Origin: Magnetococcales bacterium
GTDB taxonomy: Bacteria > Pseudomonadota > Magnetococcia > Magnetococcales > UBA8363
NCBI GenBank assembly: GCA_002753515.1
Contig: PEAK01000005.1
Coordinates: 51,167 to 115,166, forward strand
Length of the DNA stretch: 64,000 nucleotides
Reading direction: 5' to 3'
A model generated the notes under the pieces. That model worked only from the letters and a program-made list of their open reading frames with translations, was not told where the DNA came from and did not search any database. The position numbers and the translations under genes were made by a program. Positions 1 to 64,000 of this stretch are shown here, one piece after another; the stretch's first letter is position 1; every line of letters begins with the position of its first letter.

Positions 1-2
1 TC

Positions 3-311
3 GCCAAAAGTCCCCTGGTTAAAACCGCCTTCGCCGGTTCCGATCCCAATTGGGGGCGTATCCTGGCCGCAGTCGGTTATTCCGGCATCCCCCTCCAGGT
101 TGAGCGGATCGCCATTTTTCTGGACCAGGTACCCATTGTTTCCGGCGGAGTGCGTGATCCCGATTATCAAGAAGAACAGGGTGCCGCCGTCATGGCCCGG
201 AAAGAGTTCACCGTTCGTATTCACCTGGGTATGGGACAAGCCTCGGAGACCATCTGGACCTGCGACTTGAACCATGCCTACATCACCATCAATGCCGACT
301 ACCGCTCATGA
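3..311 (+). CDS. argJ: Bifunctional ornithine acetyltransferase/N-acetylglutamate synthase, C-terminal part
   Basis: This is the last ~102 codons of an ArgJ protein; the gene begins before the window. ArgJ transfers the acetyl group from N-acetylornithine to glutamate in arginine biosynthesis and is a cytoplasmic Ntn-hydrolase-fold enzyme. The visible part holds the family's conserved SDPNWGRI segment near the left edge, the GGxRDPDYQE region, and the typical C-terminal ending with a [19 protein letters not shown] tail. The stop overlaps the next ATG in an ATGA arrangement (308-311), so the two genes are probably translationally coupled. Identification rests on recognised family motifs; only the C-terminus can be judged. 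Confidence 0.93.
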
Positions 312-988
312 GTCCGCCCACCCGTCCTGCTTTGCCACTTCCCTGGCAGCGCATTGAAACCATTCTCCTGGACATGGATGGGACACTCCTGGATCTCCAC
401 TTTGACAATGTCTTTTTTCGCGAAACAGTCCCCCAGGCCTATGCGGAAAAAAATGCGATTTCATTTGCTGCCGCCCAAGCCGAAATCCTCGCCAGTTATC
501 GCTCCTGGGAGGGAACCTTGGCGTGGTACGATCTGGACCATTGGTCTGGAACCTTGGGGATGGATGTTCCGCACTTGAAAGAGCGGGTGGCGCATTTGAT
601 CTCTTTTCGTCCCCATGTGGTGCCGTTCCTCGACAAACTGAAACAGCAACACCGTTCGGTTACCCTGGTGACCAATGCCCATCCCTATGCGGTCGCCTTG
701 AAATTTAAAAAAACCGGGCTGAACGATTGGATTAACACCGTCTATTGCAGCCACGATCTGGGCCACCCCAAAGAGACTCCTGGATTTTGGCAGGCCTTGC
801 AACGGGCAACCGGTTATAACCCTGAAACCACATTGTTGGCCGACGATGTGGAAAGCGTCTTGGAAATGGCGCAAGAGCAGGGGATCGCTCATCTCATCCA
901 CATGGCCGCTCCAAGCTCGCAGTTGCCACCACGCTTTTCGCAACGTTTTGTATCGATTGTTGATTTCCGGGAGATTATGCCCAACTGA
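308..988 (+). CDS. yrfG: HAD-superfamily nucleotidase, YrfG-like
   Basis: 226-aa HAD hydrolase. Motif I is [10 protein letters not shown] (nucleophile Asp22, acid/base Asp24), motif II is the Thr in LVTNAHP, motif III is the Lys in [10 protein letters not shown] and motif IV is LLADDVESV. The LHFDN stretch straight after motif I and the length match the GMP/IMP nucleotidase YrfG, which removes phosphate from purine monophosphates in the cytoplasm. The start overlaps the argJ stop by 4 bp. The HAD assignment is firm; the exact substrate is inferred from similarity to YrfG. Confidence 0.85.
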
Positions 989-1059
989 TTTGACTTGGCA
1001 TAATCTTTGATTTGCTTTAATGAAGCTAATGAATCCCAAGCACCAAGAGGAGTGAAACG

Positions 1060-1251
1060 ATGTCTTTGGAACTTCATGAAATTCAAGAAAAAATCGACTT
1101 TCTCAAGAAAAATCCCAACGTATTCGCCATCGTCAGGAGTCACAGTGGTGTCAGAGATTTGACCGATCTGCGGGCCCTCAACGCCAGCGCCCTCAACCGT
1201 TTGAAACGGTACGTGGATTATTACTATGGGATTCTGACGTTCCCCAATTAA
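1060..1251 (+). CDS. Small conserved-looking hypothetical protein
   Basis: 63-aa protein preceded by a strong ribosome binding site (AGAGGAG about 8 nt before the ATG). It is predicted to be mostly helical, with charged residues early and a Tyr-rich C-terminus. No domain was recognised. The good RBS, the sensible spacing after the yrfG-like gene (71 bp) and the absence of a better gene on the other strand support it as real. The function is unknown. Confidence 0.6.
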   Translation: MSLELHEIQEKIDFLKKNPNVFAIVRSHSGVRDLTDLRALNASALNRLKRYVDYYYGILTFPN

Positions 1252-1291
1252 CACGTCTTGGTAAGGTGACCGCGATACCATCGCGGTTCCG

Positions 1292-1326
1292 AACCACAAA
1301 CCAACACGGAAAACGTAGTTTTCCAG
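1292..1326. mobile_element. Fragment of the ~150-bp TA-flanked inverted-repeat element
   Basis: This short stretch matches the left interior of the full-length elements at 32851 and 47185 (the CCAACACGG..AACGTAGTTTTCCAG part) but lacks both terminal repeats and the palindromic centre. It looks like a decayed remnant in the 153-bp gap between two genes. No other feature was seen in that gap. Confidence 0.5.
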
Positions 1327-1404
1327 CGATTGAAAAATGAGTTCCCTATGCCAGATAAAACGGGTATCTTTCTGTTGATAACGCCGTGAACAGGGGACAC
1401 CGTA

Positions 1405-2073
1405 ATGTCGCAGGCCGTAACCTTCGATGATGTTTGGAGAATGTTTCAGGAGACAGACCGTAAGTTTCAGGAAATGGTCCGAGAAGACCGTGAGCGCAGG
1501 GCAGAACTTGATCGCAAATTCCAGGAAACCGACCGGCAGATGCAGGAAACCGATCGTAGAATGCAGGAAACCGACCGGCAGATGCAGGAAACTGATCGTA
1601 GAATGCAGGAGACCGACCGCTTGGTTAAGGAGGTCAGCCGGCAGGTTGGCAACCTGGGTAGCCGGTGGGGTGAGTTTGTCGAAGGGATCGTGGCCCCCGC
1701 CTGCGAGACCCTGTTTGCCAAGCGGGGCATCCCGGTACATCGTGTCTCGCCCCGGGTCAAGGCAATAAGCCTGGATGGCAGCCGCCGCATGGAAATTGAC
1801 CTGATGGTGGTCAACACCGACAGCGTTGTCCTGGTGGAGGTCAAGAGTCGCCTGACCGCCGAGGATGTCCGTGATCATCTGAAACGGGTGCGCGAGTTCA
1901 AAGAGTTCTACGAGGGCGAAGGTGGTGCGAAGGTGATGGGTGCTGTGGCCGGTATCCTGATTGATAACGATGTGGATCAATTCGCCATGAACGAGGGGCT
2001 GTTCGTCATCGTTCAGTCTGGCGACAGCGTCAAGTTGGCCAATGACGGAAAGTTTGTACCACGTACCTGGTAA
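1405..2073 (+). CDS. Coiled-coil PD-(D/E)XK nuclease-like protein (DUF3782-like)
   Basis: 222 aa. Residues ~13-75 are a run of near-perfect heptads of the type QETDRQM/QETDRRM, a predicted coiled coil encoded by 21-bp tandem repeats. The C-terminal half carries the PD-(D/E)XK signature: MEIDLMVV followed by LVEVKSRL, giving the Asp and Glu-x-Lys catalytic set. Proteins of this shape (DUF3782/DUF3783 type) are common in bacteria as multicopy nuclease-like genes of uncertain role. The start is an ATG after an AGGGG box. Expected to be cytoplasmic. The fold is well supported by motifs, the biological role is not; the repeat tract could vary in length between strains. Confidence 0.75.
   Translation: MSQAVTFDDVWRMFQETDRKFQEMVREDRERRAELDRKFQETDRQMQETDRRMQETDRQMQETDRRMQETDRLVKEVSRQVGNLGSRWGEFVEGIVAPACETLFAKRGIPVHRVSPRVKAISLDGSRRMEIDLMVVNTDSVVLVEVKSRLTAEDVRDHLKRVREFKEFYEGEGGAKVMGAVAGILIDNDVDQFAMNEGLFVIVQSGDSVKLANDGKFVPRTW
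1441..1620 (+). repeat. 21-bp tandem repeats encoding heptads
   Basis: The codons for the QETDRxM heptad recur about five times with only a few base changes (CAGGAAACCGACCGGCAGATG-type unit, alternating with CGTAGAATG ends). The repeat stays in frame, so changes in copy number would alter coiled-coil length without a frameshift. Confidence 0.75.
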
Positions 2074-2140
2074 ACGCAACGGTGTGCTTACAAACGAACA
2101 AAGATCGGTTTTGCCAAATCTGAAACAGTTGGCAGCATTG

Positions 2141-2290
2141 GCCTTGATCATTGTTTCGGCCATGCGTTGGCGAACTTCAGGATTCCCGCAGTCGCGGGCA
2201 TGACGAGCAAATTTCGTGTTGTACCCAATGCAGTCATGCCCACGACAGCGGGCATCCAGGAGCGGGGGTGGCCGAAACGATGATCAAGGC
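2141..2290. mobile_element. 150-bp inverted-repeat element (second MITE type)
   Basis: The ends form a 22-bp inverted repeat with one mismatch: GCCTTGATCATTGTTTCGGC... at 2141-2162 against its complement at 2269-2290. A second, inner pair of GC-rich arms (about 2180-2205 and 2231-2257, GCGGGCATGAC type) is also inverted. The flanks share TTG, a possible 3-bp duplication. There is no coding capacity. It differs in its ends from the TA-flanked family seen elsewhere in the window and fills most of the 284-bp gap before the left DGR target. Confidence 0.6.
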
Positions 2291-2357
2291 TTGAACACGC
2301 TCTGATCTTTCAGATCGTGATGATAAGGGGTATTTTTATAATTCAGGAAAAAATTTC

Positions 2358-5300
2358 ATGCAACCCGAATCAGTGCCCGTTCCGGTTGTCTTGGTGGATA
2401 TGGAAGGTTTCAGTCCACTGAAACCAGACGAACAGAGCGCTGTGGTTGCCCGTCTGCAAGAGGCCCTCACCCAAAGCATCAAGCTGCTGATTGGATTTAC
2501 CAACCCCAAGGCGATCATTCGCCATGGTACCGGGGATGGTTATTATCTTTTTCTGGAACATTATCCAACCCCTGTGGCCATGCGTTTTGCCCTGAATCTG
2601 GAAAATATCCTTCGAGACGATAATGCCAACCATCCGAACTATCCGTTGCGGTTACGGGTGGGTCTCACTCTGGGCCGTGTTGGGCTTCAGGGGGATCAAT
2701 ATTTGGGAGAGGTTTTGACTGAGGCGGCACGGTTGATTGACCACGAATGGATCAAGGGGCTGCTGAAGGAGCGCATAGAGAATCCTATCGTCCTGCTGGC
2801 ATCCCAATTTTTTTGGGATAACTGGCAAAACCATGAACTGCGCACCGATCCAGCGCTCGCTTATCCCGAGGAGCGTCCCTGGATTTGCGCCGAATTGACC
2901 GTCAAGCATGGTGAAGTCCTGTTGGCCCATGTGCAGACGGATGCAGGAGTGTTTCAATCTATCCAGAAAAAGGCACCGGTGGATCAAGGGAGTACCTCGG
3001 TCCCTGATCTGACCCCGTGGTTGAAGGAACTGCTAGACTACACCCGCAATATTCAGATTATTGGCATTGGCTCGGGTGAAGGGAGCGGACAAAAGGCTTA
3101 TCTTTATCCCATAGAACAACTCTACACCCCATTGAAAAGTCGCAATCCCCTTGGTGCGGTTGATTCCATGGATGGGGAGTTGCGTACTGGTATTAGGATT
3201 CCTGGGGATGGTCCCGGGAGCGATATGGCTGGGGTATCCTTGGCCGATCTGCTGCCGAAACACAAACGACTCTTCATCGAAGGCGATCCCGGTTCAGGAA
3301 AAACCACTTTTTTGCATCTGGCCGCCGCCATGCTTGCCAAGGATTTGCTGGATGAAAGAGGGGTTGCAAGCGAAAGTTGGCGCAAACGCCATCTGGGTAT
3401 GGACGATACAAAAGAAGCCCCCAAGCCTCTTTTCCTCAAGTTGTCGGAGCTGGCCGTGCTGCTGGCCAAGGAGAGTACACTGACGAAAAAGGACGACCGC
3501 TTCCGGCTATTGGAGCTTCTCCAAGGTACGCGAGGGGCCGATCAGGATCCTGCCTGGAGTCATCATTGGCAATCGTTGCTTGAAGCGGGGAACGTTCTTC
3601 TGTTGTTGGATGGCTTGGACGAGGTGGCGGATGAAACCATCAGGGAACGGGTGTTTGCCATTTTTTCGGATGCTGATGAACATTGGAGAAACAGCCAGAT
3701 TGTGGTTACAAGCCGTCCTTTTGGCGCGGAGAAACTCACGAAGATGGGATTTCATCGTGCGGTGATCGAACCCTTCGGTGCGGGAGAGACGCGGGAATTC
3801 ATCAACTGTTGGTCGGCGGCCTTGTTTGGCCATGCTATTGGCAAAAGGCCTACGGGTGTTGCAGGAGAAAAAGCCGATGCTATGGAGAAAGCCATCCTCA
3901 ACCGTCCCGCCATCCGCAAGCTTGCGGCCAATCCGGTGATGCTGACCTGTCTTTGTGTCGTGCATTGGAACAGGGGGCAATTACCTGAGGGACGGTCGCG
4001 TGTGTATGACGTGGTGATCGACTGGCTGTTGGGTAGTCGGGAGGTTATTCGCAACGCGCATGGCTATCATAAGCGCTTTGCCATGGAGGCTTTTTCTGCC
4101 ATTGCTTTTGCCATGATGGGGGGGAAGCAAGGGAACAAACAGACGATTCTTGATCTGAAAAAAGCGGTAGATATCGTCGATCCCTTTGTTTCACGCTATT
4201 TTTCTGAGATAAATCCGAATCAACGGGAGGATTTTACGCGCAAGTGGCTGCGTTTTGAAGGCGTTTACAGCAACATTTTGGTGGAGAAAAACACCAACGG
4301 GTTCAGCTTTTGGCATTTGACCTTCCAGGAATATCTGGCGGCTAAAGAACTAGCCAGCATGCGTGATGACAAAAACAAGGGTTGGTGGCCTGTAGTGGCC
4401 AGTCGCTTGGAAAATGTTCAGTGGCGGGAGACAGTGGATCTCTTCCCTGGAGTGTTGTTGGATGGAAACCTCAGGTTTCGTGTCGATGACCTGTTGACCT
4501 TTGTTATGGAACGCTACAGCGGAAGTGGCTTGGCCAAGGTTGCTTGCAAGGCTGGCATCATGAACCGCATTTTAGAGCCGACCAAGGTTTACGGCTATAG
4601 GCCCGATGCTGTGACCCAAGAGCAATACCAGCAGGTGCTCAAGCAGGCTATGGCGATTTTCACCCTGAAGGGGGCCGCCCAGGTGCCCATCAAGGATCGC
4701 CTGCTTGTGGCGGAGGCCCTTGGTCAGGGAGGTGACCCGCGTCTTGCTGAGGATCGATGGCGGGAAAACCTGATCAAGGTACCCGGTACAGATATCGCCC
4801 TGGGAAAATATTTGGTGACGGTGCAGGAATACCAGCGCTTTGTCGAGGATGGTGGTTATGACAACCCCGACCATTGGTGGGAGGAGCGTGCCTGGACCTT
4901 CCGCCAAGCCGAGGGATGGCAAGAGCCAAGCGATTGGGCCAACCAATTGGATCACCCCAACTGGCCGGTGACGGGCGTTTCCTGGTATGAAGCGTCAGCC
5001 TATTGCCGTTGGCTCCAGACACAGAGAAATGTAGAGTTTTTTTTGCCTGAGGAAGAAGACTGGAAAACAGCGGCCACTCCTGCCCAAGGTAAATACTCCT
5101 GGGGCAACGCAAAGCCTACTCCAGAGTTGGCCAATTACGACAAGAGCAAAATAGGCCATGCTACTCCGGTGGGGCTTTATCCCGATGGCAATGGTCGGTA
5201 TGGTCATTGCGATTTGGCGGGTAATGTCTGGGAATGGAGCGCCGCTTCATGGATGGACTCCGATTTTTCTGACGAGAATATTCAAAAGTACGGACCACCG

Positions 5301-5438
5301 CAGGTGGTCAGGGGCGGGTCCTGGGACTACCCGGTCGAGGACTTCCGGGCCGCCATGCGCTTCAGGAACCATGCCGTCTCCCGCAGCTGCTTCCTGGGCT
5401 TTCGCGTCGCTGCCCCCGCCAGCACGGTTGATCCTTGA
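2358..5438 (+). CDS. DGR target 1: cyclase-like - NACHT - FGE/C-type-lectin variable protein
   Basis: 1026 aa with three parts. Residues ~8-150 resemble a class III nucleotidyl cyclase domain: VDMEGFS (Asp14), GTGDGYYLF (Asp60), RVGLTLGRV and a GxVLTEAARL segment in which the usual Asn of VNxAAR is Thr, so activity is uncertain. Residues ~300-665 are a NACHT NTPase: Walker A GDPGSGKTT 309-317, Walker B LLLLDGLDEVAD 414-425, and the FWHLTFQEYLAA signature near 651-662. Residues ~805-1024 are an FGE-sulfatase (C-type lectin) fold with NVWEW and RGGSW. The catalytic cysteines of true FGE are absent. The last 39 codons before the tail are a DGR variable repeat. Likely a cytoplasmic NLR-like sensor whose tip is diversified by the adjacent reverse transcriptase; the ligand is unknown. 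ATG with AGGA upstream. Confidence 0.88.
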   Translation: MQPESVPVPVVLVDMEGFSPLKPDEQSAVVARLQEALTQSIKLLIGFTNPKAIIRHGTGDGYYLFLEHYPTPVAMRFALNLENILRDDNANHPNYPLRLRVGLTLGRVGLQGDQYLGEVLTEAARLIDHEWIKGLLKERIENPIVLLASQFFWDNWQNHELRTDPALAYPEERPWICAELTVKHGEVLLAHVQTDAGVFQSIQKKAPVDQGSTSVPDLTPWLKELLDYTRNIQIIGIGSGEGSGQKAYLYPIEQLYTPLKSRNPLGAVDSMDGELRTGIRIPGDGPGSDMAGVSLADLLPKHKRLFIEGDPGSGKTTFLHLAAAMLAKDLLDERGVASESWRKRHLGMDDTKEAPKPLFLKLSELAVLLAKESTLTKKDDRFRLLELLQGTRGADQDPAWSHHWQSLLEAGNVLLLLDGLDEVADETIRERVFAIFSDADEHWRNSQIVVTSRPFGAEKLTKMGFHRAVIEPFGAGETREFINCWSAALFGHAIGKRPTGVAGEKADAMEKAILNRPAIRKLAANPVMLTCLCVVHWNRGQLPEGRSRVYDVVIDWLLGSREVIRNAHGYHKRFAMEAFSAIAFAMMGGKQGNKQTILDLKKAVDIVDPFVSRYFSEINPNQREDFTRKWLRFEGVYSNILVEKNTNGFSFWHLTFQEYLAAKELASMRDDKNKGWWPVVASRLENVQWRETVDLFPGVLLDGNLRFRVDDLLTFVMERYSGSGLAKVACKAGIMNRILEPTKVYGYRPDAVTQEQYQQVLKQAMAIFTLKGAAQVPIKDRLLVAEALGQGGDPRLAEDRWRENLIKVPGTDIALGKYLVTVQEYQRFVEDGGYDNPDHWWEERAWTFRQAEGWQEPSDWANQLDHPNWPVTGVSWYEASAYCRWLQTQRNVEFFLPEEEDWKTAATPAQGKYSWGNAKPTPELANYDKSKIGHATPVGLYPDGNGRYGHCDLAGNVWEWSAASWMDSDFSDENIQKYGPPQVVRGGSWDYPVEDFRAAMRFRNHAVSRSCFLGFRVAAPASTVDP
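5310..5426 (+). repeat. DGR variable repeat VR1
   Basis: 117 bp that aligns without gaps to the template repeat at 6942-7058. It differs at 21 positions; 12 of these fall on the 24 template adenines and 9 on the 93 other bases. Changed adenine codons give residues D990, Y991, F1002, V1007, S1008, S1010, C1011 and F1012 of target 1. Seven of the nine non-adenine changes cluster at 5335-5348. The conserved GC-rich 3' end (CTTTCGCGTCGC...) is the probable initiation-of-mutagenic-homing region. Confidence 0.93.
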
Positions 5439-5464
5439 TTGGTTTGGTTTTTGATCTTTGTCGG

Positions 5465-5489
5465 GTCCAGGGGGCGTAGCCCCCTGGAC
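5465..5489 (+). other. Hairpin downstream of VR1
   Basis: Perfect 11-bp stem GTCCAGGGGGC with a 3-nt GTA loop, 38 bp after the 3' end of VR1 and just past the stop codon. The same stem sits at the same spacing after VR2. In the Bordetella phage DGR a hairpin/cruciform just past VR stimulates retrohoming, so an analogous role is inferred. No T-run follows, so it is not a standard terminator. Confidence 0.8.
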
Positions 5490-5497
5490 TTGCAAAA

Positions 5498-5661
5498 TGA
5501 CACGATTTTGTCATTCTTGGGCTGTTTTTGTCATTTTACTTGACAAAACAGGCAAATTTCCTTAGATTTTGTCAGTTATGTGTCACTTTGGCGATTGATT
5601 TGTCACTTTTAGAGTGACAAAATGACAAATCAAGAAGGAAATTGTCACTTTGTATCTGTCA
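5498..5661. promoter_or_regulatory. Left array of TGACA/TGTCA motifs
   Basis: Eleven TGACA or TGTCA pentamers in 164 bp, starting at 5498, 5509, 5529, 5541, 5570, 5581, 5601, 5615, 5623, 5643 and 5657, usually inside TTTGTCA or GTGACAAA contexts. Steps of 20, 14 and 8 bp recur. The array overlaps the start of the HTH gene, so it could be its operator. A matching array lies at the other end of the DGR core. Confidence 0.6.
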
Positions 5662-6315
5662 TTGACCGAAGCGGCCATTGTTTTGGGAAAGACGCCGCGT
5701 CAGGTGCGTTATCTCATCAAGAACGGGATGTTAAAGGCGAAGAAGGAAAAGGGGTGTTGGGTTATCGACAACGGAGATTTACCCCTTTCCACAGCCCAAC
5801 GCCAAGCCATGGCCCGACGTGCCGAGACCGCGCAAAATGCCATGGCCGAAGCCACAGCACCTTTGCAAAAAGCGGCCTCCCTGGAATCTGCACCCGCAGA
5901 AGCGAAAACCACAGACGGCGAAAAGGAGAAAAAACCCTACTCTGTCACCGATCTGAGGGCCTTCACCCTGGGGGCGGAAATTTATCGCGAGATGGACAAT
6001 GATCTTGGGAGGGAAAATCCGGCCAGGCTTTGCCTTTTTGATGCCCTGAAAAAGCTTTGCCGGGGGTGTCATGCCTTTCAGCCACCACAAAAGGAGGCTC
6101 GCTTTACCGAGGCACGAGAGGCGGCAGCGGATGCAGTTGCCATTTTGCTTTTGGAAGGCGAGGCCCATGATCCCCAACGAATGCTCCTGGCCAATCGCAT
6201 CGAAACCGAACTGATTCCCAAGCTGGCGGCTTTGGCTGCCGGTCAGGAAAAACGGGCGCGCAAGAAGCAGCATGGCAGTCTTAGTGGCTTTTTTCCCGGC
6301 ACCTTTGGGGAGTAA
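5650..6315 (+). CDS. HTH (MerR/excisionase-like) protein, DGR-linked
   Basis: 221 aa from a TTG start; the RBS GAAGGA at 5634-5639 fits this start and no in-frame ATG or GTG does better. Residues 3-45 are a helix-turn-helix of the MerR/excisionase type (LTEAAIVLGKTPRQVRYLIKN, then a wing-like segment). An Ala-rich linker (~50-95) leads to a helical C-terminal domain (~100-205) of unknown family. The stop overlaps the avd start in TAATG, implying co-translation. The gene starts inside the TGACA/TGTCA array, so self-regulation through that array is plausible. I infer a DNA-binding regulator or cofactor of the DGR; no enzyme motif is seen. Confidence 0.75.
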   Translation: MYLSLTEAAIVLGKTPRQVRYLIKNGMLKAKKEKGCWVIDNGDLPLSTAQRQAMARRAETAQNAMAEATAPLQKAASLESAPAEAKTTDGEKEKKPYSVTDLRAFTLGAEIYREMDNDLGRENPARLCLFDALKKLCRGCHAFQPPQKEARFTEAREAAADAVAILLLEGEAHDPQRMLLANRIETELIPKLAALAAGQEKRARKKQHGSLSGFFPGTFGE

Positions 6316-6692
6316 TGCGACCCGCCCCCCTGTATGGCGACACCATGCGTCTCGCCGCCCTGATTCTCCGCGTGACCGAAGCGCCAACGTTCAGGCAATC
6401 GCCATTGGGGTGGCGCTTGCAGGAGGGGGTGTTGCGTCTTGTGGATCATGTGGTACTGGCGTTGGCCGGACAGGAGCGGCAACAGCGCATCGCTGCTGCC
6501 GATGCCGAACTGCAAACTTTGCGGGCTCACTGTTTTCTTGCCCTGCAAATGGCCTTGATGGAGGAAGATCTTTTTCTAAACCGCACCCAGCACGGGAAAC
6601 GTAGTTTCCCGGCGTCATCCCCGCGAAAGCGGGGATCCAGAAAGTCAGGGAAGGTAGAAAAGTCCTCTGGATCCCCGCTTTTGCGGGGATGA
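6315..6692 (+). CDS. avd: Avd-like DGR accessory protein, C-terminus replaced by an inserted element
   Basis: The open frame is 125 aa, but only about the first 88 residues are native. They form helices with the Avd pattern (GWRLQEGVLRLVDHVVLAL, then ADAELQTLRAHCFLALQMAL). Avd is a small four-helix-bundle protein that pairs with the DGR reverse transcriptase and template RNA. At 6577 a 150-bp TA-flanked element enters; the current last 37 residues are read from it. Downstream at 6727-6804 the lost C-terminus (25 codons, VAEAAQKVGRQLGGW..) is still open. Position between the HTH gene and TR, and coupling by TAATG, match classic DGR order. Whether the altered protein works is unknown. Confidence 0.75.
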   Translation: MRPAPLYGDTMRLAALILRVTEAPTFRQSPLGWRLQEGVLRLVDHVVLALAGQERQQRIAAADAELQTLRAHCFLALQMALMEEDLFLNRTQHGKRSFPASSPRKRGSRKSGKVEKSSGSPLLRG

Positions 6693-6726
6693 CAATAACT
6701 ACACATTCCAAGATAGCTGCGGTTTA
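6577..6726 (+). mobile_element. TA-flanked MITE copy 1, inside avd
   Basis: 150 bp including the bordering TA bases. It begins TAAACCGCA and ends TGCGGTTTA, and holds two GCG-rich palindromes (CCCCGCGAAAGCGGGG and CCCCGCTTTTGCGGGG) in opposite arms. Collapsing to one TA joins codon 87 of avd to the remaining 25 codons in frame. TA duplication and the short imperfect terminal repeats suggest mobilisation by an IS630/Tc1-mariner-type transposase supplied elsewhere (inference). Confidence 0.85.
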
Positions 6727-6804
6727 ACAGTGGCCGAAGCGGCGCAAAAAGTGGGTCGGCAGTTGGGTGGATGGCGTAAAAAAGGGCAGGCCAAATCTGC
6801 GTGA
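6727..6804 (+). pseudogene. avd: Displaced C-terminal remnant of avd
   Basis: 25 codons and a TGA stop that continue the avd frame when the element at 6577-6726 is removed with one TA left behind. The peptide is basic and helical at its start (VAEAAQKVGRQLGGW) and ends in Lys-rich residues, as expected for the last helix and tail of an Avd protein. The restored protein would be 113 aa, a normal Avd length. There is no plausible independent start codon. Confidence 0.7.
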
Positions 6805-6941
6805 TGTCGCATCGGTTACCCTCTGGATGTGCCCCGGCGACGCAGAAAACTTGCCACCCAGGGGAAGGGAAGCTATCCTGAATCGGGGACGCTTCGAATG
6901 AAGAATTTCGCTATCGCCATGGACATCATCATGAACTCCCA

Positions 6942-7058
6942 AGGGGCGGGTCCTGGAACAACCCGGCTGCGCACCTTCGCGCCGCCATGCGCAACAGGAA
7001 CCATGCCGACAACCGCAACGACAACCTGGGCTTTCGCGTCGCCGCCCCCGCCAACACG
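6942..7058 (+). repeat. DGR template repeat (TR)
   Basis: 117-bp non-coding copy of the two variable repeats, placed between avd and the reverse transcriptase. In the VR frame it contains eight AAC codons, the typical adenine-rich template design in which AAC can become many residues but never a stop. It matches VR1 at 96 of 117 positions and VR2 at 101 of 117. A TAG follows at once (7059), and the 3' end differs from the VRs (GCCAACACG against GCCAGCACG), the usual IMH*/IMH distinction. It should be transcribed on the + strand and reverse-transcribed with adenine mutagenesis. Confidence 0.93.
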
Positions 7059-7185
7059 TAGGACATCCCCGCCGTGCAGAAGCATCCCCGGTGCCAGCCA
7101 TGTGCGCCGAAACATTCCATGCCCGCCCGTTCCCGTAAGCGCCAAGCGCTGAGCGTCCGGGCGGGCTATCATCTCATGACAGATC

Positions 7186-8178
7186 ATGCGTCGCATCGGC
7201 AATCTTTTTGATGCGATCCTCTCTCCGGGCAATCTGTGGCGGGCTTGGCAGGAGTTCGCCAAAGGAAAACGCCAGCGCACCACGGTGGCTGATTTTGAAT
7301 GGCGAGCCCCACAGGAGGTTTTGTGTCTGCATCAGCAATTGATGGCGGAAAACTACCGTCCCCAGGGCTACCGCCTCAAGATGATCCACGAACCCAAACG
7401 CCGCCTGGTGGCCGCTGCCCCGATACGCGACCGCATCGTCCATCATGCCATCTATCGGATTCTGTCACCGCTTTTGGACCCAGGGTTGATTCGCGAAACC
7501 TGGGCTTGTTTGCCGGGGCGCGGCAGTCATCGGGCGCAGATTGCCTGCATGGGGGCCATGCGGGATTATCCCTGGCGGCTAGCCCTGGACATACGGCACT
7601 ACTTCCCCAGTATCGACCACGCCATTCTCCTGGAAAACGTCATGGCACGGTGTATCAAGGATCGTCGCCTGCTCGAACTGCTCAGGAAAATCTGTCAAAG
7701 TGGTGATGGACTCTATCGGCAGCCGGGAATTGGGGAATTTTTGGGATTTCCGTCTGATTTTCCTCCGGCAGGCTGTGGTTTGCCCATTGGCAATCTGACC
7801 AGTCAGTGGCAGGCCAATCATTATCTTTCCGGCCTGGATCATCATGTGAAGCGCATCGTGCAGATTCCTGCTTATCATCGCTACATGGATGACATGCTCT
7901 TTTTTGCCCACTCTAAAAGCCAGTTGCAGGAGACCCGTGTTTTGGTGGCGGAATGGCTCTGGGAGCAGCGCCGTCTGAAACTGAAGCATCCCAACGTTGC
8001 TGTTCATTCCACCAAGCAGCCTATGACTTGGTTGGGCAAACGCATTTCTACTTCTGGCATCAACCCAAGCCGTCGGCTGATCCGTAAAATGCAGTGTCGC
8101 ATGACCGAACTGATCCGCCAGGGTGATGAAGAGACCATTCGCCATGCCGTTGCCTCCTACCGTGGGGTACTGCTGTAG
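7186..8178 (+). CDS. DGR reverse transcriptase
   Basis: 330 aa. The palm carries ALDIRHYFPSIDH (135-145), LPIGNLTSQ (199-207) and the catalytic YMDD (233-236). The GNLTSQ form of motif 4 is diagnostic for DGR enzymes, as opposed to group II intron or retron enzymes. No maturase or endonuclease domain is present. It would copy TR RNA with errors at adenines and direct the cDNA into both VRs. The C-terminus stops soon after ASYRGVLL, so the thumb looks short compared with many relatives; the stop lies just before the right TGACA array. ATG start; avd and TR lie upstream on the same strand. Confidence 0.94.
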   Translation: MRRIGNLFDAILSPGNLWRAWQEFAKGKRQRTTVADFEWRAPQEVLCLHQQLMAENYRPQGYRLKMIHEPKRRLVAAAPIRDRIVHHAIYRILSPLLDPGLIRETWACLPGRGSHRAQIACMGAMRDYPWRLALDIRHYFPSIDHAILLENVMARCIKDRRLLELLRKICQSGDGLYRQPGIGEFLGFPSDFPPAGCGLPIGNLTSQWQANHYLSGLDHHVKRIVQIPAYHRYMDDMLFFAHSKSQLQETRVLVAEWLWEQRRLKLKHPNVAVHSTKQPMTWLGKRISTSGINPSRRLIRKMQCRMTELIRQGDEETIRHAVASYRGVLL

Positions 8179-8186
8179 ATAAAGAA

Positions 8187-8313
8187 TGACAAACTGTTTT
8201 TTAGAAGTGACACTTTGTCAGTTTGTCATCCTCAGAGTGACACATGGGATGACAAATTGTCATTCGTAGGGATTATTTTGTCAGTTTGTCACCTTTTGAA
8301 TGACATTTTGTCA
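8187..8313. promoter_or_regulatory. Right array of TGACA/TGTCA motifs
   Basis: Eleven pentamers in 127 bp, starting at 8187, 8208, 8216, 8224, 8238, 8250, 8259, 8279, 8287, 8301 and 8309, with repeated 8-, 14- and 20-bp steps. They resemble the left array in context (TTTGTCA, AGTGACA). The array starts right after the reverse transcriptase stop and ends at a MITE. One further TTTGTCACTTTT match lies at about 8506. Together with the left array it brackets the HTH-avd-TR-RT core. Confidence 0.6.
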
Positions 8314-8316
8314 GTT

Positions 8317-8467
8317 TAAACCGCAGCTATCTTGGAATATGCAGTTATTGTCATCCCCGCGAAAGCGGGGATCCAGAAAGTTAGAGAAAGGTGTGTAGAC
8401 TCCTTGGATCCCCGCTTTCGCGGGGATGACGCTAGAAAACTACGTGTCCCGTGTTGGTTGCGGTTTA
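8317..8467 (-). mobile_element. TA-flanked MITE copy 2
   Basis: 151 bp in the opposite orientation to copy 1: it starts TAAACCGCAGCTATCTTGG and ends TTGGTTGCGGTTTA. It has the two internal CCCCGC..GCGGGG palindromes. It lies in the 416-bp space between the reverse transcriptase and the 3' end of target 2, which otherwise holds the right TGACA array and the VR2 hairpin; no gene is seen there. Confidence 0.85.
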
Positions 8468-8543
8468 AACGGACAAAATCAGGCGGAAAACGTCAAATTT
8501 GTCACTTTTACGGACAAAAAACGGCTTTTTTCGTCATTTTGAA

Positions 8544-8568
8544 GTCCAGGGGGCTACGCCCCCTGGAC
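8544..8568 (-). other. Hairpin downstream of VR2
   Basis: On the minus strand this reads GTCCAGGGGGC, loop GTA, GCCCCCTGGAC, identical to the hairpin after VR1. It is 38 bp past the end of VR2, exactly the spacing seen at VR1. The 38-bp spacers of the two loci differ at only two positions. This conservation outside coding sequence argues that stem and spacing are functional parts of the DGR target site. Confidence 0.8.
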
Positions 8569-8594
8569 CCGACAAAGATCAAAAGCCAACCCAA

Positions 8595-11500
8595 TCAAGG
8601 ATCAACCGTGCTGGCGGGAGCGGCGACGCGAAAGCTCAGGGTGTCGAAGCGGTTGACTGCATGGCTCCTGTAGCGCAAGGCAGCGCGAAGAAACGCAGCC
8701 GGGTTGTCCCAGGACCCGCCCCTGACAGGGCGAACATTTCCATCGTCTGTGCTGACAACGGGATCTTGAGCCGGTGAACTCCCACTACGTTTTCGGTAAG
8801 CGTTTCTATCCCAATCATCCTGGCACCACTCCCAGACGTTACCTGCCAGATCGAGATGACCGAAGGGTCCACGACCAGCGGGATAGTGTCCCACCAATGA
8901 TGGTTTGCCGTTGTTCCTGCCCATGTCAAAACAGGCCAACTTTTTTGTAGGTTCTTTATCGCCCCAAGGGTAACGGAGACTCTCCTTACCCCGTGCGGCA
9001 TACTCCCTTTGCGCCTCGCTGGGTAGAAAAATTATCTGACCCGACTCCCGGGTGAGCCAGGCACAAAAAGTCATGGCATCATGCCAATCTACCCCTACTA
9101 CCGGTTGTCGGGGGTCGGCAAATCTTTGCTCGCGCCAATAGCCAGGTTCCTGGTGTTTTGCCGCTTTGAGAAAAAGAGCATACTGTTGGTTGGTCACCGG
9201 CATTTCCGCCAAATAGAAGGGCGAGAGGATGACCTGATGTTCCGGTTTCTCGTCGTCGTCTCCATTGTTGTCTCCCATGGTAAAGACTCCTCCAGGTACT
9301 GGCAACAAACGCAGACCCGGCATGGGTTCCAGAATGAGTAAGTCGATACTTTTCCGAATAATCCCTGTTGGGGTACCCACAGATTTATCACGGGGGGGCG
9401 ATTTGATTTTCAGTGAAGGGCTTTGTTTGATATCTCTTTCCCCGTTCAAGTGTTGCACAAGTTGGGTAACAACTTTTTGCAGATCGTTTGAGCGCCCATC
9501 CACCTGGATGAGGTTTTCCCATTTGACGAGCGATGCTGGATCTACCGGACTATCTGGCAACAACAGGGTGAACAACCGACAATGGTTACCTAAATACATC
9601 AATCCATCCTCGGTATCCGCCTCCGCAAGCGCATGTCCATTCCCAGCCAGAAAAAGGATAAAACGGCATTTTTGCCGAATCTCATCCAAATGTTGCAGCC
9701 AGTCATGAACAGCCCAGTCCCGTTCATTTTTCGGCCAGGGATGCCATCCCGCCCGGGTTGACAATAGAGAAGCCAGTTGATCGGCGACCGTTTCATCCAC
9801 AGGGGCATGGATCAAGAGCAGGTCGAATTTCTTTTTCGTACCCTCCGTATCCTCCCCCAGAAGACCCTTTGCCAGTCCAGAGACGTTGGGGTTGGCATGC
9901 CCTTTAAGAGTTGCCGCCGCCTGTAGCACATCGGGGTCAGTCACCCCGTTGAGCAAGCGCAATAGTGCTGTTAGTTCTCCAACCTTAGTTTTGTTATCCT
10001 TGAGTGAGGCAACAAACACGGAATAATCAGGTTGCACCGCCTCGGTCAGCATGGTCCGCATCAGTTCGTTGCGGCTTTCCTCCAGGATACCCGGTAACAA
10101 CCGCTTCATCATCGGCGCAAACAGCCTGTATCCCGGGATGGCGACCAGCAACAACAACACTTCCCGCCACCAGTTCTCATCCGCCTGCCCAGCCAGAATA
10201 TTCAACAACCCATCACCTTCCGACATGACCACATGCCGTGCCGCCAAATATTCCTGCAAACCCAGGTGCATGAAGCCGTATTGTTTCTGTGCGTATTCGA
10301 TGAAAATACCGGTATCCCGGTTGAGCCACTCCAAAATGGCAAGTCCTGTCGGGGCATCCTTCTTTCCTGCAAGTTGTTGTTCGGCAAAATTGGCAAACTC
10401 CAACTGTCTGACATTATCCCGCCGTTTTTCTTGGTGAAGTTTCCAGGCCAAAGGTTGCAGGATATCCATGGCTGCTTGCAAATCCAATAACGGCTCCACG
10501 TCTGCTTGCTCGCGACGCCACTTGTTCAGCATGATCTCCAGGCATTTTTGGTAAAATGCCGCCCGGTTTCTCGGAATCTCTCCCCCCCTGAGGACGACCA
10601 GGCACAGCAAGGTGAGCAGCAAGGGATTGCCCATCAATAGCTTGATGCGTTGGTCAGCAAAGGCTGTTTTATCCATGGTACCGAGCAATCGCAGGGAACG
10701 GTTCTTTGCCTCTGTTGCTTGCGCATCGCCCATATGTTTGCAGGCTTCGTCAAACCAGACGTGAACGAATTCCTCTACCCGTTGTCCGTCCAGGGGTTTG
10801 ACATCCAAAGGAAAAAAATTCTCTAATCGTACGTTACCTTCATACCCCGCATAACGGCAGGAGACGATAGCGTAGATGTTTCTTTCCTGAAAGCCAACCA
10901 ACTGGCCAGCGATACGTTCTGCTACCCGAGCCCGCAACTTGGAATCGGCAATTTCATCCAAACCATCAAACAGCAACAACAGATTGCCCGATTCCCAAAG
11001 ATTACGTTTGAACTCCCCTGGGAAACGCCCGCCGGATAATTCCCGCAATTCCTTGTTGATGTAATGGATTAATGGCTGATGCAAATATTCCTCGGTAAAA
11101 TGACGCAACCTTAGAAAAATCGGTTTCATGCCGTGGGGTAGAGCCAATTGTTCTGATCCTTGCTTGAGGCAAAGATGGAGGATTTTTTTCAGGGAGGTCG
11201 TTTTGCCCGCCCCCGGTTCACCAAACAACACCACGCATTGCCTGAGCTTTCCATCTTTGTCCTTGAAGATATCCTTCAATTCCACATCGCCAAAGCTTTG
11301 TTCCCTGGCTTTATCGCCCAGACTCTTTGTGAGTCTACTTTCAAGATCGACGCCGAAGGCCCGTTGCGAGATACGTAGAGGGATGAAGACCCGCTCTAAA
11401 TCCAGTGAAATATCACCCCCCTCCACCCCCAACAGCGACACCTGGCTAAATTTGGCCAATGCCCAATCTGAATAAGTGCTTTTCTTTGTGTCCTCAATAA

Positions 11501-12020
11501 TCTTTTCTTGTTTGGGTTGTGGCTTATTGGCTAGTTCGCGGATGCGATGATTTAAATTCTTGAAAATTAGCTTTTGTTCAACTTCTGACATCTGTTCCAA
11601 CGTTCGTTGCGGTGTGGCGAACCCCTGAAGGGAGGTCAGTTTTCTGGTTTCATCCGTATTGGAAAGGGTAAAAGGGAAGCGGGTCTCTTCGGCATCTGAA
11701 GGGCTAACAAAGACGAGAAGAATTGTTAGTGTCTTCTTTTCCCAAGCATCAACAAGTGGCGGCAACTCCTTTTCCCAAATAAAATCGGAGGCCAGGAAGG
11801 CTTGCGATATAAAAAGAACAGCGACATTGGCCTCACGGATAGCTTGGTTGATTTCTACTTCCCATTCGTGTCCCGTTTTGATGCCGCCGTCATGCCAAAC
11901 AGTGGCCAACCCTTCCCGTTCCAATGTCTTGGCAAAAGGAAGGAAGCCTTTCAATATCTTGGCATCGGCATGGCTGTAACTTATGAAAACTTTTGCGTTT
12001 GGCATGTCCGGGGTATCCAT
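8595..12020 (-). CDS. DGR target 2: TIR - NACHT - TIR-like - FGE/C-type-lectin variable protein
   Basis: 1141 aa. Residues ~9-105 are a TIR domain (KVFISYSHADA; WEKEL with Glu85 as likely catalytic residue, so NADase activity is possible). Residues ~255-600 are NACHT: Walker A GEPGAGKTT 267-275, Walker B LLLLFDGLDEIAD 347-359, and GFMHLGLQEYLAA near 582-594. Residues ~731-858 look like a second, degenerate TIR-like domain (FDLLLIHAPVDE). Residues ~899-1138 are an FGE-type C-type lectin fold (GGVFTMG, NVWEW, RGGSWDN) ending in VR2; FGE catalytic cysteines are missing. Expected to be a cytoplasmic NLR-like sensor with a toxic TIR output, its tip varied by the DGR. It follows glyS by 28 bp on the same strand, so some transcription from glyQS is possible. 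Confidence 0.9.
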   Translation of the reverse strand: MDTPDMPNAKVFISYSHADAKILKGFLPFAKTLEREGLATVWHDGGIKTGHEWEVEINQAIREANVAVLFISQAFLASDFIWEKELPPLVDAWEKKTLTILLVFVSPSDAEETRFPFTLSNTDETRKLTSLQGFATPQRTLEQMSEVEQKLIFKNLNHRIRELANKPQPKQEKIIEDTKKSTYSDWALAKFSQVSLLGVEGGDISLDLERVFIPLRISQRAFGVDLESRLTKSLGDKAREQSFGDVELKDIFKDKDGKLRQCVVLFGEPGAGKTTSLKKILHLCLKQGSEQLALPHGMKPIFLRLRHFTEEYLHQPLIHYINKELRELSGGRFPGEFKRNLWESGNLLLLFDGLDEIADSKLRARVAERIAGQLVGFQERNIYAIVSCRYAGYEGNVRLENFFPLDVKPLDGQRVEEFVHVWFDEACKHMGDAQATEAKNRSLRLLGTMDKTAFADQRIKLLMGNPLLLTLLCLVVLRGGEIPRNRAAFYQKCLEIMLNKWRREQADVEPLLDLQAAMDILQPLAWKLHQEKRRDNVRQLEFANFAEQQLAGKKDAPTGLAILEWLNRDTGIFIEYAQKQYGFMHLGLQEYLAARHVVMSEGDGLLNILAGQADENWWREVLLLLVAIPGYRLFAPMMKRLLPGILEESRNELMRTMLTEAVQPDYSVFVASLKDNKTKVGELTALLRLLNGVTDPDVLQAAATLKGHANPNVSGLAKGLLGEDTEGTKKKFDLLLIHAPVDETVADQLASLLSTRAGWHPWPKNERDWAVHDWLQHLDEIRQKCRFILFLAGNGHALAEADTEDGLMYLGNHCRLFTLLLPDSPVDPASLVKWENLIQVDGRSNDLQKVVTQLVQHLNGERDIKQSPSLKIKSPPRDKSVGTPTGIIRKSIDLLILEPMPGLRLLPVPGGVFTMGDNNGDDDEKPEHQVILSPFYLAEMPVTNQQYALFLKAAKHQEPGYWREQRFADPRQPVVGVDWHDAMTFCAWLTRESGQIIFLPSEAQREYAARGKESLRYPWGDKEPTKKLACFDMGRNNGKPSLVGHYPAGRGPFGHLDLAGNVWEWCQDDWDRNAYRKRSGSSPAQDPVVSTDDGNVRPVRGGSWDNPAAFLRAALRYRSHAVNRFDTLSFRVAAPASTVDP
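8607..8723 (-). repeat. DGR variable repeat VR2
   Basis: 117 bp, minus strand, aligning without gaps to TR. It differs at 16 positions: 10 of the 24 template adenines and 6 of the 93 other bases. Changed adenine positions give D1105, L1115, Y1117, S1119, V1122, F1125 and T1127 of target 2; most match the variable sites of target 1 with an offset of 115 residues. The 3' end shares the CTTTCGCGTCGC motif and AGCACG terminus with VR1. Confidence 0.93.
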
Positions 12021-12048
12021 GATAAAGATACAGGCCTTTCACTTTTGG

Positions 12049-14142
12049 TCACAAACGGCTGATATCGGCCACTTTGTAGAAGGCGCCGCGTACCCGGGCA
12101 AGTAATGCCAAACGATTCAGTCGCTTGCCCATGTCCGGGTCCATGACCATGATCTGATCAAAGAACGTGTCGATCCCTGCCCGTAAACCGGCCAGATGAC
12201 CAAGGGCGTGGGCATAGTTGCCGTGCTGAATGGCGGCATCCACCTGTTGTTCGACTTCGACCAAACGCCCGAGGAGTTCGCCTTCGGCGGGTTCGGTGAA
12301 TTGGGCAGGATCCAGGGGGTGGTGTTGCCAATTTTCCGTAGCCTTGGAAAGAATGTTGGCAATACGTTTGTTGGCCGCCACCAGTGCCCCGTAGGATTCC
12401 ATCGTTCTGAACTGGTTGAGGGCGACGATACGTTCGCGTATATCGTAACAATCATCAAGCCCCAATGTTTGCACCGCTTCGATCAGGTCGTAGTCAAAGC
12501 CGCTGGTTTTAAGGTGGTTTTGCAAGCGTCCATCAAAAAATGCCGTCAAATTGTCCACTGTCTGCTGCCGATTGTTGGTCAATACGCCTGGTGCGAAGGC
12601 ATCGTAGGCCGATTCCATCAGGGTAACCCAATGGAACCGGACACCACCATCGTCCAGCAACATGCGAATGATGCCCAAAGCGGCACGACGCAAAGCAAAG
12701 GGATCTTTGGTGCCAGTGGGGACCAGACCGATACCGAAGCATCCCGCCAGGGTATCCAGTTTGTCGGCCAGGGAAACCAGGCGGCCCTCCAGGCTTTCCG
12801 GCACGCTGTCCGCCGCACCCATGGGCCGGTAATGTTCGCGTATCGCCTGAACGATTGCCGGATCGGCCCCGGCATGCCGGGCATAATACCCGCCCATGAT
12901 CCCCTGCAATTCGGGAAATTGTCCGACCATGCCGGTGACTAGGTCGCATTTGCACAAACGTGTGGCTGTCAGTACCTGGTCGCTGTTGACGCGAGATCCT
13001 GCAATGGCTGCCAAACGTTTGACCAACTGTTCCATGCGGACCGTTTTGTCGTAGAGGGTGCCCAGTTTGGCTTGGAAAACGACATTCTTTAAAGATTCCA
13101 GTCTATTGATCAAAGGTTCCTTGCGATCTTCATCCCAATAGAAAGCGGCATCTTCCAGGCGGGCACGCAATACCCGCTCGTAGCCGCGTTTGACCAACGT
13201 GTGATCCGGGACATCGTTATTGGAGATGGCGATGAAACAGGGCATCAAGGATCCGTGGTTATCCAGGATGGGAAAATATTTTTGATGATTCTTCATGGAG
13301 GTGGTCAAGACCTCCGGGGGAATTTTGAGATAGTCGGGGGAGTAATGGCCCAACAGGGGAATCGGCCATTCGGTCAGATTGGCATTTTCCTGCAACAGCT
13401 CGTCCGGGATGACGGCTTGGCCACCCACGGTGTTGGCCAACCGTTCGATACCTTCCCGGATGATTTGTTTACGGCGCTCCATGTCGAGAATGACATGCCC
13501 CGATGCCATCGCTTGGTGATAATCGGCGATGCTCGACACACCAAAAGGACCTCGCGCCATAAAACGATGTCCCTGGGTGGACTGACCCGTATGTAGACCG
13601 TCACTGGTGGCAAAAGGCAATACACGCCCATTCATCAGGGCCAGCATCCAGTTGATGGGTCGGACGAAACGGGTTTTGCCGCTGCCCCAACGCTGGGTTT
13701 TCGGCCAGGGGAATCCTTCAAGGATGCCCTTCATGAGTTCGGGTAACAGGGATTCCGCTGTCAGCCCGGGACGGTGGATGGTATGGCACAGATACGCCCC
13801 TTTCGGTGTGTCGATGCGTTGTAACTCCCCAACCGATACGCCGCAGCTTTTGGCGAAGCCCGCAGCAGCCTTGGAAGGGTTACCCTGGGCATCGAAGGCA
13901 CGATCCACCGGTGGTCCACGCATTTCCTCCACGCGATCCGCCTGCTGTGTTGCCATGTGGGTGACCATCACGACCAAGCGCCGTGGGGTGCCATGGCTGG
14001 CAATCCGGGTTGATCCACCGACGAACAGGCCCGCTTCCGTCAACTGTTTTTCCATGGCGTCCGCAAAATAGCGGATTCCTGCCGCCAGCATGCCCGCCGG
14101 AATCTCCTCGCAACCGATTTCCCACAAAAATTCCATGACCAT
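12049..14142 (-). CDS. glyS: Glycyl-tRNA synthetase beta subunit
   Basis: 697 aa, normal length for the beta chain of the alpha2beta2 bacterial enzyme that charges tRNA-Gly. The N-terminus (FLWEIGCEEIPAGML) and the interior (KMK-like core, HD-type region and C-terminal DALR anticodon-binding region) match GlyS. It lies downstream of glyQ on the minus strand, with a MITE between the two genes (14174-14351). The first Met is followed two codons later by another (14136), either of which may be used. Confidence 0.96.
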   Translation of the reverse strand: MVMEFLWEIGCEEIPAGMLAAGIRYFADAMEKQLTEAGLFVGGSTRIASHGTPRRLVVMVTHMATQQADRVEEMRGPPVDRAFDAQGNPSKAAAGFAKSCGVSVGELQRIDTPKGAYLCHTIHRPGLTAESLLPELMKGILEGFPWPKTQRWGSGKTRFVRPINWMLALMNGRVLPFATSDGLHTGQSTQGHRFMARGPFGVSSIADYHQAMASGHVILDMERRKQIIREGIERLANTVGGQAVIPDELLQENANLTEWPIPLLGHYSPDYLKIPPEVLTTSMKNHQKYFPILDNHGSLMPCFIAISNNDVPDHTLVKRGYERVLRARLEDAAFYWDEDRKEPLINRLESLKNVVFQAKLGTLYDKTVRMEQLVKRLAAIAGSRVNSDQVLTATRLCKCDLVTGMVGQFPELQGIMGGYYARHAGADPAIVQAIREHYRPMGAADSVPESLEGRLVSLADKLDTLAGCFGIGLVPTGTKDPFALRRAALGIIRMLLDDGGVRFHWVTLMESAYDAFAPGVLTNNRQQTVDNLTAFFDGRLQNHLKTSGFDYDLIEAVQTLGLDDCYDIRERIVALNQFRTMESYGALVAANKRIANILSKATENWQHHPLDPAQFTEPAEGELLGRLVEVEQQVDAAIQHGNYAHALGHLAGLRAGIDTFFDQIMVMDPDMGKRLNRLALLARVRGAFYKVADISRL

Positions 14143-14173
14143 TCAATCCTTTATTCTAAAAAAAGAAGGTGTC

Positions 14174-14351
14174 TAAACCGCAGCCATCTTGGAATGTGTA
14201 GTTATTGTCATCCCCGCCCCCGATTAAAGCATTCGAGGGCAGGCTTCAGCGGGGATCCAGGAAACCAACACACCATTCCCTAGCTTTCTGGATTCCCGCT
14301 TTCGCGGGAATGACGCTGAAAAACTACATATTCCGTACTGGTTGCGGTTTA
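14174..14351 (-). mobile_element. TA-flanked MITE copy 3, at the glyQ stop codon
   Basis: 178 bp, longer than the other copies because one internal arm carries about 28 extra bases (near 14218-14250). Ends are TAAACCGCAGCC and GGTTGCGGTTTA. Its right end supplies the TAA stop of glyQ (14349-14351). Removing it with one TA left would give TAG at the same codon, so the insertion does not change the protein. It fills the space between glyQ and glyS. Confidence 0.8.
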
Positions 14352-15218
14352 TTTCCGCAACAAGGGGAATCCCAGCGCCTCTCTTTGAGCCACGTAAGCC
14401 TCCGCCACCAAACGCGCCAGATTGCGGACGCGACCGATATAACCCGCCCGTTCCGTGACGCTGATGGCCCCTCGGGCATCCAACAGGTTGAAGGCGTGGG
14501 AACATTTGATCACCTGGTCATAAGCGGGCAGCGGCAGTTTTGCCTCGACCAGGGCGATGGCTTCCCGTTCGTGCATGGTAAACAATTGAAACAACATGTC
14601 GACGCGGGCCATTGTAAAATTAAAATGGGAGTATTCCACCTCATTTTGATGAAACACATCGCCATAACGAATTCGTTCGTTCCACTGCAAATCGTAGACG
14701 TTGTCACACCCTTGAATGTACATGGCCAATCGTTCCAAACCGTAGGTGATTTCCCCGGATACGGGATCGAGATCGATTCCACCCACTTGCTGGAAATATG
14801 TGAATTGCGTCACTTCCATGCCGTCGAGCCACACCTCCCAACCCAATCCCCAGGCACCCAACGTCGGGCTTTCCCAATCGTCTTCGACAAAGCGAATGTC
14901 ATGATGGCTGGGATTGATGCCAATGGCGATCAGCGAATTCAGGTAAAGATCCTGGATGTCGCTCGGTGAAGGCTTGAGAATGACCTGGAATTGATAATAA
15001 TGTTGCAGGCGGTTGGGATTTTGCCCATAACGGCCATCACTGGGTCGCCGTGAAGGCTGTACGTAAGCCGTACTCCAGGGTTCCGGTCCCAGGACTCTGA
15101 GGAAAGTACTCGGGTGAAAGGTTCCAGCTCCCACTTCCATATCCATGGGTTGCACCACGACGCACCCCTGTTGCGCCCAGTAATGTTGCAGTGCAAAAAT
15201 TAATTCCTGAAAGGTCAC
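14349..15218 (-). CDS. glyQ: Glycyl-tRNA synthetase alpha subunit
   Basis: 289 aa, typical for GlyQ, the catalytic class II chain. It opens with [17 protein letters not shown] and contains the conserved [19 protein letters not shown] segment (motif 2 region) and the [19 protein letters not shown] segment. It is the first gene of glyQ-glyS on the minus strand, divergent from waaA; the 38-bp gap between them must hold both start regions. The stop codon lies on the edge of an inserted MITE. Confidence 0.97.
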
Positions 15219-15256
15219 GATTTAAGCTCCGCTAAAAATTTTTAGGATTGTTTAAC

Positions 15257-16558
15257 ATGGTTACGCTCTATTCTTTACTGCTTTTCATCGTCATTCTGGT
15301 CACACTCCCCTTGTGGATTTGGCGCTACTTTACCACACCCAAATATCGGGGCACAGTTTTGCAACGTTTGGGTTGGGGTATCCGTGCGCGTGCCGCACGG
15401 CCCCGTATTTGGATACATGCCGTCAGCGTTGGTGAAACCCTGGCGGCTCAGGGATTGATTCAAGCCTTGCAACGGACCCATCCCGATTATGAGTTGGTGG
15501 TCTCCACCGTGACCAAAACCGGTCAGCAAATCGCTCAGGATAAATTAACCGGGATAGCCCTTGTTTTCCACCTGCCCATAGACCTGCCCTGGATCACCCG
15601 GCATGTCATGCGACGGATTCGCCCCAGCCTCCTGCTGATCATGGAAACCGAATTGTGGCCCGGATTGTTGGCAACCGCCAGGGAGAGGCGGGTACCGGTT
15701 GTGATTGTCAATGGCCGTATTTCACCCCGATCCTTTGCCAATTATCGCCGGGTACGTTTTTTTATGCGACGGTTTCTTTCCCAGGTGCATCTGTTTGTCA
15801 TGCAATCGCCCATGGATGCCAGCCGTATACAGGCAATCGGTGTCCCACAGCAACGGATTCGCGTTTCCGGCAATATCAAATACGACCAGGCGTTGCTGCG
15901 TCCCAATGCCGATGCCATGCGGGAACTGCATATGCTGATCGGCCAGAAACCCGATGAGCCGGTTTTTCTCGCAGCGAGTACCCACCCGGGTGAAGAGGAC
16001 ATTATCCTCCATGTTTTTGCCCGTCTTCGTGACATGCGGCCAACGCTACGCTTGATCCTGGTCCCGCGACATCCAGAACGGGCGAACGCAGTGGCAATGA
16101 TGATTCAAAAACATGGTTTTTCGGTGCAGATGGTATCGCAATCCCGGGGGGCGTGGCCCGATACGGTTTTGTTGGTGGATCAGGTCGGCTGGCTGACCCG
16201 TTTGTACGCCATGGCCCACCTGGTCTTTGTTGGTGGCAGCCTGATCCCCCACGGCGGTCAAAACATGCTGGAACCGGCGGGATGGGGACTCCCGGTGACC
16301 TTTGGTCCGCATACGTTCAATTTTAAAGATGCGGTCCATCTGCTGGTGGAGGCGGGAGCGGCGCTGGTGGTTCACAATGAGGAAGATCTTTTCCTGGCCT
16401 GTCGGCGCTTGTTGCAGGAACCGGACGTATGGCGCGACATGGGTCAAAAGGGACGCGAAGTCGTTGCGGCCAACGCGGGTGCTTTGGCACGCACACTCCA
16501 GGAAATCACGCCATTGCTTGAGGAGTTGCGGCGTGCGCCGTCTTTTCCCGTTGCTTAA
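15257..16558 (+). CDS. waaA: 3-deoxy-D-manno-octulosonic acid (Kdo) transferase
   Basis: 433 aa. An N-terminal membrane anchor (LYSLLLFIVILVTLPLWIW) is followed by a GT-B glycosyltransferase: WIHAVSVGE at the start of the first domain, ETELWPGLL, and the C-terminal FVGGSLIPHGGQNMLEP motif. It adds Kdo to lipid IVA at the inner face of the cytoplasmic membrane in LPS core synthesis. I chose ATG 15257 because AGGA (15244-15247) is 9 nt upstream; an in-frame TTG at 15248 is too close to it. The end overlaps lpxK. Confidence 0.95.
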   Translation: MVTLYSLLLFIVILVTLPLWIWRYFTTPKYRGTVLQRLGWGIRARAARPRIWIHAVSVGETLAAQGLIQALQRTHPDYELVVSTVTKTGQQIAQDKLTGIALVFHLPIDLPWITRHVMRRIRPSLLLIMETELWPGLLATARERRVPVVIVNGRISPRSFANYRRVRFFMRRFLSQVHLFVMQSPMDASRIQAIGVPQQRIRVSGNIKYDQALLRPNADAMRELHMLIGQKPDEPVFLAASTHPGEEDIILHVFARLRDMRPTLRLILVPRHPERANAVAMMIQKHGFSVQMVSQSRGAWPDTVLLVDQVGWLTRLYAMAHLVFVGGSLIPHGGQNMLEPAGWGLPVTFGPHTFNFKDAVHLLVEAGAALVVHNEEDLFLACRRLLQEPDVWRDMGQKGREVVAANAGALARTLQEITPLLEELRRAPSFPVA

Positions 16559-17693
16559 AGGGGAACGCCAGCCGCATGGGTGGATGGAGCGGGCCGGAAT
16601 GGCCCTGCTTGGCATGGTGGGTCACGGCTATGGGCTGCTCCAGGCGGGACGCGTGCGAGCCTATCAAAAAGGTATTGTGTTACGGCCCTGGCAAGCCGAT
16701 TGCCCGGTGGTTGCGGTGGGCAACCTGACGGCGGGTGGCACGGGCAAGACACCCATGGTGGCTTGGCTCGGGCGGTTTTTTCTCAGTCGGCATGTTCGCC
16801 TGGCCATTGTCAGCCGGGGCTACAAACAACGATCCCGTAGCCCGATAACCCTGGTAGCCGATCCCAATGGGAGAATTTTGCGGGCACCCGAGGCGGCTGA
16901 TGAAGCGGTTCTGTTGGCCCATGAACTCCCCGGGGCGACCATCCTGACCGGGGCCAATCGTCGGCTTCTCATCCGCCATGCCACGCAACACCTGGGATGC
17001 CGGTTGATCCTCATGGATGACGCCTTTCAACACGTGCCGGTCAGGCGTGATCTGGATGTGTTGCTCTTGGATGCCCACAATCCCTTGGGAAACGGTCGCA
17101 TACTTCCGGGGGGCCTGTTGCGCGAATTCCCCGCTGCCATGGCTCGGGCGCACGCCATTATCATGACGCGAGCCGCTAATGAAGAGGATCGACTTGCCAC
17201 AACGGCAATGATTCACCATTTTGCCCCGGGTATGCCCACGGCGTATTGTTGTCATGAGCCGTTGCACTGGATTCGGGTTGGCGATGGCCAAATCCTCCCT
17301 TTGGATGCCTTGAAGGGCCAGCAAGTGGTTGCCTTTTGCGGCATTGCGCAACCCGAAAGTTTCCGAGATACCCTACGCGACATACAGGTATCCCCGGTCC
17401 ATTTTACCGCCTACCCCGATCATCACGTTGTGACTGTATCTGAAATGCGCCAATTGGAGGCGCTTGCACACGCATGCGGTGCTTCGGCATTGGTCACGAC
17501 CCAAAAAGATTGGGTTAAAATTCCACCCCATGCCACGCATCTGCCGCTTTACGTCCTGGTGATCGGTATTCGTTTCCCCGAACCCTTTTCCTGGCTTGTG
17601 GAGCAACTTGAAAATCTTGCATGTCTGGCTGGTGGGCATGCCATCCATCCAGGGGGGGAGATCCTGGATACAAACTCGTCTTCCCCACTATAG
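16533..17693 (+). CDS. lpxK: Tetraacyldisaccharide 4'-kinase
   Basis: 386 aa from the GTG at 16533, which has AGGAG 7 nt upstream and overlaps the waaA end by 26 bp. An open frame continues further 5' but lies wholly in waaA. LpxK phosphorylates lipid A disaccharide at the 4' position. The P-loop is VGNLTAGGTGKTP, followed by SRGYK and the DDAFQH motif (LMDDAFQHVPVRRDLD). It is membrane associated at the inner leaflet. Adjacent and coupled to waaA, giving a two-gene LPS unit. The protein is somewhat longer than E. coli LpxK, with extra C-terminal residues. Confidence 0.94.
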   Translation: MRRLFPLLKGERQPHGWMERAGMALLGMVGHGYGLLQAGRVRAYQKGIVLRPWQADCPVVAVGNLTAGGTGKTPMVAWLGRFFLSRHVRLAIVSRGYKQRSRSPITLVADPNGRILRAPEAADEAVLLAHELPGATILTGANRRLLIRHATQHLGCRLILMDDAFQHVPVRRDLDVLLLDAHNPLGNGRILPGGLLREFPAAMARAHAIIMTRAANEEDRLATTAMIHHFAPGMPTAYCCHEPLHWIRVGDGQILPLDALKGQQVVAFCGIAQPESFRDTLRDIQVSPVHFTAYPDHHVVTVSEMRQLEALAHACGASALVTTQKDWVKIPPHATHLPLYVLVIGIRFPEPFSWLVEQLENLACLAGGHAIHPGGEILDTNSSSPL

Positions 17694-17733
17694 AGAGAAA
17701 AAAAAAGTGTGTGTAGGAACACCGTCAAAATGA

Positions 17734-17787
17734 TGTCCAATGTGTCCAATGTGTCCAATGTGTCCAATGTGTCCAATGTGTCCGATT
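17734..17787. repeat. 9-bp tandem repeat TGTCCAATG
   Basis: Five perfect 9-bp units from 17734 to 17778 and a partial sixth (TGTCCGATT). It lies in the 377-bp non-coding gap between lpxK and the thiamine-binding gene. There are no spacers, so it is not a CRISPR. The TGTCCA core is the complement of the TGGACA cores in the two following repeat blocks. Confidence 0.85.
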
Positions 17788-17804
17788 GGTATGGAAATCC
17801 CACC

Positions 17805-17913
17805 CAAATGGACAAATGGACAAATGGACATTGAGAGCGGTTCCGAATGACAGTATAAAATATAGATAAAAAACAATTAGTTGCATCAAATGGACAAATG
17901 GACACAATGGACA
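17805..17913. repeat. Two blocks of CAAATGGA tandem repeats
   Basis: Three 8-bp CAAATGGA units at 17805-17828, and two more plus a CACAATGGA variant at 17887-17911. They are in inverted sense to the TGTCCAATG block just upstream, so the transcript could fold or a protein could bind TGGACA sites. The rest of the gap shows no gene. Confidence 0.75.
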
Positions 17914-18070
17914 TGAAAAAAACATGGCGTTTCTGAAGGATCCATGCGACTTTCGCGGCATTATTACATTGCTTGGCCTCATGGCGATCATTATCATGGC
18001 GGGAAGTGACGGAAACTTTCGACAAAAACGGTGATAACCAAGTCCTGCATTGGCAACGAAGGATGAAATC

Positions 18071-18382
18071 GTGAGCGTACTGTTAGAATTTTCCATGACG
18101 CCGTTGGATAAGGGTGAAAGCGTCAGCGCGTATGTGGCGCGGTCGTTGGATATCATTGACCGGAGTGGATTGCCTTATAAACTGGGTCCGATGGGCACCA
18201 CCATCGAGGGGGAGTGGGAGGAGGTCATGGCGGTGGTCAAACAATGTTATGAGCGGATGGGTACCGATTGCAACCGCATCAGCCTGGTCCTGAAAGCGGA
18301 TATTCGCAAACATGCAGAAAACCGGTTGTCGGGAAAAATAACCAGTGTGGAACAAAAACTGGGACGCTCTGTCCAACGCTAG
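18071..18382 (+). CDS. MTH1187/YqgV-family thiamine-binding protein (DUF77)
   Basis: 103 aa from the GTG at 18071, with AAGGA 7 nt upstream; an earlier in-frame TTG (18050) has no RBS. The sequence follows the family closely: VLLEFSMTPLDKGESVSAYV, then SGLPYKLGPMGTTIEGEW. Members are small cytoplasmic ferredoxin-like proteins that bind thiamine-type ligands; their precise role is unsettled. It stands alone, with repeats upstream and a convergent TPR gene downstream. Confidence 0.88.
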   Translation: MSVLLEFSMTPLDKGESVSAYVARSLDIIDRSGLPYKLGPMGTTIEGEWEEVMAVVKQCYERMGTDCNRISLVLKADIRKHAENRLSGKITSVEQKLGRSVQR

Positions 18383-18437
18383 AACGTTTCGAGCAGAGCC
18401 GAAGTGACAAGGGACAGGGTATGAGTCCAACTTGGCA

Positions 18438-20123
18438 TTAATCGGTCCAGGTTGCAAACAGTCGATCCAACTCTTCCCAGAGGGGGGTCATGAGTTCCTT
18501 GTTTTTCATGATTTCCCCCGGCTTGGGGGGCGGTGGTGCTTTGGGAGCCGCCTTTTTATCCCCTGGTTGGATGCCTTTTTCCGGTGCTGCGGTTTCCGTT
18601 TCAACCTTGGGATGGAATACCACGGCGACATGATGTTCCCAGGTTTTCCAGGCCTCCTCCCAATGCCGTTCCCGCTCGGTCGGTTGCCATCCCCCCTTTA
18701 AATAATCAGCAATTTTCTCGTGTAATGATGAAATAATGGGGCGACCCCGAGGGAACGAGATCCCCAGGGCTTGTGCCTCCAGGATGCGATCGGCACGGCG
18801 TAACATGGAGCCCAAATCTTGCCAAACGGGTTGCTCCGAGGGACGGATCAACCAGTCGGGAAGGGTGTGTCCATGACCTACTGTTCTTTTATGATTCAAT
18901 AGATTATGGATGGCTTGTTTGCCAAAGAAGATGGCACTGGCAGGTGCCTTGCGGCGATCAAAGAACAAGGCTGCCAGGTGAAAAACAACGCTACCCAGTT
19001 CTGCATTCCCGGGAATTTGCAGCAGGATCATGGCTTGCTGCAACAGGGTCATTTCCCATGGATCGTCCGAGTGGTGCCATTGCAGCCATAGTTTTAAGTA
19101 AATATTTATTAACATAGATGCGTGCGTCGATTTATCGGCCTTGATAAAAATATCCATGGCCTCATCGACCATGCGGCTCGCCTCATCCGGGGCGTGGATT
19201 TTTATTTTCATGCAGGCGAATTCATTGAGGAATTCAGCGACAAAATGGTGCTCGGGATGAAATCTGGTACGAATGATCGTGAGGATGCGTTCGTGGAGGG
19301 CCAACGATTGATCGACTAATCCTTGCGCGAGATAAAATCTTGCCAGTGCGTGGAGTGCCGGCAAAACGCCGGAATGTTCCGGCCCATGCAACGCCTCTTT
19401 GGTGGAAACAACTTCGAGAAACAATTGTTCCGCTTCGTGGATGGAGCCAAGCTGTTGGTGTGTTTCCGCCAACAACTCCTTGGCCAACAGCGATTCCGGA
19501 TAGTGGGGTAACAAGGATTGGGCTGTGATATCCAGTGCCCTTTGCAATATTTCCAAGGCGGATGCATAGGCGCCAACTTGCATGTAGGATCTGGCTAAAT
19601 TATTAAGAACATGGACAATCTGCGGAGATTTTTCGCCAAGGCCGGATGAAAAAATTTTCATGGAGCGTCGGATCATCACCAGGGCTTGGTCGTGACGTCC
19701 CGTTTCCATGCACAGGAGGGCATAGTTATTCAAGGTGAAGGCGGTATCGAAGGTGGCCCAGAAGCTGGTTTTGCGGAACAATGCCAGGGCCTTCTGGAAA
19801 TGTTCCTCGGATTCCTTGAACTGGCCCACACGGTAATAACAATAGCCCAACTCATTATGAACCTGGCCGAGGAAGCCGGGTCTGGGGTGAAAGCTGTCCG
19901 ACTCCATGAAAGCGGATTGCTGCCATTTTTCCAGGGCCTTGGCAAAACTTCCCTTGGATTGGAGATCGACAGCATCCTTCCAAAGTGTTTCCGCCCGATT
20001 CCGCTTCCAATCCTGGGCTTCCATGGGTTTTTTGTTGAGACGGTGCCAAGCGAAAAAGATAGCGCCAAGCGTGGCCAGGAAACCGAGGATTACGAAAATT
20101 GTCAAGGTTGTGGAGATGACCAT
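18438..20123 (-). CDS. Membrane-anchored TPR-repeat protein
   Basis: 561 aa. An N-terminal membrane segment (~5-26, LTIFVILGFLATLGAIFFAW) is followed by about six to eight tetratricopeptide repeats between ~45 and ~300; examples are NELGYCYYRVGQFKESEEHF and NLARSYMQVGAYASALEIL. A Pro-rich linker near the C-terminus (KAPPPPKPGE) precedes the last 30 residues. TPR arrays serve protein binding, so a scaffold role at the membrane is likely. No partner is evident; the divergent neighbour is the SBP-MBL-cNMP fusion across a 247-bp intergenic region in which I see no clear motif. Confidence 0.75.
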   Translation of the reverse strand: MVISTTLTIFVILGFLATLGAIFFAWHRLNKKPMEAQDWKRNRAETLWKDAVDLQSKGSFAKALEKWQQSAFMESDSFHPRPGFLGQVHNELGYCYYRVGQFKESEEHFQKALALFRKTSFWATFDTAFTLNNYALLCMETGRHDQALVMIRRSMKIFSSGLGEKSPQIVHVLNNLARSYMQVGAYASALEILQRALDITAQSLLPHYPESLLAKELLAETHQQLGSIHEAEQLFLEVVSTKEALHGPEHSGVLPALHALARFYLAQGLVDQSLALHERILTIIRTRFHPEHHFVAEFLNEFACMKIKIHAPDEASRMVDEAMDIFIKADKSTHASMLINIYLKLWLQWHHSDDPWEMTLLQQAMILLQIPGNAELGSVVFHLAALFFDRRKAPASAIFFGKQAIHNLLNHKRTVGHGHTLPDWLIRPSEQPVWQDLGSMLRRADRILEAQALGISFPRGRPIISSLHEKIADYLKGGWQPTERERHWEEAWKTWEHHVAVVFHPKVETETAAPEKGIQPGDKKAAPKAPPPPKPGEIMKNKELMTPLWEELDRLFATWTD

Positions 20124-20370
20124 CGGTTACGCCTGGAATGAGGGCATGACGAAACACGCTGCAAACCTATTAAGACTACCGAAATCCAGGGAAATTACCC
20201 AGGCAAAAAAAATCGTTTTGCGCAGGTATCGTGGCAAATTGACCATAATGTATTGTCGAGGTGACAAATATGGCAAACGGCTTGCTCATCAAAAGGGTCT
20301 TCTCCATTGAGCTATCATGGGGTTATGATGAGATGCCAACATTAGAAACACCATACTTGAAGGGTGTGCC

Positions 20371-23300
20371 ATGGGGCGAAGCCGAATTTTCTGGGTGATT
20401 TTGATTCTCGGGTTGTGTGCTCAGGGGGGTGTGCCCTGGTCATTGGCTCGGGCCGGGGATGAAAAAAATGTCCGGGTTGGCGTTTATCAAAGCCCGCCCG
20501 GCGTGTTTATCGATGCCGATGGTGAGACCAAGGGATTTTACATCGATATCCTCAAATATGTGGCCCAGGAAGAGGGGTGGAACCTGCATTTCGTTCCCGG
20601 GAAATGGGACGATAATATTGCGCGTCTCGAGAATGGCGCAATTGACCTGTTGACGGCCATCGCATACAGCGAGGCGCGTGAACAATCATTTGATTTCAAC
20701 TCACAAACAGTGTTTTCCAACTGGGGGCAGGTCTACACCTACGAAAGAAATGTCGATTCCGTTTTTTGGTTGAAGAATCGATTGATCGCCGGTGTCGCGG
20801 GCGATTATTACACCTTGGGGCTCGAAAAACTGCTGCGACAGTTTGATTTCCCGTTTCGTCTGAAAGCTGTCAAAAGTTACGAAGAGGTCTTGTCTCTGGT
20901 GGAAGAGGGGGATGCCGATGCCGGGATCATCCCCCGGTCAACCGGCATCATCATCGAGCAAAAATTCCACGCGTTCAAGTCCCCCATCGTTTGTTGCGCC
21001 GCCGAGGTGCGTTACGCCGTTAAAAAGGGGACCCACGGCCATTTACTGGAGGGGTTGGATCGGCAACTGACCAAGCTGAAAGGAGATGAATCGTCCCTGT
21101 ATTATTCGGCACTGAGTCAATGGTTTGGCGGTGTCAATCGCGAACTGATTCCCAAATGGTTGCTTTGGTTCGCGGCGGTCGGTGTCGGTATCATGGTGCT
21201 GCTCTTCATCGGCAACCTGGTTCTGCGCAAGCAGGTCAAGGTGCGCACTGTGGCGTTAGAAAGGGAAATTTCCGTTCGGAAACGGGCTGAAAGCGATTTG
21301 CGTGACGCCATGCACAACCTGTTGACCATCCAGGTTGCCCCGGGGGTCATCTGGATGCAGATACCCGAAGCGGGTCTCTATATTTTATGCGGCTGTCCCG
21401 GGGAAGTCGTCAAACATTTGATGCATCGTGGCTTGATTCAGCGCGTCAGCCGTAACGGGGTCACCTGGGAGACCGGACCCAACGTTATTTTACTCTCCGA
21501 TCTGCTGATCCAAAACGGCGGTTTCGCCAATCTGGCCGAATTCCCCGTGTTGCAAATGCTCTATCGGCAAGGGATGATCATCCCCAACCATCCCAACAAC
21601 ACGGGTGTGAAACCCATGCTCATCGGTCGGGCGTCTCAGGTTCGCGCGCAGATGCAATACATTCATCGCGGCAACTACGGTTTGCTGAACAAAGAGGAAT
21701 TGCTCGCCGCTGGCGTATCGGAGACCGATGCCGATGTGATGATGAAGATCAAGCTTAAATTTGCCTTCGGATCCATTCGCGAACCATCACAGATTGTCGA
21801 TTCCCGCATTGTTGATGCCAATCCGGTTGAAATTCGCAATGGGGTGACTGTCAGTCGTATCGCTCTGAATACGTATCGATTTTTCTACCGGGATCGGTCG
21901 GCGGATGTGGATTTGAATTTGCCGGTGGGATCAACCTACGAACCCCCGTACCCGTTGGGCCAGCATCGTATTCCCCGGCACCACGATTTCGCCGTCATTC
22001 ACACCGGTCAGGGCGATGGCTGGGATCGGCATCGCCCGAGCATGTCCAGTGTGATCGTCTTTCATGGTCATACCTACCTGATCGATGCCGGTCCCGGGGT
22101 GCTTCAAGTATTGACCGCCCTGGGCATTGATATCTCCGAAGTGGATGGCATATTCCACACCCACGCCCACGATGATCATTTCGCCGGATTGCCAGCCTTG
22201 ATCCGTGCGGATCGGCGTATGAACTATTTCGCCACACCCATGGTGCGGGCATCGGTCGTGAAAAAGTTTTCCGCCCTGATGAGCCTTGACGAACATCAGT
22301 TCCAAGAATTCTTTGCCGTTCATGATTTGGTCAGTGAGGAATGGAACGTTTGTGAAGGTTTGCTGGTCAAGCCATTCTTTTCCCCGCATCCGGTGGAAAA
22401 TACCATTTTCCTGTTCAAGGCAACGGTCGGGAGAGAGGAGAAGACCTACGCACATTGGGCCGATCTTTCCGGTTTCAAAGTATTGGATGGCATGGTCGGA
22501 ACCAAGGAACAGGATTTGTCAGCGGCCTTTGTGGAAAATATCAAGCAAACCTACCTGGGATTTGCCAACCTGAAAAAATTGGATATTGGCGGCGGTATGA
22601 TTCACGGCATGGCGGAGGATTTTCGTTCCGATCCTTCGCATAGTCTGATCCTGGCGCACATTGATCGCAAATTGACAACCGCTGAAATGGAGATTGGTTC
22701 GGAAGCCGCCTTTGGTGCTGTGGATATTTTAATCCATGGCGAGAAAAATTTGATGGTCAGTAAAGCCTTCGGTTTTATCAAAGCCTTTTTCCCCAACATC
22801 GATGACGGCGAAATCAAGCAATTGGTGCGGGCACCGATGATCCATTTCAATGCCGGAACCATCATGCATCGTGCGCAAAATACGCATGATTATCTGGATA
22901 TGGTGTTGTCGGGTACGGTTGCCTATCTGGAAGCGAAAAACAATGTCCTGAACCATCTATCCATCGGTTCCTTTTTGGGGGGGATCGATTTCCTCGGGCT
23001 GAAATCCGAGGATACCTGGACGTTTCGCAGCATTTCCGATTGCATGGTGATACGGTTTTCCAACGAAAAAATGGTTGCATTCCTGGAGAGGAATCATCTG
23101 AAAGAAGAGTTTGTCGCCGGCATGAAAAAAATGAGATTCCTGCGCAAGACCTGGCTGTTTGGTGAATCAACGACTTCGTTCACCCTGGACCGCATTGCCC
23201 GCTCCATGACACCAATGACTTTGGAGCCGGGTGCGATATTGCCCATTACGGAGCCGAATTCTCTCTGGTTGGTGGAGTCGGGGCGGGTGGCTCTCAAGAG

Positions 23301-23511
23301 CGATGACAGTCAGATTGTCGATGAGCCGGGTGTCGGAGGTGCCTTTGGCGAACAAAACTTTGTCAATCCTTCGCTGAAGGGATGTCATGCCCAGGCCCTT
23401 GAAACCAGTGCGTTGTTTCACCTGAATTATGACAAGGTCATGAGCATTCCCATCGTTCATTGGAAAATGTTGGAACTGTATGACAAACGCTGGGGTATTA
23501 AGCAACCATGA
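20371..23511 (+). CDS. Fusion: periplasmic solute-binding domain - TM - MBL-fold hydrolase - cNMP-binding-like domain
   Basis: 1046 aa. A signal peptide (1-28) precedes an SBP_bac_3 domain (~33-255; VRVGVYQSPPGVF, GFYIDILKYVA, AIDLLTAIAYSEAREQ). A membrane helix at ~262-284 and a short charged helix follow. Residues ~535-790 form a metallo-beta-lactamase fold: HTHAHDDHFAG at 596-606, with further His/Asp in IHG and HWAD. Residues ~820-1040 look like one or two cyclic-nucleotide-binding beta barrels (VLSGTVAYLE, GSFLGGIDFLG, SLWLVESGRVAL). The layout suggests a receptor that senses a small periplasmic ligand and controls a cytoplasmic hydrolase tuned by a cyclic nucleotide. Function is inferred. 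Its stop overlaps the permease start (ATGA). Confidence 0.8.
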   Translation: MGRSRIFWVILILGLCAQGGVPWSLARAGDEKNVRVGVYQSPPGVFIDADGETKGFYIDILKYVAQEEGWNLHFVPGKWDDNIARLENGAIDLLTAIAYSEAREQSFDFNSQTVFSNWGQVYTYERNVDSVFWLKNRLIAGVAGDYYTLGLEKLLRQFDFPFRLKAVKSYEEVLSLVEEGDADAGIIPRSTGIIIEQKFHAFKSPIVCCAAEVRYAVKKGTHGHLLEGLDRQLTKLKGDESSLYYSALSQWFGGVNRELIPKWLLWFAAVGVGIMVLLFIGNLVLRKQVKVRTVALEREISVRKRAESDLRDAMHNLLTIQVAPGVIWMQIPEAGLYILCGCPGEVVKHLMHRGLIQRVSRNGVTWETGPNVILLSDLLIQNGGFANLAEFPVLQMLYRQGMIIPNHPNNTGVKPMLIGRASQVRAQMQYIHRGNYGLLNKEELLAAGVSETDADVMMKIKLKFAFGSIREPSQIVDSRIVDANPVEIRNGVTVSRIALNTYRFFYRDRSADVDLNLPVGSTYEPPYPLGQHRIPRHHDFAVIHTGQGDGWDRHRPSMSSVIVFHGHTYLIDAGPGVLQVLTALGIDISEVDGIFHTHAHDDHFAGLPALIRADRRMNYFATPMVRASVVKKFSALMSLDEHQFQEFFAVHDLVSEEWNVCEGLLVKPFFSPHPVENTIFLFKATVGREEKTYAHWADLSGFKVLDGMVGTKEQDLSAAFVENIKQTYLGFANLKKLDIGGGMIHGMAEDFRSDPSHSLILAHIDRKLTTAEMEIGSEAAFGAVDILIHGEKNLMVSKAFGFIKAFFPNIDDGEIKQLVRAPMIHFNAGTIMHRAQNTHDYLDMVLSGTVAYLEAKNNVLNHLSIGSFLGGIDFLGLKSEDTWTFRSISDCMVIRFSNEKMVAFLERNHLKEEFVAGMKKMRFLRKTWLFGESTTSFTLDRIARSMTPMTLEPGAILPITEPNSLWLVESGRVALKSDDSQIVDEPGVGGAFGEQNFVNPSLKGCHAQALETSALFHLNYDKVMSIPIVHWKMLELYDKRWGIKQP

Positions 23512-24371
23512 CAAACCCAGAAAACGACCTCGAGGAGCGGGTCTATACCTCGGAGTCCCCTTTGCGGCACCCCGTGGACTTCATGCGTTTGGCTTGGCTG
23601 GATTTGCTCAATTCCCGGGATTTGGCTTGGCGTCTTTTTTTGCGGGAAAATCAACAACGGTATCGGCAGTCGGCCCTGGGATTGTTGTGGGTTGTGATTC
23701 CACCTTTGATTACCACGGCAATCTTTGTTTTTCTCAATGATAAGTCTATCTTGAATTTGGGAAAAACCGATATTCCCTACCCGATCTACGTCATGCTGGG
23801 AACGCTGCTCTGGCAAATTTTCACCGAGAGCGTTCTGGCACCCATGGCATTGTTTGAATCGTGCGTTCCCATCATGATCAAGATTAACATGCCCCGGGAG
23901 GCACCGGTGTTGGCCGCCATGGGTCAAGTGCTTTTTTTGTCGGCTTTGCAACTGGTCATGGCCGGCGGTGCCATGCTGTACTTCGCCATACCCTGGCACT
24001 GGACCATCGTGCTGGTGCCATTCATGATCCTGGTTCTCATCACCCTTGGTGCGGCCATCGGACTGATCCTGGTCCCTTTTGCGGCACTTTATAAAGATGT
24101 CAAAGAGGGTATTGCCATCTTGTTGCGTCTGGCCTTCTTCATGACCCCCGTTGTTTATCCGCCACCACAAAGTTGGCCATACTCCCTGATCGTGCAACTC
24201 AATCCGGTGACGCCGATCCTGCAGGCGATTCGCGATTGCATGGTCAAGGGGCAATGGACGGATCCCCAGGGATTTTTACTGTTCAGCGTGGCCATTGTTA
24301 CGGTGTTCATGGTTTCTCTGATGTTTTATCGTCTCGCGGTTCCCATCATCCTTGAACGGTTGGGGGCATGA
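23508..24371 (+). CDS. ABC-2 type polysaccharide/polyol-phosphate export permease
   Basis: 287 aa with about six membrane helices and the Wzm-like pattern near the N-terminus (REXXQRYRQSALGLLWVVIPPL). Such permeases pair with a Wzt-type ATPase to export O-antigen, capsule or teichoic-acid-like chains across the inner membrane. The start overlaps the preceding stop by 4 bp. No matching ATPase gene lies in this window, so it must be elsewhere. The neighbours (deacetylase-glycosyltransferase, Gfo/Idh) support a surface glycan role. Confidence 0.86.
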   Translation: MTNPENDLEERVYTSESPLRHPVDFMRLAWLDLLNSRDLAWRLFLRENQQRYRQSALGLLWVVIPPLITTAIFVFLNDKSILNLGKTDIPYPIYVMLGTLLWQIFTESVLAPMALFESCVPIMIKINMPREAPVLAAMGQVLFLSALQLVMAGGAMLYFAIPWHWTIVLVPFMILVLITLGAAIGLILVPFAALYKDVKEGIAILLRLAFFMTPVVYPPPQSWPYSLIVQLNPVTPILQAIRDCMVKGQWTDPQGFLLFSVAIVTVFMVSLMFYRLAVPIILERLGA

Positions 24372-24393
24372 CCATTCAAATAGGGGTTATGAC

Positions 24394-26436
24394 GTGATAC
24401 CGTTTGGACCATTGGCGATCACTGCTGATGATTATGGCCTCACCGACGGCATCAACGAGGGTATCGTTGACCTGGCCAGGATGCGGGCCGTTACCGGGGT
24501 GAGCGTCATGTGTCATCCCGCTGCCAGTCACGATAAAATTTCCAGATTGAAAAATACCGGGGTGCTGACCGGCGTCCATTTGGTGCTGGTCGAGGAACGT
24601 CCTGTCCTGGCCGATGATCCCGGCCTGAAACCATTGTTGGATCGACGCGGGCGGCTACCCGATGGCTGGCAGCGGTTGTTCGCCATCGTCATGATGAAAC
24701 CATGGGTCCTGTCAGCATTGAAGCGTGAGGTGGAGGCGCAAATCAATCGCTTTGTCGAGTTGGGATTGAGCCTGGATTTCATCAATTCACACCAGCACAC
24801 CCATTTGTTCCCCCCGATCTGGCTGGTGCTGCGGCCGCTGCTGGAATCCTACAGGGTTCCCATTCGGGGTACGGCAGCCTGGGATTGGCGCGGCACATCA
24901 CCACAGGGGATGATCAACGTTGCTTCCTGGCTCAGTTGGCACCTCGGTAAAAGGGGGAACGACAGGTTATCCCTCAGACCCCTGGGGGTGGATTGCGCCG
25001 GGCATTTCTCCATTGCCGAAGCCGAAAAACTGTTGCGCGATGTTCCGATCGCATCGGGTCGGGAGGTTCCGGAACTGGTCGTACATCCGGGATGCGAAGA
25101 CCGTCAGGCACGGGATCATTATGCCCACTGGCGCTATCAATGGGACCAGGAAAGAGTGGCGTTGGCGTCGGATGGCATGCAAGCGTTGTTGGAGCAACTC
25201 GGGTGCGATTTGCTGGGTGCCTCCATGAAAATACGTGAGCGTGATGGCGGGTCACCGCATTTCTCCGCCCGTTCGCCATCGAGCGAGTTGGTATTGGCCC
25301 TGGCGTGGCCCCAGTCGTGGGAGCAGGTTGTGCTGTTCGCCAGATTGGCGGAGGGCCTGACCAAAAAAGGGGCGGTCCCTCGGCAGATCTTTCCCGACCT
25401 TTTATCGGGATTGGAGAGACACCAGTTTGAACATTATCGTGGCTTTTCCAGCAATAGGCGGCTGATCGATCTGCTCCTTTGGCTCAAAACCCTGGGTCAA
25501 CGCATAGATAACGATCAGGCGGTGCTGCATATGGTGTTGCCATCACCGGCCTGGAGTTGGCTGGCGGCTATGATCCGTTTTCCCGGTGACAGGATACTGT
25601 TGCATTACACGGGCAGAGCGGTTGCCTGGAACTGGACCAATGGCAAGGAGATACTGACCGATCCCTGGTTTGTCATGTCCGCAATGCTGGCCAACCCGGC
25701 TTTTCTGGTGCGTTTGGCCCGCAGGGTGAAGGCGGCGCATGTGACGATGGATGTGCAAACGGCTGCCCGGCTGCTGGATTTGGGGTGTCAGCGGGTGTTC
25801 AAGTGCCCGGGATTGGTGGAAGCATGCGTGGGGAGTGGGATCGCCACCGAGGGAAAAAGCGCTTTCGTCGTCGATTCCGCCAAGATTCTCATCGGTTTTT
25901 CCGGCCAGGGTGCGCCCATGGAGGGTGTTTGGGATTTATTGCGCGCCATGGCATCGTCGGGAAATTCCCGTTTGCATTTGCTGTTGTTGGTGGAGGATAG
26001 ACAGCGTATGGGCACGTTGCGCAAAACCATCAACAGGTTGGGATTGGTCGGACGCGTCGATATGACCGGCGTGGAGAGGGAAACAGAGGTTATGTCACAG
26101 GTCGATGCCATGGTATTACCCTATCGTTCGGCTGTGGTCTCCCCCTTGTATCCCCAGGCATTACTGGCCGCCGCTGCTAAAGGGTGTCCCATTATCACCA
26201 CCGCCATACCGGCATGGGAACACTTGTTCAACCTGACGTCACCACGGTTGACGATTGTTTCCCCGGGGGATGTGTCCGCCTTGAAGCGTATTCTCGTGAC
26301 TCTCGGCAAGCGTAAAGAACCCGTATCCGGGGAGTTGCCACCACTCAAGCTGTCCGACGGACACCAGGGTATTGAAGCCCTGTCGGCGGTCTACCACCGC
26401 CTGGGTGGGGGGCGGTTTGTCCCGGGTGAGTGCTGA
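24394..26436 (+). CDS. Fusion of YdjC/ChbG-type deacetylase and GT-B glycosyltransferase
   Basis: About 680 aa from the GTG at 24394 (AGGGG 7 nt upstream; an in-frame ATG at 24352 inside the permease gene is possible). Residues ~1-270 are a YdjC-like carbohydrate deacetylase: ITADDYGLTDGINEGI, SHQHTHLFP and ELVVHPG, giving Asp and His metal ligands. The second half (~480-660) resembles group 1 glycosyltransferases: LIGFSGQGAPMEGV, VMSQVDAMVLPY and a stretch ending LLAAAAKGCPIITT. A single cytoplasmic protein that deacetylates and transfers sugars is inferred. It is the third gene of the permease cluster and converges on the oxidoreductase. Confidence 0.8.
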   Translation: MIPFGPLAITADDYGLTDGINEGIVDLARMRAVTGVSVMCHPAASHDKISRLKNTGVLTGVHLVLVEERPVLADDPGLKPLLDRRGRLPDGWQRLFAIVMMKPWVLSALKREVEAQINRFVELGLSLDFINSHQHTHLFPPIWLVLRPLLESYRVPIRGTAAWDWRGTSPQGMINVASWLSWHLGKRGNDRLSLRPLGVDCAGHFSIAEAEKLLRDVPIASGREVPELVVHPGCEDRQARDHYAHWRYQWDQERVALASDGMQALLEQLGCDLLGASMKIRERDGGSPHFSARSPSSELVLALAWPQSWEQVVLFARLAEGLTKKGAVPRQIFPDLLSGLERHQFEHYRGFSSNRRLIDLLLWLKTLGQRIDNDQAVLHMVLPSPAWSWLAAMIRFPGDRILLHYTGRAVAWNWTNGKEILTDPWFVMSAMLANPAFLVRLARRVKAAHVTMDVQTAARLLDLGCQRVFKCPGLVEACVGSGIATEGKSAFVVDSAKILIGFSGQGAPMEGVWDLLRAMASSGNSRLHLLLLVEDRQRMGTLRKTINRLGLVGRVDMTGVERETEVMSQVDAMVLPYRSAVVSPLYPQALLAAAAKGCPIITTAIPAWEHLFNLTSPRLTIVSPGDVSALKRILVTLGKRKEPVSGELPPLKLSDGHQGIEALSAVYHRLGGGRFVPGEC

Positions 26437-26469
26437 CAAGACCGATCCCTGCAACGAGTGATATCCTGG

Positions 26470-27477
26470 TTACGTGGGCACCTCCTTGCTGTTGGCGCGG
26501 GCGCTGTCGCGGATTCTTTGCACGGCTTTGATGACCTCCAGAGCCTGGGTTCCAGTGACCATAGGGGGGGTGTTGCCCCGGACCGCATCGATAAAATGCT
26601 GGATTTCCAGTGCCAAAGGTTCGGCATGCCTGACCGGTATCTTTTCGATGACGAGATCGGGGCTGTAATGCCACGGGATTTGATTGTTGGCGTCGATGGT
26701 AACGGGCCGGCCCTGGCGGCAAATACTGAGTTCCTGGGGGATGAAGTGAACCGTCAGCAAGCCGATATCCGAGGTCACGCTCATTTCCCGAATCCTGCCC
26801 TGGGTGATGCGGCTGGCCGTCAGATTGGCCATGGCACCACCTTCAAAGTTTAACAGGGCGCTGACGTAATCCACACCCGGGGATTCGGGAGTATGGACGG
26901 CGTTGGCGATAATCCGCGTGACCGGGCGATGGACCAGGGCTAAAACGCAATCCAAATCGTGAATCATCAGGTCGGTGACGACATCAACATCGGTGATGCG
27001 GGCGCTGCTGCCGCTCATGCGCCGCCCGTCGATGGCCAGGATGCGTACCCCTTGGGCGATCAAGGCATGTAACGCCTGCATGGCCGGATTGAATCGCTCG
27101 ATATGTCCGACCAGGAGAACGACCTGATTCAATTCGGCTGCCGTGATCAAAAGTTGGCATTCCGCCTCCGAAACGGCCAGGGGCTTTTCGATGAGACAAT
27201 GGATACCATGGCGCATCAGGAAGAGACCGATGGGCGCATGCGTACCGGGAGGTGTGGCAATACTGACAGCATCCACCTGGCCCGGAAGGGATTCACATGT
27301 CGTCAATGCCTGGCAGCCATATTGGGCGGCGGTCGTGTGGGCCAGTTCCGGGTTGAGGTCGACAACGGCAACGAGGTCAACATGGGGGAGTTGTGCATAA
27401 ATCCGCGCATGGTGTCGGCCCATCTGACCCACGCCAACAACGGCTACGCGCAAATTTTTTTTAAGGCTACCGTTCAT
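26470..27477 (-). CDS. Gfo/Idh/MocA-family NAD(P)-dependent oxidoreductase
   Basis: 335 aa from the ATG at 27477 (AGGA upstream on the minus strand; the frame is open a further 23 codons). The N-terminal Rossmann motif is VAVVGVGQMGRHHARIY, followed by the family EKPLA motif (CLIEKPLAVS) and the C-terminal substrate domain. Members oxidise or dehydrate sugars, often nucleotide sugars in surface glycan synthesis. It ends 34 bp from the end of the deacetylase-glycosyltransferase gene, pointing the opposite way. Substrate unknown. Confidence 0.88.
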   Translation of the reverse strand: MNGSLKKNLRVAVVGVGQMGRHHARIYAQLPHVDLVAVVDLNPELAHTTAAQYGCQALTTCESLPGQVDAVSIATPPGTHAPIGLFLMRHGIHCLIEKPLAVSEAECQLLITAAELNQVVLLVGHIERFNPAMQALHALIAQGVRILAIDGRRMSGSSARITDVDVVTDLMIHDLDCVLALVHRPVTRIIANAVHTPESPGVDYVSALLNFEGGAMANLTASRITQGRIREMSVTSDIGLLTVHFIPQELSICRQGRPVTIDANNQIPWHYSPDLVIEKIPVRHAEPLALEIQHFIDAVRGNTPPMVTGTQALEVIKAVQRIRDSARANSKEVPT

Positions 27478-27745
27478 AAAATACCATCCTGAGGGGAAAA
27501 TGATGTCTGTCCAATCATCTGCCAGCTTGATGGGCCACCGGTCCATCTATACAGGAAAAATTTGTAATTGACATCATTTTTTTCTTGGGCTACGAGCAAT
27601 CTGCAAAAGAACGGGCTCTTGCCCACTGTTGTTTGCAAAAATTGCTGGCCATTTCACTTGCGCATTGTGGTTACTTGCATTATTTCCAATTCCCTGCGAT
27701 AGTACGCGCCGGTTGGCTGGTGAGGTTTTATGAATTGGGGCGATC

Positions 27746-29179
27746 ATGGGTAAACGTTGCAGGCAGGGGGACCCCTTGCTGAATACAGGGGTGGTACACA
27801 GTTCCGTTTGGGCACGGATCAAAGCTCGGGCCGTGCCGTACTTCGTCACTGCGCCATCAAAACTGGTGGCCATGGTGCCGGTTTGTGTACTTGCGGTGGT
27901 GCTTTTCATGCAGGGGGGCTTGGCTCACGGTGCCCTGCGGATTGACATCACGAAAGGTGGGTTGCAACCGCTTCCCATAGCCTTGTCCGATTTTGTCGAT
28001 TTGTCACCCGGCGGTGCCGTGTTGGGACAGAATGTTTCAGGACATAAGCTCATGGAAGTTGTTACCGCCGACCTTGAGCGTTCCGGTTTGTTCAAACCAC
28101 TGGATCCCAAAACCTTTATCCAGACTCCCGCTGAATTGTGGCAGCAAGGCCCCAATTTTCGTGATTGGCGTCTCATAGGGGCCGAAGCGGTGGTTTCGGG
28201 TGCGGTCCACGAAAAGGATGGCAAGTTGGTTGCCGATTTCTTTCTTCACGATGTCTTTCAGGGGACTTTGGTGGGGAAAGGAAAACGGTTTACCGCCCCC
28301 GTACGGGACTGGCGGCATGTGGCGCATCGCATTGCCGACGAAATCTACACCCGCCTGACCGGCGAATCGGGATATTTCACCTCCCGTATCACCTTTGTGG
28401 CCAGCAAGGGCGACATGAAATGGCTCTCCCTCATGGACCAGGACGGGGCCAATCGCGTCGATCTGACACATGATCGCAGCCTGGTGTTGACGCCGCGTTT
28501 CGCTCCCACGGGTGAGCAACTCTTCTATCTTTCCTACGAGATCGGTCAACCACGGATCTTTCGTTGGGATCTTTACACGGGTAAAAAAGCTATCCAGGGT
28601 GATTATCCAGGCCTTAACAGCACTCCCGCCTGGTCACCCGATGGTCAATACATGGCCCTGACCCTCAGCAAGGACGGAAATCCGGAGATCTATCTGCGCA
28701 ACCTCCGTAGTGGCGAGTTGCGGCGCTTGACCGAGAATAACGCGATTGACACCTCGCCATCCTTTTCCCCGGACGGCAGTCAAATCGTGTTCAATTCCGA
28801 TCGGGCCGGGTCCCCCCAGATTTATGTCATGGATGCCAATGGTGGCAATGCACGGCGACTGACGTTCGAGGGATCCTATAATGCCGCACCATCCTGGTCG
28901 CCCCGGGGGGATTATATCGCTTATGTCAGTGGTGGCGGTGGCCGTTTCCGTATCTCCGTCATTGACCCGAAAGGCCAGAATGGTCGGGCCCTGACCGATT
29001 CATGGATGGATGAATCACCCACTTGGTCGCCTAACGGACGGGTGATTTTGTTTTCAAGGCAGTCGGGAAGTCAGTCACGACTTTACACAATCGATTTTAC
29101 GGGTCATAATGAAAGGTTGGTAAATCTGGAAGACAGTATCAACGGTTCCGATCCCTCCTGGTCACCCTTGGTGCACTGA
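27746..29179 (+). CDS. tolB: Tol-Pal system periplasmic protein TolB
   Basis: 477 aa. A long N-terminal region contains a signal segment (~40-62, VAMVPVCVLAVVLFMQGGLA). Then come the TolB N-terminal domain (LRIDITKG) and a C-terminal beta-propeller with repeated TPAWSPDGQYMAL, TSPSFSPDGSQIVF and APSWSPRGDYIAY blades. TolB docks Pal and TolA to keep the outer membrane tied to the cell wall during division. The start may lie further downstream than the TTG/ATG region shown. tolQ, tolR and tolA are not upstream here; the gap before it (27478-27745) shows no gene. Confidence 0.95.
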   Translation: MGKRCRQGDPLLNTGVVHSSVWARIKARAVPYFVTAPSKLVAMVPVCVLAVVLFMQGGLAHGALRIDITKGGLQPLPIALSDFVDLSPGGAVLGQNVSGHKLMEVVTADLERSGLFKPLDPKTFIQTPAELWQQGPNFRDWRLIGAEAVVSGAVHEKDGKLVADFFLHDVFQGTLVGKGKRFTAPVRDWRHVAHRIADEIYTRLTGESGYFTSRITFVASKGDMKWLSLMDQDGANRVDLTHDRSLVLTPRFAPTGEQLFYLSYEIGQPRIFRWDLYTGKKAIQGDYPGLNSTPAWSPDGQYMALTLSKDGNPEIYLRNLRSGELRRLTENNAIDTSPSFSPDGSQIVFNSDRAGSPQIYVMDANGGNARRLTFEGSYNAAPSWSPRGDYIAYVSGGGGRFRISVIDPKGQNGRALTDSWMDESPTWSPNGRVILFSRQSGSQSRLYTIDFTGHNERLVNLEDSINGSDPSWSPLVH

Positions 29180-29193
29180 CAACCGGTTGGAAC

Positions 29194-29213
29194 TAAACCG
29201 CTTGCATCTTGGG
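29194..29213. mobile_element. Possible solo terminal repeat of the TA-flanked MITE
   Basis: TAAACCGCTTGCATCTTGGG in the tolB-pal gap matches the terminal 20 bases of the reversed MITE copies (TAAACCGCAGCTATCTTGGA type) at most positions. Nothing else of the element is present. It could be a footprint or chance. Confidence 0.3.
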
Positions 29214-29255
29214 ACTCCCGGGCAGGCAACAACAATTTTCTTTTGAGGTGATTGC

Positions 29256-29786
29256 ATGAAACGCTTGGCTACTCTTTTCGTAACGGTTTTGTTCCTCGGT
29301 GTTTTGGCGGGCTGCGGAGCGGTTCCCAAAGAAGGACCCGAAAGTGGTGTTGGGGCTGCGGGTTCCGGCGGGGTGGGTGCGGATGGTTCGGGAGTTGGCC
29401 GTCCGGGTGGATACGGCTCCAATCTGGATGATCCCAATGGTATGGGCGGCGGCAGGGGCGACATGGGACGTATCGTCCACTTTGATTTCAATTCGGCCAT
29501 GTTGAGTGCTGAAGCGGAACAAGTGCTGGCCTACAATGCTAAAATGCTTTCCAAATCCTCCGGTCCGATCCAAATCGAAGGCCATTGCGACGAGCGGGGC
29601 ACCCGTGAGTACAACTTGGCCCTCGGTCAACAACGTGCGGATGCCGCAGCCCGGTTCCTCGTTTCCCAAGGGATTCAAGCCAACCGTATCCGGACCGTCT
29701 CCTATGGTAAAGAGCGTCCGGTGATCAAAGGCCACGACGAAACCTCCTGGAGGCAAAATCGTCGCGCTGAACTCGTCTCCAGATAA
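29256..29786 (+). CDS. pal: Peptidoglycan-associated lipoprotein Pal
   Basis: 176 aa. A lipoprotein signal ends in the lipobox LAGC (Cys ~21). A Gly-rich linker (~25-70) leads to an OmpA-like peptidoglycan-binding domain (VHFDFNSAML, IEGHCDERGTREYNLALGQQ, RTVSYGKERP). It anchors the outer membrane to the wall and binds TolB. It lies 76 bp after tolB, on the same strand and followed by cpoB, in the usual order. ATG with TGAGGTG upstream. Confidence 0.97.
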   Translation: MKRLATLFVTVLFLGVLAGCGAVPKEGPESGVGAAGSGGVGADGSGVGRPGGYGSNLDDPNGMGGGRGDMGRIVHFDFNSAMLSAEAEQVLAYNAKMLSKSSGPIQIEGHCDERGTREYNLALGQQRADAAARFLVSQGIQANRIRTVSYGKERPVIKGHDETSWRQNRRAELVSR

Positions 29787-29808
29787 TAGAACAGCGGGAT
29801 AGATCACG

Positions 29809-30861
29809 ATGGACCGGAATCACTCTCGTTTCGCGTTGTCTCGTACCGGGGCTGTGGTAGGGGTTGCGAAGCCGTGGGTTCCGGTCCTTTTTCTTTTGCT
29901 TTGGCCGTTGTCGGCCTGTGTTTCCGGTTCCTCCTCAAGTCGTGGGGAGGAACCGCTTTATTTGGAGGGTACGGAACCTGTCAGGCCACCGGTACGTACC
30001 GAGGTGGGGCCCCCGCCACCACCAGCCAAGTTGCCACTTCCAGAGGTGGTCAATACCCTTTCAAACCGCCTCGAAAGGACCGAGGATCAAAATCGTAATG
30101 TGACGACCAACATGGAGCGGCGCCTGGGGTTGATGGAGAAGGAGATCACGTCACTGCGGGGCGAAGTGGAAGTGTTGCAACATGCCAAGTCCAAGCTGGA
30201 AACTGAATTGGAAGCGAAAAATCGCCAAGCGGCTCAGGTGGTACAGCCCACGCAAGCGGTTGCACCGGTTCAAACCCAGACCGCAGCAGCGATGACCCCT
30301 GAGGATCCAGATTTCGAGCCGGCTGACCAGGGGACGGCGAGAGCCGTTTCGGTACCCACCAAGGTTGAAGGGCAGCCCGCTGCCGCAGGGACCATGGTTG
30401 CCAAAGCAGCGCCTCAGGTCGTTGCTCAAGGAAAGAAAGCGGTTCCGGCTGTTGTCAGACAAAAGCCAGAAAATCCGAAACAAGCCTATGATGAGGCATT
30501 TTCGCTTCTTAAAGGCGGTCGTTATGAGGAATCCCTGGCGGCATTTAAAAGTTATATGGAATGGTTTCCCAACGATACCCTGTTGGACAATGCTCAGTAC
30601 TGGATCGGTGAGCTGTACTATGTGCAGAGAAAATTTCCCGATGCCTTGATGGCTTTCAATCAGGTCCTGGTGCGTTGGCCCACCAGCAGTAAAGTTCCAG
30701 CAAGCTTGCTCAAGATTGGTTTTTCCTTTTTTGAATTAAACGATATGGATAATGCCAAAAACAGCCTGACCCGATTGGTCAGTGATTACCCCGAATCACC
30801 TGCCGTTTCCATGGCCAAGCAGCGTCTGGAAATGATCGAAGGCAAGGTCAGTAAGCACTGA
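29809..30861 (+). CDS. cpoB: Cell division coordinator CpoB (YbgF)
   Basis: 350 aa. A signal segment (~25-40) is followed by a predicted coiled coil (~85-140, NRLERTEDQNRNVTTNMERR), a Pro/Ala/Gln-rich linker and C-terminal TPR repeats (AYDEAFSLLKGGRYEESLAA, AQYWIGELYYVQRKFPDALM). CpoB is periplasmic, binds TolA and links Tol-Pal constriction to septal wall synthesis. It lies 22 bp after pal in the same operon. Confidence 0.93.
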   Translation: MDRNHSRFALSRTGAVVGVAKPWVPVLFLLLWPLSACVSGSSSSRGEEPLYLEGTEPVRPPVRTEVGPPPPPAKLPLPEVVNTLSNRLERTEDQNRNVTTNMERRLGLMEKEITSLRGEVEVLQHAKSKLETELEAKNRQAAQVVQPTQAVAPVQTQTAAAMTPEDPDFEPADQGTARAVSVPTKVEGQPAAAGTMVAKAAPQVVAQGKKAVPAVVRQKPENPKQAYDEAFSLLKGGRYEESLAAFKSYMEWFPNDTLLDNAQYWIGELYYVQRKFPDALMAFNQVLVRWPTSSKVPASLLKIGFSFFELNDMDNAKNSLTRLVSDYPESPAVSMAKQRLEMIEGKVSKH

Positions 30862-30891
30862 TTTTTTGCTATTGAAATAGTCGATGATTGG

Positions 30892-31938
30892 GTGCAACCG
30901 GTGCGAAACGGTATGCTTGAATCGCGCTTTGCTGATGTGCTTCGTACCATGATTTCTCCCGGGGCAGGGATGGTGGTAGCCGTGTCCGGGGGCGTGGACT
31001 CGGTGGTTTTGTTGCATTGGCTGCTTCGATGCCCGGGACTTGAGCCCGATCAATTATTGCTGGCCCATTTTGATCATGCGTTGCGCCCTGAATCGGCGGC
31101 GGAGGCGGTTTTTGTCCAACAATTGGGGCAGCGCCTGGGGGTATCGGTACGGATTCGGCGCTGGTCAGATCCCAAGGCCCCGGGCAACATTCAGGCACGT
31201 GCCCGGGAGGCTCGCTATCAATTTTTTATGGAAGCCGCCAACGATGCCGATATGAACTATATCGTCACGGGTCATCATGGGGATGATCAGGTGGAGACGT
31301 TTTTTGAGCATTTGTTGCGAGGTAGCGGTATTACGGGATTACGGGCCATGCCCTGGCATCGTGAGTTGCGACCCGGGTTGATGGTGTTGCGACCCATGTT
31401 GGCATTCATGCGTGCGGAGATCCATGCCTGGGCCGTGCAACATGGTTTGCAGTGGTGTGAAGATCCCAGCAATCGGTCGCGGCGCTATTTGCGGTCGCGT
31501 TTGCGTCATGAACTCATACCTGTCATTGATGATCTGTCTGCCGATGGAACGCGTCGGGTTGTGGCAACCTGCCAACGCCTGCAGCGGGCCGACGATGCCT
31601 TGGATTGGACGTTGAATCAATTGGTACCGAGACTGGAAATGCAAAATCTTGCTGGAGGGGTATCGTTGTTGCACGGGCGGCTGGTGCAATGGCCCGAAGA
31701 GTTGATCTTTCGCTTGTTGGCCACCATGAGCCATCGGGTGACGGGAGGCCATCATGCCCCCGGCTCGCGGGCTGCAGCGGGTTTTATGCATTTATTGTTC
31801 TCGGATGCCAAGTCGTGGTGCATGCGCATGCACCGTCTGGAAATTTTTCGGGATGGCGAAAGAATTCATTTTCGCAGAAACGCGACACCTGCGCGATGTA
31901 CAAGCCAATCTGAAAATGCGTATGGCGGATGCCAGTAG
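30892..31938 (+). CDS. tilS: tRNA(Ile)-lysidine synthase
   Basis: 348 aa. The PP-loop VAVSGGVDSVVLLHWL (SGGVDS at ~32-37) binds ATP. The HHGDDQVETFFEHLLRGSG segment and the RPML..REI-like region (RPMLAFMRAEIHAW) are TilS hallmarks. It makes lysidine at C34 of the AUA-reading tRNA-Ile. A GTG at 30892 is used here; an ATG at 30913 is an alternative. The C-terminal domain is shorter than in E. coli TilS. It follows cpoB by 30 bp. Confidence 0.93.
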   Translation: MQPVRNGMLESRFADVLRTMISPGAGMVVAVSGGVDSVVLLHWLLRCPGLEPDQLLLAHFDHALRPESAAEAVFVQQLGQRLGVSVRIRRWSDPKAPGNIQARAREARYQFFMEAANDADMNYIVTGHHGDDQVETFFEHLLRGSGITGLRAMPWHRELRPGLMVLRPMLAFMRAEIHAWAVQHGLQWCEDPSNRSRRYLRSRLRHELIPVIDDLSADGTRRVVATCQRLQRADDALDWTLNQLVPRLEMQNLAGGVSLLHGRLVQWPEELIFRLLATMSHRVTGGHHAPGSRAAAGFMHLLFSDAKSWCMRMHRLEIFRDGERIHFRRNATPARCTSQSENAYGGCQ

Positions 31939-31952
31939 GGATAGCAGTTGCA

Positions 31953-32261
31953 TTAGCGCATGGCGAGGGCGCTTATTGTGTGGACGGAGTGAATCTGACT
32001 CAGGTCGCTTGCCAACCGTTCCCGCTCTGACTCCAGGGTGAAGTGGGATTGCAGGTTCATCCAGAACTCTGGTGTTGTCCCGAAAAAGCAACCAAGTCGT
32101 AAGGCGGTGTCGGCGGAAATGCCGCGTTTTCCGTGGATGATCTCGTTGACCCGACGTGGCGGTACGTTGATCTCCCTGGCCAGACGATACTGGGAGATTT
32201 GGAATTCTTCCAGAAATTCAGCAAGATGTTCACCAGGATGGATGGGCGCGATATCATTCAT
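31953..32261 (-). CDS. higA: HigA-type antitoxin, XRE family
   Basis: 102 aa from the ATG at 32261, which has GAGGAG 7 nt upstream; the frame is open further 5' but that part overlaps higB. The start IAPIHPGEHLAEFLEEF and the HTH SQYRLAREINVPPRRVNEII match the HigA/VapI antidote family. It should neutralise HigB and repress the higBA promoter. It lies 11 bp downstream of higB, in the toxin-first order of hig systems. Confidence 0.93.
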   Translation of the reverse strand: MNDIAPIHPGEHLAEFLEEFQISQYRLAREINVPPRRVNEIIHGKRGISADTALRLGCFFGTTPEFWMNLQSHFTLESERERLASDLSQIHSVHTISALAMR

Positions 32262-32272
32262 GACCTGTCTCC

Positions 32273-32557
32273 TCAGTGGTAATCCACGATCTCCACCTCG
32301 CGTGCGTTGCCGTCTGACCAAACAAAGCAAATGCGCCATTGGTCGTTGATACGGATGCTGTGTTGCTTCAGTCGGTCTCCTTGCAAAGCTTCCAAATGGT
32401 GCGAGGGAGGAACGCGAAGGTCATCCAGTGTGGTGGCTGCGTCGATCCGGTCAAGGCGCATTTTTGCTCGTTTCAGGAGGTTGTGGGGAAACCGCTTTGT
32501 GGCTTGCCTGCGAAATATTCTTTCGGTCTCCTTGCAGCGAAAGCTCTCGATCATCAT
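32273..32557 (-). CDS. higB: HigB-type mRNA interferase toxin
   Basis: 94 aa, RelE/HigB fold. The sequence shows SFRCKETERIF, LDDLRVPPSHHLEAL and the C-terminal IRINDQWRICF with the EIVDYH end, all typical of HigB-1 toxins that cut mRNA on ribosomes. First gene of a two-gene operon with higA. Sited between tilS and rpoH. Confidence 0.93.
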   Translation of the reverse strand: MMIESFRCKETERIFRRQATKRFPHNLLKRAKMRLDRIDAATTLDDLRVPPSHHLEALQGDRLKQHSIRINDQWRICFVWSDGNAREVEIVDYH

Positions 32558-32850
32558 TGGATACTAACGGGGCGTTTTATAAATCGCCAGAAAAAAATGA
32601 CTGACTCTTTCATGGAGGCTATGATTGTCGGAGTTCCGATTTTTTTGAATTTTCTTTATCAGTATGCGACTTAGAGCGGGCTGGAACTTTTTTGCCGCAT
32701 GTTGATCCAAATAAGCACGATGGGTGCATTGGCCAGTGCGTTGCAAAATTGTTTACCGAGAAAAAAAAATCGAAGGCACCCTTGAAATTCAGCGCAACAA
32801 TGTTTATCTGAAACACTACGGAGATTGATAGGTAGGATTTGGCGGCGAGT

Positions 32851-33000
32851 TAAACCGCAACCAACACGGGAAACGTAGCTTTCCAGTGTCATTCCCGCGA
32901 AAGCGGGAATCCAGAAAGTCAGGGGAAGTAGAAATGCCCTTTGGATCCCCGCTTTCGCGGGGATGACAATAACTACACATTCCAAGATGGCGGCGAGTTA
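32851..33000 (+). mobile_element. TA-flanked MITE copy 4, upstream of rpoH
   Basis: It begins TAAACCGCAACCAACACGGG and holds both palindromic arms (TTCCCGCGAAAGCGGGAA and CCCCGCTTTCGCGGGG). The right end is changed: instead of ATAGCTGCGGTTTA it reads ATGGCGGCGAGTTA. The 12-bp GGCGGCGAGTTA also stands at the left border (32841-32852), so the element edge may have been altered by gene conversion or imprecise insertion. It fills part of the 481-bp higB-rpoH gap; the other part (32558-32840) is AT-rich with no gene I can support. Confidence 0.75.
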
Positions 33001-33038
33001 ACCAAACCACGAAAAGATTGTTTCATGGAGTCTTGAAG

Positions 33039-33932
33039 ATGACGACATTTCCTGTAGCCATGCCCGGTCTCAATGATGTGGTGGTTGCTGAAGACAATCA
33101 AGGTTTGCGCAAATTTTGGCAGCAAGCCATGCAGGCACCGATTTTGACGAGCGAGGAGGAGTTTCGTCTGGCGCGACGTTACCGTGATCACGGTGATTTG
33201 GAGGCGGCCCATCAATTGGTCCATAGCTACCTGCGTCTGGTGCTGAAGACGGCGCGGGAGTATCTCAATTATCGTCTGAATCTTGCCGATCTGGTGCAGG
33301 AGGGGACGGTTGGGTTGATGCACGCTGTTAAAAAGTTTGATCCCGAGCGGGGCAATCGCTTGTCCACCTACGCCATTTGGTGGATCCGTGCCGCCATTCA
33401 TGATTTCATTTTACGTTCCTGGCGCATGGTGCGTATCGCCACGACGCAACTCAAACGGCAACTGTTCTTCAAATTGCGCCAAGCGAAAACCTCACTGGCG
33501 CCTCTGAATCGGGAGGAGGCCGAGGAGTTGGCCATTAAATTCAGTACCGATGCCGATACCATTCTCGATGTGGATCAGCGCATGGCAGTGGCGGATACAT
33601 CCCTGAATCAACCGGTTTTGGAAGACGCTGCGGAGATGATTGATTTTATCGCCGATGAGCGTCCAGATCAGGAAAATGCGCTTGTTTCTTGCCAGGAGAG
33701 GGAATTGCGGTCGGCGATGGTACGCCGTGGCTTGGAGATGCTCACGGAAAGGGAACGGACCATTGTTGTTCAACGTATCCTGACGGATAAGCCGGAAACT
33801 TTGGAAAATTTGGCGCAAAAATTTGCCGTCAGTCGCGAGCGCGTACGGCAAATTGAGACGCGTGCCATGGAAAAGTTGCGGAGCTATTTCCTCGCGGAAC
33901 CGGAATCGGCTGATTTGATTGCTGTGGGTTGA
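33039..33932 (+). CDS. rpoH: RNA polymerase sigma-32 (heat-shock) factor
   Basis: 297 aa from the ATG at 33039 (GGAG 8 nt upstream; the frame is open 7 codons earlier). Region 2 reads DLVQEGTVGLMHAVKKFDPE and RLSTYAIWWIRAAI; region 2.4 has SWRMVRIATT. Region 4 has the HTH NLAQKFAVSRERVRQIETRA. The RpoH box between regions 2 and 3 is present (QRQLFFKLR-type). It directs transcription of chaperone and protease genes. ftsH, a classical member of that regulon, is the next gene. Confidence 0.95.
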   Translation: MTTFPVAMPGLNDVVVAEDNQGLRKFWQQAMQAPILTSEEEFRLARRYRDHGDLEAAHQLVHSYLRLVLKTAREYLNYRLNLADLVQEGTVGLMHAVKKFDPERGNRLSTYAIWWIRAAIHDFILRSWRMVRIATTQLKRQLFFKLRQAKTSLAPLNREEAEELAIKFSTDADTILDVDQRMAVADTSLNQPVLEDAAEMIDFIADERPDQENALVSCQERELRSAMVRRGLEMLTERERTIVVQRILTDKPETLENLAQKFAVSRERVRQIETRAMEKLRSYFLAEPESADLIAVG

Positions 33933-34073
33933 AGGGGCTCCTTGCCGTAAAACCGTGAATCTTCCGATGGTTGTAGATTGACTCCATCCAAATCGTTGCC
34001 TGCCCGGGGATGGAGAGGGGGCGTATTTGAGGTGAGGATCTATTTGGGATAGGGCCATTGGTGAACGGAAAAG

Positions 34074-34105
34074 CTTGAATTTTTCCTCGTGTAAACCTAT
34101 CCTTG
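34074..34105 (+). promoter_or_regulatory. Candidate sigma-32 promoter for ftsH
   Basis: CTTGAA (34074-34079), a 16-bp spacer and CCTATCCTTG (34096-34105). This fits the heat-shock promoter form described for alphaproteobacteria (CTTG, then CYTATNTNNG) at all but one fixed position, and lies 84 bp before the ftsH start. The rest of the 254-bp rpoH-ftsH gap shows nothing clear. Confidence 0.45.
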
Positions 34106-34189
34106 CCGGGCTGGGGGCATCGGTTTGGTCGTGTCTCTTGCCTTACTTTTGCCTAAGACGCCATCAAAACGCGCCCGGGAGACCGCTTG

Positions 34190-36244
34190 TTGAACGGATT
34201 CTATAAAAATCTTTCGCTGTGGCTGGTTATTGGTTTGTTGCTGGTTATGCTGTTCAATTTGTTCAATCAGCCGCAAAGCCGTGATCAGCATATACCGTTT
34301 TCTGACTTTTTGAATCACCTGGATCAGGGGAGAATCACGGACGTCACGGTACAAGGTCGCAATTTGACCGGGATATTTACCGATGGCGGCGGGTTCACGA
34401 CCTACACCCCGGAAGATCCCGACCTGATGCGACTGCTCAGGGAAAAGAAGGTGAACATTACCGCGCGTCCCCCCGAAGAGACCCCGATTCTGGTCACCAT
34501 CCTCATATCCTGGTTCCCCATGTTGCTCCTGATCGGGGTGTGGATCTTCTTCATGCGGCAGATGCAAGGCGGTGGTGGTCGTGGTCCCATGTCCTTTGGG
34601 AAATCCAGGGCGCGGATGCTTTCGGAAAAACAAGGGAAAGTGACGTTTTCGGATGTGGCGGGGATCGAAGAAGCCAAGGAAGAGTTGCAGGAGGTGATCG
34701 AATTTTTGAAGAATCCTCAGAAATTCCAGAGGCTTGGAGGAAAAATTCCCAAGGGGGTGTTGCTGATAGGTCCCCCTGGAACCGGTAAAACCTTGTTGGC
34801 TCGCGCCATTGCCGGTGAGGCCAATGTTCCCTTTTTTAATTTGTCGGGGTCTGATTTCGTTGAAATGTTTGTGGGTGTCGGGGCGGCTCGTGTTCGCGAT
34901 ATGTTTGAACAGGGCAAGAAAAATGCCCCGTGCATCATCTTTATCGATGAAATTGATGCGGTGGGGCGCCACCGTGGTGCAGGACTGGGCGGGGGACACG
35001 ATGAGCGCGAGCAGACCCTGAATCAACTCCTGGTTGAGATGGACGGCTTTGAATCGGCTGAAGGGGTGATCCTGGTCGCTGCGACCAACCGCCCGGATGT
35101 TTTGGATCCGGCTCTGCTCCGGCCCGGACGTTTTGATCGCCAGGTGGCGGTACCCAACCCCGATATTTTGGGGCGGACGCGCATTCTGGAAGTTCATATG
35201 GGCAAGGTTCCCCTCGCGGAAAGTGTGGACCCTGAGATCATTGCCCGTGGTACCCCCGGTTTTTCCGGTGCCGATCTGGCCAATCTGGTCAATGAAGCCG
35301 CTCTTGGAGCGGCTAGGCAGGATAAAAAACTGGTCGAAATGGAAGATTTCGAGGCTGCCAAAGACAAAGTCATGATGGGTAAGCCACGCAAGTCAGCCAT
35401 CATTTCTGAGAAGGAACGTTTGACGACCGCCTATCATGAGGCGGGACATGCCATTGTTGCCGCAGTCATTCCCGGTACCGATCCCGTCCATAAGGTGACC
35501 ATCATACCCCGGGGGCGCGCTTTGGGTTTGACCATGCAATTGCCCACGGAGGATCGGCATACCTATTCCAAACAGCAACTTGAAGACAACATCGCTATCA
35601 TGATGGGTGGGCGCATTGCTGAGGAGATGGTGTTGAATCAAATGACGACCGGTGCCAGTAACGATATCAAGAGGGCGACCGATGTTGCCCGTGGCATGGT
35701 CTGTGAGTATGGCATGAGTGACGTCCTGGGTCCCATGATCTATGGCGACAAGGAGGAAGAGATCTTCCTGGGTCGGGAAATCACCCAGCATAAGAGTGTT
35801 TCCGAAGAAACAGCACGGATGATTGATAAGGAAATTCGGGCTATTATTGATCGCAATTATGATCGCGCACGCACGATTCTGGTTGAGAAACGCCAGGTGC
35901 TGGACGATATGGCCAAGGCGTTGCTGGAGCGGGAAACCTTGGATGCCGAGGAAGTGGCCCATTTGGTTGCAGGGATGGCGATAGAGGAAGCCCTGAAACC
36001 GTTACCCAAGGATTCGACGATCAAGAAGCGTAAGGCATCCGGTACGCGTGCGAACAAAGAGGCCGAAACTGAGGACCAAGATGATGACGGGGATTCACCG
36101 CATTCCGATGCCGCTGGTGATGGGGCTGGGAGTGGGGACGATACGGTTGCCGTCCTCGGTAAAGCAAAACCACGCCGGACGCGATCACGGTCAAAAGAGG
36201 ACCCCGTAGACATCTCTGGACCCAAAGACGATGTTCCTTCATGA
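34190..36244 (+). CDS. ftsH: ATP-dependent zinc metalloprotease FtsH
   Basis: 684 aa. The TTG at 34190 gives the family start [10 protein letters not shown] and has GGGAG 8 nt upstream; a TTG one codon earlier is less well spaced. Two membrane helices (~9-25 and ~100-122) flank a periplasmic loop. The AAA module has Walker A GPPGTGKT (~194-201), Walker B IIFIDEID and the [23 protein letters not shown]. The protease site is HEAGH (~416-420). It degrades membrane proteins and regulators such as sigma-32 and LpxC. A charged C-terminal tail is unusually long. Its stop overlaps folP (ATGA). Confidence 0.97.
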
Positions 36245-37464
36245 ACGTACAGGTTGTTCTTGAGCCCGAAACCAAGCTTTCGTGCGCATTGTCGCCCCCA
36301 CTTTTTGGTCACGATGTGAGCGGTTTGTCCAAACCGGTGGGAACAGGTTTTGCTGATGTGTGGTATCTGGGGTTGGAGCCTTGGACACGGTGTGGGGTAA
36401 CACTCCCCGCCGGGCTTGTCATCAGGGATGTTGGTGACGGTCGCAAGCGTTTGGAAGGTGGCTTGGCTGGGGCTGACCTGATGCAATGGCTGGCCAGGAT
36501 GGAGCGGGATGGTTTGAGCGACGAGGCATCGGCGTTGCGGGATGCCCTTCAGGGGCATCTGGAGATCCCCGCCGCCATGACCTGGAGTGCTGGGGGGGGG
36601 GCGTTTCACCTTGATTTCAGTCGTCCGCGCATCATGGGAATTCTCAATCTGACACCCGATTCCTTTTCCGGGGATGGGTTGGTTGGTCGCGTTGACGAGG
36701 CGGTGGCCCGTGGTGTGGAAATGGTACGGCAGGGCGCCGACCTGATTGATGTCGGAGGAGAATCCACCCGGCCGGGAGCTGATCCCATTGCTGCCGAGGA
36801 GGAAGCGGCACGGGTCGTCCCGGTCATTGCGGCACTGGCAAAAAAAGTCAAGGTTCCCGTTGCTGTGGATACCAGCAAACCGGAAGTCATGGAGAAGGCC
36901 CTTGATGCCGGGGCGGCGCTGGTGAACGATGTGTCGGCATTGGGTATCACTGGCGGTGATGAGTCCTCCCCCATGGATCCCCGTAAGGTGAAGCTGCTGC
37001 TGGAACGGGACGTACCGGTCATTGTCATGCACCGGCAGGGGGAACCGCGGGTGATGCAGAATAACCCCCGATATCATGATGTGGTCTGGGATGTGCATCG
37101 TTTTTTGGGTCGGCGCGTCCGTGAATGCGTGCAGGCGGGCATCGCAAAAAAACGGTTGATTGTTGATGTTGGTTTTGGCTTTGGCAAGACGAGCGGGCAC
37201 AATCTGACGTTGTTGCGTCGGCAGCGGGCGTTTCGGGGTTTGGGGGTGGCGTTGTTGTTTGGCGTTTCGCGAAAAAGAATTGTCGGCCTTCTCGCCGGAG
37301 AACGAGACCCGAAATTTCGCGATGTTGGTAGCCATGTGCTGGCCGCGTTGGGTATGTTGTCAGGGGCGATGATCTTTCGTGTCCACGATGTCGCAGGGGC
37401 ACGTCAGGCTTTGGCCGTCGCGTCAGGATGGGTTCACGATGGAGAACTTGCGGATTCGTTATGA
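36241..37464 (+). CDS. folP: Dihydropteroate synthase with N-terminal extension
   Basis: 407 aa, about 120 residues longer at the N-terminus than E. coli FolP. The catalytic barrel starts at ~128: [39 protein letters not shown] and the C-terminal [10 protein letters not shown]. It joins pterin pyrophosphate and p-aminobenzoate in folate synthesis. The first ~120 residues (with a WYLGLEPW segment) are of unknown role. ATGA overlaps join it to ftsH on one side and glmM on the other. Confidence 0.93.
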
Positions 37465-38885
37465 GTGATCACGAGAATCAAATGCTTCAAGGTGGATCAG
37501 GTGATGTTTTCCAGAAAAGGGAGCGCCGTATCTTTGGGACCGATGGTGTGCGTAGTCGGGCCAATAGCTTTCCCATGACCGCAGAATTGGTGTTGAAACT
37601 GGGTCGGGCCGCTGGCATGGTGTTGCGTAAAAAAGAGTTCCGTTCCACCGTGGTGATCGGCAAGGATCCGCGTTTGTCGGGATATATGTTTGAATCGGCT
37701 TTGCGTGCCGGCTTTACCTCCATGGGAATCCATTGCCTGCAGGTGGGTACCTTGCCAACGCCCGCAGTGGCGTTCATGACGCGGGCTTTGCGTGCCGATG
37801 CCGGTGTGGTCATATCGGCTTCTCATAATCCCTATCATGATAATGGCATCAAATTTTTTGATCCGAATGGCATGAAATTGCCGGACAGCATGGAGTTGGA
37901 GATTGAAAGGGTTCTGTTCAGCAATGAGATGGACCAGCATCAACCTTTGCCCATGGAGATAGGTCGGGCAACAAATATTGAGGACGCCCCGGGCCGGTAT
38001 ATTGAATTTTGCAAGAACAGTTTTCCTAAGGCTTTGCGACTCAATGGTTTACGCGTGGTGGTGGATTGTGCTAATGGCGCAGCCTATCAGGTTGCCCCGC
38101 GCGTGTTCTGGGAGTTGGGTGCCGAGGTGATCTCCATCGGCAACGAGCCCGATGGTCTGAATATCAACAATGGCTATGGGTCGTTGCATCCAGAAAAAAT
38201 GCGTACCAAGGTTCGAGAGACGCGTGCCGACATCGGCGTGGCTTTCGATGGTGATGCGGATCGCTTGTTGGTATGCGATGAAAAAGGGCGTTTGCTTGAT
38301 GGCGACCATGTATTGGCCATGTGCGCCCTGGCCATGAAACGTAACGATACCCTGAAAGGCGATGGGGTGGTTGCTACCGTCATGTCCAATCTGGGGCTGG
38401 AGCGCTATTTGAACCAGCATGGGCTGAAGTTGATACGCACCCAGGTGGGAGATCGTTATGTGTTGGAGCATATGATCTCAAACGGCTACAACCTGGGCGG
38501 CGAGCAGTCGGGTCACATGATTTTTTTGGATCATAATACGACCGGTGATGGTATCGTATCGGCACTGAAAGTATTGGAATTGATGGCCTCCAAGCAAAAG
38601 CCGCTTTCTGAATTGACGGCTGGCATGGAAATCGTACCGCAGGTATTGAAAAATGTGATTGTACCATTGGGTTCGGATCCCCTGTCGAGCCCCAAGGTGG
38701 CGGAAACCATTGCCAGGGTACAGGCTGCCGTCATGGGTAATGGCCGCATTTTAATACGTAAGTCGGGTACCGAGCCAAAAATTCGCGTCATGATGGAGGG
38801 TGATTCGTTGAGCAAAATTCAAGAATTGGTTGATGAAGTCTGTCAAGCCATCCAGGACTATTCGACTGGGGATTTCAATGGTTAA
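37461..38885 (+). CDS. glmM: Phosphoglucosamine mutase
   Basis: 474 aa from the ATG at 37461, which overlaps the folP stop as ATGA; an earlier ATG in the same frame lies inside fol[13 protein letters not shown] opens the protein, [16 protein letters not shown] holds the phosphoserine (Ser of SASHNP) and VAFDGDADR binds Mg. The end [15 protein letters not shown] is the phosphate-binding loop. It interconverts glucosamine-6-P and -1-P for wall and LPS precursors. There is a short N-terminal extra piece (~20 aa). Confidence 0.96.
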
Positions 38886-40794
38886 GGTAACGTTACCGGA
38901 TGGTACCTGCAGGGAGTTCGACATGCCGGTGACCGTGGGTGAGGTGGCTCGGTCCATTGGTGCCGGATTGGCCAAGGCAGCGGTTGCCGGACGTTTTGAC
39001 GGACGTTTGGTGGATTTGGATTATGTCATTGATTGCAACGGTAATTTGGCCATTATCACCATGCAGTCGGATGCGGGATTGGAGATCATCCGCCACTCCA
39101 CCAGCCATTTGATGGCCCAGGCGGTCAAGGAATTGTACCCTGCGGCGCAAGTCACGATTGGGCCAGCGATTGAAAATGGATTCTACTATGATTTTGATTT
39201 TGAACGCCCCTTTACACCCGAAGATCTGAGTGCCATTGAAGAGAGGATGCACCTGATCAGTGAACGGGATGAGCCGGTGGTGCGTCGCGAGATGAAACGC
39301 GATGCGGCGGTTGCCCTGTTTGCGGAAATGGGGGAGCATTATAAATGTGAAATCATCAACGCCATTGATGCCGATCAGACGATCTCGTTGTATGTCCAGG
39401 GTACGTTCATGGATTTGTGCCGTGGTCCGCACGTACCGAGGACGAGTTATTTAAAGGCGTTCAAGCTGCTTTCGGTGGCCGGGGCCTATTGGCGCGGTGA
39501 TGCCCGGAACAAACAGTTGCAGCGGATCTATGGTACGGCCTGGGCCGATGTCAAAGCACTCAAAGCCTATTTGCACTTGCTGGAGGAGGCGGAAAAGCGG
39601 GATCATCGGCGCCTGGGCAAGGAATTGGATCTGTTTTCCCTGCAGGAGTCGGCGGGTGGTGGTTTGGTTTTTTGGCATCCCCTGGGTGCCCGTGTCCGTT
39701 TGGCCATCGAGGCCTATTGGCGGGAAGCCCATATCCAGGCCGGATATGAATTTCTCTATACGCCGCACATGGCGAATCTGGAACTGTGGCGTACTTCGGG
39801 TCATCTGGATTTTTATCGTGACTCCATGTTCAATCCCATGCACGTGGATGAGCAGGATTATCAGATTCGTCCCATGAACTGCCCGTTTCATATTTTAGTC
39901 TATCAATCCAGGATGCATTCGCACCGTGATTTTCCCATCCGCTGGGCGGAATTGGGCACGGTTTACCGTTATGAACTCTCCGGGGCATTGCACGGATTGT
40001 TTCGGGTACGGGGCTTTACCCAGGATGACGCCCACGTTTTTTGTCGTGAAGAACAGATTGAAGATGAAATCACCGGTATCCTTGATTTAACGTTGGCGAC
40101 TCTGGGAACCTTCGGCTTCAAACAATATGATGTTTTCCTTTCCACCCGTCCGGAAAAATCGGTGGGGAGTACCGCCATTTGGGACAAGGCAACCCAGGCT
40201 TTGATGAATGCCATCAAAAAGCATAACCTGGATTTTGTTGAAGATAAGGGCGGTGGAGCTTTTTATGGCCCCAAGATTGATGTCAAAATAACCGACTGTC
40301 TGGGTCGTAAATGGCAATGTTCCACGATCCAATTGGACTTCAATCTTCCAGAGCGGTTTGATATAACGTATATTGGCGAGGATGGCGGCAAACACCGTCC
40401 CATTATGATCCATCGTGCCTTGATGGGATCCTTGGAACGCTTTTTTGGTATCCTGCTGGAACACTATGCTGGACGCTTTCCCATGTGGTTGGCCCCGGTC
40501 CAGGCGATGGTTTTGACAATTACCGATGCCCACCGGCCATGGGCAGCCGAGGTCAGGGATCGGCTGCGCGCCGCCGGCCTGCGGGCTGAAGCGGACTTGC
40601 GTAATGAGAAAATTGGTTACAAAATCCGGGAACACACTTTGAAGAAGATTCCATGGTTGCTCGTCGTCGGGGATCGGGAACAAGAGCAACGGGCTGTCAG
40701 TCCAAGGGATGCATCGGGAAAGGATTTGGGTTTGTTACCTCTGGACGGCCTTATTGAAAAATTGGTACTCCAGGCGTGTGAAAGACGAATCTGA
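38878..40794 (+). CDS. thrS: Threonyl-tRNA synthetase
   Basis: 638 aa from the ATG at 38878, overlapping the glmM stop by 8 bp. The TGS domain ([13 protein letters not shown]) is followed by the editing domain with [11 protein letters not shown], a class II catalytic core ([27 protein letters not shown], zinc ligands in MNCPFH and IHRALMGS) and the C-terminal anticodon domain. It charges tRNA-Thr. Translational coupling to glmM is likely. infC follows after 60 bp, the common thrS-infC-rpmI-rplT order. Confidence 0.97.
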
Positions 40795-40854
40795 TTCGTC
40801 TGCAATTATGTGCGCACACTGGGGTGTTGTATTCTTTAGCAAGGAGTTACGCTC

Positions 40855-41436
40855 ATCGCCAAACCACCTATCAAGGATAAGTTACCGCCGGTCAATCCAG
40901 ATACGACCCGCATCAACGAACAAATTCGCATTCCAGAGGTTCGTCTGATCGATGAAAATGGCGAACAGGTTGGTGTCGTTGATCGACATAATGCCCTGAA
41001 ACGGGCTGTCGAGGCCGGACTTGATCTTGTGGAGGTTGCCCCTCAGGCCAGACCTCCGGTCTGCAAGATCATGGATTACACCAAGTTCAAATACCAAAAG
41101 GCGGTGCGGGAACGGCAGGCGCGTAAAAAACAAACGCGCACCGAAATCAAGGAAATCAAGTTTCGTCCAGGAACCGAGATCCATGATTTTGATGTTAAAC
41201 TGCGTAACATCCGCAAATTTTTGGAGTCGGGTAACAAGGTGAAGTGTACGTTGCGATTTCGTGGCCGTGAGATGGCGCATCAGGAATTGGGATTGGCGCT
41301 TTTACGCCGGGTCGAACAAGAAGTTTTGGAAATTGGCAAGCTTGAGCAAATTCCAAAGCTCATGGGTCGTCAGATGACCATGGTTATAGCACCCAGTCAG
41401 TCGGCCAAGGTTAAGAAGTCGAGCGATACAGAGTGA
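40855..41436 (+). CDS. infC: Translation initiation factor IF-3, AUC start codon
   Basis: 193 aa. The reading frame begins at ATC 40855: the RBS AAGGAG (40841-40846) is 8 nt upstream, an in-frame TAG lies at 40837, and no ATG, GTG or TTG occurs between that stop and the conserved N-terminal text (AKPPIKDK.., INEQIRIPEVRLIDENGEQ). IF-3 itself discriminates against rare start codons, so an AUC start gives autoregulation as AUU does in E. coli. Both domains are complete (LKRAVEAGLDLVEVAPQ; KEIKFRPGTEIHDFDVKL). It precedes rpmI and rplT. Confidence 0.93.
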   Translation: MAKPPIKDKLPPVNPDTTRINEQIRIPEVRLIDENGEQVGVVDRHNALKRAVEAGLDLVEVAPQARPPVCKIMDYTKFKYQKAVRERQARKKQTRTEIKEIKFRPGTEIHDFDVKLRNIRKFLESGNKVKCTLRFRGREMAHQELGLALLRRVEQEVLEIGKLEQIPKLMGRQMTMVIAPSQSAKVKKSSDTE

Positions 41437-41549
41437 TTGTCCTATCGTCGCGTTGTGCGGGAAATGGAATGTTGGAACCCTGTTGTGGTCGAAGAACAGG
41501 GGCTTGGTGATAACTCAAAACCGATTTTCAGGAAGAATGGAAAAAAAGA

Positions 41550-41750
41550 ATGCCCAAGATCAAAACCCACCGGGGCGCTGCCAAGAGGCTTTCAGTGACA
41601 GGCACCGGAAAAATAAAGCGCAATAAGGCCTTTAAACAACACATCCTGACCAAAAAGAGCCAGAAGCGTAAGCGCAATATGCGCCATGCGGGTTTGGTTG
41701 CGGCTGTGGATGTCGCAGCGGTCAGGAAAATGTTGCCCTACATGGCGTAG
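41550..41750 (+). CDS. rpmI: 50S ribosomal protein L35
   Basis: 66 aa, the normal length for bL35. The sequence [19 protein letters not shown] and the basic [16 protein letters not shown] stretch are typical. It lies 113 bp after infC and 82 bp before rplT, in the conserved infC-rpmI-rplT unit. It is very basic, as expected for an RNA-binding protein. Confidence 0.98.
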
Positions 41751-41832
41751 AGCTTATTTTTGGGACGACCTGACACCGAGGGCAGTCCCATGATGCCATG
41801 ATTTTAACGATAATCATTGAGGAGAGACGGCA

Positions 41833-42204
41833 ATGCCGCGAGTAAAACGGGGTGTACCGGCGCATGCGCGCCACAAAAAAGTTCTTAAATTGGCCAAAGG
41901 GTATCGCGGTCGCAACAACAATTGCTTCCGTATCGCCCTGCAAAAAGTGGAAAAGGGGCTGAAATACGCCTATCGCGACCGCAAAAATCGTAAACGCGAA
42001 TTTCGCAAGTTGTGGATCACCCGCATCAATGCAGCGGCACGCCTGTCGGGCCTCTCCTACAGTCGATTCATGAATGGGTTGGCAGCAGCGGGGATTGAGT
42101 TGGATCGCAAGGTGTTGGCTGATTTGGCGGTGACACAACCCGAGGATTTCGCCCGTTTGGCGGAAAAAGCCAAGGCGGCTCTCCCGGCGGCGGTTGCGGC
42201 GTAG
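41833..42204 (+). CDS. rplT: 50S ribosomal protein L20
   Basis: 123 aa. It starts [20 protein letters not shown] and continues [20 protein letters not shown], the standard bL20 opening; [14 protein letters not shown] is in the C-terminal half. GAGGAGA lies before the ATG. In E. coli L20 also represses translation of the rpmI-rplT mRNA; the sequence here does not show the operator clearly. Confidence 0.98.
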
Positions 42205-42342
42205 GGGCGCGTGTTTCAACGATCCAAACAGGGTTCTCCCAGTTGATTCCTTAGAAAGCTTGCCTCACGTGATCTCCTGAGCCTTTGCTGGTTTGTATCT
42301 TCCCCAAAAGCTTTCCAATATCATTGGGCTTGTCTGTGACTT

Positions 42343-42384
42343 GGCAGGGTGGTGGTTTGATGACCACCCTGCCGTCACTTTTTG
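42343..42384 (+). terminator. Hairpin with T-run before pheS (attenuator candidate)
   Basis: A perfect 11-bp stem GGCAGGGTGGT/ACCACCCTGCC with a 9-nt loop (42343-42373) is followed within 5 nt by TTTTT. It stands 30-70 bp before the pheS start and after rplT. E. coli pheST is attenuated at this place, but I found no short Phe-rich leader peptide, so it may be a plain rplT terminator with partial readthrough. Confidence 0.6.
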
Positions 42385-42412
42385 CAGTTATCTACTCAGA
42401 AAAATTCTGGCT

Positions 42413-43462
42413 ATGCGTAAACAATTGGAAAATTTGCAGTCCCAAGCCTTGGAAGAGGTGGAGAGGGCGTCATCGGCCCATGAATTGGAGGAAATTCGGG
42501 TCAAAATTTTAGGCAAGAAAGGGATGCTGACGCATCTTTTACGGGGCCTGAAGGATGTGGCCGATGCCGAGCGTCCGGAATTGGGGACGATAGCCAACGT
42601 CTTGAAGGAAACATTCCATGCCGCTCTGGCTGCGAGGATGCAAGTATTGCAGCACCAGGAGATGCAGGATCGTCTGGCGTCGGAACGTATTGATGTTTCG
42701 TTACCCGGCAGGGTACCCCATGGGGGTGGACTGCATCCGGTGCGCCAGGCTTTGACGGAAATGATTGAAATATTTTTACAGATGGGATTTCCCGCCATGT
42801 CGGGTCCCGAAGTGGAGAGCGACTGGCATAATTTTGGTGCCTTGAATATCCCTCCCGACCATCCCGCAAGGGAAATGCATGATACGTTCTATCTGCATCC
42901 GGGCCGGGATGGGAAACAAAGAGTACTGCGGACCCATACCTCTCCGGTGCAGATTCGCGTCATGGAGTCACAGAAGCCACCCATCCGGGTGATCGCCCCG
43001 GGCAAGGTGTACCGTTGTGATTCGGATCTGACACATACCCCCATGTTTCATCAGGTGGAGGGATTGCTGGTGGATCGGGATGTTCACTTTGGTCAGTTGA
43101 TGGGATTCATTGAAACATTTTTACGGCGATTTTTTGAACGGCAGCTCCCGGTGCGCTTTCGGCCTTCCTTTTTTCCCTTTACCGAACCATCGACCGAAGT
43201 GGATATGGGGTGTTTGTTTTGTGAGGGTTCTGGATGTCGTATCTGCAAAGGATCCGGTTGGATTGAAATATTGGGGGCGGGTTTGGTACACCCCAATGTC
43301 CTTGGCAATGTGGGGATCGATAAAGAGATTTATTCCGGGTTTGCTTTTGGCGTCGGGGTGGAGCGTATGGCGATGCTGAAATATGGCATCGGTGATTTGC
43401 GCACGTTTTATGAAAACGATGTGCGTTTTCTGGCCCACCATGCCCGGGGAAGGGGAGTCTGA
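42413..43462 (+). CDS. pheS: Phenylalanyl-tRNA synthetase alpha subunit
   Basis: 349 aa from the ATG at 42413, giving the usual start [11 protein letters not shown]; the open frame reaches 40 codons further back through the terminator-like hairpin, so that part is unlikely to be coding. Class II motifs are present: [31 protein letters not shown] and the C-terminal [17 protein letters not shown]. Forms the alpha2beta2 enzyme with PheT. pheT follows by 3 bp. Confidence 0.96.
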
Positions 43463-43465
43463 ACG

Positions 43466-45841
43466 ATGAAAGTGACCCGTAGCTGGTTGTTGGAGCATTG
43501 GGAAGGGGATTGGGATGCCGAGGCCGTGGGACGGCGTTTGACCCGGGCCGGTTTGGAAGTGGCCAGCATCACCCGGTTGGATAAAGGTTTGGAACGGGTC
43601 GTTGTGGGTCGTTTGCTCGAAGTGGGCCGACATCCCGATGCCGATCGGTTAACGGTATGTCGGGTTGATGTGGGTGACGAGGAGTTGACCATAGTTTGCG
43701 GTGCCAGAAACCATAAAGCGGGTGATCACGTGGCGGTGGCACGCGAAGGCGCCGAGTTGCCCAATGGCCTGAAGATAGTGAAGAGTCGCATTCGCGGTCA
43801 GACTTCCCAGGGGATGCTGGCTTCGGAAACGGAATTGGGTATGGCATCCTCTTCGGAGGGTATCCTTGTTTTATCCCCGGAGACCATTCCCGGTACCGGC
43901 TTGGCGCAGGTGTTGGGCCGTGACGATGATTTGATCGAGTTGGAATTGACACCAAACCGTGGTGATTGCCTGGGGGTCCGGGGGATCGCCCGGGAATTGG
44001 CGGCGTTGACCGGGTGCAACCTGCGTCCACTGGCGCCGCAAGTCGCTGTCAACGACATGGCCAGGGCTGAGATTCGTATCGAACATCCAACGGGTTGTCC
44101 CCGGTATGCCGGGCGGGTGATTCGTGGCCTTACCGTGGCTCCCAGTCCGGCCTGGTTGAAAAATCGACTGGAGGCGGTGGGATTGCGCAGCATCAACTCG
44201 GTCGTGGACGTGACCAATTTCATCCTGCTTGATCTGAATCATCCCATGCATGCCTTTGATTTGGGACAACTGGAATTGCCACTCGTTGTGCGTAGCGCCT
44301 TTCCAGGGGAAAAACTGACTCTTCTCAACGGCAGTACCGTGGAGTTGGGGCCTGACAATCTGTTGATCGCCGATGGGCGCCGTCCATTGGCGCTGGCTGG
44401 CATCATGGGTGGGCAGGATACCGGTGTCACCGGGGCCACGACCGATATTTTCCTGGAATGCGCCTATTTTTCCCCAACTCTGGTGACCCGAACCGGTCGC
44501 AATCTGGGCATACTGAGCGATTCGCGCTATCGCTTTGAGCGGGGTATCGATCCCATGGGTTTGACTTTGGCCATGGAACGGGCAACGGAACTGATCCTGT
44601 CAATTTGCGGTGGTCGAGCCGGTCCGATCACCCTGGCCGAAGCCGGGACCTGGAAGCCGGGGGCACCCATACCACTGCGTTACGAACGCATCAACCGTCT
44701 GGCGGGTATTGATCTCTCCCCTGCGGCCATGGATGCCTTGCTCGAACGGTTGGGATGCAGGAAGACCGTGGTTGCTGGCCTGACCTATTTTCAGCCGCCC
44801 AGCCATCGGCACGATGTGACGTTGGAGGAGGATTTGCTGGAGGAGGTCGTGCGGGTTCACGGATATGATCAAGTGGCCCGTGTGCTGCCCCGTGTGGAGA
44901 CGCGTCCTGCGGAGGTCAACCCGAGAGAAACATTTTCCCGAATGCTGCCACAGCGCATGGCGGCACTGGGCTATTTGGAAGCTGTCAATTATTCGTTTAT
45001 AGGTGAATCGTTACAACATCGTTTTGATCCTGATGTGGCCGCTGAAAAGTTGCTCAATCCCATTTCCGAGGATATGGCGGTTCTCAGAACATCGTTATGT
45101 CCCGGATTGTTGGAATCGGCCCGTCATAACTTGAGCCGGGGTAACCTGGACTTGCGTCTTTTTGAGGTTGGCAAGGTATTCCTGCCAGGCCAGGATCTCC
45201 TGATGGAAAAGGAACGATTGGCGGGTTTGATCGCCGGGGAAGCTTACCAGCTTTCCTGGCATAACCGTTCCCGTATGGTCGATTTTTTTGATTTGAAAGG
45301 GGATGTGCAACAATTGGCGGCATCCCTGGGATGTCCCGGTTTGACCTTTGTGGCTGGTGGCCCTGAATTTTTACATCCCGGTCAAAAAGCGACTTTTCAT
45401 GATCAGGAAAACAACGCCCCGATTGGCTGGATCGGTATGCTGCACCCTGAGCAGCAACGCTTTTTGGATCTCCCCCAGGCGTTGTTTTTGTTTGAGTTGG
45501 ATACGGATCGTTTGCACGCTTGTCGTCTGACGTTGAACAAAAGCGATGGTTCGCTGAGTCGATTTCCGGCACTGGAGCGTGATTTCGCCTTTATGGTGGA
45601 TGATGGTGTCGGTGCCGGACCTTTTATGGCGGCCATGTCCGGTATCGAGCCCGGATTCATTCAGGATGTTCGTTTGATTGACGTGTATCGCGGTGAAACC
45701 CTTCCGGATGGTAAAAAGAGTTTTGCGATTCGCTGTGTTTTTCGTGCCTTGGACCATACCCTGACCGACCAGGAGGCACAAGAGTTGTGCCGTCGCATTA
45801 TTGAAACGGCGAACCGCCTTTTTGGTGCGCGGCAACGATAG
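43466..45841 (+). CDS. pheT: Phenylalanyl-tRNA synthetase beta subunit
   Basis: 791 aa, full length. It opens MKVTRSWLLEHW, then an OB-fold tRNA-binding domain (VGRLLEVGRHPDADRLTVC), the B3/B4 editing domain (DLGQLELPLVVR), the B5 domain and the C-terminal FDX-ACB domain (LSRFPALERDFAFMVDD). It supplies tRNA recognition and proofreading. The last gene of the ftsH-to-pheT run; no ihfA follows, unlike in many proteobacteria. Confidence 0.97.
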   Translation: MKVTRSWLLEHWEGDWDAEAVGRRLTRAGLEVASITRLDKGLERVVVGRLLEVGRHPDADRLTVCRVDVGDEELTIVCGARNHKAGDHVAVAREGAELPNGLKIVKSRIRGQTSQGMLASETELGMASSSEGILVLSPETIPGTGLAQVLGRDDDLIELELTPNRGDCLGVRGIARELAALTGCNLRPLAPQVAVNDMARAEIRIEHPTGCPRYAGRVIRGLTVAPSPAWLKNRLEAVGLRSINSVVDVTNFILLDLNHPMHAFDLGQLELPLVVRSAFPGEKLTLLNGSTVELGPDNLLIADGRRPLALAGIMGGQDTGVTGATTDIFLECAYFSPTLVTRTGRNLGILSDSRYRFERGIDPMGLTLAMERATELILSICGGRAGPITLAEAGTWKPGAPIPLRYERINRLAGIDLSPAAMDALLERLGCRKTVVAGLTYFQPPSHRHDVTLEEDLLEEVVRVHGYDQVARVLPRVETRPAEVNPRETFSRMLPQRMAALGYLEAVNYSFIGESLQHRFDPDVAAEKLLNPISEDMAVLRTSLCPGLLESARHNLSRGNLDLRLFEVGKVFLPGQDLLMEKERLAGLIAGEAYQLSWHNRSRMVDFFDLKGDVQQLAASLGCPGLTFVAGGPEFLHPGQKATFHDQENNAPIGWIGMLHPEQQRFLDLPQALFLFELDTDRLHACRLTLNKSDGSLSRFPALERDFAFMVDDGVGAGPFMAAMSGIEPGFIQDVRLIDVYRGETLPDGKKSFAIRCVFRALDHTLTDQEAQELCRRIIETANRLFGARQR

Positions 45842-45966
45842 CGGGACATATATTATTGAATGTTGACATGACGATCAATCCCGTTTAAGGTCTTGACGGG
45901 ATCGTGGAGATCGTTCTGTTATTCAATAGGCGGCTGGGGTGAATTTGTTGGGACGTGGTGGGGGTT

Positions 45967-47187
45967 ATGGCGAAAGAGTTATCAATCATGGTAAGCAAGC
46001 ATCAATCGGATTGCCCACGGGCGTCTTCATCGACCGGGCAATTGCGTCGTTCGTTAGCTCTTTCCATGGCATTACCCCTGGTGATTTTGGTGGGTTGCCA
46101 GGATCCTGACAGCATCGCCAAGGTCAGGATTGAATCCGGCCCCCCATTGGCGTGGGGTATGGAACCAAGTACTACCAAGATCAAACCTTCGAAAACCGAT
46201 ACCTACGTGGTTCAGCCCGGGGATACCTTGTGGGCCATAGCGGCGGTTCACGGTGTGGAGGTGGATAAACTGGCGCAATGGAACCGGCTGAAAAATCCGG
46301 ATCATCTGTGGGTGGGCCAGAATATATTGCTGAAACCGTCCGAATCGGATGATCAGCTATCCCCGACCCGGGTCGAACTACCCTCGGCGACCGCAAGCGA
46401 TCTGGAAGACAGGGGAATCAAATCGCCCCCGCCTGTTGCAGTGAATGATATCGAAGATAAGGTGCCGGTACCAGCGTCAGCGGGTGCTGTTGCGGACAAG
46501 AAGGTTAAGATGGCAACGCCCGTCGTTCCCTCTTCCACGGTATTAGCCAAGAGTGCCAAATCGCTACAGGGACCGCGGCCTGAACCCGTCCCGAAGGTTG
46601 CTGCCGGCGGCGTTGTCAAGAAAGACGCTGCCACATTGAAGGAAGCTGCCAAAAAAATGGAGCCCTCTGTGCAATCACCGCAGGCCAGGGTCAAGCCGGC
46701 TGTCAAAGAGGCCGATGGTGATACCGAGGAGGAAACCAAAGCGGAAACCAAAGCGGCCCCAGCGGCAGCTTCCAAATCTTCTTCCTGGCAACTGCCGGCG
46801 GATGCCCCTAAGGTTTGGTTGTGGCCACATGTGGGTAAAGTCATTGGCCGCTTTGGCAAACAAGGTGCGCGACAAAATAACGGCATTGATATCAGCGCCC
46901 GCGAAGGGGATCCGGTTATGGCCTCAGCGGATGGGGTCGTCGCCTATGCCGATGACAGCCTGCCAGGGTATGGCAACCTGATTTTGTTGCGTCATGGTGG
47001 CAATTACACCACTGCCTACGCACACAATCAAAAAATCCTGGTCAAGCGCGGTCAGACAGTGCGGGCTGGCGATAAAATTGCCCTGGCTGGCAAGTCGGGT
47101 GGTGTTAAACAGGCACAGATTCATTTTGAGTTGCGGCATCATGTCCAGGCCTTGAATCCGATGAGCTATTTGGCAACGAGTAATTAA
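45967..47187 (+). CDS. nlpD: NlpD-like lipoprotein with LysM and degenerate LytM (M23) domain
   Basis: About 406 aa; starts at 45955 (GTG), 45967 (ATG) and 45988 (ATG) are all possible. A lipobox LVGC is preceded by a hydrophobic run. LysM (~65-110) reads YVVQPGDTLWAIAAVHGVE and ends VGQNILLKP. A low-complexity Lys/Ala/Pro linker leads to the M23 domain (~285-400; GKVIGRFG, GVVAYADDSLPGYGNLILLRH, IHFELR). The first zinc ligand is lost (NNGIDIS where active enzymes have His), as in NlpD/EnvC, which activate amidases rather than cut. An outer-membrane division factor is inferred. The TAA stop lies on a MITE border. Confidence 0.87.
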   Translation: MAKELSIMVSKHQSDCPRASSSTGQLRRSLALSMALPLVILVGCQDPDSIAKVRIESGPPLAWGMEPSTTKIKPSKTDTYVVQPGDTLWAIAAVHGVEVDKLAQWNRLKNPDHLWVGQNILLKPSESDDQLSPTRVELPSATASDLEDRGIKSPPPVAVNDIEDKVPVPASAGAVADKKVKMATPVVPSSTVLAKSAKSLQGPRPEPVPKVAAGGVVKKDAATLKEAAKKMEPSVQSPQARVKPAVKEADGDTEEETKAETKAAPAAASKSSSWQLPADAPKVWLWPHVGKVIGRFGKQGARQNNGIDISAREGDPVMASADGVVAYADDSLPGYGNLILLRHGGNYTTAYAHNQKILVKRGQTVRAGDKIALAGKSGGVKQAQIHFELRHHVQALNPMSYLATSN

Positions 47188-47334
47188 ACCGCAACTAACA
47201 CGGGAAACGTAGTTTTCCAGTGTCATTCCCGCGAAAGCGGGAATCCAGAAAGTCAGGGGAGGTAGGAAAGTACTCTGGATCCCCGCTTTCGCGAGGATGA
47301 CAATAACTACACATCCCAAGATAGCTGCGGTTTA
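47185..47334 (+). mobile_element. TA-flanked MITE copy 5, at the nlpD stop codon
   Basis: 150 bp: TAAACCGCAACTAACACGGG at the left, ATAGCTGCGGTTTA at the right, with both palindromic arms. Its first three bases are the stop codon of the nlpD-like gene. Collapse to one TA would leave TAA at the same codon. Orientation is the same as copies 1 and 4. Confidence 0.88.
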
Positions 47335-47388
47335 ATACAGCCTTGAGAAATCCTGTCTCTGGGGTGGGTAGGGGTGTAGAGGAGGGGT

Positions 47389-47868
47389 GTGGAACCTTTA
47401 CCGCGAGTTTGGATGACGGTTGTGCCTTCCCCATTGGGTTCGCTTTGGGCCAAATGTGACGACCAGGCTATTCTGGCACTTTCATTCCGACCGCTGTCTT
47501 TGCCCTTGTTGGAATCGGGTTCCCATCCCTTGACCCAATCCCTCTATTCCTGGTTGAATGATTATTTTTCCAAGCGTTTTCAGGTTCCGATATCCTTTCC
47601 TTTGCGTCCCGAGGGGACTGAATTTCAAAAGCGTGTGTGGGCCGGGGTGGCCGGCATTGCTGCGGGGCGGGTAGCCACTTATGGCGATTTGGCGAGACAA
47701 TTGAAAACCAGTCCAAGAGCAGTCGGACAGGCTTTGGGTGCCAATCCAATTCCCATCGTGATTCCATGCCACCGTATCGTCGCAGTTGGTGGTCGTATCG
47801 GTGGTTACAGTGGTGGCGAGGGGGAAGGGACCAAACGTTGGTTGCTATGTTGGGAGGGGATTGATTAG
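47389..47868 (+). CDS. ogt: Methylated-DNA-protein-cysteine methyltransferase
   Basis: 159 aa, length of Ogt-type enzymes. The helix-turn-helix VATYGDLARQLKTSPRAVGQ and the catalytic motif IPCHRIV (acceptor Cys) with the following GYSGGEG are clear. It repairs O6-alkylguanine by moving the alkyl group to its own cysteine. It is cytoplasmic. GTG start at 47389, one codon after another GTG; the exact start is uncertain. It stands between a MITE and a radical SAM gene. Confidence 0.94.
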   Translation: MEPLPRVWMTVVPSPLGSLWAKCDDQAILALSFRPLSLPLLESGSHPLTQSLYSWLNDYFSKRFQVPISFPLRPEGTEFQKRVWAGVAGIAAGRVATYGDLARQLKTSPRAVGQALGANPIPIVIPCHRIVAVGGRIGGYSGGEGEGTKRWLLCWEGID

Positions 47869-47903
47869 AATATGTTGGTGCGCCTTTAGTTGCGGAGTTT
47901 CTC

Positions 47904-49475
47904 ATGAAATCACTTCTCATCAATCCAGATCATGGCTATCTGACAGCAACGCCCTGGGGTGTTCTCAGTGTTGGCAGTTATTTAACAAACGTTAAAAAAT
48001 ACGATATTGAGCTATTGGATGCAAGTATTGAGGGAGCAGAAAAAACTTTTAGAAAGCTTCGTCCCAGGCTGCGTGACTATTCGTTGATTGGTATTGGCGC
48101 CTTCAGCACGGATGCCCCTTTTCTCGTCAATATGTGCGACATGATCAAAGAGGAAAATCCAAGATGCAAAGTGATTGTGGGCGGACCCCATGCATTCCTC
48201 TGTCCCGAGCAAACGGCACAGTATCGCAATATTGACTTTATTTCATACGGTAATGGTGAGCTTGCGTTTTCCGGCCTCATGGAACAATTGAATGCCGGTC
48301 GGCAGCAATGGGAAGAGGTTCCTGGCATTGTTTATAAAAGAGATTCTGTTCTTTTCCGTACTCGTTCAGCCGATTCGGTACCTTTTTACGATACCGACTA
48401 TCGTTTATTGGACGAAAGGGCGCGTGTTCATTTTTCAGACAATATTAATATTCTTGCGGGACGCGGCTGTCCTTATAAGTGTACTTTTTGTTTTACTTCA
48501 ATTACTGATCAGCGGTGGCGTGGCAAACCGATTGAACATTTAGGAAGAGAGCTGAAAGCCCTTGTCAATGAGTATAATCCGCGGCAAGTCTATTTCCGGG
48601 ATGAACTTTTTTTTCGTGATAAGCAACGCATTCTTGATTTAATTGAGTTTTATAAGTCCAACCATTTCACCTTCCGCTGGCGGGCCAGCATTCGAGCGAC
48701 TGACTTCCGCGAAGGTTATGTCGATGAATCGTTACTCAGGGAATTGGAGACGGCGGGGTGTGAATGTTTAAAATTTGGATTTGAATCGGGGTCGGACCGC
48801 GTATTAAAATATATAAAAAAAGGCATCAAGAAAAAAAATATTCATAATGTGGTCGATACCATGAGGAAGGTTCCGGGCATCAAACTCAATGCCTCATTCC
48901 TGGTTGGTTTGCCAGGGGAAGCTTATGGGGAAATGATTGAGACCATTACCCTTGCCGCGCACATTCTTCAAAACTCCCCCAATGTTCAAATCATTGGACC
49001 ACAATATTATCGGGTATATCCGGGGGGATCCCTCTACAAGACGGTGGTGGAACAGTATGGATTCAAAGCCCCTGATTCCCTGGAGGAATGGAAAGTTCGC
49101 TACGACAATCCAGTGAACCGGCATGGTTTTGCCGATACCGCTGTCGACTATCCTTGGCTTTCACCGGGCGAAAGCATACTGGCCAAAAATGCTGCCCTTA
49201 TCGTTGACATCGTCAATCCAACGGGTTTACGTTATATTGATACTTACAAAAAACGAATGCTTTCCCCTTTTCGGGTATTGATCCGTTTACGACTGCATTT
49301 TGGTTTTTTCCGGTTTTTATACGATATCCGATTGGCGAACGCTATCCTGGAATTTTCCATTTGGGACTGGTCAGAGCGTTCCGCATTATTCCGATACGTC
49401 AAGAATACCAGTGTGTTTAAGTTATTCAAGCGAACTGCGACTTACCATTGGCTGTCGTCACAATTTATCGGCTGA
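47904..49475 (+). CDS. B12-binding-domain radical SAM protein
   Basis: 523 aa. An N-terminal cobalamin-binding-like Rossmann domain (~1-140; IGIGAFSTDAPFLVNM, VIVGGPHAFLCPE) is followed by the radical SAM cluster motif GRGCPYKCTFC (~188-198) and a TIM-barrel core (CLKFGFESGSDRVLKYI, SFLVGLPGEAYGEM). Relatives methylate or rearrange lipids, sugars or antibiotics; the substrate here is unknown. The gene is visibly richer in A/T at third positions than its neighbours, a hint of recent transfer. It converges on rpmE, and no partner genes flank it. Confidence 0.85.
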   Translation: MKSLLINPDHGYLTATPWGVLSVGSYLTNVKKYDIELLDASIEGAEKTFRKLRPRLRDYSLIGIGAFSTDAPFLVNMCDMIKEENPRCKVIVGGPHAFLCPEQTAQYRNIDFISYGNGELAFSGLMEQLNAGRQQWEEVPGIVYKRDSVLFRTRSADSVPFYDTDYRLLDERARVHFSDNINILAGRGCPYKCTFCFTSITDQRWRGKPIEHLGRELKALVNEYNPRQVYFRDELFFRDKQRILDLIEFYKSNHFTFRWRASIRATDFREGYVDESLLRELETAGCECLKFGFESGSDRVLKYIKKGIKKKNIHNVVDTMRKVPGIKLNASFLVGLPGEAYGEMIETITLAAHILQNSPNVQIIGPQYYRVYPGGSLYKTVVEQYGFKAPDSLEEWKVRYDNPVNRHGFADTAVDYPWLSPGESILAKNAALIVDIVNPTGLRYIDTYKKRMLSPFRVLIRLRLHFGFFRFLYDIRLANAILEFSIWDWSERSALFRYVKNTSVFKLFKRTATYHWLSSQFIG

Positions 49476-49575
49476 GACCGGCTTGGGCAGTGTGAATCGC
49501 GGCAATTTTTTTACAGGGGGGGTGGTGCATCTGGAGGCTGCAACACAATCAGCCCCCAGATCATAAGGCAGGGCG

Positions 49576-49800
49576 TCACTCGCTGAGGGAGGTTTTACCT
49601 TCTTTGCCGTACTTGCGCATGAAGCGTTCCACCCGGCCAGCCGTATCCAGGAGTTTGTGTTTACCGGTATAGAAGGGATGGCAATTGGAACATACACCCA
49701 GGGCGGTATTTTTGCCTGTCGAACGGGTGGTGAAAGAGTGTCCACAGCCGGAACAGGTGAGGGTGATTTCCGAGTATTCGGGATGGATATCTTTTTTCAT
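49576..49800 (-). CDS. rpmE: 50S ribosomal protein L31, zinc-binding form
   Basis: 74 aa. The protein starts [20 protein letters not shown] and continues [13 protein letters not shown]. The Cys pairs mark the C+ (zinc-binding) type, which can act as a zinc reserve. It lies downstream of rho on the minus strand, 67 bp away, a common neighbour pair. Confidence 0.97.
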
Positions 49801-49867
49801 AGCGGACTCTTTGTTATCTCGGGTTACAAGGTATGGCCTGGGTCGCCTGATCGGGACCGTTTGGTTG

Positions 49868-51157
49868 TCAGTTATTCATGCTGGCAAAGAAATCACTGTT
49901 ATTTTTGGTCGCTTTGACCTTGTCCAGCAAAAATCCCATGGAATCCTGCGGACCCATGGGGAGAAGGACACGCCGTAAAACCCACAGTTTACCTAATTCT
50001 TCCCGGCTGGTCAGCAATTCTTCTTTGCGGGTTCCCGATTTGGCGATATCGATGGCGGGGAAGATGCGTTTCTCCACCAATTTCCGGTCCAAATGCACCT
50101 CCATGTTGCCAGTGCCTTTGAATTCTTCAAAGATCACCTCGTCCATACGGGAACCGGTATCAACCAACGCCGTGGCAATGATGGTCAACGATCCCCCTTC
50201 TTCGACATTTCTGGCGGCACCAAAAAAACGCTTGGGACGTTGCAGGGCATTGGCGTCGATACCACCGGACAGAACCTTTCCCGAGGAAGGGACCACGGTG
50301 TTGTATGCCCTGGCCAGCCGGGTGATGGAATCAAGGAGAATGACCACATCGCGTTTGTGTTCCACCAATCGTTTGGCCTTTTCGATGACCATCTCCGCCA
50401 CTTGAATATGTCGGGTCGCGGGTTCGTCAAACGTTGAGGAAACCACCTCACCCTTGACCGAACGTTTCATGTCCGTAACCTCTTCGGGACGCTCGTCAAT
50501 GAGGAGAACCTGCAGGTAGACATCGGGATGGTTGACGGCAATGGAATGGGCAATGCTTTGCATCAGCATGGTTTTGCCGGTACGCGGTTGGGCAACGATC
50601 AACCCGCGCTGTCCTTTGCCGATGGGACAGATGAGATCAATGATCCGGGTTCCGAGATCTTCTTCGGGACATCCTTCCACCTCCATCACCAACCGTTCAT
50701 CGGGGTAGAGGGGTGTCAAGTTGTCGAACAATATCTTGCCACGGGTTTTGATGGGGTCTTCATAATTGATTTTTTCCACCCGCAGCAAGGCGAAATAGCG
50801 CTCACTTTCCTTTGGGGCGCGAATCTGACCTTCGACCACATCTCCCGTGCGCAGCCCGAAACGGCGGATCTGCGATGGTGATACGTAGATATCATCAGGC
50901 CCCGGGAGATAATTGGTATCGGGGGCGCGTAGGAAACCGAACCCATCCTGGAGAACTTCGAGAACCCCCTCACCATAAATTTGGCCGTTAATGACGCTCT
51001 CGGCCTTCAGGATGGAGTAGATCAGCTCTTGTCGGCGCATGCCGTTGAACCCCTCGACCTTTTTTTCATCGGCGAGGGCGGTCAGCTCGGATACGCTCAT
51101 GGCTTTGAGCACTTTAAGGTTCAGGGTCGCTGTTTTTTCGGATGTGTTGGTGGACAT
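49868..51157 (-). CDS. rho: Transcription termination factor Rho
   Basis: 429 aa. A short N-terminal stretch precedes the Rho N-terminal helix bundle ([16 protein letters not shown]), the cold-shock-like RNA-binding domain ([15 protein letters not shown]) and the RecA-type ATPase ([34 protein letters not shown]). A hexameric helicase that ends transcripts. The 409 bp upstream (51158-51566) have no gene; rho leaders often take part in autoregulation but I see no specific element there. Confidence 0.98.
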
Positions 51158-51566
51158 GATTTCGTGGGCTGGGTATCGGGTTGGACGTTTTGTTTCCGGT
51201 GGGTGGTTCGCAAGCCAATCGGGCTTACGTCATCGTGGCCCGTAAACGGTTGGATGATCCTGAATGGTTGGTGAAGGAATGGGAAATCACTCTATTAAAG
51301 AAAATAAAAAAACAAATTTTATGAAGCCGACCTTCATTCACCTGTCCTGAGACGGCGCTTCAAGCTACTGATGATGGGAATTGGTTCGCAACCAAATTTG
51401 GATCTGGCTATCAGGAGTGCTGGCGAAAAGGCTTGTGGCGGGAAACAACCGCTTGATCGCGTTTCGGCTCACCTTCGGGAGTGGAAAGTACCCAGGGTTG
51501 CGACTAAAGTCAATCTTATTTTGTGGCGCATTGCATTTTTTTACCCGGGGTGGGGTGTGTCGGTTT
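51158..51566. other. Non-coding gap upstream of rho
   Basis: 409 bp between coaE and rho. It holds an A/T-rich tract (about 51290-51325) that could belong to the rho promoter on the minus strand, and a T-run near 51533-51542. No ORF with a plausible RBS, no repeat of the MITE family and no strong hairpin was seen. Confidence 0.4.
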
Positions 51567-52280
51567 TCATCGGCATTCACGGGCGGGCCAGAGAGTGCGG
51601 AGATGGTTGTTCGCCAAGCGCTGGCATTCCAACCAGAGTGCGGCTACCCGGGAAGCCGTCGCCTCCATGGAAGCGCTATTGTCGATAATATGGTGGGCGC
51701 GGCGATTTTTCTCCTCTTCGGGGAGCTGGCTTTGTATCGCTTGGCGCTTGACCGCCTCGGACATGGAGTTTCTCGATGCCAGGCGCTGCCATTGCCGGGA
51801 GGCGCAGGCAACGTTAATCGTCAGGTCGCAATAACGGTCCCACCCGGATTCAAAAAGCAAAGGGACTTCCAAAATGGCTATTTTGGCGCAAGTATTTGTC
51901 GACGCACGGTGTTCCTGTGATTTTTGTAATAACTCAACCCGGATGGCTTCGAGAATTCGGCTATGGAGAATGGTTTCCAATGCGATCCGGTTTTCTGAAT
52001 GCGCAAAAATCCAGGCCGCCATTTTTTTGCGATCCAAACCAGGTGATCCCGCAACGTTTTCCTGTAAAAAATGGGTGCCGAATCGGGAAATGATCTCTTG
52101 CAACCCGGGACTGCCAGGGGCGACGACCTGACGCGCAACCTGATCGGTATCGATGAGCCAGGCACCTGCTTGCAGGAACAGTTGGCCCACCATGCTTTTG
52201 CCACAACCCATGGATCCGGTCAGCCCCACGAGAAACAGGGGATGGAGCGCCTCGTTTTGTTGATTTCGGGTAGTGGACAT
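51567..52280 (-). CDS. coaE: Dephospho-CoA kinase
   Basis: 237 aa. P-loop GLTGSMGCGKSMV (~19-31), then the DTDQVARQV motif and the VPLLFESGWDRYCD segment typical of CoaE. It phosphorylates dephospho-CoA in the last step of CoA synthesis. It is the second gene after pilD on the minus strand (34-bp gap), the common pilD-coaE pairing. Confidence 0.95.
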   Translation of the reverse strand: MSTTRNQQNEALHPLFLVGLTGSMGCGKSMVGQLFLQAGAWLIDTDQVARQVVAPGSPGLQEIISRFGTHFLQENVAGSPGLDRKKMAAWIFAHSENRIALETILHSRILEAIRVELLQKSQEHRASTNTCAKIAILEVPLLFESGWDRYCDLTINVACASRQWQRLASRNSMSEAVKRQAIQSQLPEEEKNRRAHHIIDNSASMEATASRVAALWLECQRLANNHLRTLWPARECR

Positions 52281-52314
52281 GGATTTGGTTCTTTTAAGAT
52301 GTGGGTGGATTGGA

Positions 52315-53094
52315 TCACCCTTTTCCCAGATACCATTGGGTCAACGACTGGCCAATATACAGATAAGCCCAGGCGGCACCGACCAGATAGGGGCCAAAGG
52401 GGATGGGTTGCGAACGGTTGCGATGTGCTGCGATCATCCACAGGATACCAACGGTTGTGCCCAACAGGGAGGCGAAAAAAAGGGTGAACGGGAGGGATTG
52501 CCAACCCATCCAGGCACCAATCATGGCCAAGAGCTTGACATCACCCAATCCCATACCCACCTTGCCGGTAATTTTTTGAAACAACCAGGCAAAGCCCCAC
52601 AAGCCACCCCCCCCGATGGCAAGGCCCAGAAAAGCCTCTTGCAGCGTGGCCAAGGGGGGGGCTGACCATCCCGTCCAAGCCAGGATCAGGCCCAGCGCGA
52701 TGCCCGGCAAAGTGATGACATCGGGGAGGATATAGTGCTGAAAGTCAATGAACGCCAAAACGATGAAGGCATAACCCAGAAGGATCAGCGTCAGGTTTTG
52801 CCAGTTCAACCCGAAGTGCCCGATCACCTGGATCGCCAGCATGCCCGCCAACAGCTCCACCAGGGGGTAGATGGGGGATATGGCAGCGTGGCAGTGGCGA
52901 CACCGCCCACGGAGCAGCACCCATCCCAGGAGGGGAATGTTGTCGAACCAGCGGATGGCCTGACTGCACTGGGGACAGTGTGATGCCGGCAGGACAATGC
53001 TTTTACCCAGGGGGATGCGATAAATGCAGACGTTTAAAAAACTGCCCCAGGTGATTCCAAAGAGAAAAACGATCAGGAGGACGTTTTCTGGCAC
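52315..53094 (-). CDS. pilD: Type IV prepilin peptidase / N-methyltransferase
   Basis: 259 aa from the GTG at 53094, which has AAGGAG 7 nt upstream; the open frame extends 42 codons further but with no membrane or family character. It has about eight membrane helices, two CxxC pairs (CPQCSQAI, CRHCHAAI) of the methylase loop and the aspartyl protease motifs AFIDFQHYILPD and GLGDVKLLA. It trims and methylates prepilins and type II secretion pseudopilins at the inner membrane. Followed by coaE. Confidence 0.94.
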   Translation of the reverse strand: MPENVLLIVFLFGITWGSFLNVCIYRIPLGKSIVLPASHCPQCSQAIRWFDNIPLLGWVLLRGRCRHCHAAISPIYPLVELLAGMLAIQVIGHFGLNWQNLTLILLGYAFIVLAFIDFQHYILPDVITLPGIALGLILAWTGWSAPPLATLQEAFLGLAIGGGGLWGFAWLFQKITGKVGMGLGDVKLLAMIGAWMGWQSLPFTLFFASLLGTTVGILWMIAAHRNRSQPIPFGPYLVGAAWAYLYIGQSLTQWYLGKG

Positions 53095-53381
53095 GCGGCA
53101 ACTCCTTGGCAAAATGGATGGTGGGTGGGATGCGGCCTTGGCCTGTCTTTGGGGCACATTGGCGCACCCATGCCCACTGTTCAAGGGTGAATTGTGCCCG
53201 ATTATGCGATGATCCTCCATGCCCCATCGCAGCCATTATGGCGAAAAAACACTGAGAAACCTTGCTTTATCAGAGATTAACCGGGACAATCCCCAGGGGT
53301 TTCCATGGAGACGGTAACCTTTTCGCCCGTGTGGGTTACTTGTTTCCCATGGCTTCGTTGATCTCTTGAAAAGGTTTGTTC

Positions 53382-54719
53382 GTGGCGGATACCGGCCTCA
53401 ACGTTCAAATAATCGGTGGTGGTCTTGCAGGTTCGGAGGCGGCTTGGCAATTGGCCAGGCGGGGAATTTCCGTTACCCTGATGGATATGCGACCGATTCG
53501 GTTCAGCCCGGCGCATACCACCGGCCTGTGTGCGGAATTGGTCTGTTCCAATTCTTTGCGCGGGGGTGATCCCGAACGTAACGCCGTCGGTCTGCTGCAT
53601 GAGGAAATGCGGCAAATGGACAGCCTGATATTGACCGCAGCGGATGCCAACCGCGTGCCCGCCGGCGGGGCGCTGGCCGTGGATCGCCAGGGCTTTTCCT
53701 CCTTTGTTCACAATCAACTGCGCAATCATCCACGGGTGACCCTGGTGACGCGGGAATGTCGCGAGCCCGCCGCCAACCAGCCTTGCATTGTGGCGACCGG
53801 ACCGTTGACTTCGGATGCCTTGATCCCGTGGATCGAAACAAACCTGGGTCGGGATCGGCTGTTTTTTTATGACGCCCTTGCTCCCATTGTGGCTGCGGAT
53901 TCCATCGATATGACCCGGGCATGGAAACAATCGCGTTATGACAAGGGGGGGGATGACTATATCAATTGTCCCTTGGATCGCGAAACCTACCTCCATTTTG
54001 TCGCGCAAGTACTCGCGGCATCAACGGCCAAACTGCACGAATTGGATCGGGATATCCCATTTTTTGAAGGGTGTCTCCCCATCGAGGTCATGGCAACACG
54101 CGGTGTGGACACGCTGCGCTTCGGTCCCATGAAGCCGGTGGGCTTGGCCAATCCCCATGCGGATGGTCAACGTCCTTGGGCCGTGGTGCAATTGCGACAG
54201 GATAATCAGGCTGCAACCGCATGGAACATGGTTGGTTTTCAAACCCGTATGGCTTGGCCGGATCAACAGCGGGTCTTTCGTTTGATTCCCGGCCTGGAAC
54301 ACGCGGAATTCGTACGTTTGGGGGCGATCCATCGCAATACCTATATCAACAGTCCCCTGGTCTTGGACCAATATTTGCGTTGGCGGGGCGATGGCCATCT
54401 CTATTTCGCGGGTCAAATGATCGGCGTGGAGGGCTACGTGGAATCGGCCGCTTCGGGACTCATGGCAGGCATATTCTTGGCTACGGAACTCTTGACGGGT
54501 CGATTGCCGGAACGACCACCGGCGACAACGGCACTCGGTGCCTTGTTGCGGCATGTTACCCAGATTCCCGGCAAACACTATGAGCCCATGAACATTCATT
54601 TCGGCTTGTTTCCACCCCTGGAGGTGTATGCGTCAAAAAAACACCGAAAGATGGAATTGACTCACCGCGCCCGACGCGATTTTGACCCTTGGTCTCGAAA
54701 ATTTGTAACAAAGACTTGA
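53382..54719 (+). CDS. trmFO: Methylenetetrahydrofolate-tRNA-(uracil-5-)-methyltransferase
   Basis: 445 aa from the GTG at 53382 (AAAAGG 7 nt upstream; a TTG two codons earlier is too close to that RBS). The FAD motif is [18 protein letters not shown], followed by [12 protein letters not shown] and the C-terminal [11 protein letters not shown], all diagnostic of TrmFO/Gid. It makes ribothymidine 54 in tRNA with folate as the methyl donor. Divergent from pilD. Confidence 0.95.
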
Positions 54720-54744
54720 CAAGGTATATGGGTTGCATTAGGTT
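54716..54744 (+). promoter_or_regulatory. Possible sigma-70-type promoter before the M23 peptidase gene
   Basis: TTGACA (54716-54721) with a 17-bp spacer and a weak TAGGTT -10 (54739-54744). The -35 overlaps the trmFO stop. The 204-bp leader up to the peptidase start holds no other gene. Confidence 0.3.
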
Positions 54745-54923
54745 ACCCTCTTTTTTGACTTGATGTGCTATATGGTTAGGGAATGTCAAACTTCGTGAAT
54801 TGTAAGGGTTATCACTGTCGCCTGTAAAAACGGACCCTGAATTGCATTAATGGCTCAAGGAACACCAAACCGGGTGCTTGACCAGGGGTAATCGTCAAAT
54901 CGGTGACTTACAAATGAGGACGT

Positions 54924-56978
54924 ATGCTTTCCGGACCCAGAAGACACAAGAAGACACGAACATTCGCAACGAGAACGCGAACCCAATCCGCCCCGGCTGA
55001 AAAACAGAGTCGTGAACGGAAGTTTCCCTCTCTATTGTTCGGCATGGTCACCGTTGGGTTGATAGCTACCCACAGTGCCCTGAACGCCAGTACCTCGGGG
55101 AGCGTTCCCGTCGATTATCTCGGCTGGCTGCTGCGCAGTGAATTGACGCATATCCAGGAAAAGGCCGGTGTGAAGCCGGTCGATGAAAAGGCGAAAAATC
55201 AAAAGCCCCCTTCCCAGGATGAGGCCCAGTCCGCGCAAGATCCCATTGCTTCGGTTGCTTTGCGTACCCCCTTTGTGCGCATGGATCGGGGGCGACCCCA
55301 GGTTACCGAACATCGTCAGGTGATCATTGAACGCATTTCCAGGGGCGATACGTTGTCATCGCTGTTGCAACGGCAAAATGTTTCCTTGAGGACGATCTAC
55401 GCTATAGCCCGGGGTGCCCGCGCCGTTTTTGATCTGTCGGCCAACTTTCAGACGGGAAAGTTGGTCAAGCTGGTGTTCGACGATAGCAAACAGCTCATTT
55501 CACTGGCCTATCCTACAGAAGACGGCAATACGCTGGTCGTCAAAAAGACGGAATCGGGTGATTTCAAGGGTGCCCTGGAAAAGGGCGATATCGGTGTTGC
55601 CAGTGTGCCTACCGGTATTGATGCCCTGGAAGCCAAATTGATTGATCAAAATGCAGCCGCCATCCTGAGCAGCAGTGATCGCAGGATTGCCCCGCAGCCT
55701 CCCATCGTGACCGAAAAGGAAGAGGCCGCCGTACCTGAAAGCAAAACCAAAGTCGCCAAATCGGCTTCCATCACCATCAAACCCGGGGACCACCTGGTCA
55801 GTCTCCTCGCCCAATACGATATTGACGAGGCAACCGCCAAGGATGTCGTCAAGGCAGCAGCACGCGTTTTCGACTTGAGCCGCATGCTGCAACCAGGGAA
55901 AGTGTTAAATTTGGATGTATCCCCGGACGGGGTGCTTCAGGCCCTTTCTTATGCCCTGGACGAAGAGAACGTTTTTTGGTTGCGTAAGGATGGCGGCGCT
56001 TTCGTTTCCAAGGTTGAGAAAAAAATTGTCACCGCAGTCGAAAAGAGCGCCGCTGAAAAAGTCGTGCTCGACAAGAGCAACGCCGAAAAAAGTGCACTCG
56101 AAAAGAGTTCCGCAGAGAAAAAAGCCCCTGCCAATCGCCTTGAAACCATCAGTGCCACGATCAGGGCGGACGGCTCGCTGTTTGCCGCAGGCAGCAAGGC
56201 TGGTTTGACCAATGCGCAGTCGGCGGCCCTGGCGGAACTGTTTGAATGGGATATCGACTTTGCCCGTGATATTCATGCCGGTGATAGTTTCTCTGTGGTG
56301 CGGGATACCAGGTATAACCCCGCTAAAAAGACCAATGAAGGGCGTATCCTCGCTGCCGAGTTTATCAATCAGGGGCGGGTGTATCGGGTCGTCCATTATA
56401 CCAATCCCAAAGGCGAATCGGGCTATTTTGATGAAAAAGGACAGAGCATTCGTAAAATGTTCATCCGGGCCCCTGTCGATTTTCGCCGCATTTCTTCGGT
56501 GTTCTCCAGCAACCGCAGGCACCCGGTTTTTGGGTTTACCCGTGCCCACAAGGGTGTTGATTATGCCGCTGACATGGGTACCCCGGTGCGTTCCGTGGGC
56601 GATGGCGTTGTCACGTACGCTTCCTACAAGGGGAGCTTCGGCAAGTTGGTTCTGGTGCATCACAACAGCACCTATACCACGGCTTATGCGCATCTGGGGC
56701 GCTTTACCAATGAGGTTCGGCCCGGTGCGCGTGTCAGACAAGGTCAGACGATTGGTTATGTGGGCATGACAGGGACGACTACCGGACCCCATCTGCATTT
56801 TGAGGTGCGTGTCAACAACAATCAGGTCGATCCTTTGACGGTACAGATGGCTGCCGCCAATCCCGTATCACCCGCTTATCGGAATGATTTCAACGCACGG
56901 ACCCAGCCCTTGTTGGCCATGTTGAAATCGGGTGGCACCAAAGTGGCGGCTGCACCTTCCGATACACGTTCGCGCTGA
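54924..56978 (+). CDS. M23 murein endopeptidase, MepM-like
   Basis: 684 aa. A basic N-terminal tail and a membrane or signal segment (~35-55) precede two OapA/LysM-like domains (~130-200 and ~280-345; RISRGDTLSSLLQRQNVSL, IKPGDHLVSLLAQYDID). A Lys/Glu/Ala low-complexity stretch (~370-395, EKSALEKSSAEKK type) leads to the C-terminal M23 peptidase with complete zinc ligands (AHKGVDYAAD and PHLHFEV). It probably cuts peptide cross-links in the periplasm to allow wall growth. First gene before prmC. Confidence 0.9.
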   Translation: MLSGPRRHKKTRTFATRTRTQSAPAEKQSRERKFPSLLFGMVTVGLIATHSALNASTSGSVPVDYLGWLLRSELTHIQEKAGVKPVDEKAKNQKPPSQDEAQSAQDPIASVALRTPFVRMDRGRPQVTEHRQVIIERISRGDTLSSLLQRQNVSLRTIYAIARGARAVFDLSANFQTGKLVKLVFDDSKQLISLAYPTEDGNTLVVKKTESGDFKGALEKGDIGVASVPTGIDALEAKLIDQNAAAILSSSDRRIAPQPPIVTEKEEAAVPESKTKVAKSASITIKPGDHLVSLLAQYDIDEATAKDVVKAAARVFDLSRMLQPGKVLNLDVSPDGVLQALSYALDEENVFWLRKDGGAFVSKVEKKIVTAVEKSAAEKVVLDKSNAEKSALEKSSAEKKAPANRLETISATIRADGSLFAAGSKAGLTNAQSAALAELFEWDIDFARDIHAGDSFSVVRDTRYNPAKKTNEGRILAAEFINQGRVYRVVHYTNPKGESGYFDEKGQSIRKMFIRAPVDFRRISSVFSSNRRHPVFGFTRAHKGVDYAADMGTPVRSVGDGVVTYASYKGSFGKLVLVHHNSTYTTAYAHLGRFTNEVRPGARVRQGQTIGYVGMTGTTTGPHLHFEVRVNNNQVDPLTVQMAAANPVSPAYRNDFNARTQPLLAMLKSGGTKVAAAPSDTRSR

Positions 56979-56989
56979 ATCACTCTTCC

Positions 56990-57859
56990 TTGAACATCGA
57001 CCCCGTTTGGACGATCCGCAGGCTGCTCCAATGGAGCGGCCCGTGGTTGGCCGAACGGGGTGCGGATACCCCCAGGCTGGATGCGGAACTCCTTCTGGCA
57101 AATGCCCTCAATCTGCAACGTATTGGTCTGTTTCTGGACCCGGATCGACCGCTGAACGTTGAGGAATTGGGGGCCTACAAGAGCCGTCTCAAACGTCGTG
57201 CAGCCAGGGAGCCGGTCGCCTATATCATCGGGCAAAAGGATTTTTGGAAAAATACTTTTGCCGTTGATCGGCGCGTCCTGATTCCCCGACCAGAAACCGA
57301 AACTTTATTGGAAATCGTGCTGAAACATTATGCCGAACATTCGGGAAACTGGCATTTTTTGGATATTGGCTGTGGCTCGGGGGCCTTGGTGATCAGTTTG
57401 TTGTTGGAGTTTCCCAATGCTACGGGGGTGGGTCTGGATGTGAGTGAAGAGGCCCTTATGGTAAGTTCCCTCAATGGTCAACGGTTGCAGGTCGATGAGC
57501 GGGTGCGGTGGTTGTCGTCCGATTTGATGGGGGTGCTTGATGGTGCGGAACGTTTTGACGTGATCGTGACCAATCCGCCCTATGTTCCCCATGCGGAGGT
57601 TTTGGGACTACAGCCGGAAATTCTTCGTTACGAGCCCCATGTGGCATTGGATGGTGGTGTGGATGGTCTGTCTGTGATTCGACGATTGGTTCCAGAGGCG
57701 GTTGGATTTTTGCATCCGGGGGGATTGTTGGCTTTGGAAATTGATTCCCGCCAAAAGGATGCGGTGGTTGAACTGTTGCATGGTTGCGGATTGCATCGCG
57801 TGGGATCTCTTGAGGATGCACACCATGTTCCCAGGATTGTGTACGGTTTTGCCGTCTGA
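56990..57859 (+). CDS. prmC: Peptide chain release factor N5-glutamine methyltransferase
   Basis: 289 aa from a TTG at 56990, 11 bp after the M23 gene. The SAM site is FLDIGCGSGALVISLL and the catalytic motif is VTNPPYVPHAEV; RRVLIPRPETE is the family signature ahead of the core. PrmC methylates the Gln of the GGQ loop in RF1 and RF2. The RBS is weak and the start could be a little further in. The next gene follows by 10 bp. Confidence 0.94.
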   Translation: MNIDPVWTIRRLLQWSGPWLAERGADTPRLDAELLLANALNLQRIGLFLDPDRPLNVEELGAYKSRLKRRAAREPVAYIIGQKDFWKNTFAVDRRVLIPRPETETLLEIVLKHYAEHSGNWHFLDIGCGSGALVISLLLEFPNATGVGLDVSEEALMVSSLNGQRLQVDERVRWLSSDLMGVLDGAERFDVIVTNPPYVPHAEVLGLQPEILRYEPHVALDGGVDGLSVIRRLVPEAVGFLHPGGLLALEIDSRQKDAVVELLHGCGLHRVGSLEDAHHVPRIVYGFAV

Positions 57860-57869
57860 GGGAGAAACC

Positions 57870-58688
57870 ATGGATTTTCTTGATGTTATCTATCAGGCAG
57901 CTCGGTCTCAATATCCCAAGGGGGTTGCCCATGCCCCCGATGCGGTACGGATTGATGATCGGATGCAGTTGCAACAATTGATGGCCATTCTGACCATGGA
58001 TGGCGAAATTCCCATCCTGCTGCATATTGGTGCCCAGATTTTTGATTATCATTCAACTTTGAAAATGGCCGGGGGAATCGGTTCATCGGAAAAAAATTTG
58101 TATCTGCTCATCAAAGCTTTGGTGCCACCCATTGGCAACGTGCGCATTCGCCATGCGGATGTGATCACGATAAGCATGAATTCCAAGCATTTTAACTTTT
58201 TGATGGACGTCACCTTTGTCGAACAGGTCAGCAAAAATATTTTAAAAATATCGTTTCCCAGCGAAATCATGATTCGTACCGAAAAGCGTAAATCGGTTCG
58301 TGTCAACGTCGACCCAGCCTGGAACGTCAGTTTGGAAGCGGCTGTCGGGCGCAAGGAAGTTTTTAAGCCCGAACTGGAAAATATCAGTTACGGTGGATTT
58401 TATTTCAAAGCCGCCGGCAAACGTCCCAATTTGTCTCCGGGGCAAAAAATCAGTTTTCGTATGCGGTGGCCTGATATCAAGCTGGATACGAAAGTTGAAA
58501 CCGTTCTCATCGAGATGTGCAGCAAGTATGGTGACCCGTTCTTTCGATCGCATTTTACTTTTGAAACTTACGATAAAACCATGCAACAGATTGAAAGCTT
58601 TGTCGCAGCGGCTCAAAGCGTCCATCTCCAATATCGCAAGGCTTTGTTTGGCCACTGGGAACTCAACCTGGAAAAAAATAATCCTTGA
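57870..58688 (+). CDS. PilZ-domain (YcgR-like) c-di-GMP-binding protein
   Basis: 272 aa from the ATG at 57870 (GAGGGAG upstream). The N-terminal half (~1-120) resembles a YcgR-type flagellar brake domain. The PilZ half (~130-240) has the RTEKR-KSVR motif (RxxxR) and NISYGGFYF (N/DxSxxG), the c-di-GMP contacts. It probably changes motility or secretion when the nucleotide binds. The downstream GGDEF-EAL gene could make or break that nucleotide. Confidence 0.83.
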   Translation: MDFLDVIYQAARSQYPKGVAHAPDAVRIDDRMQLQQLMAILTMDGEIPILLHIGAQIFDYHSTLKMAGGIGSSEKNLYLLIKALVPPIGNVRIRHADVITISMNSKHFNFLMDVTFVEQVSKNILKISFPSEIMIRTEKRKSVRVNVDPAWNVSLEAAVGRKEVFKPELENISYGGFYFKAAGKRPNLSPGQKISFRMRWPDIKLDTKVETVLIEMCSKYGDPFFRSHFTFETYDKTMQQIESFVAAAQSVHLQYRKALFGHWELNLEKNNP

Positions 58689-58855
58689 TGCTGTGGAATA
58701 ATTTGGTTCTGCCCAGGTGTTTCTGGTAGTCAACCGGCTGCAACATGGATTAGAGTGGCACAAGCGGGGAGGGCGTGCGCCCGGTTTGGTTGGGTGTTGC
58801 GTTGACTTGGCTTTCACGAACGCAACCGTATTTCCAGTATACAGATTGTCATTCC

Positions 58856-60856
58856 ATGAAGATGGTTACCATGTCTGATGATTTGCAACGTCCTCCATCC
58901 GAATGGCATCTTGTCAAATCGTTGTTGCAGCTGTTGTTGTGGACGCTTCTCAGCGAAGGGACCATTATGTTGCTCTTGCCCCTCTTGGGGCCAATGCCGG
59001 CAGAGATGTCGGTGATTCTTGATGCCACTGTGCTGGTCTTTCTCCTGACCCTGCCCGTCTTTTTTCTCCTCTATCTTCCCATGAGAAGACGTATCCTGGC
59101 TCACAAGCGCAGTGAAGAAGCACTGCTGGTAACCAATACCCGATTGTCTCAAGAGATAGCCATACGCCTGGAAACAGAGGAAAATTATAAGCTGTATATC
59201 AAGGTATTTGAAAATGCTGGCGAGGGGATCGTCATTACCGATCCAAAGGCCCGGATTATTGCCATTAATCCAGCCTATAGTGACATGACCGGGTATCCGC
59301 CCGAAGAGGTCATTGGTGCCAATCCGAAAATTTTGCGCTCGGGACGGCACGGTGAAGATTTTTATACGGCAATGTGGCAATCTTTGTTGAAAAACGGGGC
59401 GTGGAAAGGGGAAATATGGGACCGGAAAAAATCCGGTGAGGTGTTTTCCAAATGGTTAAGCATCAAAGCCGTTTGGAGCGATTCGGGTCAAATCAGCCAT
59501 TATGTTGGAATCTTTTCCGATGTGACCCACGTCAAGGAAACCGAAGAGCGCATGCAATACATGGCTTGGTACGATCCGTTGACCCGTTTGCCCAATCGTA
59601 TGTTGTTTCGTGATCGTGTCACGCAGGAAATGGCTTTGGGCAGGCGGGCTGGGACACATGCGGCCGTGTTTTTCATCGATCTGGACCGGTTCAAATATAT
59701 CAATGATACGTTGGGCCATGATTCGGGCGATGCCATGTTGCTGCAGGTGGCGGAACGCCTGCAAAAATGTTTTCGCCAGACCGATACCATTGCACGCATG
59801 GGTGGGGATGAATTCACCGTCTTGCTGCCCAATCCCGGGGAGAGTCAGAATATCGTCCATTTGGCGGAAAAAGTGATCCGTGAACTGAAGCAATCTTTTA
59901 CCGTATCCGGCCATGAATTCTTTATCGGCGCCAGTATTGGCATCGCCCTTTTCCCCGAAGATGGCAGGGATTACGAGACTTTGATCAAAAATGCAGATAT
60001 CGCCATGTACAACGCCAAGGAGGTGGGGCGCGGTACCTATAAATTTTTCTCGCCACAAATGAATGAAAAAACCAATCGTCGGCTATCCCTGGAGAAAGAT
60101 TTACGCAAAGCATTGGAGCAAAATGAGTTCGTTTTATATTATCAACCCAAGATCGGTATTGCTTCGGGACTCATTGTCGGCATGGAGGCTTTGATTCGTT
60201 GGTGCCACCCGGAAAAAGGGATGATCAGTCCCGGAGATTTCATTCCCTTGGCTGAGGAAACCGGTTTGATCATTCCCATGGGATTGTGGGTTCTGAAGAC
60301 AGCCTGCCAGCAGGTACACAGTTGGCGTACCATGGGCTGGAAAAGTTTGCGGGTGGCGGTCAATCTGTCGGCGTTGCAGGTGCAGAGCGAGGATATCATC
60401 CAACAGGTCAAGGATGTTCTGGCGACAACAGATTTGACCAGCGATGGCCTGGAATTGGAGATCACGGAATCCATCGCCATGCACGATGTGACCCGGACCG
60501 TTGGAATTATTCGCGAATTTCGCGAAATGGGGATTCATATCTCCATCGACGATTTTGGCACCGGGTATTCATCATTGAGCTATTTAAAATCGTTGCCACT
60601 GCATGCTTTAAAGATCGATCAATCCTTTGTGCGCGATCTGGTGGAAAATTCGGAGGATGCCTCGATTGTGACCTCCATTATTTCCATGGCGGCGGCGATG
60701 AATCTGGAAGTGGTGGCCGAAGGGGTGGAAACCGAGGAACAGCTGGCCTTTTTGGCCAAACAAAACTGTTCGCAAGCCCAAGGTTATTTCTTCTCACGTC
60801 CGGTGTCGGCAGACGATTTCCTGGAATTGTTGCGCAAACAGGGTCCATGCCATTGA
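58856..60856 (+). CDS. Membrane PAS-GGDEF-EAL c-di-GMP enzyme
   Basis: 666 aa from the ATG at 58856; in-frame starts at 58775 and 58871 are also possible. Two membrane helices (~20-45 and ~55-80) precede a PAS domain (~110-225; GIVITDPKARIIAINPAY), GGDEF (~240-400; ARMGGDEFTVL) with an inhibitory I-site RxxD five residues before it (RQTD), and EAL (~410-660; GMEALIRW, DDFGTGYSSL). Both catalytic signatures are intact, so it could make and degrade c-di-GMP. Its stop overlaps the start of the radical SAM gene. Confidence 0.93.
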   Translation: MKMVTMSDDLQRPPSEWHLVKSLLQLLLWTLLSEGTIMLLLPLLGPMPAEMSVILDATVLVFLLTLPVFFLLYLPMRRRILAHKRSEEALLVTNTRLSQEIAIRLETEENYKLYIKVFENAGEGIVITDPKARIIAINPAYSDMTGYPPEEVIGANPKILRSGRHGEDFYTAMWQSLLKNGAWKGEIWDRKKSGEVFSKWLSIKAVWSDSGQISHYVGIFSDVTHVKETEERMQYMAWYDPLTRLPNRMLFRDRVTQEMALGRRAGTHAAVFFIDLDRFKYINDTLGHDSGDAMLLQVAERLQKCFRQTDTIARMGGDEFTVLLPNPGESQNIVHLAEKVIRELKQSFTVSGHEFFIGASIGIALFPEDGRDYETLIKNADIAMYNAKEVGRGTYKFFSPQMNEKTNRRLSLEKDLRKALEQNEFVLYYQPKIGIASGLIVGMEALIRWCHPEKGMISPGDFIPLAEETGLIIPMGLWVLKTACQQVHSWRTMGWKSLRVAVNLSALQVQSEDIIQQVKDVLATTDLTSDGLELEITESIAMHDVTRTVGIIREFREMGIHISIDDFGTGYSSLSYLKSLPLHALKIDQSFVRDLVENSEDASIVTSIISMAAAMNLEVVAEGVETEEQLAFLAKQNCSQAQGYFFSRPVSADDFLELLRKQGPCH

Positions 60857-62337
60857 CAGGGGCGGACAGCAATGGCTTGAGCATGGGTAACCTTGAGTCA
60901 CCCATGAGTCCCGGAGGGATCGTCCTGACCACCCTCAATGCGCGCTTCCGTCACCCCTCCTTGGGTTTGCGCTGTCTAAAAGCCAATCTGGATGAATGGA
61001 GCGACCGTTGCACCATCCTGGAATTTACCATTCATGACCGGCCCATGGATATCGCCGAGACCGTATTACGGTTTCAACCCGCCATCATCGGCATAGGGGT
61101 CTACCTGTGGAATGTGGAACCGGTGCGGCACTTGTTGGCATTAATGAAGATTCTGGCACCGGAGATCATCCTTATCCTGGGGGGGCCGGAAATGGTCGCT
61201 GTCCCGGAAGACGACCGCTGGTTCGATGTCGCCGATGTCATCATTTCCGGTGAAGGGGAGGGTGTGTTCCGGGATGTGTGTCGGGAATGGTATGCCACCC
61301 CGGGTATTCGCCCTGCGAAAAAACGTATCACAGCACCCCCGGTTGATTTCACCCGGGTGAAACTTCCGTACGCGCTTTACGATAGCAGCGATCTGGAACA
61401 TCGGTTCACCTATGTGGAAGCCTCGCGTGGCTGCCCGCATGGTTGCAGTTTTTGTCTCTCCGCCCGGGATGCCCCGATACGCCGTGTCCCTTTGGCGCAC
61501 TTTTTTTCAGCCATGGAGGATTTGCTCACCCGTGGTGCCAGGCAATTCAAGTTTGTGGATCGCACCTTTAATGTACATACCAGGACGGCTATCGCTATCC
61601 TCGATTTCTTTCTGGAACGGTATATTCCCGGCTTGTTTTTGCATTTTGAAATGGTTCCCGACCACCTGCCGCCAGCCCTCAAGGAGACCCTCATTCGTTT
61701 TCCCCCGGGGAGCTTGCAATTGGAGATCGGTTTCCAGACGTTTGACGGGGATACCCTGAAACGTATTCATCGCTCGCAAAACAACGATGCTGCCGCAAAG
61801 AATCTGGCTTGGCTCAAGAACAACACCCGGGTGCATTTGCATACCGACCTTATTTTTGGCCTTCCAGGGGAATCCCTGGTCAGCATGGAGGCAGGGTTCA
61901 ATCGGCTGTTTGCGTTGCACCCACACGACATCCAGGTTGGTATTTTGAAACGATTACCGGGCACCCAACTCGCACGTCAGGACCCGGGTATCCACAACAT
62001 GAGGTATAATCCCCATCCGCCATACGACATCCTGGCCAATGATCACATCGATTTTGCAACCATGCAACGATTGCGTCGGTTTGGTCGCTATTGGGATTTG
62101 ATCGGTAATTCGCAACGTTTTCCAACATTTCTTGCCTGGATGCACGACCAACCCTCACCATTCGCGGTTTTTCTAACGTTGTCCGATTATATCTTCGCCA
62201 CCACCCGGCAGACGCACCAAATCGCCTTGGCCCGGTTGATCACTGTGATTACCCGGGGGCTTATCCAGGCGTTAAAACTGGAACCGGCTCAAGCCAGAGC
62301 CTTGATGAGCAACGATTGGCCGGATTATGGATCCTAA
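60847..62337 (+). CDS. B12-binding-domain radical SAM protein, DUF4080 type
   Basis: 496 aa from the ATG at 60847, overlapping the preceding stop by 10 bp; ATGs at 60883 and 60904 are alternatives. It has an N-terminal cobalamin-binding-like domain (TLNARFRHPSLGLR, GIGVYLWN, LILGGPE), the radical SAM motif SRGCPHGCSFC (~195-205) and the core EIGFQTFDGDTLKRI and LIFGLPGES. The DUF4080 C-terminal part (FGRYWDLIGNSQRF) matches this family. The function of the family is not settled. Confidence 0.87.
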   Translation: MPLTGADSNGLSMGNLESPMSPGGIVLTTLNARFRHPSLGLRCLKANLDEWSDRCTILEFTIHDRPMDIAETVLRFQPAIIGIGVYLWNVEPVRHLLALMKILAPEIILILGGPEMVAVPEDDRWFDVADVIISGEGEGVFRDVCREWYATPGIRPAKKRITAPPVDFTRVKLPYALYDSSDLEHRFTYVEASRGCPHGCSFCLSARDAPIRRVPLAHFFSAMEDLLTRGARQFKFVDRTFNVHTRTAIAILDFFLERYIPGLFLHFEMVPDHLPPALKETLIRFPPGSLQLEIGFQTFDGDTLKRIHRSQNNDAAAKNLAWLKNNTRVHLHTDLIFGLPGESLVSMEAGFNRLFALHPHDIQVGILKRLPGTQLARQDPGIHNMRYNPHPPYDILANDHIDFATMQRLRRFGRYWDLIGNSQRFPTFLAWMHDQPSPFAVFLTLSDYIFATTRQTHQIALARLITVITRGLIQALKLEPAQARALMSNDWPDYGS

Positions 62338-62368
62338 AGGGCGGAGTAGTCCTGATTAACGGGACTGC

Positions 62369-63184
62369 CTAGCCGAGTTTATCGCTTCCTTTCCATGCCG
62401 GGATCTGTCGCCGGCAGGACTCAACACGTTCCTGATCAATCCATGCCAGGGCAATTCCCGGTCCATCGCCGCATTGGGCGACAATGCCACCCCAAGGTTC
62501 GACCACCATGGAATGGCCATGGGTCATGCGTCCACCGGGGTGTCGCCCCGATTGACCCGGGGCCACCATGTAACAAAAATTTTCGACTGCCCGCGCTCGC
62601 ACCAGTAATTCCCAGTGGGCAGCGCCGGTGGTGGCGGTGAACGCTGAGGGTAAGGTGATCAGAGTCGCCCCCATGGCACCAAGTTTTGAAAAAAGCTGGG
62701 GAAAACGAACATCGTAACAAATAGCCAATCCCAGGCGACCCCAGGGGGTATCACAAACTACTGGCTGATCACCGGCTTGTACCAAGTTGGATTCCCGATA
62801 GCTGCGATCATGGGGGAGGATGACGTCAAACAGGTGCATTTTGTCATAGCGGGCCCGTACTTCCCCATGATCGTCAACGACAAAACAAGTGTTGGTAATT
62901 TTTTCGCCACCCAGTGTCCTGACCGGTATGGAGCCACCAACGATCCAAACCCGGTACTCCCGGGCAAAATCATGCAGGAAACCCAGGGAAGGACCATCCG
63001 TGACATCTTCGGCGTTCGCCCGTTTCTCATCTTCGCTCGCGCCCATGTGCGAAAAATTTTCAGGCAGAACCAGCAATCCGGCACCCCGTTTCACCGCCTG
63101 TTCCATGAGCGATCGTGACTGCTTCAGATTATCGCTGCGGTCCGAGCCGGAATTCATCTGGATGATGGCAAGGGGGGCGTCCAT
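62369..63184 (-). CDS. Carbon-nitrogen hydrolase (nitrilase family, Nit1-like amidase)
   Basis: 271 aa. The catalytic triad is in place: Glu42 (LVLPENFS), Lys115 (RYDKMHLFD) and Cys156 (AICYDVRFP). The closest pattern is the Nit1/deaminated-glutathione amidase group, which repairs a side product of transaminases. It overlaps the grxC stop in TAATG, and the pairing with a glutaredoxin gene agrees with a glutathione link. Confidence 0.9.
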   Translation of the reverse strand: MDAPLAIIQMNSGSDRSDNLKQSRSLMEQAVKRGAGLLVLPENFSHMGASEDEKRANAEDVTDGPSLGFLHDFAREYRVWIVGGSIPVRTLGGEKITNTCFVVDDHGEVRARYDKMHLFDVILPHDRSYRESNLVQAGDQPVVCDTPWGRLGLAICYDVRFPQLFSKLGAMGATLITLPSAFTATTGAAHWELLVRARAVENFCYMVAPGQSGRHPGGRMTHGHSMVVEPWGGIVAQCGDGPGIALAWIDQERVESCRRQIPAWKGSDKLG

Positions 63185-63444
63185 TATCGGTGTACCAACA
63201 GCGGGTCAAGTTGTCCTGATGATTCCAGGGCATACAGATCATCGCATCCCCCCACATGCTGGCCATTGATAAAGATTTGTGGGACGGTTCTTTTACCATT
63301 GGCACGGCGCAACATTTCATCACGCAGTTCGGGATTTTTTGTCAGGTTGATTTCCCGGTAGGCTACCTCTTTCTTGTCCAATAATTGTTTGGCCCGAACG
63401 CAGTAGGGACAAACGGTGGTCGAATAAATTTCAACTTCCAGCAT
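63184..63444 (-). CDS. grxC: Glutaredoxin 3
   Basis: 86 aa. The dithiol active site CPYC is at residues 12-15, with the family's KRTVPQIFINGQHVGGCDD. It reduces disulfides with glutathione. TAATG overlap with the downstream amidase gene. RBS GGGAACG before the ATG. Confidence 0.97.
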   Translation of the reverse strand: MLEVEIYSTTVCPYCVRAKQLLDKKEVAYREINLTKNPELRDEMLRRANGKRTVPQIFINGQHVGGCDDLYALESSGQLDPLLVHR

Positions 63445-63498
63445 AAACGTTCCCTTTCAATATTGGCGAGAAGCACCGATGACGACTTGCTTGCAAAA

Positions 63499-63867
63499 TT
63501 AATAATCGACCCGGGCCAGACAGCATACAACCACCCGCCTGGCCCCGGCATCCTTCAAAGCGCGTGTAGCGGCCCACACAGTGGATCCCGTGGTGAAAAC
63601 ATCGTCTACCAGCAGGATGGATCGATCGGCAAAAGTCGCTTTTTTGGCAACAAAGGCATCCTGGACATTGGTCAACCTGGCTTTTTGATTGAGCTGTGTC
63701 TGCGGTCTCGTCATTTTGCTACGATGCAAGGCATTTGTCACGAAAGGACGATGGAGTTTTTTGGCCAGCATACCCGCGAGCAGGGCCGCTTGATTGTACC
63801 CCCGCCACAACAGACGCAATGGGTGGAGCGGGACGGGAACGACCATCTCCAGATCTTCCCGTTGCAT
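63499..63867 (-). CDS. comF: ComF-like phosphoribosyltransferase, N-terminally short
   Basis: 122 aa, about half the usual ComF length. What is present is the C-terminal PRT half: VVPVPLHPLRLLWRGYNQA and the PRPP loop ILLVDDVFTTGSTV. The N-terminal zinc-finger half is missing: an in-frame TAG lies about 70 bases before the ATG and the region before it belongs to another frame. It may be a degraded gene or a short functional form. ComF proteins are linked to DNA uptake. grxC follows downstream. Confidence 0.75.
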   Translation of the reverse strand: MQREDLEMVVPVPLHPLRLLWRGYNQAALLAGMLAKKLHRPFVTNALHRSKMTRPQTQLNQKARLTNVQDAFVAKKATFADRSILLVDDVFTTGSTVWAATRALKDAGARRVVVCCLARVDY

Positions 63868-63898
63868 GAGGTCGCCTATTTCTACTTTGTCACATTCA

Positions 63899-64000
63899 TT
63901 AACCAGATGCAGATTCCTGTGTAACTCTTTGTTTAATATAGGCTAAATCAATTGAGATCTGGCGCTTTCTGTGACGCTCTTCCAGTTGACGGACTACCTC
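63899..64000 (-). CDS. 3' end of an unidentified gene
   Basis: 33 codons ending in TAA at 63899-63901, with the gene continuing beyond the right edge. The visible part is charged and helical (VVRQLEERHRKRQISIDLAY). It lies 31 bp before the short comF and could be the first gene of that operon. Too little is visible for an assignment; it does not look like the missing part of ComF. Confidence 0.4.
   Translation of the reverse strand, partial: EVVRQLEERHRKRQISIDLAYIKQRVTQESASG

Follow-up and report, generated by a model that had tools for sequence, protein, structure and literature searches.

The window analysed here is a 64,000-nt stretch of contig PEAK01000005.1 from a Magnetococcales bacterium (GCA_002753515.1), and the unit under study spans its positions 2358–12020. 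One TR (6942..7058, + strand, by repeat alignment) and one reverse transcriptase (RT) of a diversity-generating retroelement (DGR) lie between two convergent NACHT-FGE genes, each carrying a VR at its 3′ end. An initial annotation had proposed this arrangement, with coordinates that proved right to the base. Pfam finds NACHT and FGE-sulfatase domains in both targets, TIR_2 in the right target only, and RVT_1 in the RT. A homology search for the same gene order recovered the unit in four Magnetococcales relatives (G003, G043, G044, and G045). The N-terminal output is exchangeable, a cyclase-like domain or a metallophosphatase being found on one chassis.

The RT (7186..8178, + strand, 330 aa) contains, within RVT_1, the motifs GLPIGNLTSQ and YMDD, and we take GNLTSQ to be the mark of a DGR-type RT. 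Its nearest PDB structure is the Bordetella DGR RT 8ub7 (8ub7_A, E 6.4e-34). No other DGR-like RT was found in the window assembly, where two further matches reached E 0.03 and 0.15. In the RT tree, the window genome (G000) pairs with G045 (90/97), and the remaining three are unresolved. A viral scan for phage relatives of the RT yielded one match, of 28% identity, and a phage origin was rejected on that ground. Among the matches listed from 1316 plasmid RT records, the best are about 36–40% identical.

Predicted sensor architecture of the targets

Target 1 (2358..5438, + strand, 1026 aa) consists of a cyclase-like region (residues about 8–193), NACHT (303–486), and an FGE-sulfatase tip of C-type-lectin fold (813–1018) that holds VR1. 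Target 2 (8595..12020, − strand, 1141 aa) has TIR (11–120), NACHT (262–425), and an FGE-sulfatase tip (906–1133) that holds VR2. The cyclase-like and TIR outputs suggested earlier were thus borne out, by Pfam and, for the cyclase-like part, by profile and fold. An N-terminal effector, NACHT with Walker A and B motifs (intact in 9/9 NACHT-bearing targets), and a C-terminal sensor make up an NLR-like architecture.

The N terminus of target 1, taken alone, falls under the Pfam cut-off (E 0.078). Its fold matches the class III cyclase Ma1120 (4wp8, Foldseek E 5e-9) and also uridylate cyclase 8jsz. The full catalytic set of class III nucleotide cyclases comprises two Asp, an Asn, and an Arg. The target 1 domain shares with these enzymes the fold, the two Asp, and the Arg; the latter three residues are invariant in 11/11 sequences and presumably have their catalytic roles. 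It differs at the catalytic Asn, which is Thr in 10/11 sequences and Ile in 1/11, leaving the set incomplete. Because this Asn is replaced, we call the domain cyclase-like rather than a proven cyclase, and catalysis is predicted at most.

We infer an immune or defense function of the targets from homology. The FGE tip would bind an invader ligand, upon which NACHT would oligomerize and the N-terminal domain fire, with NAD loss as the expected output of TIR and a nucleotide signal as that of the cyclase-like domain. PADLOC returned TIR-type and RT-type matches and no NACHT-FGE system. The targets might instead be regulators or enzymes, in which FGE acts on a substrate and NACHT, together with TIR or cyclase, passes on a signal from the environment. 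This we judge to be quite unlikely. The tips match the DGR protein TvpA (2y3c) at 1e-5 and score better against enzymes of the EgtB/FGE type, and the cyclase-like domain is elsewhere joined to an AAA ATPase and, in another case, to an NB-ARC/TPR protein, both of which suit a regulator or enzyme; however, the VR remodels the FGE tip, as in binding proteins, and TIR-NACHT and metallophosphatase-NACHT appear as conflict architectures in the available text of PMC8195603.

Repeats, hairpins, and adenine-directed change

VR1 (5310..5426, + strand) and VR2 (8607..8723, − strand), located by repeat alignment within the 3′ ends of targets 1 and 2, align with the TR without gaps, and the likeness ends at the repeat boundaries. 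Difference counts given in the initial annotation were reproduced: VR1 departs from the TR at 12/24 adenines and 9/93 other bases (Fisher p 3.7e-5), and VR2 at 10/24 and 6/93 (Fisher p 8.1e-5). Chance repeats are ruled out by these Fisher tests and by comparison of the five genomes. The substrates do not include all 24 TR adenines: position 113 reads A in 5/5 TRs and G in all 11 tabulated VRs, likewise in a twelfth VR with an indel, and position 112 is unchanged in all 11. In the window, 20 adenines lie within TR positions 2–111, and 11 of them are changed in VR1 and 9 in VR2; both VRs together give 20/40 adenines versus 15/180 other bases.

Differences in the relatives are almost purely adenine-directed. 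Seven VRs from G045, G043, G003, and G044 that have the hairpin described below and an intact avd are changed at 90/142 adenines versus 3/628 other bases. This set omits VRb of G044, which has an indel near position 16–21; compared without gaps, it shows 20/24 adenine and 14/93 other changes, none of the 14 lying in positions 22–115. Two VRs without a full hairpin are changed at 26/39 adenines versus 24/181 other bases. The non-adenine rate of the window (15/180) is far higher than that of the hairpin-bearing VRs of the relatives (3/628; p 4e-8). By sequence comparison, 5 of the 15 window differences look like changes of the TR rather than of the VRs. TR position 31 is A in the 4/4 other TRs and C in the window TR, and the two window VRs have G and T.

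The window TR has two remote matches, on contigs C97 and C7. The former is a third target, a metallophosphatase-NACHT-FGE gene without a hairpin (12/19 adenine and 10/78 other changes). The latter, in an FGE-like gene, was ruled out as a VR of this TR (4/20 adenine versus 21/73 other changes).

Each VR in the window is followed by a hairpin, as expected of a DGR. The perfect hairpin/cruciform sequence of target 1 (5465..5489) begins 38 bp after VR1, and that of target 2 (8544..8568) lies downstream of VR2; these are the only two exact-pattern sites in the window genome. The five genomes hold 11 exact sites, 10 of them at these VRs and, in four of the five, none elsewhere. Exact sites number three in G043 and two in each of the other four genomes, which rules out a common terminator; the third G043 site is inside another gene, which we take to be uvrA. 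A point against our reading is that the loop departs from the GRNA consensus of phages. Among 12 extra cyclase-like loci inspected, from 23 match rows, none carries the full hairpin, and a shorter version is present at one.

The spacer between TR and RT contains a stem-loop (7121..7166, + strand) supported by compensatory changes across the five loci. In its helix 98.8% of cells are paired and five pairs changed on both sides, a level equaled in 2/500 shuffles; a separate measure, further pair types, was not above shuffles (276/500). Deletion of the Bordetella stem-loop caused a severe but incomplete loss of activity, as reported in the available text of PMC12875486. By analogy with this prototype, RT and Avd would copy the TR RNA with its folded spacer, making errors where the template has adenine, and the resulting cDNA would replace the VR beside the hairpin.

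The interrupted avd gene

A dispersed, MITE-like mobile repeat (6577..6726), which matches a copy on contig C74 at 151/151 positions, cuts avd in the window; with 40/254 candidates scored, the copy number of the repeat is a lower bound. The 5′ piece (6315..6575, + strand, 87 aa) continues as an ORF into the repeat up to a stop at 6692. Sequence comparison places the severed 3′ piece, with the conserved motif VGRQLGGW, in another frame at 6727..6804 (+ strand). Of about 114 residues 87 remain, and most of the predicted fourth and last helix is removed. The gene is intact in 4/4 relatives, whose Avd model has four helices (pLDDT 92.6) and matches Avd 4dwl (TM 0.83–0.86, E 4.3e-3); with the bAvd profile, the Avd of one relative reaches 39.2 bits (cut-off 40). 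Judged by its sequence, the window element is a DGR by descent whose accessory gene is broken. Inactivation of Avd in Bordetella lowered activity to about 1e-9, according to the portion of PMC12875486 available.

Diversification in the window genome has probably stopped, since avd is cut by the repeat, the VRs bear many non-adenine changes, and A31 was lost from the TR after both VRs were last rewritten. The proposal that one retroelement hypermutates both sensors is supported by the adenine-biased VRs and by the near-perfect adenine specificity in the relatives, and is not supported for the window as it stands, given these three observations. The VR decay looks older than the avd insertion; rewriting therefore probably faded first, and avd was broken later. 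The lost Avd helix may have been needed for rewriting in this genome. Activity in each genome was judged from single assemblies, one per species. The RT and the HTH protein of the window are under purifying selection relative to G045 (dN/dS 0.11 and 0.13), and because both hairpins are also intact, some low level of activity may persist. That the window DGR is still active, its non-adenine changes being drift between rare rewriting events and the shortened Avd being enough, we consider unlikely; the significant adenine bias of both VRs, the intact and selected RT, and the intact hairpins fit such an element, but the contrast in non-adenine changes with the relatives, the missing helix, and the loss of A31 do not. 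Our favored reading, which we hold to be reasonably probable, is that the locus is a DGR between two convergent NACHT genes, a predicted past tuner of two intracellular invader sensors (TIR and cyclase-like), in which rewriting has probably stopped. The lineage thus appears to rewrite its sensors, and the window copy probably no longer does.

Core edges and related systems

Preceding avd is an HTH gene (5650..6315, + strand, 221 aa; excisionase/MerR-like, HTH_17/excisionase-like domain) dedicated to this DGR lineage. Upstream of it lies the left array (5498..5647) of 10 TGTCA/TGACA motifs, where about one is expected. The right array (8187..8504) lies between the convergent 3′ ends, with 13 motifs in 8179–8606, and is split by a second copy of the repeat (8316–8467). 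Such arrays flank the core at both edges in 5/5 loci, at 7–12 motifs per 220 bp; 13 other RT loci of Magnetococcales have ≤4, which rules out background. Counting against array specificity, a single cluster of six TGTCA occurs elsewhere in the window, near 23.3 kb and mostly within an ORF. The core is flipped relative to the targets in 2/5 loci. Together with the RT tree, in which three RTs are unresolved, this indicates at least one core inversion.

The HTH protein may bind the palindromic TGTCA arrays and in this way regulate its own operon and mark the core edges. An operator alone is insufficient for the right array, since no promoter is there to regulate. It is quite possible, if short of probable, that gene and arrays serve mobility or inversion of the core, as ends of a movable unit, rather than retrohoming, the arrays perhaps being plain operators. 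Arrays at both edges of every locus, the two flipped cores, the excisionase-like domain, and window flank genes that were missing from the compared stretches of the relatives all agree with mobility. Yet no recombinase or transposase was seen within the unit, the VR-hairpin arms (190 nt, 84% complementary) could invert the core by recombining homologously, and the promoterless right array is at odds with plain operators. More speculatively, and with considerable doubt, we propose a hypermutation cassette of the docking type. Its core, under HTH control and bordered by TGTCA arrays and hairpins, would diversify any effector-NACHT-FGE gene abutting either edge, flip between two targets, and tolerate exchange of the output (cyclase, metallophosphatase, TIR). 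A single retroelement would then supply two immune receptors whose identity can change; a target whose edge hairpin was lost would become a frozen fossil, and the HTH protein would be a new DGR factor bringing RT to its sites.

The layout had been put forward as possibly new. It is only partly so, because PMC8195603 and PMC10907252 already describe conflict proteins of the STAND-FGE kind that are associated with DGRs and have TIR or calcineurin outputs; the available text of both papers yielded no cyclase on a DGR-diversified NACHT protein. As described in the accessible part of PMC10907252, clade 5D DGR-diversified STAND NTPase targets, such as those of Thiohalocapsa PB-PSB1 DGR 3 and DGR 6, share with our unit two targets per DGR, each with a STAND NTPase at its center and one CLec/FGE tip at its C terminus, a likeness of target layout. 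TIR and metallophosphatase domains also occur among them, as does MITE-like damage to the DGR loci. The window unit differs in its convergent targets, cyclase-like output, dedicated HTH gene, TGTCA arrays, and core in either orientation. The order Magnetococcales is not named in the main text of PMC10907252, as far as it was available.

The STAND NTPase-FGS counter-invader systems of PMC8195603 are likewise effector-NACHT-FGS proteins, often accompanied by a DGR RT and an accessory protein of four helices, and occur in several copies per organism with different effectors, including TIR and calcineurin. In the text available, section 7 lists no cyclase among the STAND-FGS proteins, another part of the paper mentions a cyclase-FGS-TRADD-N-caspase protein, and no hairpin, HTH gene, or array is described, whereas the window unit has all three. 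The RT and Avd of Bordetella phage BPP-1 are the nearest solved structures for those of this unit, and TR, RT, Avd, a folded spacer, and a hairpin after the VR are common to both. In contrast to BPP-1, as presented in the available text of PMC3240598 and PMC12875486, the window unit is cellular, has two NACHT targets, places its hairpin 38 bp after the VR with another loop, and adds the HTH gene and arrays.

If the reading is correct, rewritable NLR-like receptors would extend to bacteria beyond the best-known multicellular hosts, and their outputs would be exchangeable on a fixed, rewritable chassis. The five units form a natural experiment, with the hairpin kept, the hairpin lost, or avd cut, that predicts which parts a cellular DGR needs for mutagenic retrohoming, and the HTH protein may be a new candidate factor in that process.

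Organization and distribution of the retroelement unit

The initial annotation described one diversity-generating retroelement (DGR) with two NACHT targets; the positions of its repeats, reverse transcriptase (RT; 7186–8178, + strand) and two convergent genes were borne out, and the mismatch counts were exact. We found the same gene order of target, HTH gene, avd, template repeat (TR; 6942–7058, +), RT, and convergent target in 4/4 close relatives (G003, G043, G044, and G045). Among 48 genomes of the order, these four encode, besides G000 (the 4.3 Mb, 134-contig assembly holding the window), a full-length RT 78 to 85% identical to that of the window; the relatives at 85% and 80% carry the name Magnetococcales. 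RT matches at E ≤ 1e-10 occur in 21 of the 48 genomes, many of them only distantly related and not necessarily from DGRs. A sixth unit likely lies on a 13,358-base contig, which apparently bears relatives of the HTH gene and of the cyclase-NACHT-FGE gene. None of the genes flanking the window unit was found in the relatives' fetched stretches (the G003 contig is just 11.8 kb, with little flank visible), which suggests, short of proof, that the unit moves as one whole.

The HTH gene (5650–6315, +) is full length in exactly the five genomes of the order with this RT, with four more partial matches in four genomes, one a broken fragment in G044. Across the phylum, a cut-off of E ≤ 1e-8 recovers it from 5 of 398 genomes. 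Two distant HTH relatives apparently share contigs (125,015 and 7,132 bases) with DGR RTs, and in one of 120 RT relatives (P0139) this HTH domain is fused to the RT; alternatively, a deletion may have produced P0139. From these sequence associations, we infer that the HTH protein is a dedicated DGR factor. Relative to G045, dN/dS is 0.13 for the HTH gene and 0.11 for the RT. The core is flanked by TGTCA/TGACA arrays (left/right motifs 10/13, 9/7, 10/8, 11/11, and 9/8, versus ∼1 expected), often arranged as 13- or 19-bp palindromes. The right array lies between two convergent gene ends, where a promoter is unexpected. Judged by title and abstract start, none of the matches listed from the HTH, excisionase, and iteron literature, which included few subscription papers, described arrays of this kind in DGRs.

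Adenine specificity and cis elements

Seven variable repeats (VRs) with the hairpin kept, avd intact at the same locus, and gap-free alignment formed a clean set, in which 90/142 adenines and 3/628 other bases differ from TR (positions 2–111). Over the same positions, the window VRs (VR1, 5310–5426, +; VR2, 8607–8723, −) differ at 20/40 adenines and 15/180 other bases, and two VR-like copies without the full hairpin (G043 and G044) at 26/39 and 24/181. A third NACHT-FGE gene of G000, with a metallophosphatase N terminus, ends in a VR-like stretch without hairpin (contig C97:13094–13190; 5095–5191 of fetched locus L009; 12/19 adenines and 10/78 other bases changed) and is probably a frozen former target. 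These counts indicate that non-adenine drift accompanies hairpin loss or, in the window, a cut avd.

The hairpin lies downstream of each VR. G043 has three sites with its exact pattern, and G000, G003, G044, and G045 have two each; of these 11, 10 lie at these VRs, and a reversed-pattern control gave 0 sites. Efficient homing of BPP-1 requires such a hairpin (PMC3240598 and PMC12875486). The TR–RT spacer forms a stem-loop (16 pairs counted, 98.8% of cells paired, five pairs changed on both sides), as expected for a folded DGR spacer.

By eye, the hairpin of several orphan targets (loci L100, L102, and L103, and G044 after VRc) looks truncated beyond its first half, as though the cruciform were where rearrangements cut. 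L100 (G044:C6:102500–110500) holds a cyclase-NACHT-FGE gene followed by half a hairpin and a broken HTH fragment, a relic of another such unit.

Timing of rewriting and avd interruption

TR position 31 is A in the other 4/4 TRs, C in the window TR, and G and T in the window VRs; the last rewriting of both VRs therefore predates the loss of that adenine from TR. Judging from positions 29, 36, and 39, VR1 seems to be the older of the two VRs. On these grounds, 5 of the 15 window non-adenine differences look like TR changes. A reconstituted BPP-1 DGR rewrites a target far more when that target is co-directional with replication (PMC12875486), so that, by analogy, convergent targets would see unequal rewriting rates. 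The younger-looking VR2 is compatible with orientation-dependent rewriting without showing it.

A dispersed repeat of 151 bases interrupts avd at 6577–6726; contig C74 carries an identical copy. The Avd proteins of the relatives (113–116 residues; four predicted helices, the last at 85–113) match Bordetella Avd by fold; the sequence-profile match is weak (E 0.15) and falls on a C-terminal VGR-LG-WI stretch, which the window Avd has lost. The identity of the repeat to its sister copy suggests that the insertion is recent, and the VR drift looks older; rewriting thus probably faded before avd was cut. The repeat is palindromic; G000 has at least 40 copies of near full length, and the window probably contains others at 8316–8467 and 14172–14351.

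Target domains and their exchange

Target 1 (2358–5438, +) contains NACHT and FGE-sulfatase domains, and target 2 (8595–12020, −) contains TIR_2, NACHT, and FGE-sulfatase domains. In target 1, the FGE tip has matches to EgtB/FGE-type enzymes of solved structure and a weaker one to TvpA, a variable protein of a DGR (2y3c, E 1e-5). The N-terminal cyclase-like domain of this target has a profile match to the solved cyclase 3mr7 (E 6.4e-8); the model (pLDDT 84.5) best matches the fold of Ma1120 adenylyl cyclase (E 5e-9) and also that of uridylate cyclase 8jsz (E 6.9e-7). Two Asp and an Arg are invariant in 11/11 cyclase-like sequences, and an Asn position holds Thr in 10 of them and Ile in the other; we take these positions to be catalytic. 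With Asp and Arg kept, Asn replaced, and profile and fold matched, a nucleotide product is a prediction. A domain-restricted search returned 10 proteins including the query, among them six others of NACHT-FGE layout, one AAA ATPase, and one NB-ARC/TPR fusion. Separately, 1405–2073 encodes a predicted PD-(D/E)XK-type protein, in which 21-bp tandem repeats yield a repeated ETDRxMQ coiled-coil-like stretch.

STAND-FGS proteins whose effectors are TIR and calcineurin are linked to DGRs (PMC8195603, section 7). In Thiohalocapsa, DGR targets carry NACHT, TIR, or metallophosphatase, and DGR loci bear MITE damage (PMC10907252). Conflict systems of other kinds also contain cyclases (PMC7159879 and PMC8195603). 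The literature searched, with few subscription papers, yielded no joint mention of "diversity-generating retroelement" and "Magnetococc".

Close to the end of a contig, an FGE-like gene (G000:C7:21364–21456, locus L010) has a TR-like stretch rich in asparagine codons, which neighboring FGE genes vary in or lack; it is possibly the remains of another DGR.

The HTH side of the core holds the TIR gene in G043 and G003, and the RT side holds it in the other three loci; the core would be flipped by recombination between the VR-hairpin arms, which are inverted relative to each other (190 nt, 84%). On the RT side of G044, the TIR gene is a TIR-FGE gene without NACHT. Extra TIR-FGE or FGE genes adjoin the unit in G043 and G044, and short TIR-FGE genes without NACHT lie beside it at G043 3597–4880 (locus L044) and G044 11166–12530 (locus L046; VR copy with an indel), both in RT-on-plus coordinates. 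G045 has a metallophosphatase in place of the cyclase-like domain on the target 1 NACHT-FGE chassis, and likeness to target 1 resumes in the linker directly after the N-terminal domain. The N-terminal output of these targets is therefore exchangeable.
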